A stretch of 29,319 nt of DNA, from IMG/VR virus record IMGVR_UViG_3300013285_000054, positions 1 through 29,319 of that record; one strand, given 5' to 3'. Below are positions 1 to 29,319 of this stretch, piece by piece. The stretch comes from a virus. Position numbers and translations under genes: made by a program. Below the pieces are notes generated by a model. It was not told the DNA's origin and made no database searches. It saw only the letters and a program-made list of their open reading frames with translations. Within the stretch, counting starts at the first letter, position 1, and every line of letters starts with the position of its first letter.

Positions 1-1437
1 ACTAAAGACATCCGTAATACAGTTCTTGTTTTATGTTTGGCAAGTCTTAAATACCAGTGGAAATCTGAAATTGAAAAGTTTAGTGATTCATCTGCTCTTG
101 TAGTAGACGGTACACCTAAACAACGGGCTGTTCAATATACTCAAATTGTTGACCATGAATACATTGTCATGAACTATGAGCAAGTACTCAGCGACTGGGA
201 AATACTTAAAAGTATTCAGTTTGACGCCATTATTTGTGACGAAGCAACTGCTATTAAAGGTTTTCGAGCAAAGAGGGCTAAAAAAGTAAAAGAGTTAGCA
301 AGACGTATTCCTGTGCGTTACGCTTTGACAGGTACTCCTATTGAAAATGGGAAACCTGAAGAAGTTTTTTCTATAATGCAATTTGTAAACAAAGAAGTAT
401 TAGGTAGGTTTGATTTATTTGATACCGCGTTTATAGTACGCAATCATTTTGGAGGAGTACAGCGGTACCAAAACTTAGCTCACCTCCATGATGCTCTTTT
501 AGAACATACTGTAAGAAAATCGCAAAATGATGAAGATGTCAAGCCTTATTTGCCAGATGCGGTATACCGTGAACCTCTTCTTATCCCTATGGATATGCAA
601 ACTAAAAAAGTATATAACTACATTGTCCAAGATTTACAAGAGCTTCTACGTGAAGTTAGTCAACTTTTTGGTGCTAATTTTAGCGTCTCTGTACATTATG
701 GCCAGGGATATGGGTTAGATGATTCAGCTAATGAACTTCGCGGAAAAATTATGTCACGAGTGACTGCTCTTCGTATGCTGTGTTCTAACCCCAAACTTCT
801 TTTAGATAGTGCAGAAAACTACGCCAATCTTACAGGTAAAGGTAGCGCCTACATTAGCTCTCTTTCTGAAGAAGGAATATTAGAATCTTTAAGCAAAACT
901 CCTAAACTTGATGCAACTATTTCTTACTTACAAGACCACCTTGACATTCTGGATACGTACAAAGCCGTAGTATTTTCATCTTATTTAGGTTCAGTTGACC
1001 AAATCATTTCTAGATTAAAATTCAAAGGCATTACGGCTGTTCCTTACACGGGAGAGATGAACGCTAAAGAGAAAGAGGCTAGCAAGATTAAGTTTCAAAC
1101 TGAAAAAGATGTGCGTGTATTGGTTAGCTCCGATGCCGGAGGTTATGGTGTAGACCTTCCTCAAGCTAATCTTCTTGTGAACTATGACCAACCCTGGTCT
1201 TCAGGACTCGCTGTACAGCGCAATGGTCGCATTAACCGTACTTCCAGTACTTGGGCAACAATTACTATTCAAGATATTCTTGTAAAAAATTCTATTGAAC
1301 AACGCCAACATGACATGTTGAAACAAAAGAAGTCTGTGGCTAGTGCGGTACTAGATGGTTCAGGAATTAACGATAAAGGCGGGGTTGACATGACCGTAGG
1401 TAGCCTTATAGAATTCCTATCTAGTCACACAACCTAA
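1..1437 (+). CDS. SNF2-type DEAD/DEAH helicase, 5' end missing
   Basis: The reading frame is open from base 1, so the gene starts outside the window; 478 residues are visible. The first residues (VLVLCLASLKYQWK) match the SNF2 motif Ia region, so the Walker A segment is lost to the left. Visible motifs are the Walker B-type DEAT (residues 80-83 of the fragment), motif III around LTGTPIENG (109-117) and, near the C-terminus, the helicase motif V/VI region DAGGYGVDLPQA followed by QRNGRINR with its arginines. In this family ATP hydrolysis drives translocation on double-stranded DNA; phage members are usually placed with replication or recombination genes. The neighbours here fit that. The TTG at base 37 lies inside the conserved domain and is not a real start. 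The fold is confident; the specific role is unknown. Confidence 0.9.
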   Translation, partial: TKDIRNTVLVLCLASLKYQWKSEIEKFSDSSALVVDGTPKQRAVQYTQIVDHEYIVMNYEQVLSDWEILKSIQFDAIICDEATAIKGFRAKRAKKVKELARRIPVRYALTGTPIENGKPEEVFSIMQFVNKEVLGRFDLFDTAFIVRNHFGGVQRYQNLAHLHDALLEHTVRKSQNDEDVKPYLPDAVYREPLLIPMDMQTKKVYNYIVQDLQELLREVSQLFGANFSVSVHYGQGYGLDDSANELRGKIMSRVTALRMLCSNPKLLLDSAENYANLTGKGSAYISSLSEEGILESLSKTPKLDATISYLQDHLDILDTYKAVVFSSYLGSVDQIISRLKFKGITAVPYTGEMNAKEKEASKIKFQTEKDVRVLVSSDAGGYGVDLPQANLLVNYDQPWSSGLAVQRNGRINRTSSTWATITIQDILVKNSIEQRQHDMLKQKKSVASAVLDGSGINDKGGVDMTVGSLIEFLSSHTT

Positions 1438-1447
1438 AGGACCCTTA

Positions 1448-1891
1448 ATGGCACAAATAACTGAAGAACCAACCACTAGATTTACTGACCCAGATTCTCT
1501 AGAAGCTAAAGTTCGTGAATATGCAAAAGTTAAAACAACTATTGATGCTTTGGACTCTAGGTCTAAAGAACTTCGTGAAGCTCTTATGGATTTTATTGAA
1601 ACCTTAGGATACGAAGATGACAAGGGAAACATCCAGCTAGAACTTACTTCTGATATTGAAGGAATTGTACGTCTGGAAAAACAGCGTAGAGCTACCCGTA
1701 AACTTAACGAAGATATTGCTGAAGACATCATTAATCGGCATAACCTTCAAACTGAGCTATACCGTTATGTCAAGACTGTAGATGAAGAAGCTGTAATGTC
1801 GGCTATGTACGACGGTAAACTTACTGAAGATGAAGTTGACCAGATGTTTCCTACTAAAGTTATTTGGGCACTAGTTCCAAAGAAAAAGTAA
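1448..1891 (+). CDS. Hypothetical charged helical protein (147 aa)
   Basis: ATG start 10 bases after the helicase stop, with AAAGGA just upstream. No recognised domain. The first half is highly charged and probably helical or coiled coil (residues about 15-50, rich in Lys, Glu, Leu and Arg). The C-terminus is basic (PKKK). The stop overlaps the next start by one base (TAATG), so it is probably translated with its neighbours in the helicase/DNA metabolism operon. The function cannot be assigned from sequence. Confidence 0.75.
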   Translation: MAQITEEPTTRFTDPDSLEAKVREYAKVKTTIDALDSRSKELREALMDFIETLGYEDDKGNIQLELTSDIEGIVRLEKQRRATRKLNEDIAEDIINRHNLQTELYRYVKTVDEEAVMSAMYDGKLTEDEVDQMFPTKVIWALVPKKK

Positions 1892-2364
1892 TGGCGGGGT
1901 TACGTAGCGAGAAAGATATCCTTCGTGCTTTTGAAGGATTAGATAAAGTTCCTGGCTCCAAGCAAGCTCGCCGTGACCATACTGAGAATTCTAAGAAACG
2001 CCACGCTAAAGCTATGGGTGAGTCTAATGGCTGGGATGCTGAGCCTGTTATCAAAATGCTCCAAGGTACAGCTACTGAGACTTTCACTATTGGGGCACTT
2101 GCTCAAGCTCTAGAAAAAAAAGTTGTAACTATACGACTATGGGAAAAACATGGGTATATCCCTATTGCTCCATATCGTTTACGCGCAAAAACTCTTAATG
2201 GAGGAAAAGTGGGGGGAAATAGGGTTTATACTCGTCCTCTTATAGAAAGTGCCATTGAAGAGTTTGCTGCTCGTGGGCTACTGGGTACTGCTCGTGTAGA
2301 GTGGAAACATCACGAAGACCTGACTCATGTTCTGGTTCGAAGATGGAAAGAAATTGTGGGTTAG
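1891..2364 (+). CDS. MerR/excisionase-like DNA-binding protein (157 aa)
   Basis: I chose ATG 1891, which overlaps the preceding stop (TAATG), over an in-frame TTG at 1864 inside the upstream gene. The N-terminal third is basic and Lys/Arg-rich. A winged helix-turn-helix of MerR type follows: TFTIGALAQAL, then VVTIRLWEKHGYIP, the classic MerR helix 2 with the Trp/Tyr pattern. A later RVYTRPLIESAIEEF segment resembles the wing and following helix. MerR-like folds bind promoter or recombination-site DNA. No effector domain or cysteine sensor is visible, so a phage transcription regulator or accessory DNA-binding protein is likely. The target is unknown. Confidence 0.65.
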   Translation: MAGLRSEKDILRAFEGLDKVPGSKQARRDHTENSKKRHAKAMGESNGWDAEPVIKMLQGTATETFTIGALAQALEKKVVTIRLWEKHGYIPIAPYRLRAKTLNGGKVGGNRVYTRPLIESAIEEFAARGLLGTARVEWKHHEDLTHVLVRRWKEIVG

Positions 2365-2389
2365 CATTAGTCCAAAGATGTGCTAGTGT
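2361..2389 (+). promoter_or_regulatory. Possible promoter upstream of the SSB gene
   Basis: TTAGCA (2361-2366), a 17-base spacer, then TAGTGT (2384-2389), which fits the actinobacterial TANNNT -10 pattern. The -35 matches the consensus at 4 of 6 bases. It lies in the only non-coding gap near the SSB gene and would start transcription near 2396. This is a by-eye match only. Confidence 0.25.
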
Positions 2390-2461
2390 TATTTCACATT
2401 GAGAGCAGTGATGCCTCATTACCAAGAGAGCGAAAGCCTCACTACCGAAAGAAGAGATAAA

Positions 2462-3121
2462 ATGGTACATGCACCATCTGTCAATACTGATGACTACGAC
2501 CTCGAAGAGGATTACGTAGAAGATAGTCCTGAAGCAACTCCTAAGCACGGCACATCAGTGCAATCGGGTTGGGCAGCTGCCGCTGAACTTTTGAAGCCTA
2601 AGGGGGATTACCCTAATGACTTTAAATTTACAGAGTCGTTGCAGCTTGTAAAGTTCCTTGAAGATGGTCCCTTTGCTTTGTATGAGCAGCACTGGCTTGA
2701 CCGTTCTGAAGGTAAGCGCTCCTTTACTTGTCTCAAACATGAGTGCCCACTTTGCGACATTCTTGGGGACAAGCCACGCGGAAAGTTTGCTTTTAATCTT
2801 ATGGTTGTATCTCAAGAGGGTATGCCCGTACAGATTCTTACCGCCCCATCAGGTCTTGGACGAGACCTGAAGCTTGCAGATGATGACCCACTGCGTGGAC
2901 CTCTTCAGAAGTTTTATTGGGCAATGTCTCGGCATGGAACCGGCCCCCAAACTCGATACACCCTCGAACGTGTACGCGAGCGGGACCTTGCTGATGAGTG
3001 GGACCTTGATTCCGAGGTCGTCGATGCTGCAGTTGCAAAGGCCGTCTTGTACGGTCCTGAAACAGTTTATATGACCCCCAGAAGTGAACTGTTGACTATT
3101 GCTCGCTCGCTCGTTTCCTAA
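2462..3121 (+). CDS. Probable single-stranded DNA-binding protein (gp32-like)
   Basis: 219 residues from ATG 2462, chosen because a purine-rich AGAAGAGA ribosome site lies just upstream; in-frame TTG 2399 and ATG 2411 would add an N-terminal tail. After an acidic, low-complexity N-terminus, the core has an aromatic-rich stretch (FALYEQHWLDRSEG) and a CLKHECPLC cysteine cluster. It then has PRGKFAFNLMVV, ISR-like WAMSRHGTGPQTRYT, and a C-terminal region in the arrangement of phage SSB proteins with a zinc-binding site. T4 gp32-type proteins coat ssDNA during replication. The position directly upstream of the DNA polymerase supports this. It is followed by a strong hairpin, which may set its expression apart from the polymerase. 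Confidence 0.6.
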   Translation: MVHAPSVNTDDYDLEEDYVEDSPEATPKHGTSVQSGWAAAAELLKPKGDYPNDFKFTESLQLVKFLEDGPFALYEQHWLDRSEGKRSFTCLKHECPLCDILGDKPRGKFAFNLMVVSQEGMPVQILTAPSGLGRDLKLADDDPLRGPLQKFYWAMSRHGTGPQTRYTLERVRERDLADEWDLDSEVVDAAVAKAVLYGPETVYMTPRSELLTIARSLVS

Positions 3122-3139
3122 CTAGGTTCCACTCCTTCT

Positions 3140-3187
3140 AATAGGGAGACCAAGATGTTTATTCCTTTTCATCTTGGTCTCCCTATT
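3140..3187 (+). terminator. Perfect 18-bp hairpin between SSB and DNA polymerase
   Basis: The arms are 3140-3157 (AATAGGGAGACCAAGATG) and 3170-3187 (its exact reverse complement), with a 12-base T-rich loop. No T-run follows, so it is not a textbook intrinsic terminator. T-less hairpins do act as terminators or mRNA stabilisers in Actinobacteria. It ends 13 bases before the GAGGA ribosome site of the polymerase gene. Confidence 0.6.
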
Positions 3188-3210
3188 CTCAACTTGTGTC
3201 GAGGACAAGC

Positions 3211-5214
3211 ATGAATATTATTACTACCACAGAACAGCTACAGGAATTTGTAAAGGCTTATTCCTCAGTAGCTGCATTTGCATTTGACGTGGAAACCATT
3301 GGCGAAGACCGCCTATACCCAATCATCAATGACGTATGTTGGATTTCTTTTGCGACTGAAGGTCGCGTAGACGTAATTCCCATGGGTCACCCCAATGGCT
3401 CCTTTGAGTTTTGGAAGAAGCCCCTCCTACTTTCAGGTCAGCGTAGGCTTGCAGAAGGTAAGCTTCTTACTGACCTCAATTACTCTAAGAATCAGCGTAA
3501 CTGGGAACCTACCTTTGGTGAAGCTCCAGAGCAATTAACACCTGCAGAGGTATTCTCAGCAATTAAACCGATTATGTTTGGCAATGCTTTAAAAATTGGG
3601 CATAATCTTAAGTTTGACCTTAAGTCTGTTGCAAAGTATTTTAAAGGCGTAGTTCCTAAGAAGCCTTACTTCGATACTTTGATGGCGGCATTTATTGTAA
3701 ACAACATGAACAAGAACCAATTGAATTTGGCGGCATGCGTAAAGCGTGAGCTTGGAATTGAAGTAGAAAAAGGTGTAGGAGCTAACGTAGCTGAGCATTC
3801 TTTTGAAGACGTAGCTACTTACTCAGGTATTGACGCTGATGTTACATGGCAGTTATACAAAGCTTTGCTTCCAAAGATTACAGAGAACCTTAAGCGAGTT
3901 TGGCGTCTAGAGATGGACGTACTAGGAGCACTTTGTGATATGGAGCTTGCAGGAGCACCTATTGATGAAGCTCAGCTAGACCGCCTTAATGACCAGATTG
4001 GTAAAGATAAGGTTGCTGCAGAAGGAAACGTATACCGTCTTGCAGGAAAAGCTTTTTCTATCAACTCTGTTCCTGCAAAACAGCAGCTTTTGTTTGAACC
4101 TCAAGAAGATGGCAAAAAGGCTCGTATTAAGCCTAATGTTCGTCTTAAAGCCGCTTTGACTGTCAAAGGTCAGGAGGTCAATCGTTCCGGAGGAGAACTA
4201 ACCTCAGCTCATTTTTCCGTTAGTGCTGAGGCACTGGAATTCTACCGAGGTAAGAATGAGCTTGTAGACGCTCTTTTAGAGTACCAAGACCTTAATAAAC
4301 TCATGACTACCTATGTCACTCCTTACAAAGGAGGAGAAGTTAAGCGAGTAACCAACGGTAAAGAAAAGATTACAGAGCGTAAGAGCCTGCTTATCAATGG
4401 TCGCGTGCATACTAACTTTAAAGCTCATGGAGCTGAAACTGGTCGGTTTTCATCCAGTGAACCCAACTTGCAGAACATCCCATCATCAGGTGACTATGGA
4501 AAGCTCATTCGTAACTTGTTTATTGCTCCTCCAGGTTACAAGCTCATAGTAGCTGACTACTCACAGATTGAGCCTCGGGTTATTGCATCACTATCACGAG
4601 ACCCTATCCTTTTGGATAATTATATGAATGGTGGAGATATTTATACCACCATTGGTGACACGATGGGCGTAGACCGTAAAGCAGGTAAGGTACTTGTTCT
4701 GGCTATTTCCTACGGCGTAGGCCCAGATAAGATTGCTGCGAGTATTGGTTGCTCTGTTACGGAAGCTAAGACACTTTTGCGTGACTTTGAAGAGCAGTTT
4801 TCGTCTATTGCAAAATACAAAGCTAAGATTGTTCGTATGGCAAAACAAAGTGGTGATATTCCTTACGTAGAAACTCTCTTTGGTCGTCGTCGTTACATCC
4901 CCGATTTGCTGAGCAGAGAACAGGGACTACTATCTCGTGCAGAGCGTCAAGCATTTAATACCGTAATTCAGGGGTCAGCCGCTGACATCATGAAGCTTGC
5001 AATCGTTCGTGCACATTCCTGCTTTGTTGATGAACCAACTATCAACGTTTTGTTGACAGTTCACGATGAGCTTGTTACTGTTTGTCCAGAAGACCGTGCA
5101 GAAGAAGTATCCGAAGCAATCCGAGCCTCTATGGAAGGTATCAAGATGAAAGAGATTACTGTACCCCTTATTGCTGAGTTGTACACTGTGGATAAATGGG
5201 GTGAAGCAAAGTGA
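3211..5214 (+). CDS. polA: Family A DNA polymerase with 3'-5' exonuclease
   Basis: 667 residues. ATG 3211 is chosen because GAGGA (3201-3205) sits 5 bases upstream; an in-frame GTG at 3196 is less well placed. The protein replicates DNA with proofreading and lacks the 5'-nuclease domain of bacterial Pol I, as is common in phages. The exonuclease is intact: ExoI D26/E28 (FDVET), ExoII D136 (GHNLKFDLK) and ExoIII Y204/D208 (YSGIDAD). Polymerase motif A is ADYSQIEPR (D449), motif B is RKAGKVLVLAISYG, and motif C is VHDE (H618-E620). In motif B the position of E. coli Phe762 is Leu497. This residue affects ribose discrimination and fidelity in the family. The stop overlaps the next start (GTGA). 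Confidence 0.97.
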   Translation: MNIITTTEQLQEFVKAYSSVAAFAFDVETIGEDRLYPIINDVCWISFATEGRVDVIPMGHPNGSFEFWKKPLLLSGQRRLAEGKLLTDLNYSKNQRNWEPTFGEAPEQLTPAEVFSAIKPIMFGNALKIGHNLKFDLKSVAKYFKGVVPKKPYFDTLMAAFIVNNMNKNQLNLAACVKRELGIEVEKGVGANVAEHSFEDVATYSGIDADVTWQLYKALLPKITENLKRVWRLEMDVLGALCDMELAGAPIDEAQLDRLNDQIGKDKVAAEGNVYRLAGKAFSINSVPAKQQLLFEPQEDGKKARIKPNVRLKAALTVKGQEVNRSGGELTSAHFSVSAEALEFYRGKNELVDALLEYQDLNKLMTTYVTPYKGGEVKRVTNGKEKITERKSLLINGRVHTNFKAHGAETGRFSSSEPNLQNIPSSGDYGKLIRNLFIAPPGYKLIVADYSQIEPRVIASLSRDPILLDNYMNGGDIYTTIGDTMGVDRKAGKVLVLAISYGVGPDKIAASIGCSVTEAKTLLRDFEEQFSSIAKYKAKIVRMAKQSGDIPYVETLFGRRRYIPDLLSREQGLLSRAERQAFNTVIQGSAADIMKLAIVRAHSCFVDEPTINVLLTVHDELVTVCPEDRAEEVSEAIRASMEGIKMKEITVPLIAELYTVDKWGEAK

Positions 5215-5624
5215 TTTTTCGCAAAAGAAAGCGTACACATCTTTTTGTGTCTGATATGACCAGTCGAATTAGGGGGTACCTACTTGATTCACAAGTAAGT
5301 GACGCTCATCACATTAGCCTTTTAATGGGGTGCTCAATGCTCAGTGAAGAACTCGTTGACAAAGAAGAGGAGGAGAGTGATGCCCGAGTTTCTGAAGTGG
5401 ACCACTTAATTCCTATTATGTATGCCTATGCTCATGCAATGGCTGAGGGACTAGTTTCTCATCAAAGGGAGCACCTTACTGATGAAGAACAAGAGGGCAT
5501 TCCTAGTCAAGCGTGGCATGCCACGCAGAAAGTATTCACACAAGTTGCAATGAATTCTTTGCTTGGAACTGTTTCCCAGCTTGTAGACATGGGAATGTTA
5601 ACTGTACCTAGGAGAAAAAAATGA
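5211..5624 (+). CDS. Hypothetical protein (137 aa)
   Basis: GTG start overlapping the polymerase stop by 4 bases (GTGA), so translation is probably coupled. The N-terminus is strongly basic (FRKRKRTH). The rest is predicted mainly helical, with an acidic patch (DKEEEESDAR, about residues 50-60) and a hydrophobic C-terminal helix before a basic PRRKK tail. No known domain is recognised. The tight junctions on both sides support expression with polA. Confidence 0.7.
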   Translation: MIFRKRKRTHLFVSDMTSRIRGYLLDSQVSDAHHISLLMGCSMLSEELVDKEEEESDARVSEVDHLIPIMYAYAHAMAEGLVSHQREHLTDEEQEGIPSQAWHATQKVFTQVAMNSLLGTVSQLVDMGMLTVPRRKK

Positions 5625-5848
5625 ATGACCCCGTAACTTATCCAGCTCACTACACTAGATTTCCTGTTGAAGTAATCGAGCTTACCGAGCACCTTAACTT
5701 TTGTCGGGGCAATGCTGTGAAGTACATTGCTCGCGCAGGAGCCAAAGACCCTCTTAAAGAGGTTGAAGACTTGGAAAAAGCAGTTTGGTATATTCAACGA
5801 GAAATTAGCCGAATGAAATCTGCTACAAACTCTGGGTCATTACAATGA
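5621..5848 (+). CDS. DUF3310 family protein (75 aa)
   Basis: The sequence HYTRFPVEVIELTEHL, then FCRGNAVKYIARAG, then EDLEKAVWYIQREI is the diagnostic pattern of DUF3310, a small helical family widespread in phages and sometimes labelled SaV-like or nucleotide kinase-like. Biochemical function is not established. Phage members usually sit among replication genes, as here. Both ends overlap neighbours by 4 bases (ATGA). The length is typical of the family core. Confidence 0.85.
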   Translation: MNDPVTYPAHYTRFPVEVIELTEHLNFCRGNAVKYIARAGAKDPLKEVEDLEKAVWYIQREISRMKSATNSGSLQ

Positions 5849-6105
5849 GTATAGAACAATTACTGGAGCAAGCAATTGACTTGTTACATACTCGCCACTA
5901 CCCCTTGAAACTTCGTTTTCAACAAGGAGTTTGGCTATCTCCTACTGAAAAGTTTGCTTACGATATGATTCCACCTGTTGAAGCTTTTTTAAGGTCTGCT
6001 TATGCTGCTTTTCATAACGAGCATTGGGACTTTGATGATGATTTTGAACTTCTCTACAAGAAAGAAATGACTTTGGCGCGTGCAATTGTAAAGAACCACT
6101 CATGA
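5845..6105 (+). CDS. Hypothetical protein (86 aa)
   Basis: Starts at an ATGA overlap with the DUF3310 gene and ends in another with the next gene. It is predicted helical, with an aromatic and acidic central segment (NEHWDFDDDFELLY, about residues 58-71). No domain is recognised. It is a small cytoplasmic protein of the replication-block operon. Confidence 0.65.
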   Translation: MSIEQLLEQAIDLLHTRHYPLKLRFQQGVWLSPTEKFAYDMIPPVEAFLRSAYAAFHNEHWDFDDDFELLYKKEMTLARAIVKNHS

Positions 6106-6341
6106 ACGACGGCGAACAAATTGAGTATGCTATTGCCAAACTAGAGGAAATGAATAACCACCATCCTTCTATGGTCTTGTTCTCTGAAGCAAAACTTCTT
6201 TATAAAACACTTCCTATCCTTATTCAGTTGCTTACCCTTGCGGGTCAGAACTGGGATGAAAGATGGCCCGATGATTTTGCTGAAACTTATACGGAGTGGA
6301 TAGAGTTGGCTAAAGTAATAAACGAAGAGAAGGAATTATGA
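6102..6341 (+). CDS. Hypothetical protein (79 aa)
   Basis: Starts at ATGA and overlaps the following small gene by ATGA. It is an acidic, helical protein with a leucine-rich middle (LLYKTLPILIQLLTLAG, residues about 32-48). That stretch is amphipathic rather than clearly transmembrane, because it is preceded by Lys and followed by a charged, Trp-rich segment. No family is recognised. Confidence 0.6.
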   Translation: MNDGEQIEYAIAKLEEMNNHHPSMVLFSEAKLLYKTLPILIQLLTLAGQNWDERWPDDFAETYTEWIELAKVINEEKEL

Positions 6342-6454
6342 CAATTGAAGAGATTGCTCAGTTTTTTGAAGAACATGGGCATAAGCCAACTTTGGCAGAT
6401 ATGCATGAATGGCGACTAACGCACCCGCTATACCCAGGTAAGGAAACTTCATGA
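6338..6454 (+). CDS. Small ORF (38 aa) bridging two genes
   Basis: ATG 6338 overlaps the previous stop by ATGA, with AAGGAAT upstream as a ribosome site. It ends TGA at 6454, overlapping the next ATG (6451). It encodes 38 residues starting MTIEEIAQFFEEHGHKP and ending YPGKETS. The N-terminal pattern looks like a short helix-turn-helix-like peptide, but it is too short to assign. It fills what would otherwise be a 109-base gap with tight junctions at both ends, which is the main argument that it is real. Confidence 0.6.
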   Translation: MTIEEIAQFFEEHGHKPTLADMHEWRLTHPLYPGKETS

Positions 6455-6831
6455 GTACGGCTGATTGGTGGGCAGCAAAGCTTGCCGCAACTAATCCCGC
6501 TCCTGTAGAGGCATCAAGGACGACTAATATGCCTTCTATGCCGCCTTCTCAGCAAGCAATGCCACTTATGCCATCTTTTCAGCCACAGCCCTCAGAGAGG
6601 GCACAGAGCGCCAATCAGACAGCTAATTGTCCTGATTGTGGCTCAACTAACTACATGGCAGTACAAAATGCTGCTCCTCGGTGTTTTGACTGCGGCTATC
6701 CACTAGAGCAATCAGGTAGTCGTTATGGTTCTCTAACAGGAGCCAAAATAGAGGGTAACGCACGCGCATCTGCTGGAAACGACATCGTTAGTAACTGGAA
6801 CCCTCAAGGAATTATTGGAAGGATTAATTAA
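6451..6831 (+). CDS. Zinc-ribbon protein with disordered N-terminus (126 aa)
   Basis: The N-terminus starts with STADWWAAKLA. It is followed by a Pro/Met/Gln-rich, probably disordered linker (residues 15-55). A zinc ribbon follows: NCPDCG, about 14 residues, then RCFDCGYPL (C-x2-C and C-x2-C). The C-terminal tail is Gly/Asn-rich. Zinc ribbons of this kind usually mediate nucleic-acid or protein contacts. The stop overlaps the RecA-like gene start by one base, so a partner role with that recombinase is possible but is inference. Confidence 0.65.
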   Translation: MSTADWWAAKLAATNPAPVEASRTTNMPSMPPSQQAMPLMPSFQPQPSERAQSANQTANCPDCGSTNYMAVQNAAPRCFDCGYPLEQSGSRYGSLTGAKIEGNARASAGNDIVSNWNPQGIIGRIN

Positions 6832-7880
6832 TGATTAATGCTGATGCTAAACGAATTATGGCAGCTATCAATAAAAAGCTGGGCAGTGGCGTTGTTGTTA
6901 TCGGTGAGGATATCCGTGTAGGACTTATCTCAAAGATTACGACAGGTTCTACTACTTTTGACTACATCCTCGGTGGCGGATTTCCCGCTAACCAGTGGAA
7001 TGAGCTTATTGGTGAAGCTAGCCATGGTAAGACCGCTATTGCACTCAAGTGTATAGCCGCTAATCAGGCAATCAATCCCGAGCACACCACTGTGTGGGTA
7101 GCTGCTGAGCAATGGGTTCCTGAGTATGCAGAGATGTGTGGAGTAGACACCAGCCGTGTAATCGTCGTAGAGACAAACATCATGGAAGAGGCTTACGATG
7201 CTGTGCTCGCTTTTGCTGAGTCCAAAGCCATCGACGCTATTGTAATTGACTCACTTCCTGCACTAGTTCCTGGGCCTGAGAATGAAAAAAACATGGATGA
7301 GTTCACAGTGGGTCGTGGGGCACTTCTCACTAATAAGTTTTTCCGTAAAGCTGGAGCTGCCATGAAACGTAGCCTTGTGGAAGATGAGCGCCCTATCCTC
7401 GGACTGCTCATCAATCAGTACCGTATGAAGATTGGCGTCATGCACGGAGACCCCCGTACTACTCCTGGTGGTGAAGGTAAGAACTACGCATTCTTTACTC
7501 GTAGCGAAGTTCGTCGTGACGAGTGGATTGAGGCTGGCACAGGAACCAATAAAGTCCGTGTAGGTCAACGTATTAAAGTTCGTACCATTAAAAACAAGGT
7601 AGCTCCTCCACAGCGGGTAGCCTTTATCGACTTTTACTTTCAAGACCACAGCATCTACTCCGCAGGTGATTACGATTTTGCCAAAGAAATTGCGGCAATG
7701 GCAGTTGTTAAAGCTATCGTAGACCGCAAGGGTGGTTGGATTTATTACGGTGACCGTAAATGGCAAGGTATCGAAGCTCTTGTGTCTTCTATTCGTGAAG
7801 AGGTAGACTTCATGGAAGAGTTAAGAGACTTGGTTTTGACCACACCAGACAGCATCCTAGGAGCGATGAAAGATGAATGA
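6831..7880 (+). CDS. RecA/UvsX-like recombinase
   Basis: 349 residues, the usual length for phage RecA-fold recombinases. It is a RecA-type ATPase that would form filaments on ssDNA and catalyse strand exchange. Residues 38-50 hold TTFDYILGGGFP, the conserved strand before the Walker A. Walker A is GEASHGKT (61-68). Walker B is AIVIDSLP with D140. An L2-like region follows (QYRMKIG, then TTPGGEGKNYAFFTR). The C-terminal part has the basic, DNA-contacting strands. It lies between the zinc-ribbon protein and resolvase/nuclease genes, which supports a role in recombination-dependent replication. The gene overlaps the next by 8 bases. Confidence 0.9.
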   Translation: MINADAKRIMAAINKKLGSGVVVIGEDIRVGLISKITTGSTTFDYILGGGFPANQWNELIGEASHGKTAIALKCIAANQAINPEHTTVWVAAEQWVPEYAEMCGVDTSRVIVVETNIMEEAYDAVLAFAESKAIDAIVIDSLPALVPGPENEKNMDEFTVGRGALLTNKFFRKAGAAMKRSLVEDERPILGLLINQYRMKIGVMHGDPRTTPGGEGKNYAFFTRSEVRRDEWIEAGTGTNKVRVGQRIKVRTIKNKVAPPQRVAFIDFYFQDHSIYSAGDYDFAKEIAAMAVVKAIVDRKGGWIYYGDRKWQGIEALVSSIREEVDFMEELRDLVLTTPDSILGAMKDE

Positions 7881-8133
7881 ACAGCCTAAGTGGTACCATA
7901 CTGACTCATACTGGGCAGATTTACTTCAGTATGACTTTGAAGAGTACACTGCTTCGCTGTACAACTCGATTGAAGATGAGCTATTAGAAGACGGTACTGA
8001 GCCAGAGCCTATTACTATCTCAGGAGAACCTTTCTGTGGTTGTAATGATTGTTCTACTCGTGAAATTCTTTGCTTTCTTATTCCCCGCATTATTCAGGGA
8101 TACAAAGATGGGAAGCTTAAGTTTGAAGAGTGA
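7873..8133 (+). CDS. Hypothetical acidic protein with Cys pair (86 aa)
   Basis: Starts inside the end of the recA-like gene (8-base overlap). It is strongly acidic in the first half, with aromatic residues (YWADLLQYDFEEY). A GEPFCGCNDCSTREI motif near residue 55 gives C-x-C-x2-C, possibly a metal site together with C67. No family is recognised. Its position between a recombinase and a resolvase suggests a DNA-repair accessory role, which is inference only. Confidence 0.6.
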   Translation: MNEQPKWYHTDSYWADLLQYDFEEYTASLYNSIEDELLEDGTEPEPITISGEPFCGCNDCSTREILCFLIPRIIQGYKDGKLKFEE

Positions 8134-8446
8134 GGGGCAAAAACAGTCTCAAGCTCATGAAAAAAGGCTAGCAAAAGTCGTCGGTGGTAGCACTACAGCT
8201 GCTTCCGGCGCTTTTTGGTCTCGTAAAGGAGATGTAAGAAGTGATGAGCTTCTTATTGAGCACAAGTGGACAGGTAAGAAATCCAAAACTATTCAGTCAA
8301 CTGAATTAAAAAAGATTACTACTGAAGCTATCATGGATGGACGAATGCCCGTATTTGGTATTCATCTTGATGGTGAAGATTATGTCATCCTTTTAGAGCA
8401 CGATTTTATGGAAATGCATAATAAGTTAGGTAACTCTAATGCGTGA
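8108..8446 (+). CDS. Hjc-like PD-(D/E)XK Holliday-junction resolvase
   Basis: 112 residues from ATG 8108, chosen for an AGGGA ribosome site seven bases upstream; the frame is open further upstream but inside the previous gene. The motif order fits archaeal Hjc-type and phage resolvases: a conserved basic helix (KRLAKVVGG), SGAFWSRKGDVRSD with D42, LLIEHKWT with E51 and K53 (the E-x-K catalytic pair), then a helix and PVFGIHLDGEDYVIL. Enzymes of this fold cut branched DNA. The RecA-like gene upstream supports that. A second resolvase of unrelated fold (RuvC-like) is encoded at 10225. Confidence 0.75.
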   Translation: MGSLSLKSEGQKQSQAHEKRLAKVVGGSTTAASGAFWSRKGDVRSDELLIEHKWTGKKSKTIQSTELKKITTEAIMDGRMPVFGIHLDGEDYVILLEHDFMEMHNKLGNSNA

Positions 8447-8756
8447 TGAATCTTGGAGGGAATTAGCACGTTGTGCAGATTCCGATACAGAAGTCTTTTT
8501 TCCTCCACGAGATAAAGCCAAATATAAAGATATTGCGGCAGAAGCTAAAACTTTTTGTTTTGGAGTCAATGGTGGGCCATCTTGCCCCGTGCGTTTGGAA
8601 TGTCTGTGGTATGCAGTAGAGTCAGATGAAGTACATGGTATTTGGGGAGGCATGAGCCATCGAGAACGTAATGCACTTGTTCGTAAATGGCGACGGCTTT
8701 ATAAATCAGAGATGACATTGCAGGAATACATTATGCAATTAGACAAGGGAAAATAA
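8439..8756 (+). CDS. WhiB-family regulator with expanded Cys spacing
   Basis: 105 residues. WhiB proteins bind a [4Fe-4S] cluster through four cysteines and regulate transcription, usually with the main sigma factor. Here the cysteines are C12, C40, C49 and C55, followed by the GIWGG turn (67-71) and a basic C-terminal DNA-contacting region (RERNALVRKWRRLYK). The usual central spacing is C-x2-C-x5-C. Here it is C-x8-C-x5-C because of a six-residue insertion (FGVNGGPS). The gene overlaps both neighbours, placing it within the recombination operon. It is a strong marker of an actinobacterial host. Confidence 0.88.
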   Translation: MRDESWRELARCADSDTEVFFPPRDKAKYKDIAAEAKTFCFGVNGGPSCPVRLECLWYAVESDEVHGIWGGMSHRERNALVRKWRRLYKSEMTLQEYIMQLDKGK

Positions 8757-9610
8757 TGGTAACTGCAAATACAGATTTAAAGAAGTTTCTTGATGCTAAA
8801 TCAAGACCTTCACGACTTTTGGGAGATATCGAGCGATATTTGATGGCTCGTCCCATAGAAGACCGTAGTACAACTGTCCTACATCCTTCTGAGATTATTA
8901 AAAAAGATTGGTGCAAGCGTGCTTCTTACTTTTTACTTAGTGGGGTAGCGAAGAAGGTTGATAAGCCCGGATTGCGTATGCAATCTATTTTTGATGAGGG
9001 ACACGCCATTCATGCTAAGTGGCAACATTGGTTTCAAGATATGGGAGTCTTACATGGTAAGTTCAAGTGCCTAGCTTGCGACGGTATTACCTTTGGTACT
9101 TCTCCTAGCATCTGTGGGCAATGTGACAAAGAAGGAAGACTTGTCTATGATGAGGTAACTCTCTTTGATAATGACCTTCGAATTGGGGGGCACACTGACG
9201 GATGGATTAAAGGTATTGGTAATGACTGCTTGATTGAAATCAAGTCAATTGGTCCGGGAACACTACGCACTGAAGCTTCTCAGCTTATGTACGCTGCTGA
9301 TGGAGATTTCATGAAAGCATGGGGTAACGTCCGACGACCATTTAGTCCTCATATTATGCAGGGTCAAATGTACTTAGAATTAATGACTCGTATGGGTAAC
9401 CCTGTAGAAGAAGTAGTTTTCTTATATGAGCTTAAAGCAGACCAGTCTTACAAAGAGTTTTCTATTAAAAGAGATTTTGAACTTGTACGGCACATTTTTG
9501 ATGGCGCAGAGTATGTAGTAAATCAAGTAAATCTGGGCATTGCACCTCCTTGTAGCAATAACTCAAGCAGAGGGTGTAAACAGTGCTCATCATACAAGGA
9601 GGAAATGTAA
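8756..9610 (+). CDS. Cas4/RecB-like PD-(D/E)XK nuclease with Fe-S and zinc Cys
   Basis: 284 residues, starting at a TAATG junction. The nuclease core is visible as GGHTDGW (D148), LIEIKSI (E161, K163) and QGQMYLELM (Q202 to Y206), the RecB/Cas4 arrangement. A lone early cysteine (DWCKRASYFL, C53) plus C266, C274 and C277 at the C-terminus match the [4Fe-4S] pattern of Cas4/AddB nucleases. A separate C105-x2-C108 and C120-x2-C123 pair forms a zinc-knuckle insert before the core. No cas1 or CRISPR repeats are present. It is probably a phage recombination exonuclease. The metal sites are inferred from cysteine spacing. Confidence 0.85.
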   Translation: MVTANTDLKKFLDAKSRPSRLLGDIERYLMARPIEDRSTTVLHPSEIIKKDWCKRASYFLLSGVAKKVDKPGLRMQSIFDEGHAIHAKWQHWFQDMGVLHGKFKCLACDGITFGTSPSICGQCDKEGRLVYDEVTLFDNDLRIGGHTDGWIKGIGNDCLIEIKSIGPGTLRTEASQLMYAADGDFMKAWGNVRRPFSPHIMQGQMYLELMTRMGNPVEEVVFLYELKADQSYKEFSIKRDFELVRHIFDGAEYVVNQVNLGIAPPCSNNSSRGCKQCSSYKEEM

Positions 9611-9774
9611 TGCCAAAGAAAGTACTCTCAGGAGTTTTGGTCATTGATGAAACTTTTCGTAGAAAGTTTATAGCTGCAGTAAGAAAAGATGCAGTTGAAA
9701 CTTCAGACAACAAACTTTTACGTTGGGTTAACGATTCAGAAGAATATTTAAACAAGAATGGTTGGAACTTTTGA
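9610..9774 (+). CDS. Hypothetical small protein (54 aa)
   Basis: ATG 9610 overlaps the nuclease stop (TAATG), with AAGGAGG upstream, a strong ribosome site inside the nuclease gene; an in-frame start at 9583 is less likely. The short basic/acidic protein begins MPKKVLSGVLVIDETF, resembling a small beta-strand followed by a helix, and ends NKNGWNF. No family is recognised. Confidence 0.6.
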   Translation: MPKKVLSGVLVIDETFRRKFIAAVRKDAVETSDNKLLRWVNDSEEYLNKNGWNF

Positions 9775-9779
9775 ACACT

Positions 9780-10235
9780 ATGTTGAAGTTTGATGACTTT
9801 GGGCTAGAGTTTCGCAAGCCAAATATTTCTCAAGTAGATATGCCGCATGACGTTACTCTTCTGAGTAGCGAACAACTTGCGGAGAAGTTTACTGCATTGA
9901 CTGCATGGGCAGACTACATCGCTTCTCAGCTTGCAATCTCTCAGATTGACGAACGTGCTGCTCTTCGTAAATTGGACCTTGCAGAAAACAAGTTGCTTGT
10001 AGCTCGTATGGGTACGGCTGTTCGAGGTGAACGAATTACCCTAGTTAAAGCCCAAGTGTCTATTGATGATACGATTGTTGAGCTTGGACAACTTCATGAG
10101 GATAAGTACGCATATCGTAAACTTGTAGAGATGATGCTTAATAATCATGAGCGAGACCTTAACCTTATTTCTCGTGAGATTACCCGTCGTGGTAGCGACC
10201 AGCGTGCCATGCGTAAGGATTGGAATGGCGCTTAA
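9780..10235 (+). CDS. Hypothetical helical protein (151 aa)
   Basis: ATG 9780, five bases after the previous stop; an in-frame TTG at 9762 is the alternative. No good Shine-Dalgarno precedes either, so translation is likely coupled. The protein is almost entirely helical and charged, with regular heptad-like Leu/Ala positions (residues 30-130), so a coiled-coil or helical bundle is likely. It overlaps the RuvC-like gene by 11 bases, so a role with that resolvase is possible but not shown. Confidence 0.65.
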   Translation: MLKFDDFGLEFRKPNISQVDMPHDVTLLSSEQLAEKFTALTAWADYIASQLAISQIDERAALRKLDLAENKLLVARMGTAVRGERITLVKAQVSIDDTIVELGQLHEDKYAYRKLVEMMLNNHERDLNLISREITRRGSDQRAMRKDWNGA

Positions 10236-10809
10236 AGGCCGAGAGAAACACTTTGGCGGTGTGATTAGCAGAAATGCTGAACACATCGCCATTGGCATTG
10301 ACCAATCACTAACAGGTTTCGGGTTGTCTTTTATTGATATGGCTGGGGACCCCTCTGAACACAGCACTTGGGTGTATAAGTCTCCTTACAACGGAGTACA
10401 AAGACTTGACGACATTCGTATGTGGGTTCTTGGCAAGATAAAAAGCTCCGGTATGAGTTGGAGTATCTACGATGTCGCCATGGAGGGGACAGTCTTGGCC
10501 TCCCATTCTGCTCTAGTATTGGGAGAACTGGCTGGGTTAGTAAAGTTGACATTGTGGGACTGGGATAAAATTCGCCCTCTACAAATTCCTCCAATGACTT
10601 TAAAAAAGTATGCCTCTGGTAAAGGAACTTCAAAGAAGCAAGAGATGATGCTGCAGATTTACAAACGGTGGGGTGTGGAAATCAATGACGATAATGCTGC
10701 AGATGCATACTCACTGGCACGTTTGGCTGCAGGATTCAACATTGATGCTATAGAGCTATCTATAATTGAGCAAGTAAAAGACCCTAAATACAGGGACAGC
10801 ATTCAGTAA
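10225..10809 (+). CDS. RuvC-like Holliday-junction resolvase
   Basis: 194 residues from ATG 10225, which overlaps the previous gene by 11 bases; upstream in-frame starts lie inside that gene. The RNase H-fold active site is recognisable: GIDQSLTGFG (D26), VAMEG (E87) and DDNAADAYSLA (D156/D160), spaced as in RuvC. RuvC-type enzymes cut four-way junctions symmetrically. The length is close to bacterial RuvC. It closes the replication/recombination block and is followed by a hairpin-bearing gap. Confidence 0.85.
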   Translation: MALKGREKHFGGVISRNAEHIAIGIDQSLTGFGLSFIDMAGDPSEHSTWVYKSPYNGVQRLDDIRMWVLGKIKSSGMSWSIYDVAMEGTVLASHSALVLGELAGLVKLTLWDWDKIRPLQIPPMTLKKYASGKGTSKKQEMMLQIYKRWGVEINDDNAADAYSLARLAAGFNIDAIELSIIEQVKDPKYRDSIQ

Positions 10810-10818
10810 TACCTGTAC

Positions 10819-10854
10819 CCTTAATTTTGAGGTGGGCATCCTCTACAATTAAGG
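10819..10854 (+). promoter_or_regulatory. Hairpin overlapping the ribosome site of spoVS
   Basis: CCTTAATT (10819-10826) pairs with AATTAAGG (10847-10854), with an inner GAGG/CCTC pair (10829-10832 and 10840-10843). The right arm contains AAGG of the AAGGA that serves the GTG at 10865. If the hairpin forms in mRNA, the ribosome site would be partly closed. It may instead be a weak terminator for the upstream operon, since no T-run follows. Either reading is inference from base pairing. Confidence 0.45.
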
Positions 10855-10864
10855 ACTACTACTC

Positions 10865-11158
10865 GTGAACGACGAGAAACTACCCACATCATCTGAAGAG
10901 CCGTTTCTCCGAGTAGGAGCAGGCTCCAACCCACAGTCAGTCGCTTCCGCAGTTGCCCATGCAATTTATGAAAACAGAGCTGTTAAACTTCGCGCTGTTG
11001 GTGCTGGCGCAGTAAACCAAGCGGTAAAAGCAATTGCCATTGCTCGGGGGTATGTTGCCCCTAGAGGATTAGACCTGACTTGTAAGCCAGGATTTGCGAC
11101 AATTGAATCGCGTGATGGAGAAATCTCCGCAATTGTTTTTTCCATTACTGCCAACTAA
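10865..11158 (+). CDS. spoVS: SpoVS-family protein
   Basis: 97 residues from GTG 10865. Residues 14-97 match the SpoVS domain closely: FLRVGAGSNPQSVASAVA, then VKLRAVGAGAVNQAVKAIA, ARGYVAPRGLDLTCKPGF, and DGEISAIVFSI. SpoVS is a small Alba-like protein found in Bacillus, Streptomyces and Thermus, linked to sporulation and cell-division control, with nucleic acid binding suspected from its fold. In a phage its role is unknown; regulation of host development or of phage RNA/DNA are options. It is the first gene after the recombination block, with its own hairpin-controlled start. Confidence 0.88.
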   Translation: MNDEKLPTSSEEPFLRVGAGSNPQSVASAVAHAIYENRAVKLRAVGAGAVNQAVKAIAIARGYVAPRGLDLTCKPGFATIESRDGEISAIVFSITAN

Positions 11159-11173
11159 GAAAAGGACCATATA

Positions 11174-11314
11174 ATGGCTATTAAATTCGGAAAGCCTGCC
11201 AAGGCCGCAGATAGCAACGCTGAAACAAAGGGTACAGGTAATATCCGAGGTCGTAAACCCGGTAAGAAACCTTCTGCTATTTCTAAGTCAAAGACAGTCG
11301 TTAAGAAAAAGTAG
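11174..11314 (+). CDS. Small lysine-rich basic protein (46 aa)
   Basis: ATG 11174, 15 bases after spoVS, with AAAGGA upstream. The C-terminal half is Lys/Pro/Ser-rich (KPGKKPSAISKSKTVVKKK), resembling the tail of histone H1-like or nucleoid-associated proteins. Such a peptide could bind DNA or RNA non-specifically. Low complexity makes homology hard to judge. Coding is supported by the ribosome site and position, not by a known domain. Confidence 0.6.
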   Translation: MAIKFGKPAKAADSNAETKGTGNIRGRKPGKKPSAISKSKTVVKKK

Positions 11315-11335
11315 CTCAATAAGTTTAGCCAATCA

Positions 11336-11365
11336 TACACTGGGTAAATCCTTTACTCTTATAGT
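11336..11365 (+). promoter_or_regulatory. Possible promoter before the 11387 gene
   Basis: TATAGT (11360-11365) fits TANNNT, with a poor -35 (TACACT, 11336-11341, 18-base spacer). A start near 11372 would give a 15-base leader carrying AAGGAG (11374-11379) before ATG 11387. It lies in the 72-base non-coding gap after the basic-peptide gene. This is weak, by-eye evidence. Confidence 0.25.
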
Positions 11366-11386
11366 AAGAACTTAAGGAGTTTTCTC

Positions 11387-11815
11387 ATGGCAAGTTGGAC
11401 TAGCATCGGTCACGGTATGCGCCGTCGCATGGGCGCTCCCTCTAATCATCACGAAGCAGCAGGAGACGGTATGAACCGCGAACATGAAACATCTGATGAA
11501 GCAATGGAGTCGGCATCGGTTAACGGAAGCGCCCGTGCTCCGATGGGCAATGATGCGTACCAGCTTGCTCCTACAGGTGCAGTTACGGGTACTTTTGTTC
11601 CACGTAAAAATGTACAGTCTGCTGACCCGACTGCTGAAGGTAAGGGAATCCGTGCAAATATCGAGCGTGTTGGTGCAACTTACCGCGTCAACGCCATGAT
11701 GGGTCCTCAGCATGACCCTGCTGCTGGTCCCACTATGGCTAACGCTCGCATTGTCCCCTCGATTCAGGGCCGTGAAAACCCTAATTTCGAGTCTGGCATT
11801 CAGAGTAACTACTAA
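11387..11815 (+). CDS. Hypothetical, probably disordered protein (142 aa)
   Basis: ATG 11387 with AAGGAG 7 bases upstream. The composition is Ala/Gly/Asn/Met/Pro-rich with few hydrophobic runs, suggesting a largely disordered or extended protein. The first residues (MASWTSIGHGMRRRMG) are basic. No family is recognised. It heads a run of similar genes to 15693 that may encode virion-associated or accessory proteins; this is inferred from composition only. Confidence 0.65.
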   Translation: MASWTSIGHGMRRRMGAPSNHHEAAGDGMNREHETSDEAMESASVNGSARAPMGNDAYQLAPTGAVTGTFVPRKNVQSADPTAEGKGIRANIERVGATYRVNAMMGPQHDPAAGPTMANARIVPSIQGRENPNFESGIQSNY

Positions 11816-11826
11816 CGGGGTAGGTC

Positions 11827-12126
11827 ATGCCAAACGGCAACCTTCAACGACAGCAGTTCGGTTCACAAGAACCCACTTCTCCCTCCGGAGGTCATACTTA
11901 TGGGCTTTCGGAAGCTGGGTCGTCTCTTCCCACAGTAGGTTTTAACGCCGTATCTGAGCACCCACTTTCCCTGAGTACAAACACAACAGGTAGTTTTGCA
12001 CAAACTACAGCCTGGAAAACACCTCGAAGTGGTGCCCGACCTTTGGCTCAATCCAGTCAAACTGGTGGAAGTACGTTCAAGTTTGATGCTGGGGATAATA
12101 TCACCCCACCCGTAGAGATAAAGTAG
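11827..12126 (+). CDS. Hypothetical Ser/Thr/Gly-rich protein (99 aa)
   Basis: ATG 11827, 11 bases after the previous stop, behind GGGGTAGG. It is rich in Ser, Thr, Gly and Pro, with no hydrophobic core apparent (for example TSPSGGHTYGLSEAGSS). No domain is recognised. The polar, repetitive character resembles minor virion or linker proteins, which is inference. Confidence 0.6.
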   Translation: MPNGNLQRQQFGSQEPTSPSGGHTYGLSEAGSSLPTVGFNAVSEHPLSLSTNTTGSFAQTTAWKTPRSGARPLAQSSQTGGSTFKFDAGDNITPPVEIK

Positions 12127-12133
12127 ATTTCCC

Positions 12134-12667
12134 ATGGCTGGTGGTACTAATAACTTTTCTCCATCGCAGAACTGGCAGTCATTAGGTTCTGGTGGGTTTA
12201 ACGGGTATAACAACCAAGGTGGTTCTGGTACACCTGTTGCTCGTTCTGACCTCGATGGTATTCGTATTGGTACGGGCCGAGTACCCTCCGCTGAGTACCC
12301 AGATGGTTATCTTGGTACTATCCGTAGTCGTCGTGATGACAAGATTCTTGACTCTATTAAAAACCGAGTTGGTCAAAAAGCATATCAGCGCGGTGTACAC
12401 AAGGGTGAGCGCATTGAGCCTAATGCCTATTTTTGGTCCCCAGAGTTTGGTGCTCAAGATGGTATTAATCGTCAGATGAAAGCTGTAATAGATACCAGTA
12501 ATGGTGTAACAGTTTATCGAACGCTTAGAAATGCTCCAGATATCATGCTGACCCCCACACCTCACCTCGTAAACGATGGTAAGTCAAACACCGTGGCTGA
12601 CCAGCCCGGAACAATTAATGTCCGTCGTGCTACTCAACTTAATTATCTGAAACCTGTCTGGAGTTAA
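12134..12667 (+). CDS. Hypothetical protein (177 aa)
   Basis: ATG 12134, with no clear Shine-Dalgarno. Residues 1-40 are Gly/Asn/Ser-rich. A more ordered middle follows (SRRDDKILDSIKNRVGQKAYQRG) and then a mixed alpha/beta part. The C-terminus ends with a conserved-looking TINVRRATQLNYLKPVWS. No family is assigned. It is one base apart from its neighbour and is part of the same run of genes. Confidence 0.6.
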   Translation: MAGGTNNFSPSQNWQSLGSGGFNGYNNQGGSGTPVARSDLDGIRIGTGRVPSAEYPDGYLGTIRSRRDDKILDSIKNRVGQKAYQRGVHKGERIEPNAYFWSPEFGAQDGINRQMKAVIDTSNGVTVYRTLRNAPDIMLTPTPHLVNDGKSNTVADQPGTINVRRATQLNYLKPVWS

Positions 12668-12669
12668 TC

Positions 12670-13563
12670 ATGGCAAAACTAAACCACGGATTTGAATTAA
12701 ATCAAGCAAATCATAATACTTTAGTTCGTAATCTTCTTAAAAGAACTAGAGAATTTAGTCCTCAAACCATTGAGGAAGGTTCCCGATGGTATCCTAGTGC
12801 AGCAGCTGACGCAATTCATGTAGGAGAAGGAAACAAAGAAGTAGGAGCAGCAATCCTATCAAAAGTTTCCCCACAGCAAGCTTGGGGACTTAATCGCCAG
12901 ATGGGGCTTCAGTTAGTAAACACTCCAAGTAGTGCCTTAAATCCTCTTCGAGAAGCTTTTCACAATAAAATACCTAAAGATGATTTGACTAAGGTTAGAG
13001 AAGATACTTTAGGAGGAACTCCTCTAAAACACCCGACTACTCAAGCAGTTCTTGCTGCTGATAATATTAGGACTGGAAGAAACTCAATTGAACAAAGTTT
13101 TAGTTTTAATAAAACTGGCTCTAATAAAACTGGTGATTTTGCGTTAACTATCGCAGGCCATCCAAATCAGCCACCAATTGATACTCACGCATATGATGCG
13201 GCCCTTGACCGGTATGATATTGACTACGGTAAAGGTAGTGAGCATATGAAGACAGGGGGGGCATACTCTTTTGTGCAGAGTGCTTATGCCAAAGCTCACC
13301 AGCAGTCTTTAAAACAAGGTTTAATTCCTAAAGATATGTCTTTGGGGGATTACCAAGCAACTCACTGGCTGCACCACCAATTGGGTAAAGCAAGTATCTC
13401 TAATCGAGTTGAAGGAACAGCTAGAAGTAACATCCGATTAAGTCAACGTCATGCCGAAAATAACCCAGTACTCAATCCTGCAACGCATGGACTAGAACCT
13501 CTTGCGACAGAGCAAGACTATACCACTCGTTTACAGCACTTTAATGCTGGAGCAGGTCGATAA
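12670..13563 (+). CDS. Hypothetical protein, DUF7178-like pattern (297 aa)
   Basis: ATG 12670 with GGAG upstream. The order of motifs recalls a family seen in actinobacterial phages and plasmids (DUF7178-like): SRWYPSAAADAIHVGEG near the N-terminus, then AAILSKVSPQQAWGLN, then a substrate-like loop with PPIDTHAYDAALDR, and YQATHWLHHQL near residue 240. The conserved Trp-Tyr, SPxxxW and IDxHA positions suggest a helical enzyme-like fold, perhaps related to helix-hairpin-helix glycosylases. I recognised this from memory of the pattern, not from a search. The function is unknown. Confidence 0.5.
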   Translation: MAKLNHGFELNQANHNTLVRNLLKRTREFSPQTIEEGSRWYPSAAADAIHVGEGNKEVGAAILSKVSPQQAWGLNRQMGLQLVNTPSSALNPLREAFHNKIPKDDLTKVREDTLGGTPLKHPTTQAVLAADNIRTGRNSIEQSFSFNKTGSNKTGDFALTIAGHPNQPPIDTHAYDAALDRYDIDYGKGSEHMKTGGAYSFVQSAYAKAHQQSLKQGLIPKDMSLGDYQATHWLHHQLGKASISNRVEGTARSNIRLSQRHAENNPVLNPATHGLEPLATEQDYTTRLQHFNAGAGR

Positions 13564-13565
13564 CA

Positions 13566-13958
13566 GTGCCTAAAACTAGCGGAGGTAATTACGACCAGAC
13601 TAAGCCTTGGGCTGGTCCTGGGGAGTCTGGTGCGCGTGATAGTAACCGTTATGCTCCGACGTCTGCTGAAGCTAGCTGGACTTACACTGGACCATGGGCC
13701 TCTAATGAAGAGCGGCTAACACAGCAAGCCCTTGTTGTAGCCTCTTTAACAGCTAACCAGATTAGGCAGATGGTTCGACCACCATTTCCTCAGGTTCGTC
13801 TATTTCCAGACCGTTTTGGGTTTGGACCTCGTACTCAGCCAGAAATTGATGACGTAGTAAGCATTGACCGAGTTTATACGGAGCCACGAGTTAGCTGGTA
13901 TTCCGGTGGAGTGGGAAGCTACTCTGGAAGTTCCCGTAATAGTTTGTCAGGAGACTAA
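13566..13958 (+). CDS. Hypothetical protein (130 aa)
   Basis: GTG 13566, two bases after the previous stop, without a strong ribosome site. The first 40 residues are polar and disordered (Gly, Pro, Ser). A helix (ERLTQQALVVASLTANQIRQM) precedes a Pro/Phe-rich stretch (RPPFPQVRLFPDRFGFGP) and a Gly/Ser tail. No family is recognised. The stop overlaps the next start by one base (TAATG). Confidence 0.6.
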   Translation: MPKTSGGNYDQTKPWAGPGESGARDSNRYAPTSAEASWTYTGPWASNEERLTQQALVVASLTANQIRQMVRPPFPQVRLFPDRFGFGPRTQPEIDDVVSIDRVYTEPRVSWYSGGVGSYSGSSRNSLSGD

Positions 13959-14611
13959 TGGAAGCCGTACCTAATAGGGCAGAAGCCCCAGAGCGTAAGC
14001 CTGTAGACACTTTTCCTCATTTTAATGAGACTTATAGCCCTGCTCTTTTCCAGAGTGCGTTGTCAGCAGCTTCTGCGGCTCACCCTCATGGAGCATCTGT
14101 TACAGTCAATCCTGCGAGTCATTACGCCGACCACAGAATGTTTCTAACTCCGGATGCGAAAGCTGGTTATGCGGTCAGTCCTTCAGGTGAAGTAGTATCT
14201 GGGTTTAAACACCCTGATTCTCAGTACAAGGATGTAGGACGACGTATTACCGAGCACGCTACAGTCGTAGGTGGTGGAACACACTTAAATGCCTACGACC
14301 CAGTTCTTCCTGCAATGTACTCCAAATCACAGTTTAAAGCGGTTGCACGTGTACCATGGAACACTGAGTACGAGCCAGAAGGATGGAAGGGCGGAAAGCC
14401 CGACGTTGTCTTTATGTCATCTGATGTTACTGGTAAGCAGAACGTTTACCGTAAAAATCAAGGCAAGAGTCTGGGCGCTGGAGAAGATAGCTACGATACT
14501 GGTCTCAATATTGCTTCAAAACAAGCTGATAAAAACATTAGCAAGAGAAAAGCCCAAGTAGATGCCGCTCGTGCAAAAGCTGGTATCCCAGAAGGTAAGT
14601 ACGGTAAATAA
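13958..14611 (+). CDS. Protein with GNAT-like segment and VPNRA N-terminus (217 aa)
   Basis: Starts at a TAATG junction. The N-terminus MEAVPNRAEAPERK resembles that of the gene at 15227. The middle holds KAGYAVSPSGEVVSGF, then LNAYDPVLPAMYSKSQFKAV, then ARVPWNTEYEPEGW and PDVVFMS. This looks like the last strands and acceptor-binding helix of a GNAT acyltransferase, a pattern I associate with phage head-associated (MuF-type) C-terminal domains. The tail (after 160) is Lys/Ala-rich and helical. The GNAT reading is by pattern only. An acetyl-CoA P-loop is not evident. Confidence 0.6.
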   Translation: MEAVPNRAEAPERKPVDTFPHFNETYSPALFQSALSAASAAHPHGASVTVNPASHYADHRMFLTPDAKAGYAVSPSGEVVSGFKHPDSQYKDVGRRITEHATVVGGGTHLNAYDPVLPAMYSKSQFKAVARVPWNTEYEPEGWKGGKPDVVFMSSDVTGKQNVYRKNQGKSLGAGEDSYDTGLNIASKQADKNISKRKAQVDAARAKAGIPEGKYGK

Positions 14612-14613
14612 TA

Positions 14614-15027
14614 ATGAAGTTTAATAACCGAAGCACAGGAGAGCAGGTAGAGCTAGGGGCTAATATCCCCCAAGAAGATGCTCATCACCACGTCGATATC
14701 CTGGGCAATATTGCTAATCAGTATAAGGTTGCGTCTTCTATAGGGGATAAAGCTCCTACAACTGTATTTAACCACTTAGACACAGCGCGTAATGCTGCAT
14801 TGTCCTCGATGGTAGACCACAGCGCAGGAAACATGATTTCCGCTCAGGCAAACATGCATAGTGCAGCCGCTTATTCGAAAATTGCTGCTGAAGCTTTGGG
14901 AATTCCCAATGGATTGACTCCAGAGGTAGAGCAGTCACAACTACTTGCCAATAACTCGTCTGATGTCAGTGACAACTACATGCGTAAAACTGGCGGTACA
15001 AACTATTCTGTAGGAAGGTTCCAGTAA
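14614..15027 (+). CDS. Hypothetical protein (137 aa)
   Basis: ATG 14614, two bases after the previous stop. It is mainly helical (residues 20-100, with Ala/His/Asn-rich helices such as NHLDTARNAALSSMVDHSAG) and ends in a polar NYSVGRFQ tail. No domain is recognised. It overlaps the next gene by one base. Confidence 0.6.
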   Translation: MKFNNRSTGEQVELGANIPQEDAHHHVDILGNIANQYKVASSIGDKAPTTVFNHLDTARNAALSSMVDHSAGNMISAQANMHSAAAYSKIAAEALGIPNGLTPEVEQSQLLANNSSDVSDNYMRKTGGTNYSVGRFQ

Positions 15028-15227
15028 TGGATGATGGTGACGGTTCCTTCACGATGGAACTTCAGGCAGCAAAAATTGCCCAAAATGCTACTCTATATAA
15101 AGGGTCTGCTCCTTGCCCTCAATGTGGGGTCATCATGAACCCTGTTGAGTTTATGTATAGCAAGGGACTTTGCCCTCCTTGTCAAGAAGGCCGTATGGCT
15201 AATAGAATCAAGAATAGGTTAGCATAA
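15027..15227 (+). CDS. Small zinc-ribbon protein (66 aa)
   Basis: TAATG start. It carries CPQCG (residues 30-34) and CPPCQ (49-53), a compact C-x2-C/C-x2-C zinc ribbon, followed by a basic helix (GRMANRIKNRLA). It resembles small adaptor or nucleic-acid-binding ribbons in phages. No specific role can be assigned. Confidence 0.65.
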   Translation: MDDGDGSFTMELQAAKIAQNATLYKGSAPCPQCGVIMNPVEFMYSKGLCPPCQEGRMANRIKNRLA

Positions 15228-15478
15228 TGGAAGAAGTACCAAACCGCGCACATGATAGCCGTCGTAAAGCTGTTAACTTTTTTCATGCGTATGAAGCTGG
15301 TGTAGAACCCACGTACACGCATACTGCTGATATCCACATGACTCAGCGAGGAAGTTCCCTTCATAAGGGTGACCTTAAGCGGAACATTGACCCTAAAGCC
15401 AGTAACTATGGTTGGGCAACAATGGGTAACAATGAGTCTGCAGTTCCCGACACTCATAACTACAAGAAGCCTTTCTAG
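15227..15478 (+). CDS. Hypothetical protein with VPNRA N-terminus (83 aa)
   Basis: TAATG start. The N-terminus MEEVPNRAHDSRRKAVNFFH aligns with that of the 13958 gene, at least 8 identical positions in the first 20. The rest is polar and His/Thr-rich, without a recognised fold. The shared leader may be a common docking or packaging tag; this is inference. Confidence 0.6.
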   Translation: MEEVPNRAHDSRRKAVNFFHAYEAGVEPTYTHTADIHMTQRGSSLHKGDLKRNIDPKASNYGWATMGNNESAVPDTHNYKKPF

Positions 15479-15486
15479 GAGATATC

Positions 15487-15693
15487 ATGACAGTCAATAC
15501 ATCTCGGTCAATGAATGCAGGACTCCACGAGGGTTCTACCGATGGTAAGTATCGTAAGGTTCGCCCCAACACTGAAGTTATCCCTGGTTCTGGGCATGAA
15601 GAAACGATTGACAATAAGCAGACATTGCATCCTTTTTACGGTTATGGGTTTTCTACTACCGAATACCCTAATATGGTAAACCCAGGTAAGTAA
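15487..15693 (+). CDS. Hypothetical protein (68 aa)
   Basis: ATG 15487 with AGGAG upstream (TAGGAGATATC). It is polar and Gly/Thr/Asn-rich with a Tyr/Phe-rich C-terminal part (HPFYGYGFSTTEYPNM). It is the last gene of the block and is followed by a strong terminator. No family is recognised. Confidence 0.6.
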   Translation: MTVNTSRSMNAGLHEGSTDGKYRKVRPNTEVIPGSGHEETIDNKQTLHPFYGYGFSTTEYPNMVNPGK

Positions 15694-15706
15694 TTCTTTT
15701 CAAAAA

Positions 15707-15750
15707 AATACCGCATTAGCTATTTTGTAGCTGGTGCGGTATTCTTTTTT
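15707..15750 (+). terminator. Intrinsic terminator ending the 11387-15693 block
   Basis: A 16-bp stem (15707-15722 with 15728-15743, two T-G wobble pairs) with a 5-base loop is followed by C and six T (15745-15750). A run of seven A upstream of the stem would give a U-run on the opposite strand, so it could work in both directions. Confidence 0.88.
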
Positions 15751-15786
15751 AACTAGGTTGGGGTGACTTAGTAAAAAAGGAGAATA

Positions 15787-16314
15787 ATGAATGAACTTAA
15801 ATGCCCAGTTTGTCAAGGTACAGACTGTGTTGCATATGTGCAAGACGTAATAAACAATGAAACAAACACCACCGTAACTAATGGTCGAGTGTACGACTGG
15901 AGTTCTTCCAGCCCTGTGGGATTCTCCACTTCTGTTTACACTACCTCTCAGCAGTCTCGCCTTGCAAAAAGTTTGCTCCCCCCAGACAAGCCGGGAGCAA
16001 GCGGCGAGCACTGGGCATTTTATTTCTTGGTATCTTGGGTAGTCGGAGCCGTTTACTCATTAATGAAGTTTTCTTCTATGAATTTCTTGAGCCTATTTTT
16101 TATCGCAATTTGTGGAACATGTTTGTTGGGTGCTGTTGTTGCTTCTGTAATTTCTATTTGCGAAAATATTTATCGAATTCCAGCAAAGATAGACTGGACT
16201 AAAAGAGCGAACAAACTAAGCATGGCAAAATATTGTTACCATGATGACATTGTATTTGAAGGGACTATTTACGCCAAGCCTGACGTGTTTGTTTACCATA
16301 CTTTTGCCGATTAA
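15787..16314 (+). CDS. Membrane protein with N-terminal Cys pair (175 aa)
   Basis: ATG 15787 with AAGGAG upstream. The N-terminus has CPVCQGTDC (residues 6-14), a possible zinc-ribbon half. Two hydrophobic helices follow, near 76-96 (HWAFYFLVSWVVGAVYSL) and 99-125 (MNFLSLFFIAICGTCLLGAV), so it is probably an inner-membrane protein with two spans. A short polar C-terminal domain ends the protein. It stands alone between a terminator and a possible promoter. No family is recognised; a membrane-effect or superinfection protein is possible but not shown. Confidence 0.7.
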   Translation: MNELKCPVCQGTDCVAYVQDVINNETNTTVTNGRVYDWSSSSPVGFSTSVYTTSQQSRLAKSLLPPDKPGASGEHWAFYFLVSWVVGAVYSLMKFSSMNFLSLFFIAICGTCLLGAVVASVISICENIYRIPAKIDWTKRANKLSMAKYCYHDDIVFEGTIYAKPDVFVYHTFAD

Positions 16315-16328
16315 TATACTAGACTTAT
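16292..16328 (+). promoter_or_regulatory. Probable promoter with TATACTAGACTTAT element
   Basis: TTTACC (16292-16297), 17-base spacer, TATACT (16315-16320). The -10 matches TANNNT and is 5/6 to TATAAT; the -35 is 4/6. The element continues as TATACTAGACTTAT, repeated with one change at 17240-17253. The predicted start near 16327 gives a 26-base leader with AAGGAG before ATG 16353. Confidence 0.45.
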
Positions 16329-16352
16329 AAACGATTTAATAAGGAGCACAAT

Positions 16353-16916
16353 ATGGCAGACGCGCCACTAATTGGAAAACGCGAGTTTGAACACGGTGGA
16401 CCCGTAATCCGACTTGTGTATTGTCTTGTGTGTAATACGATGGAAGAACTTCCCCCTTGGGATGGCGCTTCTGACGAGGATGTACTTCTGCAGATTACTG
16501 TAGAGAAGCACCAGTTCCCTTCAGGAGAACCTCATCGAGGTAAAATGTTCTTGTTGCCTGTAAAAACGTGGGCAAATGTAGAACACCGTAAAGAGATTAT
16601 AAACCAGCTTAAAGGAGCCGGTGCTGAAGGTCTAGATGCTATGACCCCAGAGAAAGATTTTTACTCTTCTAAGATGACATTCTCAGAAGATGCAATGACT
16701 TGCTGGAAACGTCACCTTAGTCCATCTGACCATTGTGATGATTACCAGTCTCCACAGAAACGTTTGTTACCAAAAACCGCTAAAGAACGCCTAGACCTCG
16801 GGTTGCCAGACCCAGAAAATGCCCCCGGACCAAAAGTTTACCTATGTAATTTTTGTCCTATGCATAGTGTAATTACCCAAAAGAAAAATGCAATGAGAGG
16901 ATTGTATAAAGAATGA
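16353..16916 (+). CDS. Hypothetical Cys-rich protein (187 aa)
   Basis: ATG 16353 with AAGGAG 7 bases upstream. It has two cysteine pairs far apart: CLVCN (residues 24-28) and CNFCPMH near the C-terminus (about 166-172), which could form one bipartite zinc site. The middle is mixed and charged. No family is recognised. It overlaps the next gene by 4 bases (ATGA). Confidence 0.65.
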   Translation: MADAPLIGKREFEHGGPVIRLVYCLVCNTMEELPPWDGASDEDVLLQITVEKHQFPSGEPHRGKMFLLPVKTWANVEHRKEIINQLKGAGAEGLDAMTPEKDFYSSKMTFSEDAMTCWKRHLSPSDHCDDYQSPQKRLLPKTAKERLDLGLPDPENAPGPKVYLCNFCPMHSVITQKKNAMRGLYKE

Positions 16917-17242
16917 GCGATGTAAACTACCGATACATGGTGGAAGTAAAGACTGATGGAACTATCTTGGTTCATCCAGAAATTCCGTCAGAGTTGGAAG
17001 AAGCAACGCGAGTAGCTACTGCGCAAGACATCGTGGCTACCTCAGTAAAGCTAGCTCACGATATCGACCAGCAACTTATCATTGACCGAGTATCGTCTAA
17101 TGTTTCTGAAATTGTAAAAGGAGCAGTAGAGCAGCTAGTAGGAGAGTTTCTTCCCTCCCCAGAAGTTACCGTTCCTGATAAGGTAAAGACTGCCCTTAAG
17201 GACCGTGGAATTACCCCCGATAATGTAGGAGATTCAGTCTAA
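16913..17242 (+). CDS. Hypothetical protein (109 aa)
   Basis: ATGA overlap with the previous gene. It is acidic and largely helical after a short N-terminal strand (YRYMVEVKTDGTILVHPEI). The C-terminal part has a KVKTALKDRGITPDNVGDSV pattern. No domain is recognised. It ends directly before a TANNNT promoter-like element. Confidence 0.65.
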   Translation: MSDVNYRYMVEVKTDGTILVHPEIPSELEEATRVATAQDIVATSVKLAHDIDQQLIIDRVSSNVSEIVKGAVEQLVGEFLPSPEVTVPDKVKTALKDRGITPDNVGDSV

Positions 17243-17253
17243 ACTAGACTTAT
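17240..17253 (+). promoter_or_regulatory. TAAACTAGACTTAT element, leaderless start candidate
   Basis: This 14-base element matches the one at 16315-16328 at 13 of 14 positions. TAAACT (17240-17245, TANNNT) is followed by exactly six bases and then ATG 17252, the usual distance from -10 to the transcription start in actinobacterial leaderless genes. The only Shine-Dalgarno-like AGGAG (17227-17231) is about 20 bases away, which is too far. No convincing -35 is seen. Confidence 0.4.
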
Positions 17254-18157
17254 GTCTGTATTTGGTGCGCCTAACTCTACTTCGTATTTTAGTGCACCTT
17301 CGGAGAACCTTGACCCCCAGTTATTTGATGGACGTTCTATTAAAAGCTGGGCACGTCAAGGTATCCTGGCTCTTTTGTATGACCACTTAAATACTAAGTA
17401 CAGGCACGCCGACCTGTGGGCACATGCATGGCTCGCAGGCTCCGGCGTGTCTTACCAGTGGTCAGCCTCTCGTAACCCTGGAGACCTAGATTGTCTAGTC
17501 GGGGTAGACATGATTCAATTCCGTAAAGCAAACCCTGAATACATGGGGTTATCGGATACTGAAATTGCTCAGGAAATTAATGACGGATTCCATGACGAAC
17601 TTCAGCCTAAGACAGCTAACTGGAATGGCTATGAGCTAACTTTTTATGTTAATCCAGAAGCGACTGACATCCGTGCGATTAAGCCCTACGCGGCATATGA
17701 TTTGAAATTCAATGAATGGACTGTAGCCCCTAATCCAGCAGTCCATGCACCTAGTAACCCTGAATGGGAAACTGTGGTACGTCAAGATGCTGTAAAAGCA
17801 CATCAGATTACTACACGGTACACACAAGCACTGCAAGATGTACAACAGTCTCATGGTGGTCCAGCCCATCGTAATGCTGAAGCTAAGCTCATGGCTTCCA
17901 TGCAGCAAGGTAACGCCCTGTTTGAAGAGATTCATCTGAATCGCAGTATGGCGTTTGCTCCTGGAGGGGAAGGATATGCAGACTTCCACAATTATCGCTG
18001 GCAGGCCGGTAAGCGCGAGGGAACCGTTCAAGCACTACGACAGCTACATGAGCATTCTGAGGGCTTAAAACACGGTTCAGAGGCTGCTACATATGGTGTA
18101 GAGCTTCCTGACACTAATACTTTGATACGTAGAGCTGCACTATACCGTCAAGGATAA
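17252..18157 (+). CDS. Nucleotidyltransferase-fold protein (301 aa)
   Basis: 301 residues. The segment WLAGSGVSYQW (G63-S64) followed by PGDLDCLVGVD (D78, D80) is the G-S ... D-x-D signature of the DNA polymerase beta/MNT nucleotidyltransferase superfamily. A possible third acidic position is in GYELTFYVN (E128). Superfamily members transfer NMP groups to proteins, antibiotics or RNA. The C-terminal 150 residues are helical and not assigned. The adjacent HAD-like gene could be a partner. The start has no ribosome site, fitting a leaderless mRNA. The substrate is unknown. Confidence 0.7.
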   Translation: MSVFGAPNSTSYFSAPSENLDPQLFDGRSIKSWARQGILALLYDHLNTKYRHADLWAHAWLAGSGVSYQWSASRNPGDLDCLVGVDMIQFRKANPEYMGLSDTEIAQEINDGFHDELQPKTANWNGYELTFYVNPEATDIRAIKPYAAYDLKFNEWTVAPNPAVHAPSNPEWETVVRQDAVKAHQITTRYTQALQDVQQSHGGPAHRNAEAKLMASMQQGNALFEEIHLNRSMAFAPGGEGYADFHNYRWQAGKREGTVQALRQLHEHSEGLKHGSEAATYGVELPDTNTLIRRAALYRQG

Positions 18158-18169
18158 TAGACTCTCTTC
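18158..18169 (+). promoter_or_regulatory. TAGACT-N6 leaderless start candidate
   Basis: TAGACT (18158-18163, TANNNT) lies six bases before ATG 18170, the same geometry as upstream of 17252. No Shine-Dalgarno is visible in this short gap. GATAAT (18153-18158) is an alternative -10. No clear -35. Confidence 0.35.
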
Positions 18170-18658
18170 ATGAAGATTCTTGTTGAACTAGATGGCGTAC
18201 TTAGAGATAGAAACGACCAGCCCATTGCTACTGGCGTTCTTATGGTTTCTACACTTATTGTGTACAACCAAATTACATTCATCTCATCGCTGAGCCGTGA
18301 GCGTACTGAAGCATGGCTTGATATGCACAAGATTATCAACTATGACGACATCATTGATGCAACAGCTAGCCTTGTTACTGAAGAGCTACCTCAAAGGCAG
18401 ATTAATGTAGCTCGTGCAACAGGAGCCGTTGACCTTTTTATTACCGCTAATCCCAAGCTGTGGGTATACTCTTTTAACCTCGGCATACCTTCTGTTATGT
18501 TCGGTGTTCCGTCTTATTTGCGCCCAGAGTTTCGTCCCGATGCTCCAAAACGTATGCGCTCATGGCTAGAAATCGAGGATGCCATCGAAAAGCAGAACAC
18601 TGCTCGGGCACAAGATGCTCGGCTTAGTCGTACCGAGTCATTGAACTTTGGAGACTAA
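18170..18658 (+). CDS. HAD-like protein with altered nucleophile (162 aa)
   Basis: The N-terminus MKILVELDGVLRD matches HAD motif I (hhhDxDGVL), but the first Asp, the phosphoryl nucleophile, is Glu6, leaving D8. Later parts (LFITANPKLWVYSFNLGIPSVMF and FGVPSYLRPEFRPD) follow the pattern of small phage HAD hydrolases. Most HAD enzymes need the first Asp, so this protein may be inactive or have another role. It follows the nucleotidyltransferase gene by 12 bases. The family call is fairly confident; the activity is uncertain. Confidence 0.65.
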   Translation: MKILVELDGVLRDRNDQPIATGVLMVSTLIVYNQITFISSLSRERTEAWLDMHKIINYDDIIDATASLVTEELPQRQINVARATGAVDLFITANPKLWVYSFNLGIPSVMFGVPSYLRPEFRPDAPKRMRSWLEIEDAIEKQNTARAQDARLSRTESLNFGD

Positions 18659-18660
18659 TT

Positions 18661-20187
18661 ATGCTAATTTTTGGTGGAGTAGAGATACCCAGTAATAGGA
18701 CGTTATTAGAGCGTAACGGAGTCAAGAATGTTATGTTGAATTACTGGGGACTTCGCAAACGCGGAATGCCAAAAACTAAATCTTATTACATCAGCGAGTA
18801 CTTTCAAGAAGATATGAAAGTGTGGGTAGACTCTGGAGCTATACAAGCCGATAAAGCTAGCTTAAGTCAAAGAGAACTAGAAGAGTATGCCGCTGATTAT
18901 GAAGAGTTTGTAGCTATAAATTATGACCGTATTGAAGGGTGGGTAGAGTTTGATAGCCAAAGTTTTGGACTTCCTAAGATTCAGCAGAATAGAGCAGCGT
19001 TTGAAAACGACCCAAAAATGTGGGTGGTTTGGCATGAGGCATACGGAACAATGGTCTTACAGCGTTGGGCTTCCGAATATCAAAACATCGCGGTTCCGTC
19101 GGAAGCCATCGAATCCGTTGTATCCCTATCAGGGATTACCCGAGGATTAGCCACAAAGTACGACGTCCGCTTTCACGCCCTTGCTACGGCTAAGCCGGAT
19201 AACCTTCGACAGATTCCTTTTAGCTCTGCTAGTACGCTCTCCTGGCTTTCTCCAATGCGTCGTGGAGAGACTATTGTATGGGATGGCACAAAGCTCGTCC
19301 GTTACCCCAAAAAGATGAAGGCACAGGCTCGCATCAGGTATAAATCTGTTGTAGAAAAGGCTGGCTTAGATTTCGATAAGTTCACCTCCGATGACACATT
19401 AGAGGCTACAAAAGTCGCTATATGGTCTTATTTACAGTTAGAAGCACTCATGGATAACGATAAACCAAAGCTTTCCGCCATTAAAGGAGGTCGAAAGACG
19501 CCTGAAAATGCTTTCCTATCTGATAACAGTGATGATACCCTATACACCGGTTTGATGGATTACCTAGGGGGTGCTTCTGATAACAAGGGTCAGGAGATGC
19601 GGAAAGTTGAAGCTACAGAAGTAATAAAACGAGATGCTAATGACGTTCAAAATTTGCCTGTATTTGGGTATCAGATGAAGAACATTGTTGATACTGATGA
19701 GGACGGTAAAGATGTCCTTCGACAGGTTGCAGTTACTCAGTCTACAGGTACTTCTTTACGTCAATGCAATACCTGTTTTGTGGCTGCAAACTGCCCCGCT
19801 TTCAAGCCTGATAATGAGTGTGCTTTTAATCTTCCAGTAGAGGTAAAGACCCCAGAACAATTAAAAGGACTACTCACTTCCGTAGTGGAGATGCAGGCTT
19901 CTCGCGTAGCGTTTATGCGGTATGCAGAGGAACTAAACTCAGGATATGTTGACCCAAATACTAGTCAAGAGATTGACCGGTTGTTTAAATTGGTAGCTAA
20001 TATCCGTGACTTGGAAAGTAGTAAAGAATCAATAAACATTAATGTTGAAAGACGAGCTTCTGGTGGCGTTCTTTCAGCTATCTTTGGTGACCGTGTGCAA
20101 GCTATGCAAGAGACATCTTTGCCTCTTCAGCCGATGATGTCAGAAGACCAAACAACCATGATTATTCGACAAAGTATTGAAGACTAG
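18661..20187 (+). CDS. TGT/DpdA-like TIM-barrel protein with Cys4 site
   Basis: 508 residues, starting 2 bases after the HAD-like stop. The first 215 residues resemble the TIM barrel of tRNA-guanine transglycosylase and the phage DpdA family (7-deazaguanine insertion): VWVDSGA (D57), GWVEFDSQ (D98), VWHEAYG, RFHALATAKPD, PFSSASTLSW and RGETIVWDG. Where many DpdA-like proteins have SxDSTxW I read SSASTLSW, so one catalytic Asp may be missing. A middle linker precedes C369-x2-C372-x5-C378-x8-C387, probably a zinc site, then a helical, charged tail. The similarity is by pattern; no queuosine-pathway genes are in this window. It ends before the bidirectional terminator. Confidence 0.5.
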   Translation: MLIFGGVEIPSNRTLLERNGVKNVMLNYWGLRKRGMPKTKSYYISEYFQEDMKVWVDSGAIQADKASLSQRELEEYAADYEEFVAINYDRIEGWVEFDSQSFGLPKIQQNRAAFENDPKMWVVWHEAYGTMVLQRWASEYQNIAVPSEAIESVVSLSGITRGLATKYDVRFHALATAKPDNLRQIPFSSASTLSWLSPMRRGETIVWDGTKLVRYPKKMKAQARIRYKSVVEKAGLDFDKFTSDDTLEATKVAIWSYLQLEALMDNDKPKLSAIKGGRKTPENAFLSDNSDDTLYTGLMDYLGGASDNKGQEMRKVEATEVIKRDANDVQNLPVFGYQMKNIVDTDEDGKDVLRQVAVTQSTGTSLRQCNTCFVAANCPAFKPDNECAFNLPVEVKTPEQLKGLLTSVVEMQASRVAFMRYAEELNSGYVDPNTSQEIDRLFKLVANIRDLESSKESININVERRASGGVLSAIFGDRVQAMQETSLPLQPMMSEDQTTMIIRQSIED

Positions 20188-20254
20188 TTATCTGATAACA
20201 AGCACTTGTACTACCTGGTTCATGGTCGGCGCAAATAACTGACTTAGAAACAAA

Positions 20255-20289
20255 AATAGCCCCTCTACCAAAACGGTAGAGGGGCTATT
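20255..20289. terminator. Perfect 15-bp bidirectional terminator
   Basis: AATAGCCCCTCTACC (20255-20269) pairs perfectly with 20275-20289 around a 5-base AAAAC loop. It lies between the convergent + and - blocks. On the minus strand the stem is followed by TTTTTGTTT, and on the plus strand by GCTTTTG, so it works best for leftward genes. The rest of 20188-20254 shows no gene. Confidence 0.9.
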
Positions 20290-20296
20290 GCTTTTG

Positions 20297-20560
20297 TTAG
20301 GCGTAGTGAATCTCAGATAGTGACCAGATTACAGTCTCGATACCGTCATACTCGTTGATTTCAAAGAAAGCGTCAAGAGGAAACTCGACCACACGAAGTT
20401 TAGCCCAGTTGCCTCCTGTATCTCCTTCTTCTACTGACTTTACGAGCCGAGGGTCAGACCTAAACTTGTCGTATGCATAAGCACTCTGCACACCTAGAAG
20501 TTCCATCTGTGCATCTGACAAAGAGAACCCCCCAAACTCACTGTTGACTACAATCTTCAT
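20297..20560 (-). CDS. Conserved small phage protein (87 aa)
   Basis: ATG 20560 with AAGGAG upstream. The start MKIVVNSEFGGFSLS, then SDPRLVKSVEEGD, then LRVVEFPLDAFFEINEYDGIE is a pattern common to many phage and bacterial small proteins of unknown function. The mixed alpha/beta sequence suggests a compact soluble domain. It is the last gene of the leftward block, running straight into the terminator. It overlaps the upstream gene by 4 bases. Confidence 0.75.
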   Translation of the reverse strand: MKIVVNSEFGGFSLSDAQMELLGVQSAYAYDKFRSDPRLVKSVEEGDTGGNWAKLRVVEFPLDAFFEINEYDGIETVIWSLSEIHYA

Positions 20561-20865
20561 TTGTATACTCCTTCGTAGTGTTCATCGCATAGTGTGCGCA
20601 TCCATCCTAAATTACGAAGTTCGCCGTATTTACCGCACGTCTCACAAATGTGCGCAGAGCGCATCTCAACAGCGTGAGATACGTCAGACATGATGTCCCT
20701 GATAAGCTCTTCTGCCATACTTGCGTAGTAAAACCGCAATTGACCAAACTTCTCCTTTACCTGTGTAATTTTGTACTCAGGGTCTAGGAACATCATTTTT
20801 TCATCTGTCTTGCTTACGAGGTCATGCCAACCTTCAGGAACATCTCCTTTGCTCCACTCAGCCAT
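20557..20865 (-). CDS. Zinc-ribbon phage protein (102 aa)
   Basis: ATG 20865 with GAGGAGA upstream. The N-terminal motif GWHDLVSKTDEKM and KEKFGQLRFYY, followed by ICETCGKYGELRN and GWMRTLCDEH, is a familiar phage family with a C-terminal Cys-His zinc ribbon (C-x2-C ... C-x2-H). The function is unknown; nucleic-acid or protein binding is likely. The overlapping arrangement indicates co-translation with its neighbours. Confidence 0.75.
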   Translation of the reverse strand: MAEWSKGDVPEGWHDLVSKTDEKMMFLDPEYKITQVKEKFGQLRFYYASMAEELIRDIMSDVSHAVEMRSAHICETCGKYGELRNLGWMRTLCDEHYEGVYK

Positions 20866-21118
20866 TGTCTTGTTCTCCTCGAATCATTTTGGTCAGGTCA
20901 TCAAGAAACCCTACGGTGCTCCCATTCCCGTAAATGTGAAACGCTATCACCGAGTAAAAATCGTTTGAACTAATTAACTCAATAATCCGTTCGCGTTCCG
21001 CATCTTGAACGCACGCAATCAACCCAGTTACCGCATATTTGGCTTCTGGGAACTCGGCAACCATTTGTTGAACTTGTTCAGTCTGTTGCTTTACACGCTT
21101 ATCAAGAAAGGCGCTCAT
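20858..21118 (-). CDS. Hypothetical protein (86 aa)
   Basis: ATG 21118 is chosen for the AGGAGG site just upstream; a longer frame to 21178 has no such site. Helical and charged (MSAFLDKRVKQQTEQVQQM), with a central hydrophobic segment (YAVTGLIACVQDAERERIIEL). No domain is recognised. It overlaps the zinc-ribbon gene by 8 bases. Confidence 0.65.
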   Translation of the reverse strand: MSAFLDKRVKQQTEQVQQMVAEFPEAKYAVTGLIACVQDAERERIIELISSNDFYSVIAFHIYGNGSTVGFLDDLTKMIRGEQDNG

Positions 21119-21269
21119 GCTTGCCCTCCTCTGGTACGGGGTGACCGGATACAGTCGTAAGCCACGGGTTGAGACCACACGCTTTCATGTGCGCTATGGC
21201 TTCTGTGGTGAGTGTATGCCCCATCCATTCGTGTGTTCCCGTGTAGGAAGCATCGTCTGCTATACTCAT
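21102..21269 (-). CDS. Small hypothetical protein (55 aa)
   Basis: ATG 21269 overlaps the upstream stop by ATGA, with GAGGAGAG upstream. It encodes MSIADDASYTGTHEWMGHTL and ends VPEEGKHERLS. It overlaps the next gene by 17 bases. I prefer this frame over another open frame (21115-21327) that has a shadow-like Arg/His/Ser-rich product. The coupling and ribosome site are the main evidence. No family is recognised. Confidence 0.55.
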   Translation of the reverse strand: MSIADDASYTGTHEWMGHTLTTEAIAHMKACGLNPWLTTVSGHPVPEEGKHERLS

Positions 21270-21463
21270 TCGCTCTCTCCTCGATAGGGGTTGCCCTCAA
21301 GTCGAGCGCCAGTTCCAGACCACCCATATTCGCAACCTTCGTTCCACCCCTCCTCCCATGCGTCGGCCTTCACTAAAGCTAACCAGCGGTCAAAGTCCTC
21401 GGGGATGTTGTGCTCTTCCCACGCGCTCCGCACATGCTCTGTGGTTGGCGTGTACTCACTCAT
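21266..21463 (-). CDS. Hypothetical protein (65 aa)
   Basis: ATG 21463 with GGAAGG upstream. A Trp/Glu-rich small acidic protein with WEEHNIPEDFDRWLALVKADAWEEGW, a pattern typical of many small phage proteins (helix with AxxEGW). No domain is recognised. It overlaps both neighbours. Confidence 0.6.
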   Translation of the reverse strand: MSEYTPTTEHVRSAWEEHNIPEDFDRWLALVKADAWEEGWNEGCEYGWSGTGARLEGNPYRGESE

Positions 21464-21791
21464 CGTCTACGCCTTCCGAGATGACACGGAGACCCGACTG
21501 GCCCCTAAGCCATTCGGAAGAAGTAACGTCTCCGGAGAAGCCGTTCCATTCTTCAAGATGGATGTTGTCTTGGTACACCCGAGTCCACAGCACACCACCG
21601 GCATCCAACACTTGCGCCCACCGTTTCGTGGGGAGCACAAACAGCGGCTCGATGACCTCAATCGAGACGGTCCCACGTTCACCCACAAGATACAGCTGAT
21701 TGAAATTCGTCAGGGCTACCTCTCCCCCAACCACCCAGTGAACTTCATCCTCAATGACGATTCGAACCCGGTCGCCAACTTTTACACTCAT
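21456..21791 (-). CDS. Hypothetical beta-rich protein (111 aa)
   Basis: ATG 21791, overlapping the previous gene stop by ATGA. The N-terminal VKVGDRVRIVIEDEVHWVVGG and later LVGERGTVSIEVIEPLFVLP suggest a small beta-barrel (SH3/KOW-like), which would fit a nucleic acid- or protein-binding role. The remainder is Trp/acid-rich. The family is not certain. Confidence 0.65.
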   Translation of the reverse strand: MSVKVGDRVRIVIEDEVHWVVGGEVALTNFNQLYLVGERGTVSIEVIEPLFVLPTKRWAQVLDAGGVLWTRVYQDNIHLEEWNGFSGDVTSSEWLRGQSGLRVISEGVDDE

Positions 21792-21880
21792 TCTTCATTC
21801 CCCCAAAACGTTGCCTCACTTTGACTCCCGTAGGTGTCGTGGTCGATGTCGTACTTGTCGATGTCGCGGTGATTGCTCAT
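21788..21880 (-). CDS. Small ORF (30 aa), acidic
   Basis: ATG 21880 overlaps the upstream stop (ATGA) and its own TGA overlaps the next ATG. AAGAAGAG lies upstream. It encodes MSNHRDIDKYDIDHDTYGSQ followed by ten more residues; it is Asp/His-rich. Coding is supported by both junctions; the length leaves the function open. Confidence 0.5.
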   Translation of the reverse strand: MSNHRDIDKYDIDHDTYGSQSEATFWGNEE

Positions 21881-22086
21881 ACTTGCTCTTCTTTTGTTTT
21901 CTTACGCTTGAACTCAGGGAAGCTGAATGCTTCGATAGTTGACCTCTTCCACAATGGCTTGTTTCCTACGTACATATCCGGAGTTGGAAGGATGCCTCGC
22001 TTTAGATAAGTCCATAGGTTTGGGTAAGGCATGTTTGCGTAGTCGGCTAACTCGTGTGTGGTTAGCCATTCTCTTAGTTCGTTCAT
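21877..22086 (-). CDS. Excisionase-like winged HTH protein (69 aa)
   Basis: ATG 22086 with AAGGAG upstream. WLTTHELADYANMPYPNLWTYLKRGILP is the MerR/excisionase-type winged helix pattern (residues 7-34), followed by a wing with NKPLWKRSTIEAF and a basic tail (KRKKTKEEQV). Such proteins serve as excisionases or transcription regulators. No integrase is in the window, so which applies is unknown. It overlaps the WhiB gene by 4 bases. Confidence 0.7.
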   Translation of the reverse strand: MNELREWLTTHELADYANMPYPNLWTYLKRGILPTPDMYVGNKPLWKRSTIEAFSFPEFKRKKTKEEQV

Positions 22087-22412
22087 GCAGCTTCTCCTTC
22101 AATTTGTTGAGCACGTAATGCCTCCCGTATGTTCTCTCGGTGTTCTTTAAGCAGAAAGGGCTTTCGCCGCATGTCTGCTCGTTCATGGCGTGTTGTCGCC
22201 CCCCAGATGCCCCAGTCTTCTAACCAATTAGTTTCCATGGCACTTTCAAAGCAAGAGCTTATGATGGGGCACTCGAAGCACAGGGCTTTAGCGTTTAAAG
22301 ATTGTCTAGTAATGGAGCCAGCGGTACCTTCTGGAAAGTAAAACTCAGGTGCAGTTTGAGCGCAAAGCGCAAGAGATACGTCTACGTCAGTGAGGCTATC
22401 TCTAAGTTTCAT
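22083..22412 (-). CDS. Second WhiB-family regulator (109 aa)
   Basis: The cysteines are C17, C45, C48 and C54, the canonical C ... C-x2-C-x5-C arrangement. They are followed by WGIWGATTRHER (GIWGA at 68-72) and a basic C-terminal helix. This predicts a [4Fe-4S] transcription regulator acting with the host sigma factor. Unlike the + strand copy (8439) the spacing is standard, so the two are not simple duplicates. ATG 22412 overlaps the upstream stop by ATGA. Confidence 0.88.
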   Translation of the reverse strand: MKLRDSLTDVDVSLALCAQTAPEFYFPEGTAGSITRQSLNAKALCFECPIISSCFESAMETNWLEDWGIWGATTRHERADMRRKPFLLKEHRENIREALRAQQIEGEAA

Positions 22413-22549
22413 TCTTCGAGCTTTCTTACAATATAATTGGCGGTCTGAAACTCATCATTTAGCTCTGTAGCTCTTGCTTGAGCTTCCTGCTCGGTAGAGA
22501 AAGAATCGATGATGTCACTAGGAAACCTAGTGCGAACAAGCCATATCAT
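22409..22549 (-). CDS. Small hypothetical protein (46 aa)
   Basis: ATG 22549, with ATGA overlaps at both ends. It encodes MIWLVRTRFPSDIIDSFSTE, then an Ala/Glu-rich helix, and ends NYIVRKLEE. The pattern (strand, helix, strand) is common among small phage proteins of unknown role. The junctions strongly support coding. Confidence 0.6.
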   Translation of the reverse strand: MIWLVRTRFPSDIIDSFSTEQEAQARATELNDEFQTANYIVRKLEE

Positions 22550-22773
22550 GCTTCGGGTACTCCAAGCTCAAAGGGAGTCAATCCGCACACATTACACATG
22601 GCATCGCGCCAAGGGTGATACCCACTGGAGAAGTGAATAGCCAAGCTTACTCGGTCTGGGCCTGAGTCTTCAATCTCACGCCACATTTCTGGTTGCCATC
22701 CTGTGGTATCAAGAACAACCATTCCGCTGGTGGAGCCATAGCTTCCATCTTCGTTAAAGTACGACTTGCTCAT
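22546..22773 (-). CDS. Hypothetical protein with Cys pair (75 aa)
   Basis: ATG 22773 with AAGGAG upstream. The N-terminus is YFNEDGSYGSTSGMVVLDTTGW, and a C-terminal MCNVCGLTPFELG has one C-x2-C pair, not a full zinc site alone. The middle is Trp/acid-rich. No family is assigned. It overlaps the downstream gene by 4 bases. Confidence 0.6.
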   Translation of the reverse strand: MSKSYFNEDGSYGSTSGMVVLDTTGWQPEMWREIEDSGPDRVSLAIHFSSGYHPWRDAMCNVCGLTPFELGVPEA

Positions 22774-23016
22774 TTAGGACTCCTTATTGGGGACTTGTAT
22801 TCTAGCTTCTAGAATGTCTCGGGCAAAGGTAACCTCACCGGAATACTTCACGAGCCAGTCTTCACTCGTAAGAAAGTGGCATTCTTCTTGGGCATTGTAT
22901 AGAGTGCGTAGAGCATCCATGTACACGTGCTCGTTACCTTCCAGCGAAAACACTTTCCACAGCAGGTTGATAGCTTTAGCTACGTCTACCTCTGCGACTA
23001 GGGCTTCTACTCGCAT
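22774..23016 (-). CDS. Hypothetical helical protein (80 aa)
   Basis: ATG 23016 is chosen over 23046 because AAGGA lies seven bases upstream. It is predicted almost entirely helical (MRVEALVAEVDVAKAINLLW, then LRTLYNAQEECHF, then FARDILEARIQVP). No domain is recognised. Confidence 0.6.
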   Translation of the reverse strand: MRVEALVAEVDVAKAINLLWKVFSLEGNEHVYMDALRTLYNAQEECHFLTSEDWLVKYSGEVTFARDILEARIQVPNKES

Positions 23017-23045
23017 GTTATTCCTTTCTGTCTGGATGTCCAACA

Positions 23046-23192
23046 TTACCCGGCTCTTTTAGGGATGTCAATAACGATGTACATTATCTGCTCCATAGCA
23101 AGCTGTGCAGTTATCTCGTTCTGATACCACTTCAATGTAATCTTGCTTACTTCGGTAAAGCTCTTCATAGCTTCTTGTATTTCCGGATTCAT
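23046..23192 (-). CDS. Small hypothetical protein (48 aa)
   Basis: ATG 23192 overlaps the upstream TGA (ATGA), with AAGGAG upstream. It encodes MNPEIQEAMKSFTEVSKITL and a helical, Met/Gln-rich remainder ending VIDIPKRAG. It fills what would otherwise be a 172-base gap. No family is recognised. Confidence 0.55.
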   Translation of the reverse strand: MNPEIQEAMKSFTEVSKITLKWYQNEITAQLAMEQIMYIVIDIPKRAG

Positions 23193-23476
23193 GCCTGCTC
23201 CTTATCGTTTAGCTCCGCCATAAGAGCAAGGGCTTCTGAGTGCTTCAGGACGTAGGCTCGCACATCCTTAAGAATGGCTTTCATGTCCATCACCATACCC
23301 AGAGCTTCCTCATGGTGTGACCCTGTAGAAAGCCACTGGTTGGCTCCCCGCAAAGATGCCATCGTGCGCTGTGTTTCGGTGCGCACAGCCATCGCCAACA
23401 CGTTGAAGCGATGCCAGTAGGTCATCTCCTCTGGTTGTAGCCTTTCACCCTCTCGGGTAGTCCAGTAGACAGTCAT
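23189..23476 (-). CDS. Hypothetical helical protein (95 aa)
   Basis: ATG 23476 (TAATG with the upstream stop) has GGAGGAG upstream; the frame is open to 23554, but there the earlier region belongs to the neighbouring gene. Residues are helical: MTYWHRFNVLAMAVRTETQR, then a Met/Asp-rich helix (GMVMDMKAILKDVRAYVLKH). No domain is recognised. Confidence 0.65.
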   Translation of the reverse strand: MTVYWTTREGERLQPEEMTYWHRFNVLAMAVRTETQRTMASLRGANQWLSTGSHHEEALGMVMDMKAILKDVRAYVLKHSEALALMAELNDKEQA

Positions 23477-23637
23477 TAAATCTCCTCCACATAAGGCTTC
23501 ATGATTAGGCGACCAAGGTGTTCTCGGTCTTCTGCTAAGCTCGCTCCAATCCACTCATCCTCCATGATTATCTTGAGGATACGGTCGCGCTCATCGAGCA
23601 CCCCAAGGTCGTATAAAGTCATCGACTTGTCTCTCAT
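23476..23637 (-). CDS. Small hypothetical protein (53 aa)
   Basis: ATG 23637 overlaps the upstream stop by ATGA and its TAA overlaps the next ATG. It encodes MRDKSMTLYDLGVLDERDRI, then an acidic helical region (MEDEWIGASLAED) and ends KPYVEEI. Coding is supported by junctions at both ends. No family. Confidence 0.6.
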   Translation of the reverse strand: MRDKSMTLYDLGVLDERDRILKIIMEDEWIGASLAEDREHLGRLIMKPYVEEI

Positions 23638-24158
23638 TGGTTTTGCTCTTTTGAAAGCTTCTTGAATTCCTCAAGACTAAGCTTGTTCATATACTTGACA
23701 AAAGTCTGTACAGTTACCGGAGCATAGAACGAGGTCAAGAACTCTTCTTCTACCCAATCCTCATAGTCAACCCATTTTTTATTCCACCAAGATGCGTCCT
23801 TAAGAAGGTAGCCCACCTTTTCAACGTTTTCTACGTTCATAAAAGTGTAGAAAGAGACAAAAGTCTGCGTATCAACTGACTTGACATCCCCATTTTTATC
23901 AAGCTCTAGAGCGTAAGCTGTAACCACAACTTGCTCTTTATTATTGACAGACACTCCCCAATCATATTTACCTGTGGTGTATTCATGCCCATCGTAATCC
24001 TGAGCTTCGTAACCCTCTAAATGCTTTCCCCCTACTTTCGTTACTGAAAGAATTAGGTCGAGTTTGTCATTGAGCTTTATGACTTCGGTTGCAATCCGCA
24101 AGAGAAGTGTGTCTGTTTCGTTCATTTTAGGTGACGCTGAGTTTGCATGCTTTGCCAT
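23634..24158 (-). CDS. Hypothetical protein (174 aa)
   Basis: ATG 24158 with AAGGAG upstream. A short basic N-terminus is followed by a helix (TDTLLLRIATEVIKLNDKLDL). The middle is mixed and acidic with aromatics (DYDGHEYTTGKYDWGVSV), followed by a Trp-rich segment (SWWNKKWVDYEDWVEEEF) and a Lys-rich C-terminus. No domain is recognised. Confidence 0.65.
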   Translation of the reverse strand: MAKHANSASPKMNETDTLLLRIATEVIKLNDKLDLILSVTKVGGKHLEGYEAQDYDGHEYTTGKYDWGVSVNNKEQVVVTAYALELDKNGDVKSVDTQTFVSFYTFMNVENVEKVGYLLKDASWWNKKWVDYEDWVEEEFLTSFYAPVTVQTFVKYMNKLSLEEFKKLSKEQNQ

Positions 24159-24177
24159 TGTTTTATCTCCTTCTAAG

Positions 24178-24795
24178 TTAGTTGTTTGCTTCTCGGGCTT
24201 CGTAGAGCTTTTCCAGCAGACGCTGGTAGTCGGCTACCGTAAGGGTCACATTTCCGACAATCTTGGGAGTGTATTTGGTGAAATCTGTATCCCAGACTCC
24301 CTCATGACTGAGGTAGGCAGTAACGCGCACGTCAGGCCCAAGAATCTTTGCAGTCGATGACTTCAAGTTAGCCTCAATGGTAGGAATGGTGGCTCGTATT
24401 GTGGCATCTTGCTCTGCACGTATTGCGCTTCTACGGCTAGCCTCTGCCGCTTCTAACTCTTTTTTTAGAGCTTTCGCGTCCCATTCATCAACGCATACAT
24501 CCCATGCTCCGAGGAACTCGGACGCCGATAGAATGTACATATTTCCAGAAGTAGAGTCTTTTACCAAGAACCCTTTAGAACGCTCTGTGCTTGGGGCTAA
24601 GCTGTGATACAAGGGGTCGTACTCTGGCCTGATGTAAGACGCTTTGTGGTAATACCGAGTGTCGTACAACTTGACGCGTAATGTCTTTTCTCGCGGAACA
24701 TCATTCGCTTTTCGGTCAGACCGAGGCGCAGAGCGACTGGGGTTGACTACTGCCCACTCAATGGTGGGGTCTTTGAGAATATCTGCAGATTTCAT
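24178..24795 (-). CDS. Hypothetical protein with coiled-coil segment (205 aa)
   Basis: ATG 24795 with AAGGAG upstream. Residues about 105-140 (DAKALKKELEAAEASRRSA and onward) form a likely coiled coil. The N-terminal half is basic and Tyr-rich, and the C-terminal part has TLTVADYQRLLEKLYE. No family is recognised. It lies next to the VWA gene, so it may be its partner, which is inference. Confidence 0.65.
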   Translation of the reverse strand: MKSADILKDPTIEWAVVNPSRSAPRSDRKANDVPREKTLRVKLYDTRYYHKASYIRPEYDPLYHSLAPSTERSKGFLVKDSTSGNMYILSASEFLGAWDVCVDEWDAKALKKELEAAEASRRSAIRAEQDATIRATIPTIEANLKSSTAKILGPDVRVTAYLSHEGVWDTDFTKYTPKIVGNVTLTVADYQRLLEKLYEAREANN

Positions 24796-24818
24796 AAGTG
24801 TCTCCTTTGAGTGGGTGC

Positions 24819-26870
24819 TTAGTATAGTGCGAGGTTGCGATGGGTAGCAACTTTGACTAGTTGACGACCCAGTATGAACAGGTCGGAGGGGTTAGTAATG
24901 CGTGCGACTACCTCACTCTCATGAGGGTCAATAGGCGAGGAGTATTCGCTGTACTTAGAGGCGGTAACATACGCCAAAGCAGTAAGCACTCCTGCGTAAC
25001 GAAGCTCTCTAATGAGTTTCTCTGATGGCTCTGGGTTACTCCAAGCCCCATCGGTGACTGTAAACAAGATTTTGACAGACCGCGCACTTTGAGCAAGGAC
25101 TCGTGTAGCGTATAACAGCGCATCCTGCGGGTTTGTACCGCCTTTGGGAGTTACGCGCCGCACAGTAGAATCTGCACGTTCCTCAGCCTTGTACAGGATA
25201 CGAGTAGAGGTTCCATATCCTCCGTGGAAAGTAACCACAGTACAAGATGCTCCAATTTTATCCAGTGCTCGCTTCAATCCCCACATGGCTCCAGAAGCCC
25301 TCTGTTCACTCTCTCCCGTCATGGAAGAGGAAGAGTCAAGCAGGATGACTGCTTCAATATCTACAGCATCGTCACGCCCTAGTGACCAACGGTCGAAAGA
25401 CTCTTCGAGCTTGGCTCCACGAAGATAGCGAGAAACGTTGATACGACCGCTAGATACTGCCCTGTCCCATCCGGGGTCGAACTGAGACCGTAAACGTTCC
25501 AGTTCCAATCCGAAAGATTTGGAAGACTGAGCTACGAGTGGGTCAACAGTTCCAGCTTCCCATTCCGCCTTTTCAGGAGTGAGGGAATTATTGCCGCGAA
25601 GCTCTGCATCGCCATTGAACTTAGCAATATCTCGCTCAATGTCGTCAGTCAACTCTTGGATGACCTCATCCAAGATTTCGTTGAGCAAGTCAGCCAAGTT
25701 ACCGTTATCGGTTTCTGCTCCATTGGCTAGCTCTTTGGGTTTATTGGAATCTACGTTAGGTTCAGTGACATCCGACTTCGAGTCAGTGTCAACTTCAGTA
25801 CCGACTACATCTTCTTCTCCCTCTCCATCTTCATCATAAGAAGCGCCGTCACTGTCGCCATAATTTTTACCTTCACCATTGCTCTCGCCCTCACCTTCAA
25901 GTTCACCATCGGCGTCAGGCTGTGCATTTATTTCAGACTCCTCGTTTCCCTCTTCACTGCCAGCTTCGTCGCCATCTTCATCAGAGATAACAGAGTCGGA
26001 GCCCTCACCTTCGTCGGACTCTTCCGTGGAATCATTAGCAGGGTTACCGAAGTCGAATGATTCGTCGTCTGCTTCTTCCGACTCATCTTCTTCATCCCGC
26101 TTTTGAGCCTTGTTCTTGGCTCGTTCCTGCTCCTTCTTGGGAAGAGGTCGGCTGTCTCCAATGCTCTCGTAAACATCGGGAGAGCGCCCAGTACATCCGC
26201 CCTCGGGAGGAAAGTCTTTGACTAGCTCTGCATAGCGCAGGATGAGCGGCTGTGCCTTCTCGGTATCGGCTGGGAATACCAGAAGACGGTACTCGTCAAT
26301 GACTTGAGACAACTCTGCGACCTTATCCTGTGCAGGGTAAAGCTCACGCACTGCCTTTCGCAATTCCACAGGAAGATATTTGCGCCCACGAATCAGTGGG
26401 AAGGATTGTTCCATGTGTTCTTTATCCTGAACGAGGTGCTGTGCTATGACTGCTGTCAACCACGGCACGACAGGCTCACCAAAGCGGCCAACCATGAGGG
26501 TTTCAATGCGCTGGTCTTCTAGAGCGTTGAAAGCTCGTGACAATCCGGGGGTAGCTAAGACCCACTGCACAATGTCGGAGCCAGAACGAGGGGTGAACAG
26601 GATGTGGCTGACCTCGTGAAGGCTGAGTCCCTTGGAGCCGATGACGCCCTGAACCGTTGTGAGGTCAGCAAGGTCAGCTTCGCAGAACGTGATTGTGTTG
26701 CTGGTACTCCATGCTGGAGCTACACCCTCAGCTATGAGTTGAGTACGTACTTCTCGCTGGCATAGCACCGAGGCAAACTTAGCCACGACCTGAGTCATTC
26801 TCACTGCACGGTCGTGCTGTTGCTTGGCGGCACGAGCCGCTGATGCTCCTGCTGTGTATGTGATGGACAT
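24819..26870 (-). CDS. CobT-like VWA protein with HExxH motif
   Basis: 683 residues from ATG 26870 (AGGAGGAG upstream). The N-terminal part has GLSLHEVSHILF (H85, E86, H89), an HExxH metal motif like that of VWA-associated peptidase-like proteins. An acidic, Ser/Gly/Glu-rich linker spans about 255-375. The C-terminal VWA domain has the MIDAS residues D512-x-S514-x-S516 (LLDSSSSM), GGTNPQDAL (T579) and VTDGAW (D607). CobT/ChlD-type VWA proteins work with MoxR-like ATPases in metal chelation or protein remodelling. The ATPase gene lies directly upstream. Function in phage is unknown; whether the HExxH is catalytic is not shown. Confidence 0.85.
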   Translation of the reverse strand: MSITYTAGASAARAAKQQHDRAVRMTQVVAKFASVLCQREVRTQLIAEGVAPAWSTSNTITFCEADLADLTTVQGVIGSKGLSLHEVSHILFTPRSGSDIVQWVLATPGLSRAFNALEDQRIETLMVGRFGEPVVPWLTAVIAQHLVQDKEHMEQSFPLIRGRKYLPVELRKAVRELYPAQDKVAELSQVIDEYRLLVFPADTEKAQPLILRYAELVKDFPPEGGCTGRSPDVYESIGDSRPLPKKEQERAKNKAQKRDEEDESEEADDESFDFGNPANDSTEESDEGEGSDSVISDEDGDEAGSEEGNEESEINAQPDADGELEGEGESNGEGKNYGDSDGASYDEDGEGEEDVVGTEVDTDSKSDVTEPNVDSNKPKELANGAETDNGNLADLLNEILDEVIQELTDDIERDIAKFNGDAELRGNNSLTPEKAEWEAGTVDPLVAQSSKSFGLELERLRSQFDPGWDRAVSSGRINVSRYLRGAKLEESFDRWSLGRDDAVDIEAVILLDSSSSMTGESEQRASGAMWGLKRALDKIGASCTVVTFHGGYGTSTRILYKAEERADSTVRRVTPKGGTNPQDALLYATRVLAQSARSVKILFTVTDGAWSNPEPSEKLIRELRYAGVLTALAYVTASKYSEYSSPIDPHESEVVARITNPSDLFILGRQLVKVATHRNLALY

Positions 26871-26923
26871 GGCTCCTCCTACAGGCTCCGTGAAAGTTGA
26901 TTAGGGTAGCTGAGAGCCACGGC

Positions 26924-28273
26924 TTACGCCGTGACCCCCAACTCGGTAGAGATTAGCTCAGAGTGAACCTCGAACAGCATCCGCAATGCGTCGCGCTCCT
27001 CTGTGGGGAACGCTTTGATGAATGAATCCACCGCGAAGGTGTAGTCCAAACCATGTGCGCTAGAAACGAAGTCCTGAAGCAGTCGAGTAGAAATTGGTGT
27101 TGACCAGCGGTCTTCACGTTCCGCGTCATCCCGTAGGCTCTGCGCGAAGGTGAGTAGCGTTGGCGATGGAATGAAGTTCTTCTCGATTTCGATATCGTAC
27201 TCAAACTCCAGCTTGATACGAAGACGGTCAAGAAACGCTTGGTCGGACTGTACCGTGCCACGATAACCGGGGTTTGCGTCAGCAATGATGAGGCACTCAG
27301 GGTGAACCTTGATGACCTCGTTCTTGTGTCGAGATACTTGCAACTCACGCTCTTCCATAATGCCGAGGAACAGCGAGTTTGCTTTGGCTCCCATTCGGTT
27401 GCTCTCATTCAGCAGGATGACCGATGGAACAGACAACGCCTTTGCCAGCGCCGAGTAGCGCCAGACAAGCTGGTTGCCCACACCGCTGGGCATGTACTGC
27501 CCTTGCACCACCTCTTCGTCAACCTGGGGGTTGCACTCGAAGCGCACGAATGGCAAGCCACGAAGCGCCGCATAGTTCTTGGCGCTTGATGTCTTACCCG
27601 TTCCAGCATGACCGTACACACCCACAGCAACTCCCTCTGACCGAGCAAAGTCGTACACATCCGCCTCGGTCTTTCCTCCGGGGAAGGTTCGCATGTAGTA
27701 GTGCTTCATCTCCGATAGCATCGGGATGCTGAGTTGAGGCCACAGCCCATCGGGGATATCAATAGGGGTCACAGTAGGTTCGGCTTCCAACACGGGCAAT
27801 GGCTCAGGCTCGGGCTGGCTGAAACTTACTGGCTGGGGAAGAATCGTCACGACTGGGACATCCACGTAGGTGGGCACGCCAGCGATGTACTGTGCCAAGC
27901 TCCCAGCGTCATCGTAAGCCTCCTGCTTGATACGAGATAGCGCTTCACCAAAAGACTGGTTGCGAAGAGTTGTGATGCCCTCTACCCGCCGCGCCAGCTT
28001 TTGAAAGAGTCGAGAAGGCCAAGCCTCTTCGATATCAACGAGGTCTTTGTCGGTCAGGGGAAGGCTGACAGGCGTTCCGACGACCTTCTCTCCGGAAAAC
28101 AAGTGTGGCTCCTGCTCTTTCCATGCTCCACCTTTACCTCTGGTAGCAGAGCCTCGTGCGTAGGTCTTGACTTCGTTATTGGTGGGCACAACGACTGTCT
28201 GCCGTATAGGGCCAATCCTAGGCTCAATGTCAGTGCCATAATTTACGGCACTCTGAATAATTACTGCGTACAT
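26924..28273 (-). CDS. MoxR/CobS-like AAA+ ATPase
   Basis: 449 residues from ATG 28273, chosen for AAGGAG just upstream; a longer frame to 28312 lacks it. The N-terminal about 190 residues are a Pro-rich, variable region. The AAA+ module has Walker A GHAGTGKT (221-228), Walker B SVILLNESNR with N289-E290 (D replaced by N), sensor 1 around ADANPGYRG (N334) and FLDRLR (R350, arginine-finger region). MoxR/CobS ATPases act with VWA proteins such as the one directly downstream. The 53-base gap and same strand suggest one operon. The Asn at Walker B may still permit ATP hydrolysis through the Glu. Confidence 0.88.
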   Translation of the reverse strand: MYAVIIQSAVNYGTDIEPRIGPIRQTVVVPTNNEVKTYARGSATRGKGGAWKEQEPHLFSGEKVVGTPVSLPLTDKDLVDIEEAWPSRLFQKLARRVEGITTLRNQSFGEALSRIKQEAYDDAGSLAQYIAGVPTYVDVPVVTILPQPVSFSQPEPEPLPVLEAEPTVTPIDIPDGLWPQLSIPMLSEMKHYYMRTFPGGKTEADVYDFARSEGVAVGVYGHAGTGKTSSAKNYAALRGLPFVRFECNPQVDEEVVQGQYMPSGVGNQLVWRYSALAKALSVPSVILLNESNRMGAKANSLFLGIMEERELQVSRHKNEVIKVHPECLIIADANPGYRGTVQSDQAFLDRLRIKLEFEYDIEIEKNFIPSPTLLTFAQSLRDDAEREDRWSTPISTRLLQDFVSSAHGLDYTFAVDSFIKAFPTEERDALRMLFEVHSELISTELGVTA

Positions 28274-28283
28274 GATTGGCTCC

Positions 28284-28454
28284 TTAGCCGTTGTGAATAA
28301 GTCCTTGGTCAATCAAGGCAGTCGCAATGCGACCGTATGAGCCTTGTAGGCTCCACGCGAGGCCTGAGTCCACGAGCCTCTGGAACAACTCGATGGTCTC
28401 ACGCTCGCTCAGTTCGCCCTCCTCGAAGGCAATGATGCTTTCAATCTCGGTCAC
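28284..28454 (-). CDS. Small DUF7417-like protein (56 aa)
   Basis: GTG 28454, inside the 3' end of the upstream gene. VTEIESIIAFEEGELSERET, then IELFQRLVDSGLAWSLQGSYGRIA and LIDQGLI fits a widespread small phage family that I remember as DUF7417. The longer frame upstream is not protein-like. The family pattern is good; the function is unknown. Confidence 0.7.
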   Translation of the reverse strand: MTEIESIIAFEEGELSERETIELFQRLVDSGLAWSLQGSYGRIATALIDQGLIHNG

Positions 28455-28617
28455 TGAGCACCATCTCGATGCAAGGAGCAAGGTCGCTGTAGGCGTTGTC
28501 GATGATGTCGTGAACCATCTGGTCGGTATACAACTTGACCAGTTCGGCATCCGTGCCCTTGGCATCCTCGTCGATGTAGTAGGTGTAGGTCAGGGTTCCC
28601 TGTGCAATGCGTTTCAT
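28441..28617 (-). CDS. Hypothetical protein (58 aa)
   Basis: ATG 28617 with GAGGAAG upstream. It encodes MKRIAQGTLTYTYYIDEDAK, then an acidic helix, and ends CIEMVLSDRD. It overlaps the next gene by 14 bases. The upstream part of the same open frame (to 28704) is a poor protein and belongs to the neighbour in another frame. No family. Confidence 0.65.
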   Translation of the reverse strand: MKRIAQGTLTYTYYIDEDAKGTDAELVKLYTDQMVHDIIDNAYSDLAPCIEMVLSDRD

Positions 28618-28618
28618 A

Positions 28619-28732
28619 TCAGTCTTCCTCTTGGTCAATGTCTGCCTGCTCAAGCAGGTCGTCGATGAACTTCTCGTAGTCGTTCGGGTTGTCGAGTCGG
28701 TCATTCCAGCCCACTACTGTGCCTCCGCCCAT
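28619..28732 (-). CDS. Small conserved-looking protein (37 aa)
   Basis: ATG 28732. It encodes MGGGTVVGWNDRLDNPNDYE and then an acidic helix (KFIDDLLEQADIDQEED). The MGGG-VVGWNDR start recalls a recurrent small phage protein. It overlaps the upstream gene by 19 bases; GTG 28714 is an alternative start. Function unknown. Confidence 0.6.
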   Translation of the reverse strand: MGGGTVVGWNDRLDNPNDYEKFIDDLLEQADIDQEED

Positions 28733-28872
28733 CGGTCTTCCTCGGTGTCCTCAAGGTCACCTTCATTGACCTCAACGGTACGGGCATACTCACTAGCCTC
28801 CTGCTCATTCGCAAAAGCTTTCAGAATCTGGTACCTCTTGGTCTGTGTCACGAAGATGATGTAGTCGTCCAT
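28714..28872 (-). CDS. Small hypothetical protein (52 aa)
   Basis: ATG 28872 overlaps the upstream stop (TAATG). It encodes MDDYIIFVTQTKRYQILKAF, then an Ala/Glu-rich segment and an acidic tail (EDTEEDRWAEAQ). The strand-helix pattern resembles other small phage proteins here. The coding frame is supported by the junction and ends at 28714. Confidence 0.6.
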   Translation of the reverse strand: MDDYIIFVTQTKRYQILKAFANEQEASEYARTVEVNEGDLEDTEEDRWAEAQ

Positions 28873-29189
28873 TACTCTTCACCCTCACTCTCGTCGGGCA
28901 CCGAGAGGAGCACTCCCTCAAAGCTAGGTGAATTACCCTCTAGCTCACGCGAGAGGAGGGCAAGGGAGTGAAACTGAAGTTCAAGTTCCTCTGCTAGTTC
29001 TTGCGGGGTCATGCTCTCGAATGGCTCCCACACGACAACGCCATCGGGAAGCGTGCCCTCCCACAGCTCGTCGCTTAGCCTGTAAAAGTCCAAACCGCTA
29101 GTGTTTGTGGTGAGATGCTGGTCGAGCACCCACTGAGCCATACGGTCAACTTGAGCTTCGGAATCCATTGGAATGTTGGTCTCGGTCAT
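28872..29189 (-). CDS. Hypothetical acidic protein (105 aa)
   Basis: ATG 29189 with GAGAGGA upstream, preferred over the longer frame to 29240. It has an acidic, helical mid-region (TPQELAEELELQFHSLALLS) and an acidic C-terminus (PDESEGEE). No domain recognised. The stop overlaps the next gene (TAATG). Confidence 0.65.
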   Translation of the reverse strand: MTETNIPMDSEAQVDRMAQWVLDQHLTTNTSGLDFYRLSDELWEGTLPDGVVVWEPFESMTPQELAEELELQFHSLALLSRELEGNSPSFEGVLLSVPDESEGEE

Positions 29190-29194
29190 GTTGT

Positions 29195-29319
29195 CTATCC
29201 TCTCGTCATTACTGCCCAGAGCACCATGATGCTCACCCAACCAAGGGCGAGGAAGATGCTCAGAATTAGAGCGTACACAATGGCACGCACCGCATACCTA
29301 CAGATTAGGTAACGGTTAG
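29195..29319 (-). CDS. Membrane peptide, 5' end missing
   Basis: The frame is open to the right edge, so the start is outside or near it; at least 40 residues are visible. One hydrophobic helix (AIVYALILSIFLALGWVSIM and onward) with a preceding Arg-rich segment (RYAVR) suggests a single-span membrane protein. The stop TAG lies six bases before the next start region. No family can be assigned. Confidence 0.45.
   Translation of the reverse strand, partial: NRYLICRYAVRAIVYALILSIFLALGWVSIMVLWAVMTRG

Follow-up and report, generated by a model that had tools for sequence, protein, structure and literature searches.

A strictly conserved HExxH domain in a phage MoxR AAA+/VWA gene pair of the kind annotated as CobS/CobT

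In many phage genomes, a gene pair encoding an AAA+ ATPase and a VWA protein is named CobS/CobT or "porphyrin biosynthesis" and is tallied as a vitamin-B12 auxiliary metabolic gene. One such pair lies in a 29,319-base (29.3-kb) virus record in IMG/VR, referred to here as the window, and its VWA protein carries an HExxH motif, which raises the question of whether the pair serves cobalamin synthesis or a different process. The annotated neighbours, helicase, DNA polymerase, UvsX-like recombinase, exonuclease and queuine tRNA-ribosyltransferase, are plus-strand genes on the left two thirds of the window, and the minus strand carries most genes in the right third. A near-perfect bidirectional terminator-like stem of 15-16 pairs (20255-20289) sits exactly between the convergent plus- and minus-strand gene blocks; the queuine tRNA-ribosyltransferase homologue (18661-20187; phrog_887, 9e-56) occupies the convergent site at which many relatives have a ribonucleotide reductase.

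The gene for the MoxR-type AAA+ ATPase (26924..28273, minus strand; 449 aa) comes first and is followed, after 53 bases, by the gene for the HExxH-linker-finger-VWA protein (24819..26870, minus strand; 683 aa). Both reading frames lie where the initial annotation had placed them, on one strand and in this order, and every point of its observation that we checked proved correct. Directly upstream of the ATPase gene is a gene for a small DUF7417 protein (28284-28565; Pfam 1.8e-19), while the next gene downstream of the VWA gene encodes a 205-aa product (24178..24795, minus strand). In 50 loci, the VWA gene is directly followed, always on the same strand, by a gene for a homologue of the 205-aa protein, and this protein is a possible third component of the pair's system.

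A single-sequence scan of viral contigs with the VWA protein gave no match, but profile scans did find relatives, in 80 loci via the VWA protein and in 34 via the ATPase. Named relatives are phages of Gordonia (14 records) and Brevibacterium (2 records), with approximately 27-35% identity; a DNA-level search against named phages gave no match. The ATPase gene is immediately upstream of the VWA gene and in the same orientation in 122 of 122 loci, including those found via the ATPase only. Conservation was read from 103 non-redundant viral VWA proteins, 33 of which form a subset picked without any HE-containing pattern, and from 101 ATPases. The pair is real and well conserved and of an uncharacterised kind, with an architecture that is known from jumbo phages (Iyer et al. 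2021, PMC7824862), in line with the earlier remark that such pairs occur in phages. By the published description, the jumbo-phage pair ASV44729.1/ASV44728.2 likewise combines a MoxR AAA+ with an adjacent VWA protein whose N-terminal part is a metallopeptidase domain. Unlike that pair, which has been described only for group 2.2 jumbo phages, the present family occurs in phages, actinophages included, for which the longest contigs are mostly 80-102 kb.

The N-domain of the VWA protein (residues 1-222; 26205..26870, minus strand) appears zincin-like from its AlphaFold2 model and from weak Foldseek matches. It contains HEVSH at residues 85-89, on helix 73-92 (26604..26618, minus strand), where the initial annotation had seen it while leaving its conservation in other phage pairs as the point to settle; H85, E86 and H89 are each invariant, in 103/103 viral homologues. 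A second motif, LEDQRIE (residues 117-123; 26502..26522, minus strand), is carried on helix 111-130, and its L117, E118, R121 and E123 are likewise each present in 103/103, as is R163. Judged from the sequences, LEDQRIE is a candidate to carry a third metal ligand, E118. In the 33 proteins picked without an HE pattern, HExxH, L117/E118/R121/E123, R163 and the MIDAS residues are all invariant. HExxH appears in 0.75% of shuffles of the 683-aa protein, and a chance occurrence of the motif was rejected on the strength of its 103/103 conservation.

AlphaFold2 predicts the N-domain with a mean pLDDT of 94.3 and a pTM of 0.88, as three strands, the HExxH helix and then the helix with LEDQRIE. Small gluzincins show the same order of elements: strands, HExxH helix, second helix. 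Approximately half of the top 50 Foldseek matches of the N-domain, all non-significant, are HExxH+E metallopeptidases (M1 aminopeptidases, abylysin, jannalysin, BT_4244, ArdC and the minigluzincins 4jiu and 4jix), and neither Foldseek nor Pfam gave a significant match of the N-domain to a peptidase. An HExxH motif is able to bind metal without proteolysis; invariance of E86, beyond that of the histidine ligands, points to catalysis.

The N-domain is followed by an acidic disordered linker (residues 258-375; 25746..26099, minus strand), which bears out the roughly 120 residues first estimated: it has 118 residues, 42% D/E and 2.5% K/R, with a pLDDT of about 40. Beyond it lies a VWA "finger" (residues 468-505; 25356..25469, minus strand), predicted as a beta-hairpin with strands 469-472 and 492-494, in which G475 and R481 are found in 103/103 homologues and F492 in 102/103. 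The VWA domain itself (24831..25358, minus strand) matches Pfam VWA_2 at 3.5e-7 and has a complete MIDAS, with D512, S514, S516, T579 and D607 each present in 103/103. In a full-length AlphaFold2 model built with the family alignment (m9293b6cc0265), the VWA domain and the N-domain are confident and the linker is disordered. When this model was compared to the PDB with Foldseek, the five best matches were NorD VWA chains of NorQD complexes (E approximately 1e-6). The NorD alignments span 251-278 columns, versus approximately 190-200 for plain VWA domains, and this greater length fits the presence of the finger in the model.

The ATPase matches Pfam AAA_5 at 9e-12 and PHROG 249, "porphyrin biosynthesis", at 6e-29. 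An alternative upstream TTG at 28312 would give a protein of 462 aa, but the ATG at 28273 (MYAVIIQSAV...) is favoured because homologue L001 begins identically (MYAVIIQSAVN). Walker A is GHAGTGKT (residues 221-228; 27590..27613, minus strand), and Walker B, in VILLNES, has Asn289-Glu290 (27404..27409, minus strand), so that Asn does replace the usual Asp, as first described, with Glu290 present. Lys227, Glu290, sensor-1 Asn334 and the Arg finger, Arg350, are each invariant in 101/101 ATPases. Position 289 is N in 49 of these, D in 37 and G in 15; by clusters at 50% identity, Asn is found in 14/21, Asp in 5 and Gly in 2. Since Asn is the commonest natural state and the catalytic set is invariant, the substitution does not mean a dead enzyme, and we rejected that interpretation.

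We hold with moderate confidence that the pair is a NorQ/NorD-like MoxR AAA+/VWA machine that hands a client to a metallopeptidase domain of the zincin type. Like NorQ/NorD and CbbQ/CbbO, it combines, in adjacent genes, an ATPase of the same AAA+ group with a VWA protein that has a finger and a MIDAS, and the domain order is the same: N-domain, disordered linker, VWA. In the NorQD model, the finger reaches into the pore of a hexameric ATPase, and as ATP is hydrolysed the VWA part turns against the N-domain and pulls on the linker (PMC13036017, PMC9976466). By analogy, the phage ATPase would form a hexameric ring into whose pore the VWA finger would insert, with the MIDAS, and possibly also the N-domain, holding the client. 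Hydrolysis of ATP would then turn the VWA domain with respect to the N-domain, the acidic linker acting as a flexible tether. The N-domain would have a zincin-type metal site with H85, H89 and probably E118 as putative zinc ligands and E86 as the catalytic base, and most likely would cut, or process in a metal-dependent manner, the remodelled client. In the gene neighbourhoods examined, the annotated genes around the pair belong to replication and metabolism; a protein of the host or an early protein of the phage is therefore a likelier client than a virion component.

It is also possible, albeit unlikely, that the pair is a metal-insertion or protein-remodelling chaperone without proteolysis, in which HExxH would bind a metal ion or pass it on to a metalloenzyme of the phage or the host, much as NorQD supplies iron. 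The best fold match, to the NorD VWA, is in keeping with this idea, as is the fact that NorQD, CbbQO and RavA-ViaA remodel or metallate their targets with no known cleavage (PMC13036017, PMC9976466). However, E86 is as invariant as both histidines, and pure metal binding would not call for that. In the published accounts of NorQD, iron is inserted into NO reductase, a target not to be expected in a phage, and no HExxH metallopeptidase domain is described for NorD.

We regard a role in cobalamin supply as improbable, yet that alternative stays alive. The same gene pair in archaeal tailed viruses and cyanophages has been published as CobST, a cobaltochelatase; the authors regard the peptidase label as an error and propose cobalamin supply for the B12-dependent class II ribonucleotide reductase (RNR) as the benefit (PMC8651126). 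In the present case, the pair would replace the missing motor of the host cobaltochelatase (CobN) and thereby raise cobalamin, for example for a phage class II RNR. In support, a full-length profile-profile comparison (hhalign) with cellular CobT gave 97.4% probability and an E of 1.2e-11. The N-domain alone gave a weak P of 1.9e-4 (reversed control, 0.41). Like cellular CobS/CobT, the pair joins an AAA+ to a VWA partner, and the profile match is collinear over the finger, the VWA domain and the E-x-x-R of the N-domain. These alignments show that the protein is truly, if remotely, homologous to cellular CobT over its full length.

The pair nevertheless lies outside the curated CobS/CobT families. 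The NCBIfam CobT model (TIGR01651) does not match the window protein, and CobS is absent among NCBIfam matches of the ATPase up to E 0.1, with GvpN first. Profile matches of the ATPase reach 8e-34 for CbbQ and 1e-31 for NorQ, and CbbQ, NorQ and midasin all score above CobS. Hence, of the initial interpretation, the phage MoxR AAA+/VWA pair with HExxH stands, and the CobS/CobT label is the weaker part, given the unmatched curated models and the closer CbbQ, NorQ and midasin. CobN was not found in 26 pair-bearing phage records, and at the level of sequence the vitamin-B12 enzyme label common in phage databases is unsupported.

Unlike the phage proteins, in which HExxH is intact, 6/6 cellular CobT proteins are without it, having HDAxxH or a further decayed form in place while keeping the E-x-x-R motif. 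The motif is intact in all six distant viral homologues of full length, which come from phages of Rhizobium, Haloarcula, Microcystis, Gordonia (2) and Actinomycetia; several of the six are annotated as CobT or cobalamin biosynthesis. HExxH is present in 44/44 of a broad set that includes cellular copies, and most viral CobT-like proteins checked have an acidic ED/EE motif approximately 25-35 residues after it. A crAss-like cr115 neighbour is short and has no HExxH or MIDAS match, and we left it out of the full-length set. Because cellular CobT is functional without HExxH, chelatase duty would not explain the strict conservation of the motif. The HExxH evidence points in the direction opposite to the published view of the peptidase label (PMC8651126), and where that work has a cobaltochelatase we favour a metallopeptidase-type domain. 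A speculative extension, which we consider doubtful, is that the viral "CobT" class as a whole consists of active metalloproteases driven by an AAA+ partner, comparable to FtsH-type machines but coupled to MoxR, and that cellular CobT lost the active site and became a metal-insertion motor.

The proximity of RNR genes would fit a cobalamin role. An adenosylcobalamin-dependent RNR (TIGR02505) is found in 27/32 environmental pair-bearing contigs, compared to 4/28 unselected contigs of at least 30 kb (Fisher 6e-8 by contig; 11/20 versus 4/28, p 0.004, by cluster at 60% identity). In 26/26 measured environmental relatives (L009, L016, L101 and 23 more) the RNR gene is convergent to the pair and 1.9-10.4 kb downstream. 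Such fixed placement, always convergent at 2-10 kb, suggests that the association owes much to common ancestry, and the contigs are not independent. In addition, none of the 5 Gordonia/Brevibacterium phages encodes the RNR, several environmental contigs, some of them close to the window, keep the pair without it, and of 31 RNR contigs only 9 encode the VWA protein or something distantly related to it. The B12-dependent RNR is absent from the window fragment, and a PF02867 scan of 13 records for a non-RTPR ribonucleotide reductase large subunit was negative. Among relatives of the window polymerase on contigs of at least 79 kb, RNR is encoded by 6/9 that have the pair and by 1/2 that do not, which is uninformative.

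A role as a virion assembly or maturation factor that processes structural proteins has been proposed for the jumbo-phage version, by analogy with a tail-development pair of Acidianus two-tailed virus (PMC7824862), and for the present pair we consider it very improbable. In Gordonia and Brevibacterium phages, the pair is placed between DnaB helicase and SSB or DnaE, and in a Rhizobium phage it adjoins a sigma factor and DnaE. Around it in the window, annotated genes encode a DNA polymerase, a helicase, a recombinase, an exonuclease and an enzyme that modifies tRNA, and no structural gene is among the PHROG matches for 64 neighbours (best 25 of 45 families). The metallopeptidase reading of the domain is supported but the virion-assembly context is not, because these neighbours belong to replication and metabolism. 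An anti-phage defence system was rejected, as PADLOC gave no match.

A comparable design occurs in bacteria. The DUF2201 proteins (PF13203 + PF09967) have an HExxH N-domain, a linker and a VWA domain, and a P-loop ATPase ORF lies beside the gene for DUF2201_N (PF13203, "putative metallopeptidase") in 13/14 bacterial loci; unlike the phage protein, DUF2201 is shorter and its consensus is without LEDxRIE. Homology of the N-domain to DUF2201_N was rejected: the register is right, but the match is not significant (P 0.02-0.07). The Pfam search gave 0 families for the window N-domain, and one of 31 members of its family reached PF13203 at E 0.15. The bacterial DUF2201 loci (L419-L431) seem to represent the HExxH-linker-VWA plus ATPase design in a form that is either independent or very remotely related.

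Copies of the viral family were also observed in cellular contigs. In a Propionibacterium MAG contig (L123:1099-3683), the pair occurs with a shortened linker, and the next ORF looks by eye like a MobF-type relaxase. The same genome has a second copy, and a plasmid search with the Propionibacterium copy found none. Another MAG contig (L122) carries a viral-family copy together with a DnaB-like helicase ORF. Distant HExxH-VWA proteins are encoded in Duodenibacillus and Succinivibrio (L124:18-1121 and 4690-6552; L125:3078-4736), with HEASH and HESAH, each with LEDSRIE, and the Walker B of an AAA+ ORF on the Duodenibacillus contig contains Asn (VLNEVD).

These observations bear on two conflicting published readings of the pair, as a cobaltochelatase (PMC8651126) or as a metallopeptidase-bearing machine (PMC7824862), and the disputed annotation becomes directly testable. 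The strict presence of HExxH in the viral members and its absence in the sampled cellular CobT argue for testing the class first as a protease or remodelling machine.
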